NCBI GenBank assembly: GCA_024762925.1 | Contig: JANTGM010000033.1 | Span: 1 to 51,915, forward strand | Reading direction: 5' to 3' | From: Kofleriaceae bacterium | GTDB lineage: Bacteria; Myxococcota_A; Polyangia; Haliangiales; Haliangiaceae | DNA length: 51,915 nt | In this document: positions 1 to 51,915 of the stretch, one piece after another | How positions within the stretch are numbered: the stretch's first letter is position 1 | Layout: each line of letters starts with the position of its first letter | Notes under the pieces: generated by a model | The model's database searches: none | The model's input: the letters and a program-made list of their open reading frames with translations, nothing else | Told to the model about the DNA's origin: nothing | Position numbers and translations under genes: made by a program

Positions 1-80
1 CATGCGTTGCGTCGTGCGTCGCGTGATGAGGTAGGTGGTGCCTTTGAATACGGGTCTGGGGTTCACGCCGGGGGTATCGG

Positions 81-195
81 GAAACGCCCGGCATAGTCGC
101 GTCGAAATGTTCCCCGGTCGGGGCTCGTGGGGGCTCGTTTTCCGGAAACGCCCGGCATAGTTGCGTCGAAATGTTCCCCGGTCGGGGCTCGTTGG
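81..195. repeat. 64-bp tandem repeat, two copies
   Basis: Two copies, 81-131 and 145-195, are offset by 64 bases and differ at about two positions over some 51 bases. Each contains AAACGCCCGGCATAG and later CCCCGGTCGGGG. Read on the minus strand, the CCCC-GACC-GGGG hairpin followed by AACATTT lies just past the recN stop, so the copies could act as weak terminators for nadK-recN. The array may continue to the left of the window. The first 60 bases show nothing recognisable. Confidence 0.8.
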
Positions 196-210
196 CATAG
201 GTGTGAAGCC

Positions 211-1890
211 TTAGCTCCTCGCTGCCGCCAGCATTGCCTTGGCATGGGCCTTGGCTTGCGCTGAAACCTTCACCCCGCCAACCATGCGGGCCGTCTCGGC
301 GAGCCTTTGCTTGTCGGTGAGCCGCCTCACGCAGGTCTCGGTTCGCCCGCCAGCTTCACTCTTGCTCACATGAAAGTGCACATCGGCAAACGCGGCGATT
401 TGTGGCAAGTGGGTCACACACAAGACTTGCCGCTCGTTTGCTACTTGGCGAATCTGCGCTCCGACCACTTCAGCGATGCCACCCCCGATACCAGTATCCA
501 CTTCGTCAAAGACATAGGAGCTTACGGTGTCCGCTCGGCGAAGGACGAGCTTGAGCGCTAGCATGATGCGAGAAAGTTCGCCGCCCGATGCCACGCGAGA
601 GAGCGGCTTCGCCGTCTCGCCAGTATTGGCAGCCAAGAGTAGTTCGACCCGATCTGTTCCATCGGCGCCAAGATTGCTGTTCTCAAAATGGCAGATGAGT
701 GTGGCCGAAGGCATGCCGAGTTCTGTGAGGGCAGGGCACACCGCACCTTCGAGCTTCGCCGCCGCCTTCTTCCGACGCTTGCGCAAGCTCGTGGCAATCT
801 TCTTGGCAGCGTTCTCTGTGGTGGTGACGACCTTCTGGAGATCGGCCAGCCGTTCATCGTGCGTGTCGAGATCGTGCAATTCGCCTTCGAGTTGTTCAAC
901 CTTGGCGACCAGAGCATCGAGCGTGCACGCGTGCTTGCGTGTCAGGCGCCGAATCACATCCAGCCTGTCATCGATCACGGCGAGTCGCCCAGGGTCGGCA
1001 TCCAGGGTGCCGACGTAGTGCTGGATGGATCGGGCGGCCTCTTCAGCGAGCGTTCGAGCTTCGCCGACGAGCTGATAGCAGTCGGCAAGGGAACCATCGA
1101 GACTAATGCTGCTCTCAAGAGCCTTTGCGGCAATGTTGAGTCGATCGACGGCCGATCCATCGGTCCCATAGAGCTGTGACTCGACTTCGGCGGCCGCTGC
1201 ATGCAGCTTGTCAACGCTGGCCAACACAGCCCGCTCTTTTTCAAGCACCACGTCTTCACCCGAAACGAGTTCAGCCTCTCGAAGTTCCTCTAGCTGGAAA
1301 CGCAGGTAGTCAAGCCGCTCGCTGCGACTCGATTCGTCACTCTCCAGCTCTCGCAGCGCAGCGCGAGCGTTTGAGAATTTCTCGTAGGCCGCGTGCATTT
1401 GGGCCAGCAGCTTTGCATTGTCCGCGAATGAGTCGAGGATCGAGCGATGTTTTTTTGGGTCGACAAGCCCCTGATGTTGATGTTGTCCGCTCAAGTCGAC
1501 CAAGTAGCCTCCCATGTCAGCAAGGCGACCTGCCGTCGTGAGGGCGCCATTGATGTATGTGCGCGAGCGGCCGCCTCGGTGAATCACGCGACGAACAAGC
1601 AACTCATCGTCGCACTCTTCGCCCAGCGGCAAGCCTCCGTCAGCGAGCAGACTTCGAATTGGCTCTCGAATCCACTCGGTCACCTCGAAGATGGCTTCGA
1701 CAACCGCTTGCTCAGCCCCGGCTCGCGGGATATCCGCGCTAGCGCGACCACCACGCAAGAGGTTCACGGCTTCCACAATGAGTGACTTTCCTGCACCCGT
1801 TTCGCCGGTCAATGCATTAAAGCCATGATCAAACTCGATGGAGACATCAGAGAGAATCGCAAAATTGGTAACTCGAAGGTGCCTTAGCAT
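211..1890 (-). CDS. recN: DNA repair protein RecN
   Basis: RecN is an SMC-like ATPase of double-strand-break repair that acts at DNA ends with RecA. The 559-residue product has the family's usual length. It starts MLRHLRVTNFAIL, has Walker A GETGAGKS near residues 29-36, a long central coiled coil, and near the C-terminus the ABC signature region ASGGELSRIMLALK and Walker B with FDEVDTGIGG. The frame stays open upstream to 2055, but that stretch is unlike RecN and overlaps nadK, so the ATG at 1888-1890 is chosen. The gene follows nadK after 26 bases on the same strand, a pairing common in bacteria, so the two are probably co-transcribed. Identification is firm. Confidence 0.96.
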   Translation of the reverse strand: MLRHLRVTNFAILSDVSIEFDHGFNALTGETGAGKSLIVEAVNLLRGGRASADIPRAGAEQAVVEAIFEVTEWIREPIRSLLADGGLPLGEECDDELLVRRVIHRGGRSRTYINGALTTAGRLADMGGYLVDLSGQHQHQGLVDPKKHRSILDSFADNAKLLAQMHAAYEKFSNARAALRELESDESSRSERLDYLRFQLEELREAELVSGEDVVLEKERAVLASVDKLHAAAAEVESQLYGTDGSAVDRLNIAAKALESSISLDGSLADCYQLVGEARTLAEEAARSIQHYVGTLDADPGRLAVIDDRLDVIRRLTRKHACTLDALVAKVEQLEGELHDLDTHDERLADLQKVVTTTENAAKKIATSLRKRRKKAAAKLEGAVCPALTELGMPSATLICHFENSNLGADGTDRVELLLAANTGETAKPLSRVASGGELSRIMLALKLVLRRADTVSSYVFDEVDTGIGGGIAEVVGAQIRQVANERQVLCVTHLPQIAAFADVHFHVSKSEAGGRTETCVRRLTDKQRLAETARMVGGVKVSAQAKAHAKAMLAAARS

Positions 1891-1916
1891 AGGTAAATCT
1901 CTTAGGTAGTTCGTGG

Positions 1917-2789
1917 TTAGCCGACAGGGCCCACGCCCCAGTGGAGCTTGGCGCGCAGGATGTTGAAGTAGTCCGAGTCCGAGGTGTAGATGACGGCAGG
2001 AGCCTCTGAGGGGGCAATCAGCACCCGATCCCCGGTTTGAAAGGTGTGTGCCCACTGTCCATCGATCGTAAGGACAACGCCCTTTGACTCACCCGACATA
2101 GAGATGGCGACTTCACCATTGCCCGGTACCACTAACGGGCGATTGGTTAAGCCTTGAGCGCAGATGGGGGTAATGGCAAGAGAGTGCAGCCCGGGGTACA
2201 TGATGGGCCCGCCCGCCGCCAGGTTGTACGCAGTGGAGCCTGTTGGCGTGCAGACCACTAAGCCATCAGCGCGATAGGAGTTGATGAACTCGCCATTGAG
2301 ATGTGCCTGCAGCTCGACCAGCCGGGCCATCGCGCCCTGACTAATAACGACATCGTTGAGTGCAGAGAGCTCCACGGGGTCGCCAACGAGTGGCAGGTAC
2401 GAGACCTTCAGCCGCATCCGCTCGACGGTGGAGATCTTACCCTTGGCGGCCGCATCGAGACTCTCTATGGCATCGATTGGCTCAAATGGGCTGAGGAACC
2501 CAAGGCGACCGAGATTGATGCCTAGCAGGGGAATGGCCCGTGGGGGATTCGCCTTGGCGACTGCTGCACTAGCTCGAAGCATGGTGCCATCGCCCCCCAA
2601 GACCACACAAAGATCGACCGCATCACCAAAACTCGATTCAGGGACCAAGATTGCGCCGGGTGGATTGACCCGATCTTCCGATACGACAATGGTTTCGTGT
2701 CCCTGCTCGTAGGCCCAGGTCGCTACTGTGTTGAGCAGATTACGAGCATCATGATTTTGCCCAGGCTTGAGTATGAATCCAATTCGCAT
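1917..2789 (-). CDS. nadK: NAD kinase
   Basis: This enzyme phosphorylates NAD to NADP in the cytoplasm. The 290-residue product carries the diagnostic GGDGT motif at about residues 65-69 (followed by MLR) and the conserved CTPTGSTAYNLAAGGP block that binds the nucleotide. The start is the ATG at 2787-2789, giving MRIGFILKPG as in typical NAD kinases. A TTG at 2814-2816 would add nine residues; neither start has a strong ribosome-binding site. It is upstream of recN with a 26-base gap, and a divergent or independent lipoprotein gene lies 104 bases upstream on the same strand. Identification is firm; only the start is slightly uncertain. Confidence 0.96.
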   Translation of the reverse strand: MRIGFILKPGQNHDARNLLNTVATWAYEQGHETIVVSEDRVNPPGAILVPESSFGDAVDLCVVLGGDGTMLRASAAVAKANPPRAIPLLGINLGRLGFLSPFEPIDAIESLDAAAKGKISTVERMRLKVSYLPLVGDPVELSALNDVVISQGAMARLVELQAHLNGEFINSYRADGLVVCTPTGSTAYNLAAGGPIMYPGLHSLAITPICAQGLTNRPLVVPGNGEVAISMSGESKGVVLTIDGQWAHTFQTGDRVLIAPSEAPAVIYTSDSDYFNILRAKLHWGVGPVG

Positions 2790-2893
2790 TAGTTGCTTCG
2801 CATCCGGTGAGCCCAAGAAACAGGGCAGTTGATAGTACTGAACACTTGTATCATTCCTAGCAAGAGGGTGTGACGTTCGGGAGTAGAATGCTC

Positions 2894-3427
2894 CTAGAAA
2901 CCTTCTCCAGGGACAGCAATCACCGTCACCTCAGCCTCAGCCTCAGCCCCTCGAGCATCGCGAATCTCCACAACCAACCGGACGTCCTGCTCAAAGATCT
3001 CGGTGAGCAAGTCGCCGTTGGCAATCAGGTTGTCGTCGAGTTGGAGAATGCGGCCCGAGGGCATTTCAAACCAGCCATCTGCGGCGCTTCGATAGCCTAG
3101 ACGATAGGGGGGAGCCATGTTGTCTACTCGGCTGCCATCCTCTAAGTAGATGGAGAAGCGCGTTTGTGGGTTTCCCAGAGCATTGGGCGAGGAGGGGTCG
3201 CCAGGAAGGAGATTTTGCATTCGAGCATTGATGACAAAGTGGTAGCCCCCTTGAATTCCAGCAACTAGGCTGAGTTCTTGGCCTCTTGTGAGAGGCTCAA
3301 AGTCGAGAGCGCCTGTTCCAATCTCAAGGACAGCCGGGCCACTTGGTGGGTCCTCGCCACAGGCGCTAAGAGTACTGAGACAGCTAACAAGGAAGAGGAG
3401 GGGAAGTGATGCTCGGAGGGCTTGCAC
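2894..3427 (-). CDS. putative lipoprotein
   Basis: A 177-residue protein with a lipoprotein signal: charged N-terminus, hydrophobic core LPLLFLVSCLSTLSAC and lipobox LSAC with the lipidated Cys at residue 23. The mature part is acidic and beta-rich in appearance and contains no enzymatic motif that I recognise. It ends with a run rich in Glu and Ala (RGAEAEAEVTVIAVPG) that may be the last strands of an immunoglobulin-like fold, which is a guess. The gene lies upstream of nadK on the same strand and points away from the rplM promoter. Function unknown; likely anchored to the inner or outer membrane facing the periplasm. Confidence 0.8.
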   Translation of the reverse strand: MQALRASLPLLFLVSCLSTLSACGEDPPSGPAVLEIGTGALDFEPLTRGQELSLVAGIQGGYHFVINARMQNLLPGDPSSPNALGNPQTRFSIYLEDGSRVDNMAPPYRLGYRSAADGWFEMPSGRILQLDDNLIANGDLLTEIFEQDVRLVVEIRDARGAEAEAEVTVIAVPGEGF

Positions 3428-3524
3428 GGGATTGCCTGCCAGTGTAGATCAGCGACGCTGGTCTCGCACCGTGAGCTTAGTCATCACGGCAAGCAAGCTC
3501 AGTGGTTCGGGCGTTCATCTGGCC

Positions 3525-3551
3525 TTGACATAGCCAAAGCCTTCCTATAAA
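3525..3551 (+). promoter_or_regulatory. sigma-70 type promoter of rplM-rpsI
   Basis: A perfect -35 box TTGACA (3525-3530) is followed after 15 bases by TATAAA (3546-3551). It lies about 58 bases ahead of the rplM ATG, leaving a short leader of roughly 50 bases. Such a near-consensus pair fits a highly expressed ribosomal protein operon. The 15-base spacer is a little short. Confidence 0.7.
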
Positions 3552-3608
3552 CGTTCGCCTCGCCAACTTGGTGGCCCCTTTTCGGGCAACGAAAGAAACT
3601 CTAAGTAA

Positions 3609-4061
3609 ATGCCTCAGCGTCAAAAATCTACCTGGCTTACAAAAGAAGCTGCCCTTGCACAGCGCGAATGGCACGTCATTGATATGGATGGCGTCGTTCT
3701 CGGTCGAGCCGCTTCAAAAATCGCTTCCATTCTTCGCGGAAAGCACAAGCCCACTTTCACTCCCAACACCGATTGCGGTGACTTTGTCATCGTGCTCAAC
3801 GCTGGCCGGGCGAAGCTCACGGGCAACAAGCTCAAGCAGAAGATGTATCGACACCACACGCTCTACATCGGTCACCTTCGGGAGCGCACCGCTGAGAAGA
3901 TGATTGCTGAGAAGCCTGAAGAGGTCATCCGCCGAGCTGTTTGGGGCATGCTTCCCTCTGGTGCCCTCGGTCGTCAGATGATGAAGAAACTCAAGATCTA
4001 CAGCGGATCCACCCACGAGCACGAGGCGCAAAAGCCCCGTGAACTCACCATCCAAGCCTAA
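3609..4061 (+). CDS. rplM: 50S ribosomal protein L13
   Basis: L13 is an early-assembling large-subunit protein. The 150-residue product shows the family blocks [19 protein letters not shown], the GKHKPTFTP segment, [10 protein letters not shown] with the following HHT, and [19 protein letters not shown]. The length is near the usual 142-150. It begins at ATG 3609 with MPQRQKSTW; the N-terminal extension before the core is short. The gene is first in a unit with rpsI, 8 bases downstream, the standard bacterial pairing, behind the promoter at 3525-3551. Identification is firm. Confidence 0.98.
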
Positions 4062-4069
4062 GAATTTTC

Positions 4070-4462
4070 ATGTCTGATCAAAAAACGTATGCCACCGGTC
4101 GCCGTAAGACGGCAGTTGCTCGCGTCTGGATTACTCCAGGTACGGGTAGCTTCACCATCAACCGCCGTGACGACGAGAACTACTTCGCTCGCGCCACGTC
4201 TCGCATGGTAATCCGCCAGCCGTTCGAAGAGCTCGATATGCTGGGTGACTTCGACGTCATCTGCACCGTAAAGGGCGGCGGAATGTCTTCTCAGGCAGGG
4301 GCGATTCGCCACGGCATCACACGCGCACTTCTCAAGAACGACCCCGAGTCACGCACCAAGCTCAAAGCCGCTGGCTACGTCACTCGAGACGATCGCAAGA
4401 AAGAGCGTAAGAAGCCGGGCCTTAAAGGCGCACGCGCACGCTTCCAGTTCTCCAAGCGTTAA
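4070..4462 (+). CDS. rpsI: 30S ribosomal protein S9
   Basis: S9 lies in the head of the small subunit and reaches the P-site tRNA with its C-terminal tail. The 130-residue product has the typical [13 protein letters not shown] start, the central [17 protein letters not shown] block and a strongly basic C-terminus that ends in the canonical FQFSKR. Length matches the family. It follows rplM by 8 bases and precedes argC by 29 bases on the same strand, so argC may be read from the same transcript. Identification is firm. Confidence 0.98.
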
Positions 4463-4491
4463 ACCGCTCAGAGTTCTTCCAAAACTGGACG

Positions 4492-5571
4492 ATGGTGGCA
4501 GTGCCATCTACATCACTGCTACCCACCGCAATTGTCGGGGCTTCGGGCTACACAGGCGCCGAACTGCTCCGGCTTTTGCTTTTGCACCCCCGCATCGAGA
4601 TCACCTCGATTTCTGCGGGGCGCGCCGCTGGACGAAGCCTTGCCGAGGTCTACCCGCAGTTTCGAGACAGGCTCTCGCTGCCCATTGAGTCTTTCGATGC
4701 CAAGGCCGTAGCGGCAGTCGCCGAGGTTGCTTTCGTGGCCTTGCCTCACGCGCAATCAGCCAAGGTCGTCGATGAGCTCCGCGCCGAAGGCTTGGCGGTC
4801 GTCGACCTGAGTGCAGACTTTCGACTGCGCGATGTGGCGGTCTACGACGAGTGGTACGGGGCGGATGATGCAACCCATCCAGCGCCGCATCGCATGGCGG
4901 AAGCAGTTTACGGGCTACCAGAACTTTACCGAGACGAGATTGCCAACGCCAAGCTTGTTGCAGCTCCGGGTTGCTATCCAACCTCGGTCATTCTGGCGGT
5001 CGCGCCCCTGCTCAAGGCGGGGCTGGTTGGTCCCAAAGGGCTCATCGTCGATGCCAAGAGTGGCGTGAGCGGGGCTGGGCGAAACCCCAGCCAGGTTGCG
5101 CACTTTCCCGAGGTCGGCGAAGGCGTTCGAGCCTACAAGGTCGCAGGCACCCATCGGCACACACCGGAGATGGAGCAGGAACTTGCAGCGATTTGTGGCC
5201 GGCCGGTACGGCTAACGTTCACGCCGCATCTGGTGCCCATGTCTCGAGGAATTCTCAGCTGTGTTTACAGCGAGGCCACGTCCGCGGATGTGAGCACACA
5301 GAGCCTGCAAACCACTCTGGAAGACTTCTACCATGACAAGCCCTTTGTTTCGGTGCTTGGGCAAGACGCGTTGCCAGACACGTCTTTTGTCCGGGGTTCC
5401 AATCGAGTTCACGTCGCGGTTCGCTACGACGAACGTGCCGAACGGGTCGTCAGCTTTGCCGCCATCGACAACCTCTGCAAGGGTTCTTCGGGGCAGGCGA
5501 TCCAGTGTCTTAACCTCATGCGAGGTTGGGACGAAGAGCTAGGGCTTCAGGCCGTCGCGACCTTTCCCTAG
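4492..5571 (+). CDS. argC: N-acetyl-gamma-glutamyl-phosphate reductase
   Basis: ArgC reduces N-acetylglutamyl phosphate to the semialdehyde with NADPH in arginine synthesis. The 359-residue product has the nucleotide-binding start IVGASGYTGAELLRLL (residues 14-29), the catalytic Cys in AAPGCYPTS (Cys161), and the SGVSGAGR and FTPHLVPMSRG motifs of type 1 ArgC. The ATG at 4492 lacks a clear ribosome-binding site, and its first ten residues are an unneeded extension, so translation may depend on the rpsI transcript. No other arg gene is present in the window; the placement behind rpsI is less usual than next to argJ or argB. Confidence 0.95.
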   Translation: MVAVPSTSLLPTAIVGASGYTGAELLRLLLLHPRIEITSISAGRAAGRSLAEVYPQFRDRLSLPIESFDAKAVAAVAEVAFVALPHAQSAKVVDELRAEGLAVVDLSADFRLRDVAVYDEWYGADDATHPAPHRMAEAVYGLPELYRDEIANAKLVAAPGCYPTSVILAVAPLLKAGLVGPKGLIVDAKSGVSGAGRNPSQVAHFPEVGEGVRAYKVAGTHRHTPEMEQELAAICGRPVRLTFTPHLVPMSRGILSCVYSEATSADVSTQSLQTTLEDFYHDKPFVSVLGQDALPDTSFVRGSNRVHVAVRYDERAERVVSFAAIDNLCKGSSGQAIQCLNLMRGWDEELGLQAVATFP

Positions 5572-5599
5572 CGAAACCGGCCCCCGAGCTGCTTGCGGC

Positions 5600-6271
5600 C
5601 TAAAACAGCGTCGTGAGGCCAAAGCTGACCGTGATTGGGAGAGCGGAGATGCCATCAACGGATGCGTCGCCCGTGAGCATCCCATTGTTTACTTCAACAT
5701 TGGTCGCGTAGGGTTCGCCTGGGTCTTGCCAGAGGATCGCGTAGGCGCGTGCCTCGACAGACATCAGAAAATTTCCGGCCAGGTAGACGAGCGCCGCACC
5801 GGAGTTTGCACCAACACCCGCAACGTCACGCGCACCGAGCTCGCTATTGGACGGTCCCAATCCGCTCACCAAAACGGGCATCTTGGCGTACACAACGCCC
5901 GCAATCCCTTCAACAAACCACCGGCCACCGAGCGAGAACGGAATGCGGAGGTTGCCGCTTTGTAGATCGAGCTTGCCGCTTGCCACAAAGGACTCGATCT
6001 CGCCCTCGGCCAACGAGAGGTTGTAGCTCTCCAAGAATCGCCACTCAACGCTGAATCCCGGCATGCGATAGCCAAGGGCGATCGCCAAGCCCAAGCCCGC
6101 ACCATAGGGCGAACCGTCATGTGCTGGCACACCAAGACCGCCATGAACACTGAGAGTTAGGCCGCGTTCGTCGGCTTCTTCTGCGCGCGCCGAGCCATAG
6201 GAAATCGAGCACAGAGCCAAGGCAACTGCCAGAGTTCGCAATGTGCTACCAGCCAACGAGCACCTCACCAA
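5600..6271 (-). CDS. putative outer-membrane beta-barrel protein
   Basis: Up to 223 residues with a Sec signal (LRTLAVALALCSISYGSARAEE) and a mature region of alternating polar and hydrophobic residues rich in Gly, Tyr and Phe. It ends in TVSFGLTTLF with a C-terminal Phe, as in outer-membrane barrels. The start is unsettled: TTG at 6271, GTG at 6268 (both overlap the upstream gene by about 25 bases) or TTG at 6241, which gives the cleanest signal peptide. It is last of three tightly packed minus-strand genes that all look like envelope proteins of similar style. Function unknown. Confidence 0.72.
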   Translation of the reverse strand: MVRCSLAGSTLRTLAVALALCSISYGSARAEEADERGLTLSVHGGLGVPAHDGSPYGAGLGLAIALGYRMPGFSVEWRFLESYNLSLAEGEIESFVASGKLDLQSGNLRIPFSLGGRWFVEGIAGVVYAKMPVLVSGLGPSNSELGARDVAGVGANSGAALVYLAGNFLMSVEARAYAILWQDPGEPYATNVEVNNGMLTGDASVDGISALPITVSFGLTTLF

Positions 6272-7157
6272 AGAAACTTGTGGAGCTCACGTCAAGAGAG
6301 TTGCTGATGGTTCCAAGACCGACTTGGAGTGGGCCAACACGCGAGAGAACGCCGAACCGAACTGGGGTGGGTGGCAATGCTTCGCCGTCCTCTGCTGTCA
6401 GCGCCTTGATCGGGGTGAGTAGGTTTATGTCGAGCTGTGAGTAGATTGAGAGCATGGGATGAAACCCAATCGTCATCCGAAGCGGGATGCCGGCGTACCA
6501 GACGGTCTCGTCTCCTTCGCTCATTCCCTCCTGCCCTGAGGAGATGCCACCACCCACGTTACCCGTGATGATGGATTGCTCGCGATCCCGAAATGTCATG
6601 CGCGAGACGCCAATGCCGCCCGAGAAGTTTAGGGCGAAGCTGTCCCCAAGGATTCGAACGTTGCCCGGGGCGAGCGCATAGTAGGAGAACCCATCGGTGT
6701 CGCCACCGAGATCCGAGCTGTAGTAGTCGACGGTTGTTTCGATGCCAACGGGCCCCCCGCTAAGCTCCTTGGAAATGGCTTTGCGGCGGGCCTCGATGTA
6801 CGCAGCGTCCTGTGCGCGTTCAGCATTGGTGCGGCTATCTGTGACCGTTGTTGTTGTGATCTTGTAGGTTCCGCACACGCCGTTGTAGCAGCCGCTTGAG
6901 TAGGTGGTCCGGGTATCGCTGTGGATCTTGTTTGTGTTGGGAGGCCGTGACCCCAGGGTGAGGAGAACGCGCGCAAGGCCGCGAGCCAAGGGACCACTAT
7001 ATTCGCGGTAACGGACGCCCGTGGTGAGTCCGCCTTGTGTGCCGCTTGGGACGTATGCCGCGCCCGACATCGCAATGCCACCGCCTGAGACTCGAGCTCC
7101 AGGGCCGCACGCGAAGAGCGCAAGGGGAATCACGAAGAGCAAGCAGTGACGCATCAT
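6246..7157 (-). CDS. putative lipoprotein, beta-rich envelope protein
   Basis: A 303-residue protein with lipoprotein signal MMRHCLLFVIPLALFAC (lipobox LFAC) followed by a Gly- and Ser-rich mature region. The middle holds SGCYNGVCGTYKITTTTV, suggesting a disulfide, and the C-terminal half looks like a barrel (alternating strands, Tyr and Phe at ends). The start at 7157 is favoured because ATGATG overlaps the TGA of the upstream gene (7154-7156) as ATGA, a sign of coupled translation; the frame runs 141 bases further but that part is unlike a signal. It is the middle gene of the trio at 5600-7777. No family recognised. Confidence 0.72.
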   Translation of the reverse strand: MMRHCLLFVIPLALFACGPGARVSGGGIAMSGAAYVPSGTQGGLTTGVRYREYSGPLARGLARVLLTLGSRPPNTNKIHSDTRTTYSSGCYNGVCGTYKITTTTVTDSRTNAERAQDAAYIEARRKAISKELSGGPVGIETTVDYYSSDLGGDTDGFSYYALAPGNVRILGDSFALNFSGGIGVSRMTFRDREQSIITGNVGGGISSGQEGMSEGDETVWYAGIPLRMTIGFHPMLSIYSQLDINLLTPIKALTAEDGEALPPTPVRFGVLSRVGPLQVGLGTISNSLDVSSTSFFGEVLVGW

Positions 7158-7777
7158 TCGTCGGCTCCAAGGTGCACAAACCACGCAAGGGTCGCAAAGA
7201 CGCCGAGGGTTGTGAACTCTGCAGCGCCATTCATGGCGTTGGTTTCGTAGGTCTGGCGTGCGACCGTCAAGCGAAGCATTGGACCCGCGTCGGCCCATCG
7301 ATCATCGTTATTCGAATTGAGATCGGGAACCGAGACCTCAAGTCCTGCTTCGAGCAAGAGCCCTGTCGATGGAGCCGTGCTCGCTTCTTCGAAGAATGCT
7401 TCGTCAGGTTGGTAGAGGTAGACTGCGCCGGCATATCCTCCGACTTGGAGCCCGCCAATCGGTCTGGCAATCGTAGCTCCCAGCCCGCCGCGAAAGACTG
7501 TGTCTGTGGTGAGCGTTTCCGCGCTTGCGTCGCTGCTGCGGTGGGCCTTCATGGAGGCGACGCCTGTTGCACCGTGAACCTCTACTGGGCCCAAGGTCTC
7601 CGCGTAGGTGACATCGACTGCGTATGAACGAACCGATAGCCGGTCGCCAGGGCGTGATGCATCATCGTCTGCGCTGCCCGATTCAATGCCGGTCACCTGA
7701 GCTAAACCGACACTACAGGCGGGGAGTACGCATGAGAGCACACAGAGCGCAGTTCCGTTGGCAGTCTTGCAGGACAA
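7154..7777 (-). CDS. putative lipoprotein, first gene of envelope trio
   Basis: A 207-residue product that starts at a TTG (7775-7777), with a hydrophobic stretch and a possible lipobox LPAC (Cys21). The mature part has alternating strand-like segments (GGLGATIARPIGGLQVGGYAGAV when read as blocks) and ends in LAWFVHLGADE. It may fold like the two genes downstream; all three could be paralogous barrel-like proteins, though I cannot align them by eye. Its stop overlaps the next gene by four bases (ATGA). No strong ribosome-binding site is seen before the TTG, so the true start is uncertain. Function unknown. Confidence 0.65.
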   Translation of the reverse strand: MSCKTANGTALCVLSCVLPACSVGLAQVTGIESGSADDDASRPGDRLSVRSYAVDVTYAETLGPVEVHGATGVASMKAHRSSDASAETLTTDTVFRGGLGATIARPIGGLQVGGYAGAVYLYQPDEAFFEEASTAPSTGLLLEAGLEVSVPDLNSNNDDRWADAGPMLRLTVARQTYETNAMNGAAEFTTLGVFATLAWFVHLGADE

Positions 7778-7918
7778 TCAAGTCATTGTACGGCGGCTAC
7801 CGGGAGACAGCAATTTCGTCCACACAACAATTGTGGCCAAACCTTTGGAGTCGCAACTGATGCTTCCCGATTTCTCGTTGCCGCGTAGAACCCTTGGTGT
7901 GTGCTACGATTTTTCATG

Positions 7919-8212
7919 ATGTCCGACGCACAACAGCATCTCAAAGAGGCGATTGAAGCGTTCAACTACCCAGAGGAGATGGGTGAGTATGTGCATGACA
8001 GTGTGGAGACACTGGCAGGGTTGAAGGACGACTGTCCTGAGGGCACAAACAAGAAGCGAATTGCGTGGCTCTTTGCGGAGCTATCAAAAGGATACGAGCG
8101 TGAAGCGGGTGTTGGACCGGGCTCCCCCTTCACAGCAGCGCGACTATCAGCCACGGATGTGTTCGAGGCGTTCGATTTCGAGAAGAAGACCTGGGTTGTG
8201 GTGCCAGCCTAG
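7919..8212 (+). CDS. small acidic cytoplasmic protein of unknown function
   Basis: A 97-residue soluble protein (98 if the adjacent ATG at 7916 is used; an upstream GTG at 7901 would add more). It has no signal or membrane segment. The sequence begins MSDAQQHLKEAIEAF, predicted helical, and includes the acidic block GLKDDCPEGTNKKRIAW and an aromatic end KKTWVVVPA. I do not recognise a family. It stands alone between two minus-strand blocks. Codon pattern looks like that of its neighbours, which supports a real gene. Confidence 0.6.
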   Translation: MSDAQQHLKEAIEAFNYPEEMGEYVHDSVETLAGLKDDCPEGTNKKRIAWLFAELSKGYEREAGVGPGSPFTAARLSATDVFEAFDFEKKTWVVVPA

Positions 8213-8363
8213 GTACTCGCCAACACTGAGTCCAAGCTAGCATCGACTCAGCGTTAGTAGCGAGTTCGGCTACGAGAAATTCCTAGGAGGCTGTAGGTCT
8301 CTCAGGTTGGCAGCACGCGTTCCCCCATCGCCGGCATTCTTTGGGATTGCGCACGTCGGCGGC

Positions 8364-8560
8364 CTAGCGCGGTCGGCGTGAGCCTCCCCGAGCTGGTGGC
8401 GCTGACCGAGCTGGCGGCGCCGAGCGAGCTGGCGGCGCCGACCTCGAACGCGAGGGAGGTGCGGAGCGAGTGGGAGGCGCCGATCGCGTTGGCGGCGCTG
8501 AGCGGCTGGGCGGTGCGGTTCGACGCGGTGGAGCAGACCGAACAGGTGGCCCAGATCTCG
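8364..8560 (-). repeat. short in-gene repeat coding SAPPxR units
   Basis: The 3' end of the proline-rich gene consists of degenerate 15-base units coding Ser-Ala-Pro-Pro-(Thr/Ser/Ala)-Arg. On the plus strand it reads as variants of CTGGCGGCGCCGA. Unit number is probably prone to change by slippage. Confidence 0.75.
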
Positions 8561-9449
8561 GTGGGGCTGCGCGACCTGCTGGAGGCGCGGTTGGGCGGGG
8601 GCTTGAAGACTTGGGCGGTGAGGGTCGGCTGGTGGGCGGCTTTGGTGCGGCAGAGCCTGGCTTGGGCGCTGTTGTACGGATGGTCGGACGGGTCGGACGA
8701 TGAATGACCGGAGGCTTCGGACGACCGATAGGGCCGCTCGTGGGCCCCTTGGGGCTGCGCTCGACGTGAGGACCCGTTGGCGGCTTCGGTGGCGATCTTC
8801 TGGGTGGGGGAGCAACGAGGTCCACAACCGGAGCCGAACTCCGGGGATCGCGAAATGGCGGTCGTGGAGCAACTCCTCGGTCCGCAGGGACCACTTCGTT
8901 GCGACGACTTCCAACCCGCGAAGGAACAACCTCATTGCGCCTGGGCCCGCGGTGATCTCGGGGAGGAACGCTTCGGTGGTCACGAATGGTCTCGGGAGGC
9001 AGATTGTGATCGTTCCAGCCATGTGGTCTGCGCGTTCCATACTCGCCATGCACAACAACAACCTGCATGCTGCGGCCGTAGTTGACATCAGGGGGCCAAG
9101 GCATTGCAACGGGCAGCGGCACGCTCGCCTCGGGGGTGTAGACGCAGTAGTCATCTCGACCGCCATCCTCTGGGCCCACGTAGCTGATGCTGCCTCCCGG
9201 TGGCATCCACTGCTGGCTGAGCCAGACCCAGTCTTCGTTGTTCCAGTACCAGCAGCCTTCGAGCCACTGCCAGCCTGGACCTGGGGCAGTCGCGAGCATG
9301 TTGATGCGCTGACCTGGGGCGCCCTGCCAAGACTGCTGCTGCGCTGGAGCTGCGTGTTGGACCCCTGGCGTTCGGTCACAGGGCGCTTGCCTGTAGCAGG
9401 AGGCGAGGGGAAGCAGAGACGCGAGGAGCAGGGCTTGGTTGAATTTCAT
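8364..9449 (-). CDS. proline-rich lipoprotein with WxxGxW-type repeat
   Basis: A 361-residue lipoprotein: signal MKFNQALLLASLLPLASC with lipobox LASC. After a Gln-rich linker comes a tryptophan-rich block, GWQWLEGCWYWNN followed by WVWLSQQWMPPGG, resembling the WxxGxW/YXWV repeats of some exported proteins. The C-terminal half is low complexity: proline- and arginine-rich, ending in about ten SAPPxR units. The start at 9447-9449 is chosen because it begins the signal peptide; the frame opens 75 bases earlier. The basic, proline-rich tail could span the periplasm or bind an acidic polymer such as cell-wall polysaccharide (inference). The gene is read away from the operon starting at 9565. Confidence 0.75.
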   Translation of the reverse strand: MKFNQALLLASLLPLASCYRQAPCDRTPGVQHAAPAQQQSWQGAPGQRINMLATAPGPGWQWLEGCWYWNNEDWVWLSQQWMPPGGSISYVGPEDGGRDDYCVYTPEASVPLPVAMPWPPDVNYGRSMQVVVVHGEYGTRRPHGWNDHNLPPETIRDHRSVPPRDHRGPRRNEVVPSRVGSRRNEVVPADRGVAPRPPFRDPRSSAPVVDLVAPPPRRSPPKPPTGPHVERSPKGPTSGPIGRPKPPVIHRPTRPTIRTTAPKPGSAAPKPPTSRPSPPKSSSPRPTAPPAGRAAPPRSGPPVRSAPPRRTAPPSRSAPPTRSAPPTRSAPPSRSRSAPPARSAPPARSAPPARGGSRRPR

Positions 9450-9564
9450 GTCCACCCGATCGATAGTGCCTGGTGTGAACGATTGGGTGTCCCGAAAGAT
9501 CGTCGTCTGTGCCCGAAAGATCACCGGGCTGGTTCCGCCAACTCAGGAAAGGCAGGGGTGAGCC

Positions 9565-10926
9565 ATGCCAAAGAAGACATCCCCCAGCCAACTCATGGAG
9601 CTCTTTCTCGCGATTGCGGACGAGCTTGGCTTCCAATCAGACCATGACATTGCGGCACTTGCGGACGTTGGGCCAGAGAGCGTGGGGAATTGGCGCACTG
9701 GTGCCGTAAAAGAGTTCAAGAAACAGAAATTTCAGGCGGCTTTGGCCACCTTGCGGGTCCAGCTGCAAGCCTTGAGTGCCCAAGCGGGGCTGGGGCTCGA
9801 CCATGACCTGGGGCTTAGCCCGCTTGAGATCGAGCACGGATCAAGCCCATCCGATCTGCACCGGCAGTTTCGCGATCAGGTGGGTTACGACTATCTGGGG
9901 CACCGGTTCTTGTATTTCGAGCCACAGGGAGCGCTGGCTTGGGAGCGGCTCATCAAGGTGGGGTACGAGCAGGACTCTTGGCTCAGCGGCGTGGAGGAGT
10001 GTTGCGAGCGATTTCTCAGCACGGTTCGCGAATCTGGCGGTGGCGCGAAAGGCCCCTTGGCAAAGCTCTTGGGGCTCGGGCGCCGTGAGAGGGCTAGAGG
10101 GCTGGAGGTGATAAGTCTTGGCCCCGGTGAGGGCGGCAAGGAGGCGCGGATTCTCCAACACATCATGCGTGCACTCGATGGCAATCGAAGCCGAGCCCGG
10201 TACCTTAGCTACGTTCCTGTGGACGTCTCTATCGCACTCTTGCTCAAGGCAGCAGGAACCGCCCGTGACCTCTTTGCCAATAAGAGCGGTGGGCTCTCGC
10301 GGGCCCGGCTCTCTGTCTTGCCTGTGTGTGCCGATTTTGAGGAAGGGAGCCTGGCATTCGCTTCGCGTCTCCGAGGAGAATCTTCCAAGCCAGGGGATGA
10401 ACGTCGATTGGTATTGTTCTTGGGAAATGTTCTGGGGAACGTGAGAGACGAAGAGATGTTCGTAAAACAGAAGCTCGGCAAGCTTGTGAGGCCGGGTGAC
10501 GCTCTTTGGGTGGAAGTTGGTTTGCGCTCTCCTCGTCCCGAAGACGATCCACTGTTTGAGTTGACCATGCCCGATCGCGAGGAGACTGCTGGACAAGCCA
10601 ATCGACGATTGCTTCTCGAAGGGCCGTATCGTCGGTACCTCGTGGCGTCTGGGCGCGCTGCGGGTGACCTTGACTTACGCATCCGGGTCCGTAAGCAGGA
10701 CGGCAGCTCGCGCGTACCCGGTTCCTACAATTTCTGTCACGACTTGCTCATCCGCGACGAAGGTCGTTCGGTGACCATGCTCTACAGTCGCCGGTATGAC
10801 TTGGCACAGCTCGGTGCATGGTTCGAAGCCATGGGCTACGCCGTCGAGGGAATTCATCGATCGAAGGATTCGCAGGGGCGCAGTCGCGTTGGGCACCTCT
10901 TCCTGCGTCGCGTTGGTACTCCGTGA
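9565..10926 (+). CDS. HTH / EgtD-like SAM-dependent methyltransferase
   Basis: A 453-residue two-part protein. Residues 1-70 contain a helix-turn-helix-like segment (SDHDIAALADVGPESVGNWR, about 26-44). From about residue 100 on it resembles the Methyltransf_33 (EgtD-like, histidine N-methyltransferase) fold: motif I SLGPGEGGKEARIL (184-197), then YVPVDVSIALL (216-226) and LVLFLGNVLGN (282-292), matching the family's D-x-S and GS/N-x-GN blocks. The true EgtD makes hercynine for ergothioneine; no egtB is nearby, so the substrate is unknown. A good site AGGGG precedes the ATG by a few bases. Its TGA overlaps the GTG of the histidine kinase, coupling both. A regulatory role in signalling is inferred from the fusion and the operon. 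Confidence 0.8.
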   Translation: MPKKTSPSQLMELFLAIADELGFQSDHDIAALADVGPESVGNWRTGAVKEFKKQKFQAALATLRVQLQALSAQAGLGLDHDLGLSPLEIEHGSSPSDLHRQFRDQVGYDYLGHRFLYFEPQGALAWERLIKVGYEQDSWLSGVEECCERFLSTVRESGGGAKGPLAKLLGLGRRERARGLEVISLGPGEGGKEARILQHIMRALDGNRSRARYLSYVPVDVSIALLLKAAGTARDLFANKSGGLSRARLSVLPVCADFEEGSLAFASRLRGESSKPGDERRLVLFLGNVLGNVRDEEMFVKQKLGKLVRPGDALWVEVGLRSPRPEDDPLFELTMPDREETAGQANRRLLLEGPYRRYLVASGRAAGDLDLRIRVRKQDGSSRVPGSYNFCHDLLIRDEGRSVTMLYSRRYDLAQLGAWFEAMGYAVEGIHRSKDSQGRSRVGHLFLRRVGTP

Positions 10927-12419
10927 GTGTAGATGTTCCAAGCGCAAAGACCACCCAGCGCAGTCCCCGCAAGACGCTGCTGCTCAAGCTCCTGGTCGCG
11001 CTGGTGCTTCCGACGGTCGGTGTGTTCTCGCTGTTTGCGGTCTTTGCCTACGAGCTGCAGCGCCAAGATTTGGAAGCCGAGCTCGGAAGGCGACTTGAGT
11101 CCGTCGCGAGCGCAGCGGCAACCCAATTGCGTGGCAAGTATCTCGAAGAGCTGACTGCCGGTGATGAAGCCGACAACCTTTACTATGAGGGCGGCATGCG
11201 TCGACTTGAGCAGATGCGCTCAGCGACTGGGGTCGAGCGCCTCTATGTCTTTGATCGCAAGTTTCAAACCCGACTCGACACCGGTGGCGCTCCCATCGGC
11301 GCTACGCAATTTCAGGCCGAGATTGATCGAGGCGAGGTTGCAAGCGTTTTCAAGGATGCAAACTCCGCGACATCTCTGCTCTTTGAGGGAGCCAACGGAC
11401 GGGCCTACAAGGCTGGCTACGCGCCCGTCTTCATGAGTGCCGACGATCCACGTGTTGCCTTGGCGATTGGTGCCGACGCTCCCGCTGAGTTCTTTGAACG
11501 ACTGGGGGAGTTGAGAAAAACTCTCATTCTCTATGGGGCGCTGCTCGTGTTTGTGGTTGCGTGTGTGGCCATTGTGGTCGGCGTTCGAATCACTCGGCCG
11601 GTGCGTCTGTTGGCCGAAGAGGCTGAGAGAATCGGCAGCGGAGATCTGGAGCACCGGATCCCTGTGACCTCTCGCGATGAAATCGGATTCCTGGCGGCGA
11701 CGATGGAGACCATGCGTTCCGATTTGCAGACGCGCGACGAACGAATGCAGCTCATGCTTGCCGGAATTGCTCACGAAGTCCGCAACCCACTGGCCGGCAT
11801 GGAACTCTTTAGTGGCATTCTTCGCGAGGATCTCGAAGGCGACGATGAGAAACTCTCGCACATAAAACGCATCGACAAAGAAATCTCGTACCTCAAGGTC
11901 GTCGTGGAAGACTTCCTCGAATACGCACGGCGCCCGGAGTTGCAGATGCAGGATGTCGACATGGCAGCCTTGGTCCGAGAAGTGGCCGAACTCGAAGCTG
12001 GGCTGCTCAGTTCTGCCGGGCTTGAGTTGGAGCTCTCGCTCGAGTCCGTTCACTGCCGAGGAGACTCGTCGCAGTTGCGGCGAGCTATTCTCAACCTCCT
12101 CCAGAACGCCATACAGGCCGGGGAGGGCAGCGAGAAGCCGGTTTGCATCACGATCACGCGTCGTGGCGAGGACGCAGCCATTGCAATCTCGAACCATGGC
12201 GCGCCAATACCAGAGGATGCCCGTGAGCACCTCTTCGAGCCGTTCTTCACGACCAAGCAAAAGGGCACCGGCTTGGGATTGGCGTTTGTGAGCGAGATTG
12301 CCAGAGACCATGGCGGTACCATCGAGTGCACCTCCGATTCGGAGGCGGGCACCTGCTTCACAATGACCCTGCCGATTGCCCCAAAGGCGAACCTCCACCC
12401 AGCTAAGAGTTCCTCATGA
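10923..12419 (+). CDS. membrane sensor histidine kinase (NtrB/AtoS-like)
   Basis: A 498-residue kinase. It has a transmembrane segment at about 20-43, an extracytoplasmic sensor of about 155 residues, a second membrane segment at about 200-222, a HAMP linker ([24 protein letters not shown]), then the H-box [14 protein letters not shown] with phospho-accepting His284. The C-terminal ATPase has N-box [10 protein letters not shown], an F-box region and GTGLGLAFV. The GTG start at 10923 is chosen because it forms a GTGA overlap with the stop of the methyltransferase gene; an upstream frame exists but lies within that gene. Its own TGA overlaps the ATG of the NtrC-type regulator. It is expected to phosphorylate that regulator. 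Confidence 0.93.
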
Positions 12420-13792
12420 GTTCAAGCATTCTTATTATCGACGACAACGAGACCATCCGCGAAGGATTGGCACACACGGTAAAGCGCATGGGCCACGTGC
12501 CACTCAAAGCATCAAGTGGCGCCGGAGGTATCGAGCTTTTTCAGCAGAACCCTGGCATTGCGTTTGTAATTTCCGATCTAAAGATGGATGGCATGGACGG
12601 TGTTGCGGTTCTGCAAAAAATCAAAGAGCTTGATCCTGAGGTCCCAATGATGATCATCACGGGCTTTGGCACCGTGGAAACAGCGGTGGAAGCGATGAAG
12701 CTCGGGGCCTTTGACTTCTTAACCAAGCCCTTCGCGCCAGAGCTTGTGCGACTAAAAGTGGAGCGCGCCCTGGAACTGCGAGCTGCCCACAACGAGAAAC
12801 ATCGACTGGCTGCCCACAACGAGTATCTGCAGGATGAAGAGAAGGGCCAATTTGCCGATCTTGTCGGTGGGTCCGACATCATGAAGAAGGTCTTTAAGAC
12901 CATAGAGAAGGTCGCAAAGACCGATTCCTCCGTGTTTATCTGGGGCGAGAGCGGCACCGGAAAAGAGCTTGTGGCGCGTGCGATTCACAACCACAGCAAG
13001 CGCAAGGACGGACCGTTTATCAAAGTGAATTGCGGAGCACTCACGGAGACGCTTCTCGAGAGCGAGCTCTTTGGCCACGAAAAGGGGGCTTTCACAGGAG
13101 CCATAAAGACCAAGATGGGCCGCTTCGAACTCGCCGATGGAGGAACGCTATTCCTCGACGAAATCGGCGACATCCCCATGAGCATGCAGGTCAAACTTCT
13201 ACGCGCGCTGCAGGAACAAGAGTTTGAGCGTGTTGGTGGCGAGCACGCGATCAACGTGGACGTGCGCATCGTATCTGCAACAAATAAGGACCTCGACAAA
13301 GAAGTTGCGGAAGGGCGCTTTCGAGAAGACCTCTACTACCGCCTACACATCATTCCCATGACGCTTCCGGCATTGCGTGAACGCCGCGATGATATTGGGC
13401 TGCTGGTCTCTCACTTCATTGCGAAACTTGCGCCTAAGACAAATCCCGAGGTGCATGCGATCGCCGACGATGCCCTTGGGCGGTTCATGGCATATGCCTG
13501 GCCCGGGAATGTGCGCGAGCTTGAGAACATGGTCGAGCAGAGTCTGGTCTTTGCTGAAGGCTCCGAGATCGGTGTTGATGCGCTGCCTGCACAGCTACAA
13601 GGTCGCGGGGACGAGGACCGCTTGGAGGTGCCGAAAGAGATGAGCTTGCCCGACATTCTCGAGGACCTCGAGCGGCAGCTCATCCTGAAGGCCTACGAAA
13701 AGGCGAAGGGGGTCAAGACTGAGACAGCGAGGCTCTTGGGCATCAAGACCTCGGCCCTCTACTACAAGCTTGAGAAATACGAAATCGCCTAG
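12416..13792 (+). CDS. NtrC-family sigma-54 dependent response regulator
   Basis: A 458-residue enhancer-binding protein with all three parts. Receiver domain: acidic pair DD near residues 9-10, phosphorylation Asp54 in VISDLKMDG, Lys104 in LTKPF. AAA+ domain: Walker A GESGTGKE (177-184), the sigma-54 contact loop GAFTGA (224-229), Walker [12 protein letters not shown] and the R-finger region [10 protein letters not shown]-terminal Fis-type [23 protein letters not shown]. Each key residue is present, so it should be an active activator. Its ATG overlaps the kinase stop (ATGA). A palindrome and a -24/-12 promoter lie immediately downstream, in front of the next operon, which is a likely target. 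Confidence 0.96.
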
Positions 13793-13807
13793 GATTGGGG
13801 CTTTGGC

Positions 13808-13821
13808 CTCAGAATTCTGAG
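13808..13821. promoter_or_regulatory. palindrome, possible enhancer site for the NtrC-type regulator
   Basis: CTCAGAATTCTGAG is a perfect 14-base palindrome. A further half-site CTCTGAG lies at 13833-13839. The centre is about 85 bases upstream of the expected start of the sigma-54 promoter at 13874, a normal distance for an enhancer-binding protein. No T-run follows, so a terminator is unlikely. The binding protein is inferred from the neighbouring gene. Confidence 0.5.
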
Positions 13822-13873
13822 TCACCTTGATACTCTGAGTGTGGGCGCTCACAGGATTTCAGTGCCTTGGCTC

Positions 13874-13889
13874 TGGCATGACACCTGCT
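13874..13889 (+). promoter_or_regulatory. sigma-54 (-24/-12) promoter
   Basis: TGGCATGACACCTGCT fits the consensus TGGCAYR-N4-TTGCW with one mismatch: GG (13875-13876) and GC (13887-13888) are separated by exactly ten bases. Transcription would start near 13900, leaving a leader of about 80 bases to the ATG at 13980. It lies between an NtrC-type activator gene and the envelope operon. Confidence 0.62.
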
Positions 13890-13979
13890 CTGAACTAGCT
13901 CCAGAAGGCGTTGCATTCCACCGATAGAATTAGCGTCTACCTACCCAAATCACGCTACTGCCAAACCTAGTACCAACAA

Positions 13980-15023
13980 ATGCCCGCCATCTTCCTCCAC
14001 TGCTTCGCCGCGTTTCAGCTCATGGCTGCGCCCGGAGCTGCAACCGACTCTGCTCAGAAGGCGGTTCGAGTGGCACAGGCTAGCCCGGTTGCGAGTGGCT
14101 TGACTGCAGCGGGACGACACAGCAACGGAGCCGCGGCCCGCCTCGCAAGCGCACGAAAGCGCGAAGCGGCCTTGGTTCGGCAGATGGCGGAGCTACGAGA
14201 GACCTACAACAAGCAACTTGGCGCCGTCGACAAGCTCAAGAAGTCGCGGGCAAGTTGGCGTCGTGATCGCAAGCTTCGTAAGCAAAAGGCACGATCACAG
14301 AAAACGGCTCTCGCGCTCAAGTCGGCAGATGCGCAGCTGCGAGCACAGCGGGTCTTGGTCAAGCGCGAACGAAAGGCCACAGTGCGGGCCATCGAAAAGG
14401 AGCTTGCTCTCTCACCCAGTGTTGTTCGCACTCGCTTCCTCGCTGGTGTTCTCAAGAACGCCCGTCGAGGCCTGGCGGCAAAGCCTAAGAAGATTTCTAT
14501 GCCGGACTTGGAGTTTGATGCATTCTCCGACCCGGAGGAGCTCTTGGAGCAGATTGCTCTCATCGAACGGGCCGAGGCGAAACTTGCTCGCGAAGAGGCC
14601 TCGCTTCAGCGTCGCGAGAGCCACTATGCACACATGGATGCACTGCGAAGTAAGCGAGACCGCGCCGAAGAATTGGTTGCCTTCGAAAATGACAATGTGC
14701 GGCGTTCAACTGGGCGCACGCAAAACGGCAGTTCTCGACAGGCGGACGATGGAGCAGACGTAAGCGGTGGGGCCCTCAGTGAAGCTGGCGCCCCCGAAGC
14801 GGGAAACGAATCTGGGGCAAGCTTCGAAACGAGTTCGGTCGTGCTTTCGGATGTTGTTGACTCTGGTACGCAAGATGCTCTCAGGCGCGCACACCGCTCA
14901 AGCAGCCCTCGCACCAAGGCAGACGCTGCCAGACGCGCCCACAAGCAGGTTCAAGAGCGACTCAAGCGACTACGGGCCAGCAAGGCTCGCATCAAAGCGC
15001 ATTTGCGCCGACACTCGAAGTAG
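13980..15023 (+). CDS. secreted coiled-coil protein of unknown function
   Basis: A 347-residue protein with a probable Sec signal (MPAIFLHCFAAFQLMAAPGAA). The mature part is very basic and helical: two long heptad-rich stretches, about residues 55-150 (Arg, Lys, Leu, Ala) and 185-230, then an acidic Ser/Gly-rich linker (about 240-285) and a final Arg/Lys-rich helix ending RHSK. This suits a periplasmic coiled coil that may bind acidic polymers or bridge envelope layers. No family recognised. It is the first gene behind the sigma-54 promoter, with only two bases to the next gene. The ribosome-binding site is weak. Confidence 0.75.
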   Translation: MPAIFLHCFAAFQLMAAPGAATDSAQKAVRVAQASPVASGLTAAGRHSNGAAARLASARKREAALVRQMAELRETYNKQLGAVDKLKKSRASWRRDRKLRKQKARSQKTALALKSADAQLRAQRVLVKRERKATVRAIEKELALSPSVVRTRFLAGVLKNARRGLAAKPKKISMPDLEFDAFSDPEELLEQIALIERAEAKLAREEASLQRRESHYAHMDALRSKRDRAEELVAFENDNVRRSTGRTQNGSSRQADDGADVSGGALSEAGAPEAGNESGASFETSSVVLSDVVDSGTQDALRRAHRSSSPRTKADAARRAHKQVQERLKRLRASKARIKAHLRRHSK

Positions 15024-15025
15024 CG

Positions 15026-16246
15026 ATGGTTCCGCATTTGATGAGCAGAAGTGTTCTCCCCCCCCTGGCGGCCCTGGCCGTCTTGGCATTGGGCACGGGC
15101 TCTGCGACTGCTGATCGTGAGACTCGGGTCTGGAAGCTGAGTCTCGAAAGCGGCGCCGAATACGATAGCAATCTGCATCGGGTTGAAGTCTTGGATGGCC
15201 AAGTAGCTGGAGTTGACGCTGGTCCGCTCATGCGAGCAGCTGCCCGCTACAAGCTCAGCGATCGCCCCGATAAACGCAGCCAGCTGCGCCTCGACCTGCG
15301 CGGTGGCGGAAAACTCTTTGCTGTTCCCGAGGGCCAAAGCGAAAACCTTGGTGTCATCTTTGCCGATCTGAACTACCAACGGAGACTTGGGGAGTCTCAG
15401 GCGGTCTTGGGCGTGCGCGGTAACTACTTCGATGCGATTGACATTCGCCCGTTCGGAGACGGTGTGCGCCCGACCAGCGGGCGGAGCTTTCGAACAAGGG
15501 AGATAAGAACATTTCTTACACTCCCGCGCGATAGAGCACATCGCCTCAGCATCCAGGCCGGTGTTCGGGATTTTGTCTACAAACCCGATGCGGACTACAG
15601 TTGGCGGGGCCCATTGGTTGGTTTGCGGTACGCCTCAACCCTATGGCTCGGCAATCCCGACACGGAGGAAGACGCGGCGTCGATCGACATACGTGCTTCC
15701 TACCAAGTTGGATTGCGGAGCTACGATGGCGCTGCTTTTCGAAACGCCTGTGCGCCAGGAGAGATGCCCGCACCGGATTGCTTTGTGCCAACCGAAGAGA
15801 GCCGCTCCGACTTGAACCACCTCGTCATCGTGGAAGGGCTCTTCACGGGCAAGCGGATCTACTCACTTCTCTATGGAGCCGAGGTTGTCGACTCAAATAG
15901 CTATGGCCAAGCCTCTGTGCGGCAGCGCGTGGTGGCCGGGTTCACCAGTGTGCTTGTTGCCGATATTTTTCTCACGGCTCGGGCGATTGTCCGTCTCAAC
16001 ACATTTCTCGATCCGCTCTTGCTCGCTCGTGATCTGCAAAACCAGAACTTCGTCTCCATCGAGGATGAGAATCGCAACTCGCTGAGCTTGCACTTGGCCC
16101 GCGACTTGACTCGCCATTGGGGCGCAGAGGCACGATTTGCGGTGTACAGCAACGAATTCGCGACGCAGGAACTCCGCTTCCGACGCCAGACGGCCTATAT
16201 TGGTTTACTGTATCGATTTGAGGGAGATTCGAGCCGCAGGCTGTGA
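15026..16246 (+). CDS. outer-membrane beta-barrel-like protein
   Basis: A 406-residue protein with signal peptide (about 1-29: hydrophobic VLPPLAALAVLALGTGSATA). The mature sequence shows repeated amphipathic strands such as WKLSLESGAEYDSNLHR and LSLHLARDLTRHWGAEARFAV, with turns rich in Asp, Asn and Gly, and ends AYIGLLYRFEGDSSRRL. This resembles barrel proteins that carry a 'gaeYdsN' start seen in surface-lipoprotein assembly modifier or exopolysaccharide-export barrels; the homology is not proven. It sits two bases behind the coiled-coil gene and 12 bases ahead of a Cys-rich lipoprotein, so all three form one operon. Confidence 0.75.
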   Translation: MVPHLMSRSVLPPLAALAVLALGTGSATADRETRVWKLSLESGAEYDSNLHRVEVLDGQVAGVDAGPLMRAAARYKLSDRPDKRSQLRLDLRGGGKLFAVPEGQSENLGVIFADLNYQRRLGESQAVLGVRGNYFDAIDIRPFGDGVRPTSGRSFRTREIRTFLTLPRDRAHRLSIQAGVRDFVYKPDADYSWRGPLVGLRYASTLWLGNPDTEEDAASIDIRASYQVGLRSYDGAAFRNACAPGEMPAPDCFVPTEESRSDLNHLVIVEGLFTGKRIYSLLYGAEVVDSNSYGQASVRQRVVAGFTSVLVADIFLTARAIVRLNTFLDPLLLARDLQNQNFVSIEDENRNSLSLHLARDLTRHWGAEARFAVYSNEFATQELRFRRQTAYIGLLYRFEGDSSRRL

Positions 16247-16258
16247 TACCCAGCAGCC

Positions 16259-16594
16259 ATGCGTTGCCTTTGGTGGTTGTTGATGAGTTTCTGTCTCTTG
16301 TCGGCTTCTGCCTGCAACAAACCTGAGATCGAAGACTGCCGACGAGCGTGCTGGAACTACAACAAAGTGATGTTTTGGGACAAGGTTGAGCAGGACGTAA
16401 AGGGCCTCCCCCCCGCCGAAGCTGCCGCCCTCCGTGCCGAGCGCGAGGTCGAGTTTAAGAAGATTGCTGAACGGCCAGAAGATCAGGGCCTGCTCAACTG
16501 CATCACCAACTGCCAGAACGATGCAAACAAGGACCAAGTGAAGTGCATGCAGGAGAAGAAGACCGCAGCATCCATTGAGTCCTGCATGAAGTAG
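16259..16594 (+). CDS. small Cys-rich lipoprotein
   Basis: A 111-residue lipoprotein: signal MRCLWWLLMSFCLLSASAC with lipidated Cys19. The mature 92 residues contain six more Cys, including two Cx3C pairs (CRRAC at 27-31 and CITNC) separated by a charged helix, then two Cys near the end. The twin Cx3C spacing suggests a helical hairpin held by disulfides, like coiled-coil-helix proteins; that is inference from spacing alone. It is the last gene of the operon that starts at 13980. Function unknown. Confidence 0.75.
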   Translation: MRCLWWLLMSFCLLSASACNKPEIEDCRRACWNYNKVMFWDKVEQDVKGLPPAEAAALRAEREVEFKKIAERPEDQGLLNCITNCQNDANKDQVKCMQEKKTAASIESCMK

Positions 16595-16861
16595 CTGGCC
16601 TTCCAGGTGGCGCCGGCACACCCCTCGCGTCTGCTGCTACCGCTCGTGGCCCTGGGGCTGAGCAGATCCAAGCTGAGCGAGATGTGTTGCGAATGAGTGG
16701 ACTCTACCGCCGGGGCCGTACGAGCTAGCGCACATGGAAAGCCTCTGAAGCTCGTCCTGATTCTCTCGTTGTTCAGGCACCCGAGGTTGGCGCCACGATC
16801 TGGCAATGAATTTTCGGCAGTGAGGAGCGTTCCTGGCACCATTTGTGCTCTAGTTTCGGGC

Positions 16862-17782
16862 ATGACACAGCCCAAGAAGATCCTGGTTCCCGTCGACTTC
16901 TCGTCTGAGCAGTCCAGGGTGTTGCATCAAGCCACGATACTGGCCACACAGCTGGACGCGTCGTTGCTGCTTCTGCACTGCGCTGCACCGCTCGAGCTGT
17001 CTACAGTCGCGTTTGAGCCGGTCTATGTGCCCGCAGAGGTCATTGAGCGCTTCCGTGGAGATCACCTTTCAGCAGCAGAGAAGAAGCTCGAAGCAGTGGC
17101 GGATGGATTGCGCGCAAAGCTTGCGGTCGAGGTGCATGTCAAGGCGTGTGCTCCCGTTGATGGCATCGTACAAATGGCGCAAGAAGCCGAGTGCTCCTAC
17201 ATCGTCATGGGGTCTCGTGGTGGTGGCATCGGTCCGTTCTTGCTCGGCAGCGTCGCCGAACAAGTCACACGGCAGGCTTCATGTCCGGTTGTGGTTTCGC
17301 GTGATGATGTAGAGGCAACCGAGTACAAGCGGGTGTTGGTTGGCATCGATTTCTCCCCCGCATCGGCCCCTTTGGTGGCATTGGCGCGAGAGCTGACGGC
17401 CTCAGGTGGTGAGATTCACCTGGTTCACGGATGGCAGCCACCACATCTCGATACTGCACACCTTTTTGGAGACACCGGCCATGAAGGCCTCGTCTCAGCG
17501 CTTGGAGCAGGGCTTCAAGAACACGTTGGCTACCTGGAATCGTTCGTAGCGAAGCTTCCAGAAGACTCTCGGTATCGCTTGCGAGTTGAAGAAGGGCGGG
17601 CTGCAACAACGCTGATTGAGTTGGCAGACTCGCTACCTGCAGATGCCGTCTTTGTCGGAGCGCATGAATCGCAGGGCCTTCGCGGTCTGTTGGGCACGGT
17701 GGCCGATCGAGTCTTGCGCAAGGCCAAGACCACCGTACTCTTGACCGAAGCTGCTCGCGACAAAGCCCTCCTTGGCAGTTAG
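16862..17782 (+). CDS. universal stress protein, two tandem Usp domains
   Basis: A 306-residue cytoplasmic protein made of two Usp domains. The first starts KKILVPVDFSSEQSR and ends with the nucleotide-binding pattern MGSRGGGIGPFLLGSVAEQV; the second starts KRVLVGIDFSPASAP and ends VGAHESQGLRGLLGTVADRV, with the pattern less complete (G-A-H instead of G-S-x-G). The first domain may thus bind ATP while the second may not. The start at 16862 is chosen because it begins the domain; the frame is open another 165 bases upstream. A clear terminator follows at 17801. Confidence 0.93.
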   Translation: MTQPKKILVPVDFSSEQSRVLHQATILATQLDASLLLLHCAAPLELSTVAFEPVYVPAEVIERFRGDHLSAAEKKLEAVADGLRAKLAVEVHVKACAPVDGIVQMAQEAECSYIVMGSRGGGIGPFLLGSVAEQVTRQASCPVVVSRDDVEATEYKRVLVGIDFSPASAPLVALARELTASGGEIHLVHGWQPPHLDTAHLFGDTGHEGLVSALGAGLQEHVGYLESFVAKLPEDSRYRLRVEEGRAATTLIELADSLPADAVFVGAHESQGLRGLLGTVADRVLRKAKTTVLLTEAARDKALLGS

Positions 17783-17800
17783 CAATCGTTGGAATGTCGA

Positions 17801-17839
17801 AGAGCCCACCCGATTATCGAGTGGGCTCTCTCTTTGTTC
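17801..17839 (+). terminator. rho-independent terminator of the Usp gene
   Basis: A nine-base perfect stem, AGAGCCCAC (17801-17809) with GTGGGCTCT (17821-17829), is followed by CTCTTTGTTC. It starts 18 bases past the stop codon of the two-domain Usp gene. Confidence 0.85.
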
Positions 17840-17889
17840 GGATGCGTGCGCTACCAGCACCCTGCTCTGCCAGTAGACGCTCTGCCAGT

Positions 17890-17937
17890 AGGACGGCAAA
17901 GAGCCCGCTGGATGCGGGCTGTAGCGGGGCGGGCTCT
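17890..17937 (-). terminator. rho-independent terminator of the usp-hpf unit
   Basis: On the minus strand AGAGCCCGC pairs with GCGGGCTCT (17929-17937 and 17900-17908) and is followed by TTGCCGTCC. An alternative shorter hairpin uses 17914-17920. It lies immediately past the hpf stop (17941). Its stem closely resembles that of the facing terminator at 17801. Confidence 0.7.
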
Positions 17938-17940
17938 AGG

Positions 17941-18285
17941 CTACCGGGGGTGTCGTTTGCGGGCGTTTTCCTTGGCATGGGAGCGGTCGAGTTCCTTGAG
18001 CGCGGCGCGAAACACATCGCGTACTGCCGCATGAAAGTCCTCGTGGGACTGATTCAGCTTGGGATCGCGGTCGGCAATGATCTCTTTGCCTGGCATGCGC
18101 AGGTCCACACTGACTTTGAAGTGGCCGCCCTTGGTGCCATGCTTTGGAGCTGTGACAACAACCCTGCACGATTGCAGCTGAGGGCAGTGCTTCTCGATCT
18201 TTTCGACCTGCTCTCGAACGAGGAAGTCGGTGGATTCTGAGGCCTCCATGCCTCGGTAGGTGATGTCTAGACTTGCGTTCATCAT
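17941..18285 (-). CDS. hpf: ribosome hibernation promoting factor, short type
   Basis: A 114-residue member of the HPF/RaiA (sigma-54 modulation/S30EA) family, which binds the 30S decoding region and stops translation in resting cells. It starts MMNASLDITYRGMEAS, with conserved segments HCPQLQSCRVVVTAPKHG, GHFKVSVDLRMPGKEI and DFHAAVRDVFRAALKEL, followed by a basic tail. There is no long-type C-terminal dimer domain, so it is a short form. The ATG pair at 18280-18285 has AGGAG in front; the longer open frame to 18393 overlaps the Usp gene and is not used. It follows the Usp gene after 7 bases, in a stationary-phase or stress unit. Confidence 0.92.
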   Translation of the reverse strand: MMNASLDITYRGMEASESTDFLVREQVEKIEKHCPQLQSCRVVVTAPKHGTKGGHFKVSVDLRMPGKEIIADRDPKLNQSHEDFHAAVRDVFRAALKELDRSHAKENARKRHPR

Positions 18286-18292
18286 GGTACTC

Positions 18293-18874
18293 CTAGTAGA
18301 GGGCCCATGCATTGCTGCGCGTGGGGGCACTGCTCTTGTAATGAAAACGATGTGGCGGCACATACTCTGGCCCGCCAGTTCCTTTTGGAACATCGATGAC
18401 TTTGGAGCGTGCTGTGTCTACATACTCACGGGTACGTGCAACAAGCACGGGGCACTTCGCCGACCGTACGATAAATTCTGAGACAGAACCAAGAAGCACC
18501 CGCTTGACGCCAGTGCGACCATGGCTTCCCACTAAGATAAGATTGGCTCCAACTTCCTCGGCCAAAGCGAGCGTTTGCGGACCCGCTTCGCCAATCCGAA
18601 CGTGCACGAGCATGCTAAGGGCGCCCCCGTAACCCGACTCCTGCAAGGCGCTCTCAATGCGCTTGGTCGCCAGCTCCTGAACCTCCTTTGTATACTCAAA
18701 GTCGATTTTCTCGTTCTTCTTAAGACCTAGCCCCTTTTTGGGATCGAGCGAAACCAGAAAGTGAAACTCTCTAGTTTGGTCCTCTGCTGCGAGATCAAAT
18801 GCGTGGCGAAGCGCGAGTTCTGCAGACTCCGAAAAGTCGTAGGCAACAATAATTTGCGATGGATGTTTGTTCAT
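18293..18874 (-). CDS. universal stress protein, single domain
   Basis: A 193-residue cytoplasmic Usp protein. It begins IIVAYDFSESAELALRHAF and has the full ATP-binding pattern VGSHGRTGVKRVLLGSVSEFI, followed by CPVLVAR. A tail of about 45 residues after the domain (EYVDTARSKVIDVPKG onward) is longer than usual and of unknown role. It is upstream of hpf by 7 bases and downstream of the PhoR-like kinase by 160 bases. Its ribosome-binding site (AAGGA) is somewhat distant from the ATG. Confidence 0.93.
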   Translation of the reverse strand: MNKHPSQIIVAYDFSESAELALRHAFDLAAEDQTREFHFLVSLDPKKGLGLKKNEKIDFEYTKEVQELATKRIESALQESGYGGALSMLVHVRIGEAGPQTLALAEEVGANLILVGSHGRTGVKRVLLGSVSEFIVRSAKCPVLVARTREYVDTARSKVIDVPKGTGGPEYVPPHRFHYKSSAPTRSNAWALY

Positions 18875-19034
18875 AGCGGGGAGGTTCCTTTGGTGAATTC
18901 TCTACTCAAGATTCGCGCCAGTTTGGTTTTCCCTGCAACCCGGAGGCTTCCACAGCCCAGTCTCAAATCCATACGCAAAAAAACGACCAGAGAGGCCCGG
19001 TTGCGCAGGTCTTGCGCAAAAAAAACTCGTCCAT

Positions 19035-20063
19035 TCACGCTGGTGGCAAATCGAGCCAGAACGAGCATCCACTTGGCGCGACATTGTCTACGCCAACTCG
19101 ACCATTCATTGCTTCGACCAGGTGTTTGACAATCGAGAGCCCCAGACCTGTACCGCCCATTTCACGTGAGCGGCCCGGATCGACTCGGAAGAAGCGCTCA
19201 AACACGCGATTGGCAACCTTCTCGGGAATGCCGGGACCATCGTCACGAACTTCGACGCGCACTTTGGCATTGCGTTGCTCTGCACAGATTTTGATGACAC
19301 TGCCTTCTGGTGTGTACTTGATGGCATTGTCGAGATAGTTGACGAGCACTTGGAAGAACGCAGCCTCATCGGCGAGCACTGTGAGGTCTTCTTCGATATC
19401 GACATCCACGATTGTCTGCCGAGCGTGGGCCTTGTCTTCTAGGGACTCGCGAACCCGGCATGCAACTTTGTGTGGATAGATTCGACTCTTGTGAAGTGAG
19501 TAGCTTCCTGCCTCAAGACGGCTCAAGTCGAGCAAGTCGTTAATGATCAGGGTCAGTCGCCCCGCGTTGCGGTTGACGGCTTCAAGTAGTTTGGTGGCAA
19601 ACGTCGGATCATCAATGGCTCCCTCGAGGAGGGTCTCGGAGTTAGCGCTTACCACGCTGATGGGAGTTCGAAGCTCGTGGCTCACGTTGGCTACAAAGTC
19701 GCGCCGCATGCGCTCCAGTCTTCGCACCGCGGTAACATCACGGAGCACGATGACCTGGCCACCGTCTTCTTGCTGGGTGATACGAGCGCGAATGTGGCGC
19801 GTGTGTGGGCCTCGTACGAGATCGAATTCAAAAGAGGTGTCCTCAGCTTTGTTGGATTCGCGAAGGAACTCCACAAAGACCGGCACCTGAGCCACACGCT
19901 CGATCGATTGCCCCTTGTAGTCGGCCCCAGTCTTGAAGAGTTTGGTGGCGGCGGCGTTCATCAGCGAAACGAGAAGCTCGGCATCGACGCGAATCACCGC
20001 ATCCTTGATGCTTTGCAGCACCTGCTCAAGTTGTGTGAGGCGCTCATTGAGTTCGGTCTCCAC
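19035..20063 (-). CDS. PhoR-like soluble sensor histidine kinase
   Basis: A 342-residue kinase with a PAS domain (about 10-110), then the H-box FVANVSHELRTPISV, and ATPase motifs NYLDNAIKYT, VRDDGPGIPE, VFERFFRVD and GGTGLGLSIVKHLVE. This is the PhoR/PhoB-class arrangement, but no membrane segment exists at the N-terminus (METELNERLTQLEQVLQ), so it should sense a cytoplasmic signal. It starts at GTG 20063 with GGGGAG upstream. It follows the response regulator gene by 57 bases. No pst, phoU or other phosphate gene is in the window, so a phosphate role is not assumed. The 160 bases after its stop hold two A-runs on the plus strand (18976-18983, 19017-19024) and a TTGCGCA hairpin, possibly a weak terminator. 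Confidence 0.92.
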   Translation of the reverse strand: METELNERLTQLEQVLQSIKDAVIRVDAELLVSLMNAAATKLFKTGADYKGQSIERVAQVPVFVEFLRESNKAEDTSFEFDLVRGPHTRHIRARITQQEDGGQVIVLRDVTAVRRLERMRRDFVANVSHELRTPISVVSANSETLLEGAIDDPTFATKLLEAVNRNAGRLTLIINDLLDLSRLEAGSYSLHKSRIYPHKVACRVRESLEDKAHARQTIVDVDIEEDLTVLADEAAFFQVLVNYLDNAIKYTPEGSVIKICAEQRNAKVRVEVRDDGPGIPEKVANRVFERFFRVDPGRSREMGGTGLGLSIVKHLVEAMNGRVGVDNVAPSGCSFWLDLPPA

Positions 20064-20120
20064 GCTACTCTTCTCCCCGTAGGCATGGGGCGTGTCGCAT
20101 TGCTCGCATGTGGCTCGCTA

Positions 20121-20813
20121 TCACGGACGCTCGCTAAAACGGTATCCAACGCCGCGCAGAGTCTCGATGTAGCGGCCCGCTTCTCCGAGTTTTTCTCTTA
20201 GGCGTTTGACGTGTGTGTCAACGGTTCGGGTGGTCTGTTCGGCGTGAATGCCCCAAACTTCGGCGAGCAATGCGTCTCGCGTTTGCACTCGCCCCTTGCG
20301 ACTGAGAAAACAGTGCAGAAGACGAAACTCAAGGGCGGTTAGGTGGATGGGTTCACCTGAGACCGACACTCGATGGCTCTCGGGTTCCATTCGCAAGACG
20401 CCAAAGGCAATCGCTTCGGATGTTGCAGGATCCTGGGCTTCGCTCCGCCTGAGAACGGCTTGTACGCGCAGCAAGAGTTCTCGGACCGAGAAGGGTTTGA
20501 TCACGTAGTCATCTGCGCCAACCTCAAATCCGACAACCCGGTCAATCTCCTCGCCCTTGGCGGTCAACATCACAACCGGAAGGTGTTGGGTGCTTTCCTG
20601 GGACCGCAGCTTTCGGCAGATTTCAGTCCCCGCCATGTCGGGCAGCATGAGATCAAGCACAACCAGATCGGGTGGGGGCGAGGCAAAGGCCGCCTCAAGT
20701 GCCTCAGCGCCATTACTTGCTGTTGTGGTCTGGTAGCCCTCTTTCTTGAAGTTGTACTCCAAGGTCAAAAGCAAATCGGGCTCGTCATCGACGATGAGAA
20801 TTCTCTTGGACAT
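20121..20813 (-). CDS. PhoB/OmpR-family response regulator
   Basis: A 230-residue regulator: receiver domain with DDEPD (residues 9-13), phospho-Asp in LVVLDLMLPDMAG and Lys in VIKPFSVREL; then a winged-helix DNA-binding domain (HLTALEFRLLHCFLS, DALLAEVWG, RTVDTHVKRLREKLG, ETLRGVGYRF). All key residues are present. The start is ATG 20811-20813, giving MSKRILIVDDEP; the frame is open 36 bases further but those residues are not typical. The partner is the soluble PhoR-like kinase downstream. The two may control the neighbouring Usp and hpf genes, which is inference from position. Confidence 0.94.
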   Translation of the reverse strand: MSKRILIVDDEPDLLLTLEYNFKKEGYQTTTASNGAEALEAAFASPPPDLVVLDLMLPDMAGTEICRKLRSQESTQHLPVVMLTAKGEEIDRVVGFEVGADDYVIKPFSVRELLLRVQAVLRRSEAQDPATSEAIAFGVLRMEPESHRVSVSGEPIHLTALEFRLLHCFLSRKGRVQTRDALLAEVWGIHAEQTTRTVDTHVKRLREKLGEAGRYIETLRGVGYRFSERP

Positions 20814-21225
20814 CGCTTGTGCCAAGAGGCTAGCGCACCTTGGTGACAAGGGGGTTACAGCGGCGTGTCAGGATAGCGATCAGCTTGCAAAGATGCAGTG
20901 AGTCCGGTTGCTTAGAATGGGGGGCGACGGCCAGCTGCCCAGCTGCGGCTCCTGCCTGTTTCTGGGTGACGCAGCTACCATCGCAAAGACAGGTCGAATC
21001 TCTGGCGCTCTCGGCGATTGGGCCTCCGGCTGCAAGCGTTTCGGGGGCAGGGCGACTCATCGCGAGCGACTTGCAAACCCTTGAGGTTCCAAATTCAGGA
21101 CTGAGATGGCTGTACACCGCGCCGGTGAGCAAACGACAAACGCGCGCCTCAACGAAGCGCGCGTTTCGATGGCAGATTCGATAGGTGTTCCTCTTAGGAA
21201 ACACTCACCAGATCTTGCTCAGGGG
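20814..21225. other. intergenic region of 412 bases
   Basis: No gene is recognised. Open frames on both strands (about 115-125 codons) lack signal, motif or ribosome-binding site and look fortuitous. The stretch must hold the promoter of the response-regulator gene (minus strand) and holds the hairpin at 21138-21166 that probably ends groEL. No tRNA was found. Confidence 0.6.
21138..21166 (-). terminator. hairpin, probable terminator of groESL
   Basis: A perfect 10-base stem AAACGCGCGC/GCGCGCGTTT encloses a 9-base loop. On the minus strand it is followed by GTCGTTTGCTC. It lies about 60 bases past the groEL stop. The T-run is interrupted, so efficiency is uncertain. Confidence 0.6.
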
Positions 21226-22839
<1,614 letters not shown>

Positions 22840-22897
22840 CTATAAGTCCTGTTTGTATACGTTTTCTGCGTGTGAATTGCGTCGACTCTAAGAAGTC

Positions 22898-23185
22898 TTA
22901 GGAGATGACACCGAGGACTTCGTCCTCGCGAAGGATGAGGTGCTCGACGCCCTCAACTTGAACTTCCGTGCCGGAGTACTTGCCAAAGAGGATGCGGTCG
23001 CCAGCTTTGACGTCACAAGCTACAGTGTTGCCATCGTCCATGCGCTTGCCGGCGCCGACAGCGATGACCTCTCCCTCGAGCGGACGCTCTTTGGCAGAGT
23101 CAGGAATGATGATTCCACCTTTGGTGGTGGTTTCGCCGTCTAGGCGACGAACGACAAGTCGGTCTTGAAGGGGTCGAAGTTTCAT
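22898..23185 (-). CDS. groES: co-chaperonin GroES (10 kDa)
   Basis: GroES caps the GroEL ring. The 95-residue product has [15 protein letters not shown], the mobile-loop region [16 protein letters not shown], and the C-terminal [15 protein letters not shown]. Length and motifs match the family. It is first in the groES-groEL operon, under the promoter at 23327-23354 with the CIRCE element in the leader, so it should be repressed by HrcA in unstressed cells. hrcA is not in the window. Confidence 0.98.
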
Positions 23186-23290
23186 GGTGGTTTCTCGGTA
23201 TTTCTAAGAGTGGTTGGTGGTTTGATTGCCGACGAAAACGGCGAAAGAGTGTGAAGTTGTTGGGACTCCCGGCAAACGCCGAGACGTTTG

Positions 23291-23317
23291 TTAGCACTCG
23301 GACAGAGCGAGTGCTAA
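23291..23317. promoter_or_regulatory. CIRCE operator (HrcA-binding site)
   Basis: A perfect CIRCE inverted repeat, TTAGCACTC (23291-23299), nine bases, GAGTGCTAA (23309-23317). It lies in the groES leader, directly behind the -10 box on the minus strand, the classic place for HrcA repression. Confidence 0.96.
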
Positions 23318-23326
23318 CAGGTCGGC

Positions 23327-23354
23327 ATAGTAAGGCGGCGCGCCAGCCTGGCAA
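23327..23354 (-). promoter_or_regulatory. sigma-70 promoter of groES-groEL
   Basis: On the minus strand TTGCCA (23354-23349), a 16-base spacer and TACTAT (23332-23327). The start would fall at the edge of the CIRCE element. No sigma-32 type promoter was recognised. Confidence 0.7.
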
Positions 23355-23521
23355 GGCCTAATTGCACGAAAATATCCGCTTTCCCGACAGTGGAGCCGTG
23401 GGAGCATATCCTACTTGGGAGTACACGTGAGCGGCCCCTATGCGCCGAAGAATCCTAGATTCGGCCAAGCCAAAATTGCGGATTCCTTGATATCCCACGC
23501 GATCGGTCGAAAGATCAGAAC

Positions 23522-24088
23522 ATGGGCATTATCGGGCATTCATCTGTTGAAGGGTTCTTTCATGAAGTTTTGGGTGAGGCTCTAGGCCAAGCTGGTATCC
23601 AAGTTTCCCCCGAAGCAGAGTATTATTTGGTCGGACTACTTGGGGAGTTTGCCAATGGACGGATCAGCGATGAGCCCATGGCGCTTCGGCTAGTTGGTGC
23701 CGAAGACACAGGCCAAAGGGTCCAAGCTCTCAAGGAGATTGGCGACACATCGCTCTACGTCTCTGGTTTTTTTGCCGAAAGCATTGGGCGCCAGCTCGTG
23801 GATGTCGAGTACTACATGGGCATGGGTGGAGCGGCGTATCGTGAGCTGTCGCAGAGGATGTGTGGAAGCAGCGTTGCCGACGTCTACGCAGAGCTCTCTG
23901 GGCGATTCCCGGCCTTTGTAGACGTCTTGGGACGCATCCGCAGCCAGGTGAGCTTTGCAGGGGATGACGTGCTTTCGCTCTATCAAGAGTGGATGAGAAC
24001 ACGGTCGGACTGGATTGAGGAGAAACTCTCCGACATGGGCGTGTTGGTAACGCCTGCTCCCGACGACGACGGAGGCTACCTCCAATAG
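23522..24088 (+). CDS. conserved-looking helical protein of unknown function
   Basis: A 188-residue soluble protein, mostly helical, with no signal or membrane segment. It starts MGIIGHSSVEGFFHEVL, continues with SPEAEYYLVGLLGEFANG, and holds LYVSGFFAESIGRQLVDVEYYMGMGG and a Pro/Asp-rich end. I do not recognise a family, although the sequence has the look of a conserved protein. Its stop overlaps the GTG start of the next gene (TAGTG), so the two are made together. It is divergent from groES across a 335-base region that carries the groES promoter and CIRCE. Confidence 0.72.
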   Translation: MGIIGHSSVEGFFHEVLGEALGQAGIQVSPEAEYYLVGLLGEFANGRISDEPMALRLVGAEDTGQRVQALKEIGDTSLYVSGFFAESIGRQLVDVEYYMGMGGAAYRELSQRMCGSSVADVYAELSGRFPAFVDVLGRIRSQVSFAGDDVLSLYQEWMRTRSDWIEEKLSDMGVLVTPAPDDDGGYLQ

Positions 24089-24720
24089 TGCTCAGTCAAC
24101 TTCAGCGAGGACTGGAAACACTATATCGCCTTGAGGCGGAGACAGAAGTTGAGCACTTTGTGATCGACGAAGAGGCTCGTGCCGCAGCAGGTGTTGCACG
24201 CAGCCCACGTGAGCAGCTTCTGCTTCAAGAGGACGATGATGGTGTGGCAATTGGTCTCTATCTCGATGCCAGCGTCCTTCGGAACGTTCAGGGGCACAAG
24301 GCATCGACCCTAGTAGAGGGCCAGCTCTTTGGGGATTTTCTGATGATGCTCGAAGGGGTTAGCCATTTTGTCTACGTGGCGTTTCGGGCTGGTCGCAACC
24401 AGCAAGTGAGTGCTCTGGAACTAGAGCTTCAGGCCGAAGTTGATAAGTATGTGACTTGTCTGTTGAGTCACGAAGACACTCGTGGACGCTCAGAGAAACT
24501 CCGAAGCCGGCTGTTCAAGGAGATTGAATATGATGCCGACCTAGCGCCGCACGAGCAGGAACGTTATCGGGTCGCGAACAACAACGCGCTGCGCTACAGC
24601 GAGTCGCTTGAGCGGCGTTATGTCTCCAATGGTCGAGTGGGCGAGATGCTCGTCGAACTGCGAACGTTCTACCGGCTAGGTCTGCGCGGCAAGATGCAGC
24701 ACATCCGCCAGGCGGCGTAG
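24088..24720 (+). CDS. conserved-looking protein, partner of the preceding gene
   Basis: A 210-residue soluble protein starting at GTG 24088, one base overlapping the preceding stop. GGAGG lies 12 bases upstream, inside GGAGGCTACCTCC, a small perfect inverted repeat that could hide the site unless the upstream gene is being translated. The sequence begins MLSQLQRGLETLYRLE, with VIDEEARAAAGVARSPREQLLLQEDDDGV when read in blocks, followed by helical, charged segments. No motif recognised. The tight coupling suggests that both products act together or form a complex. Confidence 0.72.
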   Translation: MLSQLQRGLETLYRLEAETEVEHFVIDEEARAAAGVARSPREQLLLQEDDDGVAIGLYLDASVLRNVQGHKASTLVEGQLFGDFLMMLEGVSHFVYVAFRAGRNQQVSALELELQAEVDKYVTCLLSHEDTRGRSEKLRSRLFKEIEYDADLAPHEQERYRVANNNALRYSESLERRYVSNGRVGEMLVELRTFYRLGLRGKMQHIRQAA

Positions 24721-24760
24721 TATGCGATTTCGCACCAGTGCTGCTTCGCGACAAAAGAGC

Positions 24761-24802
24761 GCTGGAAACAGAACGCTAGAAACAGCGCGCTGGAAACAGA
24801 AC
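24761..24802. repeat. three tandem 14-bp units
   Basis: GCTGGAAACAGAAC (24761-24774), GCTAGAAACAGCGC (24775-24788) and GCTGGAAACAGAAC (24789-24802) follow directly on one another, 40 bases past the stop of the gene ending at 24720. Units 1 and 3 are identical. Confidence 0.85.
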
Positions 24803-24845
24803 GAAACTCTGTCTGGTGTCTCGGTGCTTAGATTCCTACTTCTTC

Positions 24846-25496
24846 TTAGAAGTGGTAGGCTACGGAATAGGCTTCGCAGGTGTCGGTGCTGAGCGCTGTG
24901 ACTTGACCATGAGTCTGTGAGGCTTCGTTGAGCGTCCCAAGACAGTTGTAGTCAGTAATCTCGAAAGATGAGGTGCCACAGCAGCCCTGTAGGCCGCCAC
25001 CAGCCTCCGTTGTTCCATCTGGGCACGTGAGTTCCAGCGTTCCGTCGCCGTTGGTGCACACAAAAGATAGGCAGACCTGCACGTTCCCTGTGATGAGCGC
25101 ACTGGGGTTGGTGGAGCACAGGACGCCGTCGGTTGCGTTAAAGGCGAACCAGTCTTCGTCGCCGCTGATTACCGAGCCTTCAAAGACTCCACCTTCGCCC
25201 TCTACGGGATCTTGCGGGTCATAGTCACAGTCGTTTATCTCGCCCAGATTCTCGGCTTCAAGTTGCACGTTGTTTGGCTCGGTGTCGGCGCCCTTGCACG
25301 TCACTTGAACCATCGCGTCTGGATCGTTGGAGGACTGTCCATCAGGACGCACGCCTTGGGCATCAGGAATGGTAATGCCACCACCGTCGGTAAGGGCCTG
25401 CCCCGATGCGTCGGCATCCATCGGAGAATCCGCCGAGCAAGCGACTGCGAGTGGCAACGAAACGAACAGGAGGGCGAGTTTTCCGAAGAGGCGCAT
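24846..25496 (-). CDS. putative lipoprotein, Cys-rich C-terminal domain
   Basis: A 216-residue lipoprotein: signal MRLFGKLALLFVSLPLAVAC (Cys20), an Asp/Gly-rich linker, then a domain with GADTEPNNVQLEAENLG and GSVISGDEDWFAFNATDG. These resemble the 'EPND-x-A' and 'GDxDWF' motifs of bacterial pre-peptidase C-terminal (PPC-like) beta-sandwich domains, which supports an extracellular beta-domain. Several Cys pairs (CLSFVC, CC) suggest disulfides. The start at 25496 begins the signal; the frame is open 63 bases longer. It is 68 bases behind panC on the same strand. Function unknown. Confidence 0.75.
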   Translation of the reverse strand: MRLFGKLALLFVSLPLAVACSADSPMDADASGQALTDGGGITIPDAQGVRPDGQSSNDPDAMVQVTCKGADTEPNNVQLEAENLGEINDCDYDPQDPVEGEGGVFEGSVISGDEDWFAFNATDGVLCSTNPSALITGNVQVCLSFVCTNGDGTLELTCPDGTTEAGGGLQGCCGTSSFEITDYNCLGTLNEASQTHGQVTALSTDTCEAYSVAYHF

Positions 25497-25564
25497 GTCC
25501 CTCAGGGTATCTGGTTTGGACGCGTATTGCACCAAGGCTCGTCCAGATGCTCTCGCCAAGTTGC

Positions 25565-26416
25565 CTAGGGAACAAGCACGAGATTGTCGATGAGTCTGGT
25601 GTTGCCAAACCGTGCGGCCACAGCAATGAGTGATGGCTCGGTCACCTCCCGCACATCTTCCAAGGTCTTAGCCGAGCGCAGCTCAAGGTACTCAATCTGG
25701 GCAAGGGGGGCGGAGCCCACGATGGCGCGGGCCGCTGAGAGCAAGACCGATGCATCGGTTACACCTTCGGCAAAGCGTTGTGCTGCAGCCTGCAGTCCTT
25801 GTTGCAGCCGTGGGGCTTGCTTGCGTTCTTCTGCGCTGAGGTAGACATTGCGAGAGGAGAGCGCCAGGCCATCAGCTTCACGTACAATGGCACCGCCAAG
25901 AATCTCAATACCAAAGTCGAGATCGGCATTGAGCTGCCGAAGGATGGCTAGCTGCTGAAAGTCCTTCTCCCCAAAGACCGCGAGGTGGGGGAGGGCGGCA
26001 TTGAAAAGCTTGCTCACCACGGTCGCCACTCCATCAAAGTGGCCTGGACGTTTTGCCCCACACATGGGAGCTGCGAGCTTGGGCAGAGTTATTCTGGTTT
26101 GATAGCCCTCTGGGTACATGTCCCTGGGAGTTGGGCAGAAGGCTATGTCAACGCCACATTCGGTGGCTAAAGCAAGATCGGTGCTCTCGTCGCGGGGGTA
26201 CCTGTCCAGGTCCTCGCCAGCAGCGAACTGTGTAGGGTTCACAAAGATGCTCATGATGAGCGTGTCACACAGGGGCCTCGCCTTGCGCAGAAGACTCAAG
26301 TGGCCCTCGTGAAGGGCACCCATCGTAGGCACAAGCGCAATGCGCGAGCCGGTTCCGCGCAGGGAAAAGGCTCGTTCTCGCAGCTTGGCCGGCGTCCGAA
26401 TGACTTCGATGCTCAC
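25565..26416 (-). CDS. panC: pantothenate synthetase
   Basis: PanC joins pantoate and beta-alanine with ATP to make pantothenate. The 283-residue product has the HIGH-like motif in [24 protein letters not shown], the [20 protein letters not shown] block, [15 protein letters not shown], and [12 protein letters not shown] near the KMSKS position. All are typical. Its ATG overlaps the panB stop by four bases (ATGA), so translation is coupled. Identification is firm. Confidence 0.97.
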
Positions 26417-27396
26417 GGTTTGGGCTTGTGAACTGTCGAGTACATGCTGCTCTCAACGCTGAACGGGGCTTCGCTGACGTTGGGCGAAGCTTCTGGGGAA
26501 ACTTCTGAGAGTGGTCCCGGCCCACATCCGCCTGCAAGTGCGATTGCCGAGACCGATGCATTGGCGCTCTTCGGTCGCTGGGCCTTGTCCATAAAGAAGC
26601 TCTCCTGCTCCGACGGAAACGCCCCGTTCTTCACATCTGCTGCGTAGGCGTCGACTGCCGTGCGAATTCTGGTGGCCAGGTGTTCGTAGCGCCGCACAAA
26701 GCGAGGCTTGAAGCTGTCGTTCATACCGAGCAAATCGTAGATGACGAGCACTTGACCATCACAGTCTGGGCCCGCACCGATGCCAATCGTCGGAATGTCC
26801 AAGGTCTCACTGATCGTTTTGGCGATGACGCTGGGAATGCCTTCCAGTACGAGCGAGTAGGCCCCCGCTTCTTGAAGGGTCAGCGCATCCTGCAAGAGCT
26901 GCTCGGCCTCACCGTCGCCACGCCCTTGCACCTTGAATCCCCCCATGGTGTGCACACTTTGTGGCGTGAGGCCAATGTGGCCCATGACGGGAATGCCGGC
27001 GGATACGAGTTGAGCGACGAGGTCTGCGTGCTGTGCCCCACCTTCGAGTTTTACTGAGTGCGCACCGCCTTCTTTCACAAGTCGTCCCGCGTTGGCCATC
27101 GCCTCTTGAATGGAGGATTGATAGGACATGAAGGGCATGTCGCCAACGATGTGTGCCCGCTGCGTGCCTCGTGCAACAGCGCGGCAGTGGTAGATGATGT
27201 CCTCCAGTGTGACCGGCAGGGTGGTCTCGTGGCCTTGTACGACCATTCCCAGTGAGTCACCTACCAACAGCAAGTCAATCTGGCTCTCGTCCAGCAGCTG
27301 GGCAAAGGTGGCATCGTATGCGGTGAGCATAGTGATCTTCTCACCGCGCTTTTTCATGGAATCCAAGGTGTGGATGGTGACCTTCTTGGTCTTCAT
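26413..27396 (-). CDS. panB: 3-methyl-2-oxobutanoate hydroxymethyltransferase, extended
   Basis: PanB makes ketopantoate from 2-oxoisovalerate with methylene-tetrahydrofolate. The 327-residue product has the core motifs [50 protein letters not shown] and [15 protein letters not shown]. The usual length is about 265-280; here a tail of some 50 residues (Ser-, Pro- and Ala-rich, including [18 protein letters not shown]) follows the core. The start at 27396 has a purine-rich GAGGGCGGA ahead; the upstream frame is not used. It forms an operon with panC. Confidence 0.96.
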
Positions 27397-27589
27397 TCCG
27401 CCCTCTTTTCTTTTGGTGTCGTTGTTGAGGTTTGGAGGCAGAGCCCAAGTCCCGGTCTCCGCAGCGCGATGCTGCAAACGATCCAAGCTCACACGGCCTG
27501 CGTGGCTTTACTTACACGCAAAAGTCTATACTGGCGGGACTCGCTTCAGCACAGTGATTCAACAGGTCAATCGAGGTACCGCTGTGATT

Positions 27590-28840
27590 CTAATCATTTG
27601 GAGTGCCCAAGATCATGAATTGGGCTGTACCATGGCCGCCGATCAGGCCGCTCTGCTTTGGCATCCGAATCTTGCGAGCGGCCGATTCCAGGCATTCCAC
27701 AATTTTGTTGAGGGAGGTTCGCTCCACGTCGGCCTTGGCGCTGATGGCGGCACGTGCCTGGTGTTTGGTGCTCGGTCGCGTGAGGGCGCCAGAAAGCGTG
27801 ATGGTCGCAAGCACTTGGGGGTAGCCAGTCACGCAAGCCGCCAATGAACCCTCACTCTCTTGAATCGCGGCGCGCAGGGGGGCGAGTGACCACTGGGCCG
27901 ACCCAGAGACATGCAATTTCGCTGCAAGTTCTGGCTTAGCGGTGCGACGCAGGTGGCTCTTCGCATGACTTGCCCACGGTGACTTCGGGGCTAGACTAAG
28001 AAAACGTCTGAAGCTGTACAGTGCCCATGGCAGATTGCCTTGCGCTTTGTAGGCGAGCCCAAGGTAATACAGCTCTTCTGTTGGCGGGGCGTAGATTTTG
28101 TCGCTGGAATGAAGGGTCGTGAGACTAGAGTCTCGCGATGTGAGTCGAGAGAGAAGCGAGCGTGACTCGCCCAACCTCTCCGCGCGGTCGAGGGCTACTG
28201 CTAGTGTGAACTCCGTTTCGCGAAGCAAGTCGCGGGACCGGTTTTGTGCCAGCGTCCTGGCCCGCTGGAGCGAGAAGATTGCCTCGTCGAGCCGACCTAG
28301 TGCCATGAGTGCCTCTCCAAAGCGAAGCTGCGTCTCTGCCGATTCGAACTCTTGCGTGATGAGTCGGCGAAAGTGTTTCACCGCTCCTTCGAATTCTTCT
28401 GAGTAGAGAAGACAGATTCCGAGGTTCTTGCCTAGGGCATCGCCTCCTGCGCCCTTTGGTGTAAAGCCGGGATCGAGGGCAAACGCCTTGCCGTAAAACA
28501 GGGCGCACTGCTTCCAGTTGCGCTTGGCCTTGTAGTGTCTGCCGATTCTGTATTGGACCTGCGGGTCCTTGGGCTTGAGTCTGGCCGCACGTTCGAGGAT
28601 AGGCAGGGCCGAATCGCGCTGGCTGGCCATGCGACTGTTCTGGAGTTCCTCAGCTTGCGCTAGTAGCTCGTCGAAGTTGCCATCAAAGCCGTGAAGCACG
28701 TGTTCCCAGAACTCACTGTACTGCTCCGCCTCAGAGTCTTTGTCGATGAGTGGGGCGTGTGTCCAACTCTGTGCACTCGTGGTCGCAGCAAGAACCGTCA
28801 AGACGATGGCGGCGCAACCAAGCACGCACAAACGTCTCAA
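27590..28840 (-). CDS. secreted TPR protein with AgmX/TonB-like C-terminus
   Basis: A 416-residue protein with signal peptide (MRRLCVLGCAAIVLTVLAATTSAQ). About five TPR units run from residue 70 to 320 (for example ILERAARLKPKDPQVQYRIG and LGICLLYSEEFEGAVKHFRR). The C-terminal part, from AACVTGYPQVLATITLSG to VECLESAARKIRMPKQSG, resembles the TonB-like domain common in myxobacterial AgmX/PglI proteins. The start is TTG 28840, chosen because it overlaps the previous stop by four bases (TTGA). A periplasmic scaffold role is inferred. Next downstream is panB after 193 bases. Confidence 0.78.
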   Translation of the reverse strand: MRRLCVLGCAAIVLTVLAATTSAQSWTHAPLIDKDSEAEQYSEFWEHVLHGFDGNFDELLAQAEELQNSRMASQRDSALPILERAARLKPKDPQVQYRIGRHYKAKRNWKQCALFYGKAFALDPGFTPKGAGGDALGKNLGICLLYSEEFEGAVKHFRRLITQEFESAETQLRFGEALMALGRLDEAIFSLQRARTLAQNRSRDLLRETEFTLAVALDRAERLGESRSLLSRLTSRDSSLTTLHSSDKIYAPPTEELYYLGLAYKAQGNLPWALYSFRRFLSLAPKSPWASHAKSHLRRTAKPELAAKLHVSGSAQWSLAPLRAAIQESEGSLAACVTGYPQVLATITLSGALTRPSTKHQARAAISAKADVERTSLNKIVECLESAARKIRMPKQSGLIGGHGTAQFMILGTPND

Positions 28841-29829
28841 AACGACCGCCGAATGGGGAAGTTGGGCCTTCGAACGGGCTGACTTGCCGCCTTTGATTTG
28901 ATCGCAGCCAAGTTCTTGCGTGCTTGTTCCGCGAACTGCGACGTTGGAAGGCGCTGCAAGAAGGCCCGGTATGCGGAGGCTGCGAGCCGATAGTCGGAAA
29001 CGCTCTCGGCGCGAATGGCCTCATAGTAGAAAACTTCGCCAGCAGGGACATAGAAGGTGCCATCCATGCGTAGCGCGTTGCCCGAATCCCTCAGTGCGTA
29101 CTTGCGAGCCACTTGGCGCGCTCGATAGCCCTGTCCGTCTCGGTCGAGGGCAACTGCTAGCCCGTAGCCATGAGTGATGTCGTCGCCAAAGTCGAGCGCC
29201 TGCTCGTAGCTAAGAATGGAATCTTCAAGGCGCCCGAGCATCATCAAAAGCTCAGCGCGATTGCTAAGAATTCTTCCGACCTGCACTCGTGTGCTTGTAT
29301 CACTCAGATCGAGCAACGCGAGCTCATTGTTGTAGTCCGAAACGCCCTTTGTGAGGTTGTCCTTGCCGCCTCGTTTGGTTCGGAGGATGGAACGCTGGAA
29401 GTACACGTTTGGCAACCTCGGATCGAGCGGAGCAAGGCGCTCGAATTCCTCGAGGTGATGAATGGCTCGGTCCAAGGCCGACGGCGCTGGGAAGTTGCCT
29501 CGGGTCTGAAACCCTTCGCTGACCATCGCGGCTCGAAAGTGCGCCTCAGCGCTCTTGGGATTGATGGCAATGGCAGCCTCGTAGGCCCGCATCGCTTGCT
29601 CGGCAAAACCCTCTTTCCGATCGTATGGTGTGCGGTAGTGGATGGCTCGCAACGCAAGGCCATCGGCCTGCTCCATGAGTGCTTCGAACTCTGCGGCCTT
29701 CTTGTCAACAGCACCCCAGAAGCTCTTCTTCTCTTCGGCACCCGTGACACTTGGCTCGTCCTCCGCTTGCACGTGTGGCGCGCTGACAGCCAGAGCGCCA
29801 AAGAGCAAGAGAGATCGAAGACCGGTCAT
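28837..29829 (-). CDS. secreted TPR protein
   Basis: A 330-residue protein with signal peptide MTGLRSLLLFGALAVSAPHVQA and about five TPR units between residues 60 and 310 (for example MRAYEAAIAINPKSAEAHFR, YNNELALLDL, LSYEQALDFG). The last 15 residues are basic. The start at 29829 gives the signal; the frame is open 45 bases further. It is coupled to the next TPR gene by a four-base overlap. Both look like paralogues of one type and probably act together in the periplasm; no substrate is suggested by the sequence. Confidence 0.8.
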   Translation of the reverse strand: MTGLRSLLLFGALAVSAPHVQAEDEPSVTGAEEKKSFWGAVDKKAAEFEALMEQADGLALRAIHYRTPYDRKEGFAEQAMRAYEAAIAINPKSAEAHFRAAMVSEGFQTRGNFPAPSALDRAIHHLEEFERLAPLDPRLPNVYFQRSILRTKRGGKDNLTKGVSDYNNELALLDLSDTSTRVQVGRILSNRAELLMMLGRLEDSILSYEQALDFGDDITHGYGLAVALDRDGQGYRARQVARKYALRDSGNALRMDGTFYVPAGEVFYYEAIRAESVSDYRLAASAYRAFLQRLPTSQFAEQARKNLAAIKSKAASQPVRRPNFPIRRSF

Positions 29830-29886
29830 AGGGCACAAGAGTCTAGCGCGGCCCTGGCGTCCAGGCACTCGCAAACACCAGTTTGC

Positions 29887-31065
29887 CTAGGGCTGAGCGA
29901 CCAATCGCCACGCTTGCACAGCATTGCCGTCTTGGGCGATGGCGATGATCTCGCTGCCTGCATTCACAACCACTTCGGTGCCGGCAGGTGCGCCAAACCG
30001 GGTATCAGACCAAGTGTTGGCCATGGGATCGAAGAAGTACAAGACGCCTTCGGAATCAGCAACCCAGATTTGTGGGCCAAGGTTGCCCATGGTCTGAGGC
30101 CGGCCCATCTCGTTAGGGGCGTTGGCGAGTTGCATCCAGTTTGGAGTGCCCGTCTGATGGGAGAGCATTTGCACCCCGCCGTTGTTTTGGGGGGTTGCGA
30201 TAAAGGAGAGTGGCATGTTGGGAACCGCGTGAGCAGCCGCATTGTCCATAAGTACGGGGGGCTCTCCTGGTTCGATTTCCTGTAGCGAACTGCTGAGATC
30301 AATTCGAAGCGCGTTGTTCTGGTTGTTTCTTCCGCCAAAGAGCAGAATGCTGCCGCTCACGCTGTCAAAGGTGCCCCCTGCTTCGCCTCGGCGATTCGCG
30401 CTGTCATACGCATCAAAGTTCTCCCAACGTTGCTCATTTGTTCTGTAGCGCATCCCCTCATTACCAAGGAGGAAGACGTCAATTCCATCGGAAACAATCG
30501 ACTCAGTGAACCCGCATGCACAAAAATCGCCGGGGAGACTTGGTGGCAGGGGAAGTTCAGGACCAAATTGCTTCAATAGGGGGTCGTATGAGCGCCAGAA
30601 GATCGCAGGGACCAGGTTTGTTTCCGGGCCAAAGAAGACTTGCCCATTCGCGAACACTCCCAAAGTGCCAAAGCCATCGGGGTTGAGATTCACGTTTTCG
30701 AGGGTGGCTTCAAGGGACCAGACCTCGGTGCACGTCTCGCCATCGCCTGTGTGGGTCGCGTTGCAGACGCATGCTCGATCGCCGGGCCTATTGATACAGA
30801 GCGCGTTTTCGTCGCAGCCACCGTTCGCCGTTTCGCACTCGTCGATGTCGTTGCAAGTCTGGCCATCCCCCTCATACCCAGGACTACACTCACAGCTGTC
30901 TTGGGCATTGCAGAACGCATTGTCACCACAATCTGGTGTGCAGGTGCCAATATCGCCGCCATCGCCATTTTTGACACCGCTATCGGTGCTTGGGTTGACC
31001 AGTTCCCCGCATCCAAGTGCCGCGAACGATAGTGAGAGAAGAGCCGCATAAACAAAGCGCTGCAT
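29887..31065 (-). CDS. EGF-domain lipoprotein with kelch-like region
   Basis: A 392-residue lipoprotein: signal MQRFVYAALLSLSFAALGC (lipobox ALGC). Residues about 42-72 form one EGF-like domain (CTPDCGDNAFCNAQDSCEC) and about 73-112 a second of calcium-binding type (DIDECETANGGC). The rest, about 115-392, shows repeats of the kind GGTFDSVSGSILLFGGR, as in kelch or other propellers. Such chimaeras are exposed on the cell surface in myxobacteria and may mediate contact or adhesion (inference). It is 57 bases upstream of the TPR pair on the same strand. Confidence 0.82.
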   Translation of the reverse strand: MQRFVYAALLSLSFAALGCGELVNPSTDSGVKNGDGGDIGTCTPDCGDNAFCNAQDSCECSPGYEGDGQTCNDIDECETANGGCDENALCINRPGDRACVCNATHTGDGETCTEVWSLEATLENVNLNPDGFGTLGVFANGQVFFGPETNLVPAIFWRSYDPLLKQFGPELPLPPSLPGDFCACGFTESIVSDGIDVFLLGNEGMRYRTNEQRWENFDAYDSANRRGEAGGTFDSVSGSILLFGGRNNQNNALRIDLSSSLQEIEPGEPPVLMDNAAAHAVPNMPLSFIATPQNNGGVQMLSHQTGTPNWMQLANAPNEMGRPQTMGNLGPQIWVADSEGVLYFFDPMANTWSDTRFGAPAGTEVVVNAGSEIIAIAQDGNAVQAWRLVAQP

Positions 31066-31192
31066 ACATAGAACGTACTGCAGTGGCGATGTTGGAGCAA
31101 GAGGGGAACTCTGAACTGGTGTCGGGTCCAGAATGGTTGAACGACGATCGCGACGGGAGTTCGTTCACTGGGAAGTCGCGAACAACGAGCTT

Positions 31193-31263
31193 GCTGGGGC
31201 AAGTGAGGCGCTGAGCAACGCAGAGCCGAAGGCGTCCAGTGGGCGAAGAACCGAGCGAGCGCG
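31193..31263 (+). repeat. diverged copy of the CTAG-bounded repeat
   Basis: GCTGGGGCAAG (31193-31203), CAGAGCC and TCCAGTGGGCGAAGAACCGAGCG follow the order of the copy at 51781 but with many changes. It faces the copy at 31286 head to tail in opposite orientation. The whole region 31066-31417 holds no gene. Confidence 0.5.
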
Positions 31264-31285
31264 AGCAAGAGTCTTGACTCAGGCT

Positions 31286-31393
31286 CTAGTGCGCGATTCA
31301 TGAACATAGAACGCGCTCACTCGTCTTCTCGCCCGCTGGAGAGACTGGCTCAGCCAGTCTTCTTCGTTGTTCCTCGGTCGCTTGCCCCACTAG
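31286..31393 (-). repeat. CTAG-bounded repeat, copy A
   Basis: Minus-strand copy of a roughly 105-base element shared with 50479-50634 and 51781-51882. Both ends are CTAG. It contains a hairpin, AGACTGGC-TCA-GCCAGTCT (31342-31360), and the terminal motif CTAGTGCGCGATTCAT. It ends 25 bases before the thioesterase-like gene. No transposase is linked. Confidence 0.85.
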
Positions 31394-31417
31394 AGGAGGC
31401 TCCGAGGTGGAGAGTGT

Positions 31418-32320
31418 ATGATCGGGGCTGTTCCGATGTCCTACCTGCCCCAGATCCCCGATGTGGCCGAGGTTGTGCGAGCCAAAGCCACCTTGGCGAT
31501 GCGGTACGAAGATGTTTGCCAAGACGGTCGCCTGATGACGATTGGAATGCCCCATGCGCTGAGCAGTTTGTGGCGCGAGAGCATACGGGCCATGCCGATT
31601 TGGGCGGCTCGGAAGGTGGGAATAATTCCTATCTTGGCGCAGATGTGGATGCGCGGCACCGACGAACGTGTGCACGTGGGCAAGCCGTCGCACTGTGAAG
31701 GGGAGGCCCTGCTTGCGCACACCAAAGACGAAGCGGGAAATGTTGGTCGCATCGTCTTGGACATGCGGGCGCGTCTCTACGGGACGCGTGGAACTGTTCT
31801 CGGGCCCGAGCCCGAGGGAGATGGCGAGGTGGTGTTGTGCGGCGAGGTCTTTGCACGGCATGTATTCACCAAGCTTTTTGCGCCGCCCGGGGATAGGCGG
31901 GTGCGCAAACTAGAAGTGCCGGGTGTGCCCGATGTTCCGCCCTGTGAAGTCTCTTGGATCGACGTCTCTGCAATGTTGCCTGCGCCGCCAGACGCCACGT
32001 GGATCGACCCCGAGCCTCGCAAGGCGCGATACGAACCGCGTTTTGGGCCCCAGCACTGCGATTCAAACCAACACGTCAATTCGCTTGTGTATCCCCGCCT
32101 TTTCGAGGACGCCGCGCAGGTTCGGTTTGGCGAAATTGGTGCCGGCTATGACAAGCTCTCTCGAGAGGTGGCTCTCAATTTTCGAAGGCCCTTCTTTGCA
32201 GGCCAACGTTGTGTGCTTAGTCTACAGGCCTTTCGAGATGGTGAGACGCTAGGCGTCGATGGAAACGTCGTTGGGGATGGCGAGAAAACGCACTGCGATG
32301 TGTTCATGCGTTTTCGGTGA
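31418..32320 (+). CDS. acyl-ACP thioesterase-like double hot-dog protein
   Basis: A 300-residue cytoplasmic protein. The C-terminal half has CDSNQHVNSLVYPRLFEDA, matching the conserved D-x-NQHVNN-x-Y block of acyl-ACP thioesterases; the N-terminal half starts with a weaker hot-dog signature (LAMRYEDVCQDGRLMTIG). It would release fatty acids from acyl carrier protein or act on a related thioester. Length fits the plant FatA-like type. The ATG at 31418 has GAGGTGGAGA upstream; an internal ATG at 31436 is possible. It stands alone, next to a repeat element. The exact substrate is unknown. Confidence 0.8.
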   Translation: MIGAVPMSYLPQIPDVAEVVRAKATLAMRYEDVCQDGRLMTIGMPHALSSLWRESIRAMPIWAARKVGIIPILAQMWMRGTDERVHVGKPSHCEGEALLAHTKDEAGNVGRIVLDMRARLYGTRGTVLGPEPEGDGEVVLCGEVFARHVFTKLFAPPGDRRVRKLEVPGVPDVPPCEVSWIDVSAMLPAPPDATWIDPEPRKARYEPRFGPQHCDSNQHVNSLVYPRLFEDAAQVRFGEIGAGYDKLSREVALNFRRPFFAGQRCVLSLQAFRDGETLGVDGNVVGDGEKTHCDVFMRFR

Positions 32321-32351
32321 CGTTCTAGACTTGCTCTATTGGAAGGTGTTC

Positions 32352-32584
32352 GTGCGGGCAAGTAAAACTCTTAGGTTCCTCCCGCTGGCGTCTCTCGCTG
32401 CCTGGGGCTTCAGTTGTGGGCTGCCTTCTTCGGGGACATAAGGCACCTTCGGTGGGCCGAACCCAAGCTCCACACTGCCGGCATCTACAGGCGCGGAGGT
32501 AAGGTCATCAAGGTGCCAAGCGGCTGCACGGCAATCGAGATGTGCACCAACGAACGCGCCGATGCGCTGGTGTCAGCGCCCTAG
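32352..32584 (+). pseudogene. possible frameshifted remnant of a small lipoprotein gene
   Basis: From GTG 32352 a frame reads LRFLPLASLAAWGFSC, a typical lipoprotein signal, but stops at 32439-32441 after GLPSSGT. From about 32428 another frame is open to TAG 32582 and codes GIYRRGGKVIKVPSGC and TAIEMCTNERADALV, which looks protein-like. One base gained or lost near 32430 would join both into a protein of about 77 residues. Its end overlaps the convergent gene at 32573 by 12 bases. Sequencing error or chance cannot be excluded. Confidence 0.3.
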
Positions 32585-34279
32585 CCAAGCTTCGACTTGT
32601 TCTTTGGCTCGCAAGTCATCAGCGCCAAGTTCGAGAAATCGCTGAAGTAGTGCGCGACCTGCCAGCTCATCATCATCATCCTGGGCAAGCTGACCTGCCA
32701 GGAGAAGCGCCTCAGGAAGCGTCGGACTGCGAGCAAGTGCCGCTGCCGCCAATTCGCGCGCTCGTCCGCGCTTGCCGGCGTTGCGAGCAGCGCGGGCACG
32801 GGTAAGGAACGCTCGAGCCTCGCGTGTAGCCTGGCGCGCTCCTTGGGATTCTTCTGATGCCTTGATGTCTGGTGGTGGTGCGGAGCGGCCGCTCTCGCCG
32901 GCAAGTTCATGCCGCAAGTCGATCGCCCGAAACGCGCCACTTGCATCTCCGGTTTCGGCCACCCAGAGAACCATGCTGCTCATGTCGAAGATGGCGCTCT
33001 GCACGCTCTGGGGGTCATCAATCGCTGCCCGATGACCAAGAGAGAGATGCGAGCCTGCACTCGAGGTCTGATCACGAAGCACATCCGCCACCTCGCCAGC
33101 ATTTGCATGAGGGCGTCGCAGTCGCTGCTGGGCTCGTTTTTGTCTGAGCAACATGGGGCGCGCCCGACGGCTCCGCTCGAGCATGGGATCCTCTTTGAAT
33201 TTCGCGCCCTCAAAGGTATCGACAATCGCAGAACTGCCTTCGCCTTGGCGCACATCGGTGGCGCTTGGGCTGCGTTCGACGACAGCCCAGCTGCGAGTAC
33301 TGCCGTCGACAAGCACAAAGACTGCACTTCCGAGGATGGTGGCTTTGCGCAGAATGGCGATGGCTTCGTCGAGCGTTTGTGCGTGCTCTAAGACTTCTTT
33401 CGCGAGAAGCGTGCTGGGTTGAGCCTCACGGGTGAGCCGCACATCAGTGCTGCGAACATTGTGCAGAAAAACTCCTAGGCTCGACGCATTGACACCGCTG
33501 AAGACGCCCACCAATCCGGGGTATCCCAGACTCGCGTGGGCGAGCGCATCCGCTGGTCGCGAAATGTGCAAAAGAGGGCGATTGCGAATTGCCTCGCCGC
33601 CATCTTCGAGACCGGGCATAGCCAAGGTTCGCGTCACCATCAGCCGATTGCCTTGCTCACTTGCAATCGGCGCGATGAGCGTTAGCGCCCGAGTGAGTGC
33701 CCACATGCTAGCTCCAGAACTCTGCGGAGCCGGAGCACCCACGTCAAAGACTGCGCTTTGCCGCACCATGTTCTCGTAGCCCAGGCTCACTCCGCTTTTC
33801 TTTGCAGCGCGAACCAAGGCAGCGAGTTCAACGAGCTGGTGACCAGGAATGCCATCGTCCAATGTCCGCCATCGCCAGCGCAGTCGAATGTTCTGCAGAC
33901 TCTCACCAAAGAGCCCATCTCGACTGACACTGCTTGTCACATTCCTTCGCAGGGATTCTTGAATGTCGTCGATTTGCCGAGCGAGGAGTCGACCGTGTTG
34001 GGCGCCAACGTCGCTCACGGTTCCGCTGGTGTGCAGCACGCCCAAGGGGCCTTCGTAGCGTAGCGTTGCGTTGTCAAAGTGGAGCCCCTCTTCTGGCGAG
34101 GTGGCATTGACATGAAGAGCTCCCTTGGGTGTCTTGGTATCTGGGTGGGCGTAGCTGGAAACGCGCCGGTACAAGATGTAGGCAACTGTCAGACTCACGG
34201 TGAGCAGCACAACGAGGGAGACCCACGTGCGCACAGAACGCGCCTTGCTTGGTCGCCGGGTTCCGATTAGCTCGCTCAC
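32573..34279 (-). CDS. membrane-anchored Ntn-hydrolase-like (C45/AAT-type) protein
   Basis: A 568-residue protein with one N-terminal membrane segment (about 19-37) and the rest outside the cytoplasm. The region about 75-420 resembles the acyl-CoA:6-aminopenicillanate acyltransferase (C45) family: GTVSDVGAQHGRLLARQI, GYPGLVGVFSGVNASSLGVFLH and a following VEHA-like helix. The expected GC(T/S) nucleophile appears as GAS (189-191, SSGASMWAL), so the catalytic Cys seems absent. A C-terminal helical part (about 480-568, TPR-like LAAAALARSPTLPEALLLAG) follows. It starts at a GTG. Divergent from the barrel-like gene at 34398. Confidence 0.6.
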   Translation of the reverse strand: MSELIGTRRPSKARSVRTWVSLVVLLTVSLTVAYILYRRVSSYAHPDTKTPKGALHVNATSPEEGLHFDNATLRYEGPLGVLHTSGTVSDVGAQHGRLLARQIDDIQESLRRNVTSSVSRDGLFGESLQNIRLRWRWRTLDDGIPGHQLVELAALVRAAKKSGVSLGYENMVRQSAVFDVGAPAPQSSGASMWALTRALTLIAPIASEQGNRLMVTRTLAMPGLEDGGEAIRNRPLLHISRPADALAHASLGYPGLVGVFSGVNASSLGVFLHNVRSTDVRLTREAQPSTLLAKEVLEHAQTLDEAIAILRKATILGSAVFVLVDGSTRSWAVVERSPSATDVRQGEGSSAIVDTFEGAKFKEDPMLERSRRARPMLLRQKRAQQRLRRPHANAGEVADVLRDQTSSAGSHLSLGHRAAIDDPQSVQSAIFDMSSMVLWVAETGDASGAFRAIDLRHELAGESGRSAPPPDIKASEESQGARQATREARAFLTRARAARNAGKRGRARELAAAALARSPTLPEALLLAGQLAQDDDDELAGRALLQRFLELGADDLRAKEQVEAWLGR

Positions 34280-34397
34280 CGAGGCGGACTGTGCACCGGG
34301 GACATGGCCTGGTCAAATCTGGCGTGGATCTCGCTGCCTCACTGCGATCTGGGCCACAACCGCAGGCGCAAATATCGCGATACACTTGAGCAATCGT

Positions 34398-35045
34398 ATG
34401 AAGCACGCAGCATCGTCACTCTCTCTCGCCTTTGCAGCCATGTCATTCGCCGTCGTCGGTGGAAGCGCCGAGTCGGCCCACGGCGATATCCTCACCGTTC
34501 GGGCGGAAGCAAGGGCTGGCGGCGCGCTCGGCAAGGGCATGTTTGGGGAGCTGAAAGATGAGGCGTTTCACCAAGAGCGCGGCAACCTCTCCTATGGAGT
34601 GATTGCCGGGGCGGAGGTGTTTTTCATCGATGCGTGGATTCAGCACGATCAGTTTATCGGTGATGGCGGCGTGAACGGCACCTGGACCCAATTCATGACG
34701 GGACTCGATATTGAGATCGACTTTGATGATGGCAAGGGGAGTGCGGCAGGTGTCTGGTTTGCCGAGCTGGGCATGGGCATGGGCTTTGGCGTGGGAACAG
34801 GACAGCAGGTCGATCCGCCTCTCGACAATAGTGAGGTCACCGACAAGGGCTTTCTCGTTGAAGGGCGTGGGTTGGTTGGCTATCGGCTGAGCAAACTTCT
34901 CTCGGTGGGAATGAGCGTGCCGGTGCAGTTTGGCTACTTCACGAAGTCGGGCCTCGGCGCCGTGGCAAACAACGTGGACAATCACTACAGTTCTTTTGGA
35001 GGTGCAGCCATGTTCACCTTCCGATCGAACTGGCAGATCAAGTAG
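34398..35045 (+). CDS. putative outer-membrane barrel protein
   Basis: A 215-residue protein with signal peptide (MKHAASSLSLAFAAMSFAVVGGSAESAHG when read in parts). The mature part is Gly-rich with strand-like alternation: LSYGVIAGAEVFFIDAWIQ, FVELGMGMGFGVG-like blocks, LVEGRGLVGYRLSKLLSVGMS and the C-terminal FGGAAMFTFRSNWQIK. This suits an eight-stranded outer-membrane barrel. The start at 34398 begins the signal; the longer open frame back to 34200 runs through the divergent gene. Function unknown. Confidence 0.75.
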   Translation: MKHAASSLSLAFAAMSFAVVGGSAESAHGDILTVRAEARAGGALGKGMFGELKDEAFHQERGNLSYGVIAGAEVFFIDAWIQHDQFIGDGGVNGTWTQFMTGLDIEIDFDDGKGSAAGVWFAELGMGMGFGVGTGQQVDPPLDNSEVTDKGFLVEGRGLVGYRLSKLLSVGMSVPVQFGYFTKSGLGAVANNVDNHYSSFGGAAMFTFRSNWQIK

Positions 35046-35140
35046 CGAGGCGCTCGAGCGCTTTGGAAGCACGGAAGATGGTCCTAGCTCGTCGATTTCG
35101 TAACTTGATTCGATGATTTGCTCATCGTTCCACGTAAGAC

Positions 35141-37012
35141 TCAGACAACTCGCACCTCGGGGAGGAGCTTCTTGATTGCGCTAAGTTTCGTTTTGGGGAC
35201 GCGGTCGTGACACAGTTGCCTGAGTTTTTTGAGTTCAGCAAACGCACTTGGGTCATCAACGTCGGCCGAGATGGTTAGGTACTCAAGCTCTGTCAGCTTT
35301 CGCAGCGCACCTACCTCGCTCACCTGGGTCGATGCGAAGTTGAGCACCTCCAGTGCAGTGAGCTTGGCGATGGGCGAGATGGTTGCTACGGGCGTTTGGT
35401 TTAGCTTGAGTCGTTTGAGTTTCGTTAGCTTGGAAAGTGGGCGCAGGCTCGAAACACTCGTCAAAGAGACATCGAGTTCTCGCAAGTTGACAAGGCCCGC
35501 AAGCGGAGCCAGATCGTTTACCGGGGTAGCTCGGATCTGCAGTGTTTCGAGCTTTGCAAGCCCGCTTAGTGGAGCCAGGTCTTTGACCCCAGGGCCATGC
35601 AGAGTCAATTCGCGAAGCTTGGTGAGGTGCTTTAGCGGGACCAGATCCGCCGAGTCGCTTGTTCCAACCTCGAGCTTCTCAAGCTCTGTGAGCCTTGCTA
35701 GCGACCCCAAATCCGAGAGTTGTGCTCCTGCGAGATCGAGGCTCGAGATGGTTGCGAGTTCGGGTATCTGCAAGACCTCTTGCAGTGCCGATTCGCTCAT
35801 GGACTTGCACTCGGCCTTGCTTAAAAAACCCCGCGAAAAGGCGCGGCCCCGCTTCACGAGTTTGTCGTTGAGTGGTCCAATCCACTCATGTCCGTAGGCC
35901 CGCGTTAGTTCCGAGATGCGGCGTTTCTGCGTCTGAGATTTTTTCTTAAGAAGCTGCAGCATGATGAACTCGCCTTGTAGCGATCCGGCTTCGGTGAGCA
36001 TGTCGGCGTAGACAAGTCGTTCCGCGTCATCCGCGGGGTTTGCATGAACGCGGGCAAGCTGCTCGGCAAGCGACTGCTTGTCGGCACCCTTGAGTTTGCG
36101 TGTTGGTGCCTTGGGCACTTGCGCTTCAATGAAGGACGCAGCTTGTGCAACGGCGTCAATCGTGCGCCATCTTCCCCCTTGATAGCAGTGCAGCTGGTCG
36201 TGACACACAAAGTAGAGGGCATCGGCATTGGCAAACAAACACTGGTTGCGAGAAATCTCGCCATTCACTCCGTGAATGACTTCTTCACCTTTCTTGGACA
36301 GTTCCACAACTCCTTGGCCAAAGGAGTAGAAAAAGAAGCGCCCATCAAACGCGCAAACGCTCCAAAGCCCACCATCTCGCTCGTAGCAAGACGCGTTGTT
36401 CTCGCTGTCGACAAAGAGGGCGGCGGGTCGACGTGCTGCACATGCGACAACCTTGTGGCTTGGGTCAAACGCAAGCTGTTTCCCAAACCTTTTCGCTCTA
36501 CCGATGAGCTGCCAACCATCTGGCCCATCAAGAAGCGATCGGCGATGGATTCCCTTGTCCGTTGAAACGAAAAATCGCGCAGCCCGCTCGCTTTCCGTCG
36601 CTTCCACGTCCCCATCAAGGCTCAGCCACTGACCTTCGTCGTAGCGACAGATTTCGAGTCCAGCCAGTGCGTAGAGCGAATCGGATTGCAGCGAAGTTGT
36701 GAAATGATGGGAGCAGGCAACGGGCCGCTTGGTGCTCTTTGCGCGGCTCTCGGAGCTTAGGTCATACACTTTCCTCTTGCCTACACCACCGCTGGCATCG
36801 CGAAAGACGCCCTCGAGGCCGCCTTTCTCATTCGCAACAACGTCGAACCACCAGGCGGTATTCGCAACGCGGCGAACCATCTCGAAGCGATCCTCTTGTC
36901 GGGTGGCGCGGAAGACAAAGACGCCCGACTTTGAAGACACCAGCAAGAAGCGAGTTCCGTCGGGACCAAAGGCCATTGAGCGTAGACGAGGCGCAGCCAT
37001 AGGTCCTGACAT
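35141..37012 (-). CDS. leucine-rich-repeat protein with TIGR02996-like motif
   Basis: A cytoplasmic protein of about 623 residues (619 if the ATG at 37000, preceded by AGGA, is used). The N-terminal 300 residues are beta-rich (FGPDGTRFLLVSSKSGVFVF), perhaps a propeller. Next comes LARVHANPADDAERLVYADM with GEFIMLQLL, matching the repeat-companion motif (LVYADxL..G..GEFIxLQ) named TIGR02996, known beside LRRs in Planctomycetes and myxobacteria. The C-terminal 200 residues form about eight LRRs of 22-23 residues (LxxLxxLxxLxVxx, e.g. LVPLKHLTKLRELTLHGPGV). It is 52 bases behind the dsbD-like gene. A protein-binding role is likely; the partner is unknown. Confidence 0.85.
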   Translation of the reverse strand: MSGPMAAPRLRSMAFGPDGTRFLLVSSKSGVFVFRATRQEDRFEMVRRVANTAWWFDVVANEKGGLEGVFRDASGGVGKRKVYDLSSESRAKSTKRPVACSHHFTTSLQSDSLYALAGLEICRYDEGQWLSLDGDVEATESERAARFFVSTDKGIHRRSLLDGPDGWQLIGRAKRFGKQLAFDPSHKVVACAARRPAALFVDSENNASCYERDGGLWSVCAFDGRFFFYSFGQGVVELSKKGEEVIHGVNGEISRNQCLFANADALYFVCHDQLHCYQGGRWRTIDAVAQAASFIEAQVPKAPTRKLKGADKQSLAEQLARVHANPADDAERLVYADMLTEAGSLQGEFIMLQLLKKKSQTQKRRISELTRAYGHEWIGPLNDKLVKRGRAFSRGFLSKAECKSMSESALQEVLQIPELATISSLDLAGAQLSDLGSLARLTELEKLEVGTSDSADLVPLKHLTKLRELTLHGPGVKDLAPLSGLAKLETLQIRATPVNDLAPLAGLVNLRELDVSLTSVSSLRPLSKLTKLKRLKLNQTPVATISPIAKLTALEVLNFASTQVSEVGALRKLTELEYLTISADVDDPSAFAELKKLRQLCHDRVPKTKLSAIKKLLPEVRVV

Positions 37013-37064
37013 ACCATGAGACCGCGTGCTGCTTGCGTAGCTCTCTTGAGCCGATGTGAAATCG

Positions 37065-38450
37065 CTACGGAGCTTGCGCGGTCTTCTTGGAACTTCGGAG
37101 GGCGGTGCGTGCCTCGGCAATGGTTTTTAGCATGCTCTTGGCATCGGGCGACTTGCCGGTGTAGCGAAGAAGTTCGTTGCCATCCGAGTCCAGAAAGAGA
37201 ACCGCGGGAAGCGTTGTCGCCTGATAGCGTTTTTGCAGGGCCTCGTCGGTATCGGTGCCATCGCTGACATCAAACTTCAGGGGGATGAAGTCGTTGTTGA
37301 GCGCGGTGAAAACCGCTTTCTCCCCAAAGACTTTCTCGATGATTTTGCATGGAGCACACCACGAAGCGCCAAAGTCGATGAGCACACCCTTGTCCTCTGC
37401 CTTGGCGTCCGCAAATGCGACCTTTTCGTCGTGGCGCCATTCCAAGATTCGATCAGGTACCAAGACGCCCGAGACACCAGCGGTGATTCCCACAACCGTG
37501 AGTGCGACAGCCAACCCCTTACGCGCTTTTGTTGCCGGGCTGCCGTGGAAGCTGAGGTGAATGGAACCGAGCGCAACCCCGGCGACCCCAATGGCAACCC
37601 CAACGAGGAGGAGCCCCGTGGGAGAACCGATGGCGGAGATTGCAGCTGTACTCGCGTCGTCAATGGCGGGCCAGACTGGGCGCAGAAAGTGAATGGCTAC
37701 ACCCAACAGGCCAATGCCGCCAAAACTCTTGATGCCATCCATCCAAGCTCCGCTTTTCGGAATGGACATCGAGGTGACCGCCAGTACGAAGAAGAGAACA
37801 CCGACGCCAAGCGCATAGGTGAAGAGCAGCGTGCCGCCAACGATGGCGTTGCCAGTGGAGGCGACCCAGATCAACATTCCGGCGAGAAACGGGCCTGTGC
37901 AGGGGGCAGCGACCAGGCCACCGACCAAACCCATTCCAAAGGCGCCACCATAGCCTTTGCCGCCAACGGTGTTGAGCCGGTTTTGGATGGCGTAGGGAAG
38001 TCGAATCTCAAAGGCACCGAAGAGCGATGTCGCGAGGATGACGAGGAGAATCGCGAGCGGAACAATGACTTTGGGATCGGCAAGTAGAGAGCCCGCTTGC
38101 CCACCCGCCAGCGCAAAGCTCACACCGAGAACTGCGAAGAGCACACCCATCCCGCTCACGTAGCAAGACGCAAGCACAAAGGCCTTCGCTCGGCTGGTGC
38201 CCTCGTCTTTGCTGCCAAAGACCGCCACAGTGATCGGAATCATGGGATAGACACAGGGGGTGAGACTTGTGACGACTCCGGTTCCAAACGAAGCCAAATA
38301 GGCCCACAGCCAACCCTTCTCGAGAGTCTTTGCGAACTCGGCGCCTTCATCGGCCTGAGCCACCGTCGGCAACAAGGCGACGAGGAGCCAATAGGCTCCA
38401 AACGTGAGAAGGCCCATAGTGAGTGTTCGTGTTAGTAGGCGCTTGCTCAT
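37065..38450 (-). CDS. dsbD: DsbD/ScsB-like thiol:disulfide interchange protein
   Basis: DsbD moves electrons from cytoplasmic thioredoxin to the periplasm. The 461-residue protein has an N-terminal signal or membrane segment, then eight membrane segments with the two redox Cys in TSLTPCVYPM (Cys66) and AAPCTGPF (Cys184), and a C-terminal periplasmic thioredoxin domain with SWCAPCK (Cys365, Cys368). The N-terminal alpha domain (cDsbD-alpha) of the E. coli protein is missing; the shorter form occurs in many bacteria. It precedes the LRR gene. Divergent from pheA over 180 bases. Confidence 0.93.
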   Translation of the reverse strand: MSKRLLTRTLTMGLLTFGAYWLLVALLPTVAQADEGAEFAKTLEKGWLWAYLASFGTGVVTSLTPCVYPMIPITVAVFGSKDEGTSRAKAFVLASCYVSGMGVLFAVLGVSFALAGGQAGSLLADPKVIVPLAILLVILATSLFGAFEIRLPYAIQNRLNTVGGKGYGGAFGMGLVGGLVAAPCTGPFLAGMLIWVASTGNAIVGGTLLFTYALGVGVLFFVLAVTSMSIPKSGAWMDGIKSFGGIGLLGVAIHFLRPVWPAIDDASTAAISAIGSPTGLLLVGVAIGVAGVALGSIHLSFHGSPATKARKGLAVALTVVGITAGVSGVLVPDRILEWRHDEKVAFADAKAEDKGVLIDFGASWCAPCKIIEKVFGEKAVFTALNNDFIPLKFDVSDGTDTDEALQKRYQATTLPAVLFLDSDGNELLRYTGKSPDAKSMLKTIAEARTALRSSKKTAQAP

Positions 38451-38630
38451 GAAGTGGTCCAGTGCTCTGAATCGGAACAGGGGAATAACCGTTCCCGACC
38501 TGTTGACCTCTCGTACGTTCGCTGGCGCAGGTAGTTACAATGAGAGGCGTTGTGCATGAAAGGGCTTTGTTGGCGGGATTGGCTTAAGGACAGCCTATCA
38601 ACTGGCACAATATTGTGTAAATTCCCAGGC

Positions 38631-39725
38631 ATGTCAGATGCGGAGAAGGCTCTTGGCCAATTGCGCGAACGCATTGATGCGGTCGACAAAGGGCTTCTGA
38701 AGCTTCTCAACGATCGAGCAGCCTTGGCCCAAGAAGTCGCGGAAGCCAAGCGTGCGAGCACCGCGAGTTTCTACCGGCCTGAGCGTGAACGCTCCCTCAT
38801 CGATAGGCTGCAGGGCGAAAATCCCGGCCCGTTCCCCGGTGATGCCATCCGACCTGTCTTTCAGGAGATCATCAGTGCGTGCCTGAGCTTGGAGCAGGGC
38901 CTTGAAGTGGCCTACCTGGGGCCCGAGGCGACATTCACCCATCAAGCGGTCAAACGACACTTTGGAAGCTCGGCCAAGACCGTGCCATGCGGAACGATTG
39001 ACGCGGTCTTTGCGGAGGTCGAACGCGGTGAGGCGGCCTTTGGTGTTGTGCCGGTTGAGAATTCTTCTGAAGGGGTTGTCAACCACACCCTCGATTGTTT
39101 TATCGATTCGCCGCTCAAGATCGTCGCTGAAATCGTCGTCGATGTAGAACACTGCCTCTTAGCCCGAGACGGATTGCGCGAGAATGCGATCGAGCGGGTG
39201 TACTCGCACCCGCAAGCCCTGGCGCAATGTCGCGGATGGCTCAGCGCCAACCTCAAACAGGCGAGTTTGGTGCCCAGCGCTTCGACGGCGGATGCGGCGC
39301 GTTCCGCTAAGGAGGACACGGCAGGTGCTGCGGTTTCTGCACAAATGGCAGCGCGCATGTATGGGCTCAATGTTCTGCGGCGCAACCTCCAGGACCACCA
39401 CGACAACGTCACGCGCTTCTTGGTCGTGGGAAAGGCCCCGCAAGCTGTCGGTGATACGAACGTCAAGACAACGCTTCTCATGACCCTTCCCGATACGCCG
39501 GGCGCGTTGCTTGAGGTTTTGGCACACTTTGAGCGGCGCGAAATCAATCTCTCCAAGATCGAGAGTCGGCCGAGTAAGCGCAAAGCGTGGGACTACGTGT
39601 TCTTCTTAGATTTGGACGGCAGTGCCGAGGAGTCAGATGTCGCAGAGGTGCTCTCCATTCTCGGCGAGCGCTGCGACCTTTTCAAAGTGCTGGGCACCTA
39701 TCAGAAGGCAGACAACCATGAGTAG
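38631..39725 (+). CDS. pheA: bifunctional chorismate mutase/prephenate dehydratase
   Basis: The P-protein converts chorismate to phenylpyruvate, the precursor of phenylalanine. The 364-residue product has an AroQ-type mutase domain (about 1-90; LRERIDAVDKGLLKLLNDRA), a dehydratase domain (about 95-270; YLGPEATFTHQA, VPVENSSEGVVNHT, DNVTRFLV) and an ACT regulatory domain (about 285-360) with the Phe-binding ESRPSKR motif (after KI). It should be inhibited by phenylalanine. The start is ATG 38631. It overlaps the hisC-like gene by eight bases. No terminator before hisC. Confidence 0.96.
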   Translation: MSDAEKALGQLRERIDAVDKGLLKLLNDRAALAQEVAEAKRASTASFYRPERERSLIDRLQGENPGPFPGDAIRPVFQEIISACLSLEQGLEVAYLGPEATFTHQAVKRHFGSSAKTVPCGTIDAVFAEVERGEAAFGVVPVENSSEGVVNHTLDCFIDSPLKIVAEIVVDVEHCLLARDGLRENAIERVYSHPQALAQCRGWLSANLKQASLVPSASTADAARSAKEDTAGAAVSAQMAARMYGLNVLRRNLQDHHDNVTRFLVVGKAPQAVGDTNVKTTLLMTLPDTPGALLEVLAHFERREINLSKIESRPSKRKAWDYVFFLDLDGSAEESDVAEVLSILGERCDLFKVLGTYQKADNHE

Positions 39726-40845
39726 TAACACTGTGAGTCAAACTCCCTCCGAACTTGTTCGCGACAACATTCGAAACCTCAAGGCGTATCAGCCGGGCAA
39801 GCCCATAGAGGAGGTGGAACGAGAAATTGGCATCACCGGTGCGATCAAACTGGCCTCGAACGAGAATCCCCTGGGGCCATCTCCGTTGGCGATTGAGGCG
39901 GCAGCCAAGACCATCGGTGATAGTCACCTCTACCCTGATGGCGCGGCGTACTACCTTCGCCGTGACCTGGCTGATATGCACGGAATCGACCCAGAACGTC
40001 TGGTTTTTGGTAGTGGTTGCAACGAGGTGATTCAGATGCTCATCAGCGCGTTCTGTGTTCCCGGGCGCGATCAGGTGCTCAGCCACAAGTACGCGTTCAT
40101 TAGCTACCGATTGCAGACTCTGGCCCACGACTGTGAATTCGTCGAGGCAGATGTCACCGAGAATCTCGGCTGCGACGTCGATGCTCTGTTGGCAAAGGTC
40201 ACGGAGAAAACGCGGCTCATCTTTGTGGCGAATCCCAACAATCCGACGGGCGCACACCTTGATCGTAAGAGTTTGGAGAAACTCTTAGCCAACGTGCCTT
40301 CTCATGCCATCGTTGTCATCGACGAGGCCTACCACGAGTACGCTGATGTTGCCGATGACGACTATCCGAAGTCACAAGACTATGCGCAAGATCGGCCTCT
40401 TCTCGTCACATTGCGCACCTTCTCGAAGATCTACGGGCTAGCGGGCATGCGAGTGGGCTACGGAATTTGTAGCAAAGAGGTGGCCGACTTTCTCAATCGC
40501 CTACGCCGACCCTTCAACGTCAACCTCATCGGCCAGGAGGCGGCACGCGCAGCCTTGGCCGATAGCGCACACGTTGCGCGCTCTGCCGAGCTTGCCAGAA
40601 GCGGCATTGCGAAGTTTCGATCCGTGGCTCCAGAGCTTGGGGTTGTGGCGTATCCCAGCTTGGGCAACTTTCTGCTCATCGACGTGAAGAGGCCTGCACA
40701 AGAGGTCTACGACGGTCTTTTGCGCCGAGGCGTGATTGTTCGTCCAATGGCAGTTTGGGGGCTTGCGACACATCTGCGCATCTCTATCGGCACCGAGGAA
40801 CAGACGGAACGCTGTATCGGTGCTCTGCGAAGTGTTCTTAGCTAG
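39718..40845 (+). CDS. hisC: histidinol-phosphate/aromatic aminotransferase
   Basis: A PLP-dependent class I/II aminotransferase of 375 residues. It has NENPLGPSPLAIEAA, FGSGCNEVIQML, NPNNPTGAHLDR, VVIDEAYHEYAD and the PLP Lys in TFSKIYGLAGMRVGYG (Lys237), then RPMAVWGLATHLRISIG. The family covers HisC and aromatic aminotransferases. Since it sits between pheA and aroA and no his genes are present, the enzyme more likely acts on phenylpyruvate (phenylalanine synthesis), though HisC often does both. Start ATG 39718 overlaps pheA by eight bases. Confidence 0.93.
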   Translation: MSSNTVSQTPSELVRDNIRNLKAYQPGKPIEEVEREIGITGAIKLASNENPLGPSPLAIEAAAKTIGDSHLYPDGAAYYLRRDLADMHGIDPERLVFGSGCNEVIQMLISAFCVPGRDQVLSHKYAFISYRLQTLAHDCEFVEADVTENLGCDVDALLAKVTEKTRLIFVANPNNPTGAHLDRKSLEKLLANVPSHAIVVIDEAYHEYADVADDDYPKSQDYAQDRPLLVTLRTFSKIYGLAGMRVGYGICSKEVADFLNRLRRPFNVNLIGQEAARAALADSAHVARSAELARSGIAKFRSVAPELGVVAYPSLGNFLLIDVKRPAQEVYDGLLRRGVIVRPMAVWGLATHLRISIGTEEQTERCIGALRSVLS

Positions 40846-40848
40846 CTG

Positions 40849-41754
40849 ATGGGGCGCCTTTGCTTGGCGCTGTGTGCGGCACTCTTTGTGTTGTCACAGC
40901 TTAGCGCATGTGGCGGCGCTGCCTCTTCGGCCATAACCGCACCGCTTCCAGAACGCGCTGCGACATCAGGAGATGCACTTCTGTCCTCGGCTCCTCATGG
41001 GGCGGACCTCTTGCTCGAAGTCGATCTAGCCAGACTTCGAAATAACAAAGTCGTCGGAACTGTTCTGAAGGCGCTTGGCGGGCCAGGGGTGGGGGACCCG
41101 CTAACCGAAGGGGACCTCATCGCACAAGCCGACTCGATGCTAGTCTGCGTGTATGGAGTTGGAGATTCAGCCAAACAGCTAGTGCTGGTTCAGGCTGTGG
41201 AAGGTCGGGAACTCGCTGGGGCAGCCGATATTGGGGACGGTCGATACGCAGTGGGAGAGCCAGGACTTGTGGCTCGAGCGGTTGCGGTCGGCACCGGGCA
41301 GGGGGAGAGCATGCTCGCTGACACGGAGATGCTCCGCTTGCGCGCCGATATCATGCCCGCCGCTGCAAAGGACGCGGTAGTGCGTGCAGTTGCCCGACTC
41401 GACTTTGATGCCCGAGTCTCCATTGCGTCACGAGTGGGGATGAGCGAAGTTCCCGTGTCTCTGGCCCTTTGGGGGGACGTTGTTGACGACTTGGCGATCG
41501 TCGCAAGTGTCGCTGGAGAGTCGGATGCCTCCCATCACCGCCTCACCAAAGCTGTTCTCAAGCTAAAACAGCGCGTCGCCCAGAGGCCACTCATTCGCTA
41601 TCTCGGGCTTAGTCGACCACTTTCCTCTGCGCGAGTGGTTCGCAGCGGCAATGCCGTACAGGTAGTATTTGTCCTGAGCCCAAAACGACTCGCATTCGTT
41701 GCCCAGCGCTTGGTCCAGCAACTTCAATCGACTCAGAAATCGACATCCCAATGA
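40849..41754 (+). CDS. putative lipoprotein within the aromatic operon
   Basis: A 301-residue lipoprotein: signal MGRLCLALCAALFVLSQLSAC (Cys21). The mature part begins with an Ala/Ser-rich linker and a region LLEVDLARLRNNKVVGTVL, then alternating strands (ADSMLVCVYGVGDS, LVLVQAVEGREL, VSLALWGDVVDDLAIVASV) and helical ends. This arrangement resembles the DUF3352-like or other 'bacterial lipoprotein that reads its own variance' types; I do not recognise a family. It lies 3 bases after hisC and overlaps aroA by four bases (ATGA), so it is translated in a unit with biosynthetic genes. Confidence 0.75.
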   Translation: MGRLCLALCAALFVLSQLSACGGAASSAITAPLPERAATSGDALLSSAPHGADLLLEVDLARLRNNKVVGTVLKALGGPGVGDPLTEGDLIAQADSMLVCVYGVGDSAKQLVLVQAVEGRELAGAADIGDGRYAVGEPGLVARAVAVGTGQGESMLADTEMLRLRADIMPAAAKDAVVRAVARLDFDARVSIASRVGMSEVPVSLALWGDVVDDLAIVASVAGESDASHHRLTKAVLKLKQRVAQRPLIRYLGLSRPLSSARVVRSGNAVQVVFVLSPKRLAFVAQRLVQQLQSTQKSTSQ

Positions 41755-43097
41755 CAAGCTTCATCGTATCCCCAGCAACGAAACCACTCATCGGTATTGC
41801 CAACGTGCCAGGCGACAAGTCGGTTGGCCATCGCTCGCTACTCTTTGGAGCCATCGCCAGCGGCGAGACTGTGATCCGTGGGCTCTCAGGTGGGCAAGAC
41901 AACCAGCGGACGCGCAGCGCGATGGCAGCGATGGGCGTGGAAATCGAAGAGCTGCCAACGGGGCAGCTTTCGGTTCAAGGTGTGGGCTTGCGGGGGCTCA
42001 AGCAAGCAGCACAGGCAATCGATTGCGGAAACTCGGGCACGACGATGCGTCTTCTGTGTGGCCTCCTCTGCGCTCAGTCGTTCGATTCAACCATGGTCGG
42101 AGACCACTCCTTGACCGGACGCCCCATGCGAAGAGTCACCGATCCTCTCGCCAAGATGGGTGCACGCATCGAAGGAGCCTCGGGGAAGCGCGAAGGAGAG
42201 TATTACCCACCACTCTCGATTCGCGGACTTGGCGACGGGCGACTCTCCGGAATTCGCTATGAGCAACCAGTTGCTTCAGCCCAGGTAAAGAGCGCGCTTC
42301 TGATCGCTGGACTCTTTGCTGAAGGTGTCACCGAAGTTGTTGAGCCTGGTCGCTCACGCAATCACACCGAGCTCATGCTGGCTCACATGGGTGCTCCTCT
42401 CACCGTGGATGGCCGTGTCATTCGAGTCGATCCGACGGGCTGGGATGGCAAGCTCGCGGGTGGCAAGGTCTCGGTTCCCGGCGACCCTTCTTCCGCTGCC
42501 TTTCTCATTGCCGCAGGACTTGTGGCTGGCGTTGAGCGCCTCTCGGTGCCAGAGGTCTGTGTCAATCGCACACGCACCGGCTTCCTCGATGCACTTGGCG
42601 AGATGGGCGCTCGTGTCGAACTGGAGTGTCGCTCGGATGCTAGCGGAGACGCGGTGGCTGATCTTGTCGTGAGTCGTGGAGCCGCTGAGCAATTGGTTGG
42701 CAGTGTGATTGCTGGCGAACTCACACTGCGCGCTCTCGACGAGTTGCCAATTCTGGCCATCGTTGCTGCTCGTGCGAGTGGCACCACTGACTTTCGAGAT
42801 GCCAAAGAGTTGCGCGTCAAAGAGTCGGATCGAATTTCTACGACCTGCGAGATGTTGCGCAACCTCGGTGTTGGGGTTGAGGAGCGCGAAGATGGCTTCA
42901 CAGTCCAGGGCCTTGCAGGGAAACCATTCAAGGCATGCGAAATCGAAGCTCATGGTGACCACCGCATCGCGATGTCTGGTGTCATCGCGGGGCTCGCTGC
43001 TGATGGTGACGTGAAGGTGAATGACGTCGACAATGTAGCCACGTCATTTCCCACCTTCGTCAAGACCCTGAGCGCCCTGGGCGCCCAGATCCGTTAG
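41751..43097 (+). CDS. aroA: 3-phosphoshikimate 1-carboxyvinyltransferase (EPSP synthase)
   Basis: AroA joins phosphoenolpyruvate and shikimate 3-phosphate in the shikimate pathway. The 448-residue product has VPGDKSVGHRSLLFGA (usually PGDKSxSHR; here Gly instead of Ser), DCGNSGTTMRLLCGL, DHSLTGRPMRR, QVKSALLIAGL, GDPSSAAFLIAA, and ELRVKESDRI, all typical. ATG 41751 overlaps the preceding stop. It is last in the pheA-hisC-lipoprotein-aroA operon. The next gene is convergent, 7 bases away, with no clear terminator seen between. Confidence 0.97.
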   Translation: MTSFIVSPATKPLIGIANVPGDKSVGHRSLLFGAIASGETVIRGLSGGQDNQRTRSAMAAMGVEIEELPTGQLSVQGVGLRGLKQAAQAIDCGNSGTTMRLLCGLLCAQSFDSTMVGDHSLTGRPMRRVTDPLAKMGARIEGASGKREGEYYPPLSIRGLGDGRLSGIRYEQPVASAQVKSALLIAGLFAEGVTEVVEPGRSRNHTELMLAHMGAPLTVDGRVIRVDPTGWDGKLAGGKVSVPGDPSSAAFLIAAGLVAGVERLSVPEVCVNRTRTGFLDALGEMGARVELECRSDASGDAVADLVVSRGAAEQLVGSVIAGELTLRALDELPILAIVAARASGTTDFRDAKELRVKESDRISTTCEMLRNLGVGVEEREDGFTVQGLAGKPFKACEIEAHGDHRIAMSGVIAGLAADGDVKVNDVDNVATSFPTFVKTLSALGAQIR

Positions 43098-43104
43098 GCC
43101 GCCG

Positions 43105-44862
43105 CTAGCTACGTCGGCGACGTCGAGTGCCGACGAGGCCGATGAGTCCGAGAAGCGCAAGCCAGCCACCGGTTTGGCTGCCTGTTGTCGAGCAACCAGA
43201 GACTACGCCGCCCGAAGGGTTGTCTGCATCCGGGGCGGGGCTCGGTGGCGGGTCATCGCTCTCGCTCGGCGGTTCAGGGCGGTCATCGCCAAGCGGGCAA
43301 ATCACCCGAACATCATCAGGCCCTTCTGATTCTTCGAGACCGTTTGACTCATCAACTTCGCCATTGCAGTCATTGTCTAGCTGATCGCAGATTTCAAGCT
43401 CTGGTCCTTGGTCACCTTCACAGGCGCCCCAGTTGCCGTTGGAGTCGCAGGTCTGGGTTCCGAAGTTGCACTCTCCAACATCTGACTCGCCACACTCAAT
43501 CGTGTCACCGGGAAGGCAGTCGCAGTCGTTATCTGCAGTGCCATCACAATCATTGTCTTCGCCATCGCAGATGTCTTCTTCGACGGGAGGTGCATCGCAA
43601 CCGACATACTCACCAGCCACACAGGTTTCTTGACCAGCGCCACAGTCCGTTGTGCAACCGCGGGTCAAGTTCTCATCCACTTCGCCGTCACAATCATTAT
43701 CGATGTCATCGCAAATCTCGACAGCATCTAAGTCGTCAACAACTCCGTTGCAGTCATTGTCTCGGCCATCACAAGCTTCATCTGTTGGGCCAACTTCACC
43801 TTCACAGTCGCCCCATTGGCCATTGGAGTCGCACGTTTGTAGGCCAGGCTGGCACTCGCCAACACTCGATGTGGTGCCGCAGGCTTGCTCATCGCCCGGC
43901 AGACATTCACAGCCAGGATCCGTGATGCCATTGCAGTCATTATCAAGGCCATCACAGACATCTTCCTCGATGGGAGGTGCGTCGCAGCCAACCCATTGCC
44001 CATCTTCACACGTTTCAGAGCCTGTTCCACAATCGTTCTCACACTCGCGGTTTAGTGCCTCATCGACAATGCCATCGCAGTCGTTGTCCAGGCCATCACA
44101 CTCTTCACCGCTGATCGTCACAACGATGTCTTGAAGTGCGGTTTGAAGTTCGAGTGGACTGTCGGCTTGGAAGTAACAAGGGTTGGCGGCATCGGGTGTG
44201 CTGCCCGTTGCGTCGCAGCCAGCGGTGTCGGTGCCAGCCGCAACCGCCATGAGGTTGAGCGCGCGGGCATCAACGCTATTGCCAAATCCCACCACGAAGG
44301 TCGTAACGCCCATATCGCGAAGTTCTTGAACTCGGTCGACTGCGTTGAAGCGCGTAGAAGCATCGTATGGATCGCACCACTGCCAACCATCGGTCACCAA
44401 GACAACGAAGCGCTCGCCGGGGCCGGTGTTTGGTTGAAGGGAAGGCTCCTGTGCGGCGGCGGCCAAGGTCTCGGCCATTGGGGTCCAGTTGCCACCCTCG
44501 GGCGGTGGAGTGGAGAGCTCATCGCCAATTGCATTGCGCCGCCCCAGCGCTGGTTGCACCAAGGTCTGCCCTGGCGAGCACTGGCCAGCGGCGGGAAAGG
44601 CCATAAGGCCCATCTCCAAGTTGTTTTCGAATTCACCCGTCACTGCATCAATGGCGTTGGTCGCGATGCTCCACTTTGTGTCGCCATTGATGGTCCCTGT
44701 TTGCATCGAGCTCGATTGATCGAGCACCAACATCACTCGTGCTGGGGCGCAGGCATCGAGAATGTCAGCACGGTCTTTGTTGCCCTGAGTTTGTTCTCCT
44801 GATGGAGAGCAAGCTGTGGCGAGCAAGAGCGTTGATAGGGCGGCAAGTCTAGGGGAGCGCAT
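43105..44862 (-). CDS. VWA protein with MopE-type repeats and MYXO-CTERM-like end
   Basis: A 585-residue surface protein. The signal ends in a lipobox (LATAC, Cys18). A von Willebrand A domain (about 40-250) has the metal site DQSSS (DxSxS). Six repeats of the type CDGxDNDCDGxVDE (first at about 258; others CDGLDNDCNGITDP, CDGRDNDCNGVVDD, CDDIDNDCDGEVDE, CDGEDNDCDGTADN, CDQLDNDCNGEVDE) follow, alternating with CexGxxxC linkers. Such repeats (PF11617, copper-binding MopE and calcium-type loops) bind metal. The C-terminus GCSTTGS..., then hydrophobic WLALLGLIGLVG and RRRRR, matches MYXO-CTERM sorting signals. Probably a cell-surface adhesin. Confidence 0.9.
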   Translation of the reverse strand: MRSPRLAALSTLLLATACSPSGEQTQGNKDRADILDACAPARVMLVLDQSSSMQTGTINGDTKWSIATNAIDAVTGEFENNLEMGLMAFPAAGQCSPGQTLVQPALGRRNAIGDELSTPPPEGGNWTPMAETLAAAAQEPSLQPNTGPGERFVVLVTDGWQWCDPYDASTRFNAVDRVQELRDMGVTTFVVGFGNSVDARALNLMAVAAGTDTAGCDATGSTPDAANPCYFQADSPLELQTALQDIVVTISGEECDGLDNDCDGIVDEALNRECENDCGTGSETCEDGQWVGCDAPPIEEDVCDGLDNDCNGITDPGCECLPGDEQACGTTSSVGECQPGLQTCDSNGQWGDCEGEVGPTDEACDGRDNDCNGVVDDLDAVEICDDIDNDCDGEVDENLTRGCTTDCGAGQETCVAGEYVGCDAPPVEEDICDGEDNDCDGTADNDCDCLPGDTIECGESDVGECNFGTQTCDSNGNWGACEGDQGPELEICDQLDNDCNGEVDESNGLEESEGPDDVRVICPLGDDRPEPPSESDDPPPSPAPDADNPSGGVVSGCSTTGSQTGGWLALLGLIGLVGTRRRRRS

Positions 44863-45138
44863 TGTCCAACCCTACATAGCACGATGCGTGCCTTTGATGG
44901 AAGAGGGTGATCTTTTAGTGAAGTTAGATATTTAGCTTGCTGTCGCGGGGTTCGCAAGGGTGCCGGGAACCAATGGCCTAGGGCTCTCAGTCGCCAACAC
45001 TGATCACTAGGCAGATGACTGGACAGATCACTGGATAGACCGCATGGTCCGATTCTGGCCGAGCCAGATGACGGGAGGGTCAATCACGGTCTCTTTGACG
45101 CTTGTCATTTGCTCTCCCAATTACGATAAGGCTCAGGA

Positions 45139-46383
45139 ATGCCGCTAAAGCCGTACCTGCAATTCCTGGTCGCGAACAAGCGTTTCGTGGGCTTTGGCTT
45201 CTTGGTGGCCTTTGCGTCGAGCTTTGGGCAGACCTACTTCCTCGGTTCTTTTAGTGCCAGTATCGAATCAGAACTTTCCTTAAGCCACACGGGCTGGGCG
45301 CTCGTTTACCTTATTGGAACGCTCGCAAGCGCCGTGGTCTTGCCCACCACCGGTAAGCTCATCGATCTGGTTCCACTGCCTCGGTACACCGTTTCGTCCA
45401 TGCTGGTGCTTGTGGCTGGCACGGCTGTTATGGCATTGGGCAGTGGTGTTGTGATGCTCACTGTGGCCATCTTCCTGTTGCGCCAAGGTGGGCAGGGGCT
45501 CATGAATCACGTTTCAATCACCAGCATGACGCGCTACTTCGAGGAAGGTCGAGGGCGTGCCATTGCTCTGGCGACCTTGGGCTTCGCTGCAGGGGAAGCC
45601 TGTCTGCCGCGCCTCTCGCTCGAGATGATCGAGGCTTGGGGGTGGCGAATGTCCTTTGCCGTGGTGAGCGTGGCCTTGGTCGCCATTGTCCTGCCAGCGC
45701 TTCTGTGGCTGCTTCGAGGGCATGATGCGAGACATGCGGACTACCTGGAAGCTCAGCTGGGAGATGTTACTACGAGAAATTCTGGTGTGCGATCGTGGAC
45801 GCGAAAACAGGTGCTCACCGACGTGAGGTTCTATCTGCTCTTGCCTGGCACACTCGCCCCAGCCATGATCATAACCGCGCTCTTCTTTACGCACCTTAGC
45901 CTCGCAGAAGCCAAGGGCTGGTCGGGAGAGTGGATCATGGGCAGCTATGGGATTTACGCTCTAGCCAGCACCATTGTGGGGCTGGTCTGTGGGACGCTCA
46001 TCGACAAAGTAGGCGGCACACGCCTGGTGCCACTGATGCTCGTGCCGATGGCGCTAGCGCTCGTTGTTGCGGGCACACTGCGCGCTCCGTGGAGTGTGTG
46101 GCCATACTTCATCCTCCTTGGAGGCAGCGTTGGCATTAGTCACACCGCGGTATCTGCGATGTGGGCCGAAATCTACGGCGTTGGCAGCCTTGGAGCGATC
46201 AAGAGCCTGGTTACCGCCCTAGCTGTTCTCTCCTCCGCCATTGGGCCCGTCATCATCGGCGGCCTCATGGATGCTGGAGTTTCGATTGAGCAGGTGTGCC
46301 TGTACTTCTCGGGCTACGCCCTGTTTGCGACCACCCTACTTGTGGTTGCTCTGAAGACGCCGAGACGCGCAGCTACTCCTTGA
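45139..46383 (+). CDS. MFS transporter
   Basis: A 414-residue inner-membrane protein with about twelve hydrophobic segments, no long loops and the MFS A-type motif GKLIDLVPLPR after segment 2. It resembles the oxalate/formate antiporter and monocarboxylate subfamily (GYALFATTL end; LGFAAGEACLPRL). The substrate is not defined by the sequence. AAGG lies seven bases before the ATG. The 275-base region before it is divergent with the VWA gene. Its 3' end overlaps the convergent modC gene by 11 bases. Confidence 0.9.
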   Translation: MPLKPYLQFLVANKRFVGFGFLVAFASSFGQTYFLGSFSASIESELSLSHTGWALVYLIGTLASAVVLPTTGKLIDLVPLPRYTVSSMLVLVAGTAVMALGSGVVMLTVAIFLLRQGGQGLMNHVSITSMTRYFEEGRGRAIALATLGFAAGEACLPRLSLEMIEAWGWRMSFAVVSVALVAIVLPALLWLLRGHDARHADYLEAQLGDVTTRNSGVRSWTRKQVLTDVRFYLLLPGTLAPAMIITALFFTHLSLAEAKGWSGEWIMGSYGIYALASTIVGLVCGTLIDKVGGTRLVPLMLVPMALALVVAGTLRAPWSVWPYFILLGGSVGISHTAVSAMWAEIYGVGSLGAIKSLVTALAVLSSAIGPVIIGGLMDAGVSIEQVCLYFSGYALFATTLLVVALKTPRRAATP

Positions 46384-47146
46384 CGGTGCGTGGAAGTAGC
46401 TCGGGCATCGGAGTTTTTCCGATGTCCTGAAATGCCTTGCGACCTCCGAGAATCTCTTCTGGCCGGCCATCTTCAATGATCTTGCCACTGCGCATCTTGA
46501 GGATTCGCGACCCCATAGCAGCTGCCTCTCCGTGGTTGTGCGTCACCTGTAGCGCAGGAATTTCTAGTTCTTGAACAAGCTCGACGACGAGGCGCGCCAA
46601 CTGGACCCGCAGTTCTCGGTCGAGTGCCGAGAAGGGCTCGTCAAGGAGAAGCACCTTTGGGTTGGTTGCAAGGGCTCGAGCCAGCGCAACCCGCTGTGCC
46701 TCGCCACCAGAAAATGTCTGAGGCTTGCGCTTGGCGAGATGATCGACACCAACGCGCTTTAGGAGAGCATGGGCCTTCTCCTCGCGCTCGGCTTTCGAAA
46801 CTTTGCGTCCCATGCCGTAACACACGTTGTGGATGGCGGTCATGTGGGGAAACAACGCCAGGCTCTGAAACAGGTACGCGACTCCGCGTTTTTCTGGTGG
46901 CACAAAGCGGCCAGCGTCGCCCTCGCTCCACAGCTCATCGCCCAAGCGAATGTGTCCTTTACTCGGTTTGTAGAGTCCAGCAACTGCCTGAAGGATTGTG
47001 CTCTTGCCCGAGCCTGAGGGGCCAAAGAGAATGGTGATGCCCGCGTCGGCAATGAACTCTACTTTGAGCTCAAAGTCTTGCCCGTGGCCTGTACGCACCA
47101 CGTGCAGTGCAACATCAAGCTTCGACGTTTTGTCGGTCTCACTCAT
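46373..47146 (-). CDS. modC: molybdate ABC transporter, ATP-binding protein
   Basis: ModC drives molybdate import. The 257-residue ATPase has Walker A GPSGSGKST, Q-loop (YLFQSLALF), the signature FSGGEAQRVALARAL, Walker B VLLLDEPFSALD, and the switch His (QVTHNHGEAA). It lacks the C-terminal molybdate-binding (TOBE) domain, being near the short type. It overlaps modB by four bases (ATGA) and the convergent MFS gene by eleven bases. The name rests on modA and modB; the ATPase alone would not separate molybdate from sulfate. Confidence 0.9.
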   Translation of the reverse strand: MSETDKTSKLDVALHVVRTGHGQDFELKVEFIADAGITILFGPSGSGKSTILQAVAGLYKPSKGHIRLGDELWSEGDAGRFVPPEKRGVAYLFQSLALFPHMTAIHNVCYGMGRKVSKAEREEKAHALLKRVGVDHLAKRKPQTFSGGEAQRVALARALATNPKVLLLDEPFSALDRELRVQLARLVVELVQELEIPALQVTHNHGEAAAMGSRILKMRSGKIIEDGRPEEILGGRKAFQDIGKTPMPELLPRTVKE

Positions 47147-47805
47147 CCGAATCGCATGTCTGAGCGTCGCCCCAGGCTGTTGACGGTGTAGAGAACGAAG
47201 ATCGCAGTTGCCGTCAAGACCGCAACCATCGCTCCCGCTGGCGCTTGTTTTGCGACTTGTTCGTAGACGTAGAGCGCTGCGGTCTGAGTTTGTCCAGGTA
47301 TGGAGCCAGCGACCATGACAGTCACTCCGAAGTCACCTAGGGCTCGAGCGAACGCAAGCATGACACCAGCGGCAATGCCTGGGGCTGCCAACGGCAATTG
47401 CACCGTTAGGTACGCGCGAAGTGGTGAGGCGCCCAGAGTGCGGGCTGCCTGAACCACCGTTGGATCGACGCGCTCAAGAGCGGAACGTGCAGATTTGATG
47501 ACGAGTGGAACGGAGCCGACAAACGCCGCGATGACACAACCAACCACCGAAAATGCAATGTGGCCGCCGGTGAGGGATTCATAGGTTTGCCCAAGCCAAG
47601 AGTTCTTGCCGACAGCGGTTAGGACGTAGTACCCGAGCACCGTCGGTGGCATTACCATCGGCACGGTGACAAGCGCGTCGACGAGCTCGCGCCCTCGAAA
47701 CCTGGTTTGTGACAAGAAAGTCGCGATTCCCACACCGAGGACAAAGGAGAGGAGCGTTGCAATGGTGGCCACCTTGTACGACAGCCATAGTGGGTCCCAA
47801 TTCAT
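47143..47805 (-). CDS. modB: molybdate ABC transporter, permease
   Basis: ModB is the membrane part of the molybdate importer. The 220-residue protein has about five membrane segments and the inner-membrane ATPase-contact (EAA) motif region ARTLGASPLRAYLTVQLPLAAPGI, with ALGDFGVTVMVAGSIPGQTQTAALYVYEQV, as in ModB. Order modA-modB-modC supports the name. It is 18 bases behind modA and coupled to modC. Identification is firm. Confidence 0.93.
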   Translation of the reverse strand: MNWDPLWLSYKVATIATLLSFVLGVGIATFLSQTRFRGRELVDALVTVPMVMPPTVLGYYVLTAVGKNSWLGQTYESLTGGHIAFSVVGCVIAAFVGSVPLVIKSARSALERVDPTVVQAARTLGASPLRAYLTVQLPLAAPGIAAGVMLAFARALGDFGVTVMVAGSIPGQTQTAALYVYEQVAKQAPAGAMVAVLTATAIFVLYTVNSLGRRSDMRFG

Positions 47806-47823
47806 GGAAGATACGATAAATTC

Positions 47824-48579
47824 TTAGTTTGGAGCTTGAAGTCCGTAAGGAAGTAGGATCTTGGCACCTTCCTCAGACTTGAGGAAATCCAGGAATGCTT
47901 GTGCTTCGGCCGTCTTCTTGGTCTTGGAGACAATACCGATACCCTGCAGGAGTGGCTTGTGCAGGTTGCTGGGAACGAGCGTGAAGGAGCCTCCACCGTG
48001 AAGTGCCAGAGAGAGGGCAATAAGGGCAACTTCGGCATTGCCGCTCTCAACATACTGCATGGCTTGGCGAACGTTTGAACCGCGAACGACGCGCGACTCA
48101 AGTGCATCCCAAAGGCCAATCGCCCGGAGTGCTTCGCGGGCTGCGGTGCCATAGGGAGCGTGCTCAGGGTTTGCGATCGCGATATGCTCGTACTTCGAAT
48201 CGGAGAGGGCTGCGAGGGTAGCGGGCGCATCGTTGCCTTTGCCCCAAAGCGCCAATCGCCCCTCGGCATAGATCTGAATACTGGACTTCGCCACGTCGCC
48301 AGAAGCCTCAAGGTCGGTGAGGTAGCTAAGATTTGCCGATGCAAAAACATCGTACGGTGCGCCCTCGCGGATCTGCTGCTGAAGGTTTCCCGACGATGAG
48401 AGAATGAGCGAAACCTCGGTGCCCGTTTTTGCGGTGTAGGCATCACCGAGAGCCTCAAATGCACCGGCGAGCGAGGAGGCAGCCGCAACCTGTAGCTTCT
48501 TGGATTCCGTTTTCGAACAGGCGATGGCACCAAACGTGAGTCCAAGCAGGATTGCTATAACGGTGCTACGACGGATCAT
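47824..48579 (-). CDS. modA: molybdate ABC transporter, substrate-binding lipoprotein
   Basis: ModA captures molybdate (or tungstate) outside the membrane. The 251-residue product starts MIRRSTVIAILLGLTFGAIAC, a lipoprotein signal (Cys21), instead of the free signal peptide of E. coli. Family motifs: LQVAAASSLAGAFEALGDAY, SLILSSSGNLQQQIREGAPYDVFASA, IANPEHAPYGTAAREAL, and YVESGNAEVALIALSLAL. The start at 48579 begins the signal. The upstream gene ends 16 bases before, so it may be in the same transcript. Confidence 0.95.
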   Translation of the reverse strand: MIRRSTVIAILLGLTFGAIACSKTESKKLQVAAASSLAGAFEALGDAYTAKTGTEVSLILSSSGNLQQQIREGAPYDVFASANLSYLTDLEASGDVAKSSIQIYAEGRLALWGKGNDAPATLAALSDSKYEHIAIANPEHAPYGTAAREALRAIGLWDALESRVVRGSNVRQAMQYVESGNAEVALIALSLALHGGGSFTLVPSNLHKPLLQGIGIVSKTKKTAEAQAFLDFLKSEEGAKILLPYGLQAPN

Positions 48580-48595
48580 GGGCACGACAAATCTA

Positions 48596-49942
48596 CTACG
48601 GGACAGCGCCGCGGTCTTGCTCAAGGCTGTCGCGAATTGCCTCTTCGGCCCGTTGACACTCCTGAAGGCTGGACAATGTACTCTGGCTTCGCACCTGAGG
48701 CCGCGTAGTGCATTCGGCAAGCTCCTCACATCGCATGTGAAGCCTCTTGTTCGGAAAGTCGAACTCAACCCGTAGGTTCTTGAGTGCCTGCACACCCAGC
48801 ACTCCATCGAGCTCTGGAACCTTGGGCCGCAATTCATCTCGCAGCGCTTGCAGGAGGGGCAGACCACTGTTGACGATAAGAACGTCAATCGGATGACTCA
48901 GTTCGATAGCAGCGGCCGCTTTGCAGGTGTTTTCATTATCGGGGCAGGGGCAATCCACCCCATCTTGTAGGCAGCTGCGCAAGACTCGCATTCGGGCGTT
49001 GGCGTAGAGTTCGCGACATGGGCCGCGACCATCGGAGTCGGCGCCTACGTCGCCTGTGAGCGCCATGAACGGCACCTGCGCCACACGACCTAGAACCCGC
49101 CCAGAGGGTAGAAATACGGCACCTGACTCGAGGGTCTCAAGCTCTGGGACATCTTCACCACTAGAGGCATATCGAAGGTAGGCCTCTTCGGTGAGCAGCG
49201 TTGGGCCAATTGCCGTGGAGATCGCGAGTTGAAGGTCTGTTCCTACGGCTCCCACCCGCACGATCTCGGCATCTGGATTGTCGGGATCTGGCGCTTCCAG
49301 AACTTCTGGTGGAATGATGGGCTCGGTGTGGAGGCAGACTCCTAGGCTGGGGCGCCAAGCACCGTAGCGAACCTCACTGCCGGCAATAAGAAGAGTTCCC
49401 CCGCCGGCGAAGGGGGAGTCGAAGACCGCATCACAGGCTGCAGTGCGCTCATTCGTTGTGCCTGCTGTGTCTGGGAAGAATCGCAACTCGCTAGTGGGAA
49501 AGGTGAAGCGCACCGATGTTCGCGTCAGGATGTCGAAACCCAGGATCCCAAAGATGCTTCGAGTCGAGTCTTGGTTGCCCGCCACGCAAAGCTCCTCGCT
49601 GGGCGCACAGCTGTGCAGGTCATAGGCTGCGGTTTGCGGAAAGCGCACCCGAGGAATCGGCGGATCGGAGGCGCCGTAGAGGGTGACTTCCACAAGGCGC
49701 CGCTTGGGCTCCTGGATTGCGTTGCCCGCTCGAAAACTGTCAAAGATGGTGATTGGGCTGAGCACATCCACAACGATGTCGAGCACCTCCCCATCGCGCT
49801 CTTGTGCCTGCAGGATCACAGGTCCAGCGGTTTGGTCGATGGCGATTGGGAATGGATCGATGACTTTGGGCTGGTCATCGCATCCTCCGGCAATCGCCGC
49901 CAAGCAAACGACGGTGATGCCCAAATCCCTCGGCCGCATCAT
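48596..49942 (-). CDS. lipoprotein with two degenerate aspartic-protease-like lobes
   Basis: A 448-residue lipoprotein: signal MMRPRDLGITVVCLAAIAGGC (Cys21). Two similar parts, about 30-200 and 230-410, each end in the pepsin-like ILG motif followed by strands: FGILGFDILTRTSVRFTF and DGVLGVQALKNLRVEFDF with PNKRLHMRC. At the position of the catalytic D-T/S-G, lobe 1 has DIVVDVLSPITIFD and lobe 2 LQLAISTAIGPTLL, so the Asp-Thr-Gly motif is not kept. The fold assignment is by motif only. Several Cys may form disulfides. It is 16 bases upstream of modA. Confidence 0.6.
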   Translation of the reverse strand: MMRPRDLGITVVCLAAIAGGCDDQPKVIDPFPIAIDQTAGPVILQAQERDGEVLDIVVDVLSPITIFDSFRAGNAIQEPKRRLVEVTLYGASDPPIPRVRFPQTAAYDLHSCAPSEELCVAGNQDSTRSIFGILGFDILTRTSVRFTFPTSELRFFPDTAGTTNERTAACDAVFDSPFAGGGTLLIAGSEVRYGAWRPSLGVCLHTEPIIPPEVLEAPDPDNPDAEIVRVGAVGTDLQLAISTAIGPTLLTEEAYLRYASSGEDVPELETLESGAVFLPSGRVLGRVAQVPFMALTGDVGADSDGRGPCRELYANARMRVLRSCLQDGVDCPCPDNENTCKAAAAIELSHPIDVLIVNSGLPLLQALRDELRPKVPELDGVLGVQALKNLRVEFDFPNKRLHMRCEELAECTTRPQVRSQSTLSSLQECQRAEEAIRDSLEQDRGAVP

Positions 49943-50131
49943 GTTTGGACACTAGCATGCAGAGTGTGGCTTCTGGGCCACGCGCTGGGACTTCGCCCCC
50001 GTGGGCTCTTGCGCACCAGAGCGCGGGGACGGCCCCCCAGATCGGTACTTGGCCGATCCCAGCTGTCTGCGCTAACTAGCCAACACCCAACGCTTCCGAT
50101 TTTGGCACCACCTTCGCAATGTCAATCGCCT

Positions 50132-50482
50132 ATGGCGCTCGCAGATTCCAAGCTAGGAACAACCCCAGGCAAACCGACCTGTGTTGTCTGCTATCAGTGC
50201 CAGTACCGGAATGTGAGCTGTGGAATAGCGGCACGGCAAATGAGCTGCCCACACTGTGCATTTCCGCTCATCACCGCCACCGATTTGTCACCAGAAGCTC
50301 TATCGCCCAGCATGAGCCGGTCGGCGCTTCTGCCCGGAGTGGAGCCCACGCCACCGCCGGTTTCCGACGTGATTCCAGTCGCATTGGCCCCAGTGAAGAC
50401 TTCTTGGGTGAGTACCGCAGCAATCTTCGGGCTTGCTGTGGCCCTAGGTGTGGTCGCCAAGGCCGTGCAAATCGTGCTCTAG
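50132..50482 (+). CDS. zinc-ribbon membrane protein of unknown function
   Basis: A 116-residue protein with an N-terminal zinc-ribbon-like motif (CVVCYQC and, after about 16 residues, CPHC), a Pro/Ser-rich linker and one C-terminal membrane segment (TAAIFGLAVALGVVAKAVQI). This is a small tail-anchored protein with its ribbon in the cytoplasm, or a signal-anchored one facing out. The start at 50132 gives MALADSKLG; the frame runs much further upstream but that region is antisense to the gene ending at 49942 and unlike protein. Its TAG stop forms the left CTAG of a repeat. Confidence 0.65.
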   Translation: MALADSKLGTTPGKPTCVVCYQCQYRNVSCGIAARQMSCPHCAFPLITATDLSPEALSPSMSRSALLPGVEPTPPPVSDVIPVALAPVKTSWVSTAAIFGLAVALGVVAKAVQIVL

Positions 50483-50634
50483 CGCGCGATCCATCGACAT
50501 TGATTCCTGGCGAGGCGGGAAGAGGGAGTTTGCCGGGGCAAGCGACCGAGGAACAACGAAGACTGGCAGAGCCCGTCTGTCCAGCGTGCGAGAAGACGAG
50601 TGAGCGCGTTCTATATTGATGAATCGCGCACTAG
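50479..50634 (+). repeat. CTAG-bounded repeat with terminal inverted repeats, copy B
   Basis: Left end CTAGCGCGCGATCCATC (50479-50495) and right end, on the other strand, CTAGTGCGCGATTCATC (50618-50634) match at 15 of 17 bases, so this copy has both terminal inverted repeats. The interior shares about 100 bases with the copies at 31286 and 51781, with the hairpin GACTGGC-AGA-GCCCGTC. It looks like a miniature inverted-repeat element. Confidence 0.85.
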
Positions 50635-50696
50635 GGCGCAGGCGATGTCCTTCTGAGGCGCTTGCGCTAGCACAGAACTGCCTGCATCTTCGGGGT

Positions 50697-51497
50697 ATGA
50701 GTGAAGTCCCAGATGTCGATCCGGTACACGTCGATCAACGCGACTGGCGCCATATTGTAGTCACCGGTGGTGATCGCGTTCGCTTTCTCAATGGCATGGT
50801 CACCAGCAACATCGCTACGATGGTGGAGGGGGACTGGCTGCGGACCTTGATTCTTAGCCACAAGGCGCGCTTGTTGAGCATCTTCGAGGTACACGCCTTT
50901 GCCGATCACCTTCTCATAAGTTGTGCGCCAGAGCTCTATGAGACCACCTTTGAGACCCTGGACCGCCATATCGTGATGGACGATGTAGAACTCGAAGAGG
51001 CCTCGCTGGATATGCACACAATCTGGAAGATTCCTGAGGATGTTTGGACAGCGCGTCCCGTATTTGCGGAGTGCCCCGATCCCGCATCCGACGAGGCGAT
51101 TGAGTGCCGCCGAATCGAAGCTGGCATGCCTCGCTTTGGTGTGGACGTGAGTGATGCGAATTTTCCGTTTGAATCTCAGCTTGTGCGGCTTGTCGACTAT
51201 GAGAAGGGATGTTTCACAGGGCAGGAACCGGTGGCTCGGGTACACGCTCGTGGAGGAGGTGGCAGCAAGCGGATATGTGGGCTTCGGGCCAGCGGTGATG
51301 TCCCTTTGCCCGTCGGGGCCAAGCTTTCGACTGCGGACAAACCACAGGGTGGTCAAGTCACATCTTCGGTGGTGAGCCCGCAATTTGGCAGTATTGCTCT
51401 TGCCTATGTGCACAAGAGCGGCTGGGACGAGGGAAGTACGGTTACCGTGGGGGATCGAGAGGCCACTGTCGCAAGCCTTCCCTTCACGGACAGTTGA
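50697..51497 (+). CDS. ygfZ: YgfZ/GcvT-like folate-binding protein
   Basis: YgfZ-type proteins bind tetrahydrofolate and aid iron-sulfur cluster repair or assembly. The 266-residue product has the family signature K-G-C-[FY]-x-G-Q-E as EKGCFTGQEPVARVHARG (about 169-186), the N-terminal RVRFLNGMVTSNI block and a GcvT-like C-terminal barrel. The start at 50697 avoids the repeat lying at 50479-50634. No glycine-cleavage gene is near, so the protein is an independent YgfZ type. It is followed by a 37-residue basic protein. Confidence 0.93.
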   Translation: MSEVPDVDPVHVDQRDWRHIVVTGGDRVRFLNGMVTSNIATMVEGDWLRTLILSHKARLLSIFEVHAFADHLLISCAPELYETTFETLDRHIVMDDVELEEASLDMHTIWKIPEDVWTARPVFAECPDPASDEAIECRRIEAGMPRFGVDVSDANFPFESQLVRLVDYEKGCFTGQEPVARVHARGGGGSKRICGLRASGDVPLPVGAKLSTADKPQGGQVTSSVVSPQFGSIALAYVHKSGWDEGSTVTVGDREATVASLPFTDS

Positions 51498-51572
51498 CAA
51501 GCGGAGAGCAACTGGGCACAGTCGGCGTCGCTGGGCATTTCCGGCACTTACACCTTACGGAGATATTGAATT

Positions 51573-51686
51573 ATGGGTCGCGGAGATTCGAGACGCTCAC
51601 AGAAAATGCGTCGCAAACGAGCACAGAACAGCCTCAAAGCGCGTCTTAAGCGCAAGCTTGAGGCAGCCAAGAAATCCAAGAAGTAG
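51573..51686 (+). CDS. 37-residue very basic protein
   Basis: A 37-codon frame starts MGRGDSRRSQKMRRKRAQ and ends KLEAAKKSKK. Over 45 percent of its residues are Lys or Arg, in one helix-like stretch. GGAG (51559-51562) stands ten bases before the ATG. The start MGRGD resembles the tiny ribosomal protein bTHX (MGKGDKKTRRGK...), but the rest differs, so it might bind RNA or the ribosome. It lies 75 bases behind the ygfZ-like gene, perhaps with its own leader. Confidence 0.6.
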   Translation: MGRGDSRRSQKMRRKRAQNSLKARLKRKLEAAKKSKK

Positions 51687-51780
51687 CCCAGGCTGCTTCT
51701 CGCCGAGGCGACGTCTCACAAATACGTTGCCCAAAACATACGCCTGACAGACCGTGCATCCAATCTGGTGCATGGTGTCT

Positions 51781-51882
51781 GCTGGGGCAAGCGACCGAGG
51801 AACAACGAAGAAGACTGGCAGAGCCAGTCTCTCCAGCGGGCGAGAAGACGAGCGCGTTCTATATTCATGAATCGCGCACTAG
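51781..51882 (+). repeat. CTAG-bounded repeat, copy C
   Basis: Third copy of the element: GCTGGGGCAAGCGACCGAGG onward, hairpin AGACTGGC-AGA-GCCAGTCT (51812-51830), then GCGCGTTCTATATTCATG and the terminal CGCGCACTAG. It has no visible left CTAG. Bases 51895-51909 (GGCATAGAACGCCCT) resemble the end part again, so a further copy may begin past the window edge. Confidence 0.85.
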
Positions 51883-51915
51883 TGTGGGATCCAGAGGCAT
51901 AGAACGCCCTGGCTC

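Follow-up and report, generated by a model that had tools for sequence, protein, structure and literature searches.

Dimers of NtrC-type proteins bind palindromic enhancer sites; once phosphorylated, the proteins assemble and, by looping the DNA, open sigma-54 promoters. In Myxococcus xanthus, the NtrC-like response regulator NmpR uses the inverted repeat GCGCA-N5-TGCGC in front of sigma-54 promoters to control its own operon along with a few others, according to the available text of its description (PMC11841059). The system that we describe here is likewise a myxobacterial NtrC-like response regulator with an inverted repeat before sigma-54 promoters. However, NmpR usually has two sites 14–15 bp apart and oxygen-related targets, whereas here there is mostly one site, of another sequence and with predicted binding, before an envelope operon and lipoprotein genes. 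Another M. xanthus enhancer-binding protein, Nla28, also has sigma-54 targets scattered in the genome, but the accessible part of its report gives an 8-bp half-site, CT(C/G)CG(C/G)AG, used as a repeat, and developmental and natural-product targets (PMC7910581). In enterobacteria, the two-component system QseE/QseF also works with a sigma-54 activator and is tied to a lipoprotein and to cell-envelope homeostasis; its targets, by contrast, are glmY and rpoE, and the available portion of that account names no coiled-coil/barrel operon (PMC6075780). Slam, or type 11 secretion, offers a further likeness, an outer-membrane barrel tied to lipoproteins, in the portions of the papers available (PMC8406197, PMC12282271). 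A role for sigma-54 as controller of the bacterial exterior, lipoproteins included, was already named in an earlier comparative study, in its accessible part (PMC3162934), so this theme is not new; for the present regulator, site and operon, we found no description in the literature searched. Comparison of the locus across related genomes indicates that its NtrC-type two-component regulator very probably binds a conserved palindrome and activates an envelope and lipoprotein regulon through a sigma-54 promoter.

The locus and its two motifs

The window, which is the whole stretch of 51,915 nucleotides that was analysed, is contig C33 (JANTGM010000033.1) of a genome of 6.79 Mb in 246 contigs; by the barrel protein described below, its closest named relatives are the Kofleriaceae MAGs Ww100 (66% identity) and NORP324 (56%). 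A membrane histidine kinase gene with HAMP, HisKA and HATPase_c domains (forward-strand frame 10818–12419, the true start probably lying further in) adjoins the gene for an NtrC-type response regulator (12416–13792, forward strand) and ends where the latter begins. A kinase motif stood directly 5' of the regulator in only 41 of 57 orthologues by a crude regular expression. The first-pass annotation had placed the palindrome behind an NtrC-type gene, which Pfam supports by finding all three domains, Response_reg (PF00072), Sigma54_activat (PF00158) and the Fis-type helix-turn-helix HTH_8 (PF02954); the gene ends 15 bases before the palindrome. Further along the forward strand lie the genes for an exported coiled-coil protein of 347 amino acids (13980–15023), an outer-membrane beta-barrel protein of 406 amino acids (15026–16246) and, as third operon gene, a small Cys-rich predicted lipoprotein (16259–16594; lipobox by eye). 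Pfam domains were found in the kinase and regulator genes and in none of these three. Outside this row, a gene with a histidine-specific methyltransferase domain (PF10017) precedes the kinase gene, at 9565–10926, and 16859–18874 holds a universal stress protein gene (PF00582) together with, on the opposite strand and by eye, a second universal stress protein gene and a ribosome-hibernation-factor-like gene.

The palindrome, CTCAGAATTCTGAG, is perfect over 14 bases, as had been noted, and occupies 13808–13821. By count alone it is at chance level, since the window holds 3 perfect 14-bp palindromes and about 3.2 are expected (51902/4^7); its support comes from conservation. A matrix from 39 sites, the window site included, gives it 25.1 bits; nowhere else in the window does the score exceed 15.8. 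The extra half-site that had been reported at 13833–13839 is present, as CTCTGAG at the 3' end of a second site (13826–13839), but it is weak, at 6.6 bits. As a second binding site it is unsupported, its 18-bp offset being no whole number of turns; double sites in other loci are 20, 31 and 20 bp apart (L202, L214 and L216, respectively).

The proposal of a near-consensus −24/−12 promoter was borne out by the putative sigma-54 promoter CTGGCATGACACCTGCT at 13873–13889 (forward strand), which has GG and GC 10 bases apart and fits TGGCAY-N5-YTGCW in all 12 template letters. The promoter motif alone is not significant by count in the window (96 promoter-like matches with up to 2 mismatches, versus 68 expected), and palindrome and promoter jointly match once in the window, at this place. 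The palindrome centre lies 60 bp from the first G of the GG (−24) and, at the distance that had been claimed, about 85 bases from the expected start (about 13900).

Conservation of the site before the coiled-coil gene

The palindrome proved to be conserved in relatives, both across the class and in 3 of 20 orthologue loci in other classes. Homologues of the window's coiled-coil gene turned up in 51 of the loci searched, of which six cut at a contig or fetch edge were dropped (L110, L111, L115, L121, L124 and L128) and 45 kept. Under a strict rule, which asks for 8/10 or more half-site letters in the site and 10/12 or more letters in the promoter, 39 of the 45 carry site and promoter before the coiled-coil gene. 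With D measured from the centre of the palindrome to the leading G of the −24 element, five of the remaining six carry an in-phase but weaker site or promoter (L019, D = 50; L021, D = 49; L050, D = 62; L055, D = 61; L113, D = 82), and the sixth, L034, has CTCAGTTTTCTGCG at D = 82. The consensus is CTCAG, four mostly A/T bases and CTGAG: among the 39 sites, positions 3 and 12 are invariant, the remaining positions of the half-sites match in 31 to 38 sites, and the middle four bases consist of A and T apart from two letters. Orthologues as distant as 63% identity (L022) keep the order palindrome, promoter, coiled-coil gene behind the regulator. The site is a conserved predicted enhancer, or upstream activating site, ahead of a sigma-54-type promoter at variable distance (40–94 bp).

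The three cases in other classes are loci in which the coiled-coil and barrel genes stand behind the regulator: L278 with GTCAGATTTCTGAG (D = 81), L296 with CTCAGAATTCCTAC (D = 94) and L297 with CTCAGTTTTCTGAG, at which no good in-phase promoter was found. In the other 17 loci, neither gene was present in the stretch read, two of these stretches being short. Outside the class the strict pattern gave only chance-like GC-centred matches; it evidently misses sites, because reading the loci yielded these three likely cases. Given the 17 loci without the operon and the unconvincing strict-pattern matches, it is probable that in those lineages the regulator has other roles.

The regulator and the operon also occur together. 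Of the 240 class genomes, 60 have a regulator orthologue (E<=1e-150); a sample of 235 genomes from the phylum gave matches in 37 (E<=1e-140). A barrel family profile built from 13 members found its family in 67 of the 240. Both are present in 57 genomes, the regulator alone in 3, the barrel alone in 10 and neither in 170 (Fisher p 9e-41, which overstates the association because related genomes are not independent). The 10 of 67 barrel genomes with no regulator match at the cut-off, and the reverse in 3 of 60, are presumed to reflect incomplete assemblies, which many of these genomes are.

The site moves with the operon

We read all 60 regulator loci of the class. For the 50 in which 700 bases or more follow the gene, we scored a site as present if it reached at least 12 bits within 300 bases. 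The coiled-coil gene lies directly behind the regulator in 16 of the 50. A site follows the regulator in 14 of these 16 loci and in 1 of the 34 in which the operon does not follow; where the operon lies away from the regulator, the site is found with the operon and is nearly always absent behind the regulator. On this pattern, the site looks like the operator of the operon rather than a feature of the regulator gene. The earlier description of a compact regulator–target unit is true of the window and of 15 other class loci, but it was too narrow, as in many relatives the operon is elsewhere and has taken the site along. The single exception is L063, in which two small open frames separate the regulator from the operon and, by eye, a second copy of the regulator 3' end with the palindrome stands in front of the operon. 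These frames (119 and 118 amino acids; genome G063) look toxin–antitoxin-like by eye only. In one genus (g5; G006, G010, G116 and G156; L013 and L219–L221), the two genes, coiled-coil and barrel, have been rearranged (lying downstream or, it seems, convergently), and the palindrome and promoter remain with the coiled-coil gene despite the rearrangement.

A palindrome beginning 15 bases past the regulator's stop codon could also be that gene's transcription terminator or an RNA hairpin, but its stem is merely 5 bp around a 4-base loop with no T run, and it also precedes unrelated lipoprotein genes. We reject this reading, which we give almost no chance, because the site parts from the regulator and stays with the operon.

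Separation of operon and regulator in many relatives would also fit an enhancer that serves a different, co-occurring sigma-54 activator, with the NtrC-type gene a mere neighbour, and the genome of the window encodes dozens of related regulators (88 scored matches) from which such an activator could come. Against this stand the adjacency of the operon to the NtrC-type regulator in those 16 of 50 loci, a phyletic pattern that fits this regulator (the one regulator compared) and the constancy of its recognition helix: in that segment K, S, A, L, Y, Y, K and L are identical in 57 of 57 orthologues. We consider a different activator highly unlikely. Seven paralogues from the same genome (8 fetched, 7 with readable ends) differ from the regulator in the recognition helix. 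We infer that the NtrC-type regulator binds the palindrome from the co-occurrence, the movement of the site and this constant helix.

A regulon rich in predicted lipoproteins

Joint searches with palindrome-plus-promoter patterns in two gap ranges gave 65 matches in the 70 genomes with the system, versus 17 in the 170 without. The former include 34 distinct promoters other than those of coiled-coil genes. A lipobox gene follows 23 of these 34, compared with 138 of 3985 (3.5%) random positions in the loci and 2 of 17 matches in genomes lacking the system. This lipobox rule was devised by hand; it misses four targets that look lipoprotein-like by eye (L154, L177, L181 and L202) and counts two doubtful ones (L201 and L265). 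Most of 30 target proteins had no Pfam match. Those that did include serpins in three targets of three taxonomic families (L030, in the window's own genome, L210 and L217), FG-GAP repeats (L154 and L209) and DUF2330 (L179 and L201). We infer that the response concerns the envelope. In a single genome, G094, at least six promoters of the palindrome type (L177, L202 and L214–L217) precede lipoprotein or serpin genes, three of these promoters having two palindromes.

In the window's own genome, G000, the scan with both motifs that the first-pass annotation had called for returned one further target, a lipoprotein serpin on contig C99 with CTCAGGTTTCTGAG at D = 71. The palindrome alone gave 8 sites there versus 6 in a control reading, which is chance level; by eye, a good promoter lies downstream only at C33, the window, and at C99. 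A relaxed pattern gave no further target in G000 within its distance range.

The distance to the promoter changes mostly in helical turns

Over the 39 loci, D falls at 40 (one locus), 48–52, 59–62, 69–72, 80–83 (plus one of 86) and 91–94. At 10.5 bp per turn the vector strength R is 0.72 (n = 39), and the best period is 10.8. With one value per genus and distance, R is 0.70 (n = 28, Rayleigh p about 1e-6); this and the following p values overstate the significance, as related genomes are not independent. The window's own genus has D of 60, 70 and 70. As a second set, the non-operon promoters of system-bearing genomes have an R of 0.53 (n = 34, Rayleigh p about 8e-5, or 2.6e-5 by simulation). 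A chosen set of 30, which adds L172 and omits L162, L166, L180, L184 and L265 for an unconvincing site or gene, gives R = 0.66, at nearly the same phase as the operon set (8.1 versus 7.8 bp). At two-site promoters the nearer site was used; taking the farther one gives R = 0.51. For the joint matches found where the system is absent, R is 0.19 (n = 17). The distance between palindrome and promoter looks to have shifted largely by complete helical turns.

Dependence on the face of the helix is known from experiment in a two-site sigma-54 system, in the available text of that report (PMC7408454); we found no report in the open-access literature that derives it from the evolution of spacing. Such phasing over six turn classes is a prediction of productive looping, which bears on whether the bound palindrome might repress the sigma-54 promoter instead of activating it. 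Sites 40–94 bp from the promoter could hinder looping, and the sign of the effect is not readable from sequence alone, but the regulator also carries a complete sigma-54 activation domain; we regard repression as very remote.

The coiled-coil and barrel proteins

Alignments of the coiled-coil and barrel proteins fitted none of the named families against which they were compared. The coiled-coil model is helical (pLDDT 82, pTM 0.53), and the barrel model has about 16 strands (pLDDT 81, pTM 0.76). With the barrel model, Foldseek gave 359 matches (E<=0.001), spread over porins, receptors and exporters. In VIA the best Z was 21.0 (CdiB), followed by porins and FhaC at 18–19, with many barrels alike; no Slam-type structure was among the matches listed. 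None of the 13 family members gave a DUF560 match, even with E values up to 1 allowed. As far as the available portions of the Slam papers allow comparison (PMC8406197, PMC12282271), the barrel here differs from Slam in having no DUF560, about 16 strands in its model and a separate coiled-coil partner, and it is known from sequence and model. By eye, third genes similar to the small lipoprotein gene are present at L011 and L018. Further downstream of the coiled-coil gene, three loci of different families (L022, L051 and L053) have a sigma-70-family (ECF)-like gene, also by eye.

Tentatively, the coiled-coil and barrel proteins might form an undescribed Myxococcota outer-membrane machine that exports, anchors or protects surface lipoproteins, with the regulator switching on the machine and its lipoprotein clients on envelope trouble; the set of clients would vary from genome to genome, with machine, site and phasing unchanged. 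We think this unlikely to be right as it stands.

Discussion

In the mechanism that we propose, the membrane histidine kinase, as presumed partner, would phosphorylate the NtrC-type regulator, which would bind CTCAG-N4-CTGAG through its Fis-type helix-turn-helix. On family knowledge, it would then loop out the intervening 60 bp and remodel the sigma-54 polymerase at 13873–13889. This would switch on the operon for the exported coiled-coil protein, the outer-membrane barrel and, here, the small lipoprotein, together with a few unlinked genes, mostly for lipoproteins, such as the lipoprotein serpin on C99 in the window's own genome.

For an orphan two-component regulator of uncultured Myxococcota, this would supply a defined DNA site, a conserved operon that encodes two protein families lacking database names, and a small regulon made up mostly of predicted lipoproteins, through which the function of the coiled-coil and barrel proteins becomes testable. 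The promoters also amount to a natural experiment, in which one predicted enhancer takes up about six spacings, separated by whole turns, and the spacing varies in this way even inside a single genus, so that evolution alone appears to support the face-of-helix dependence of a short-range sigma-54 enhancer.
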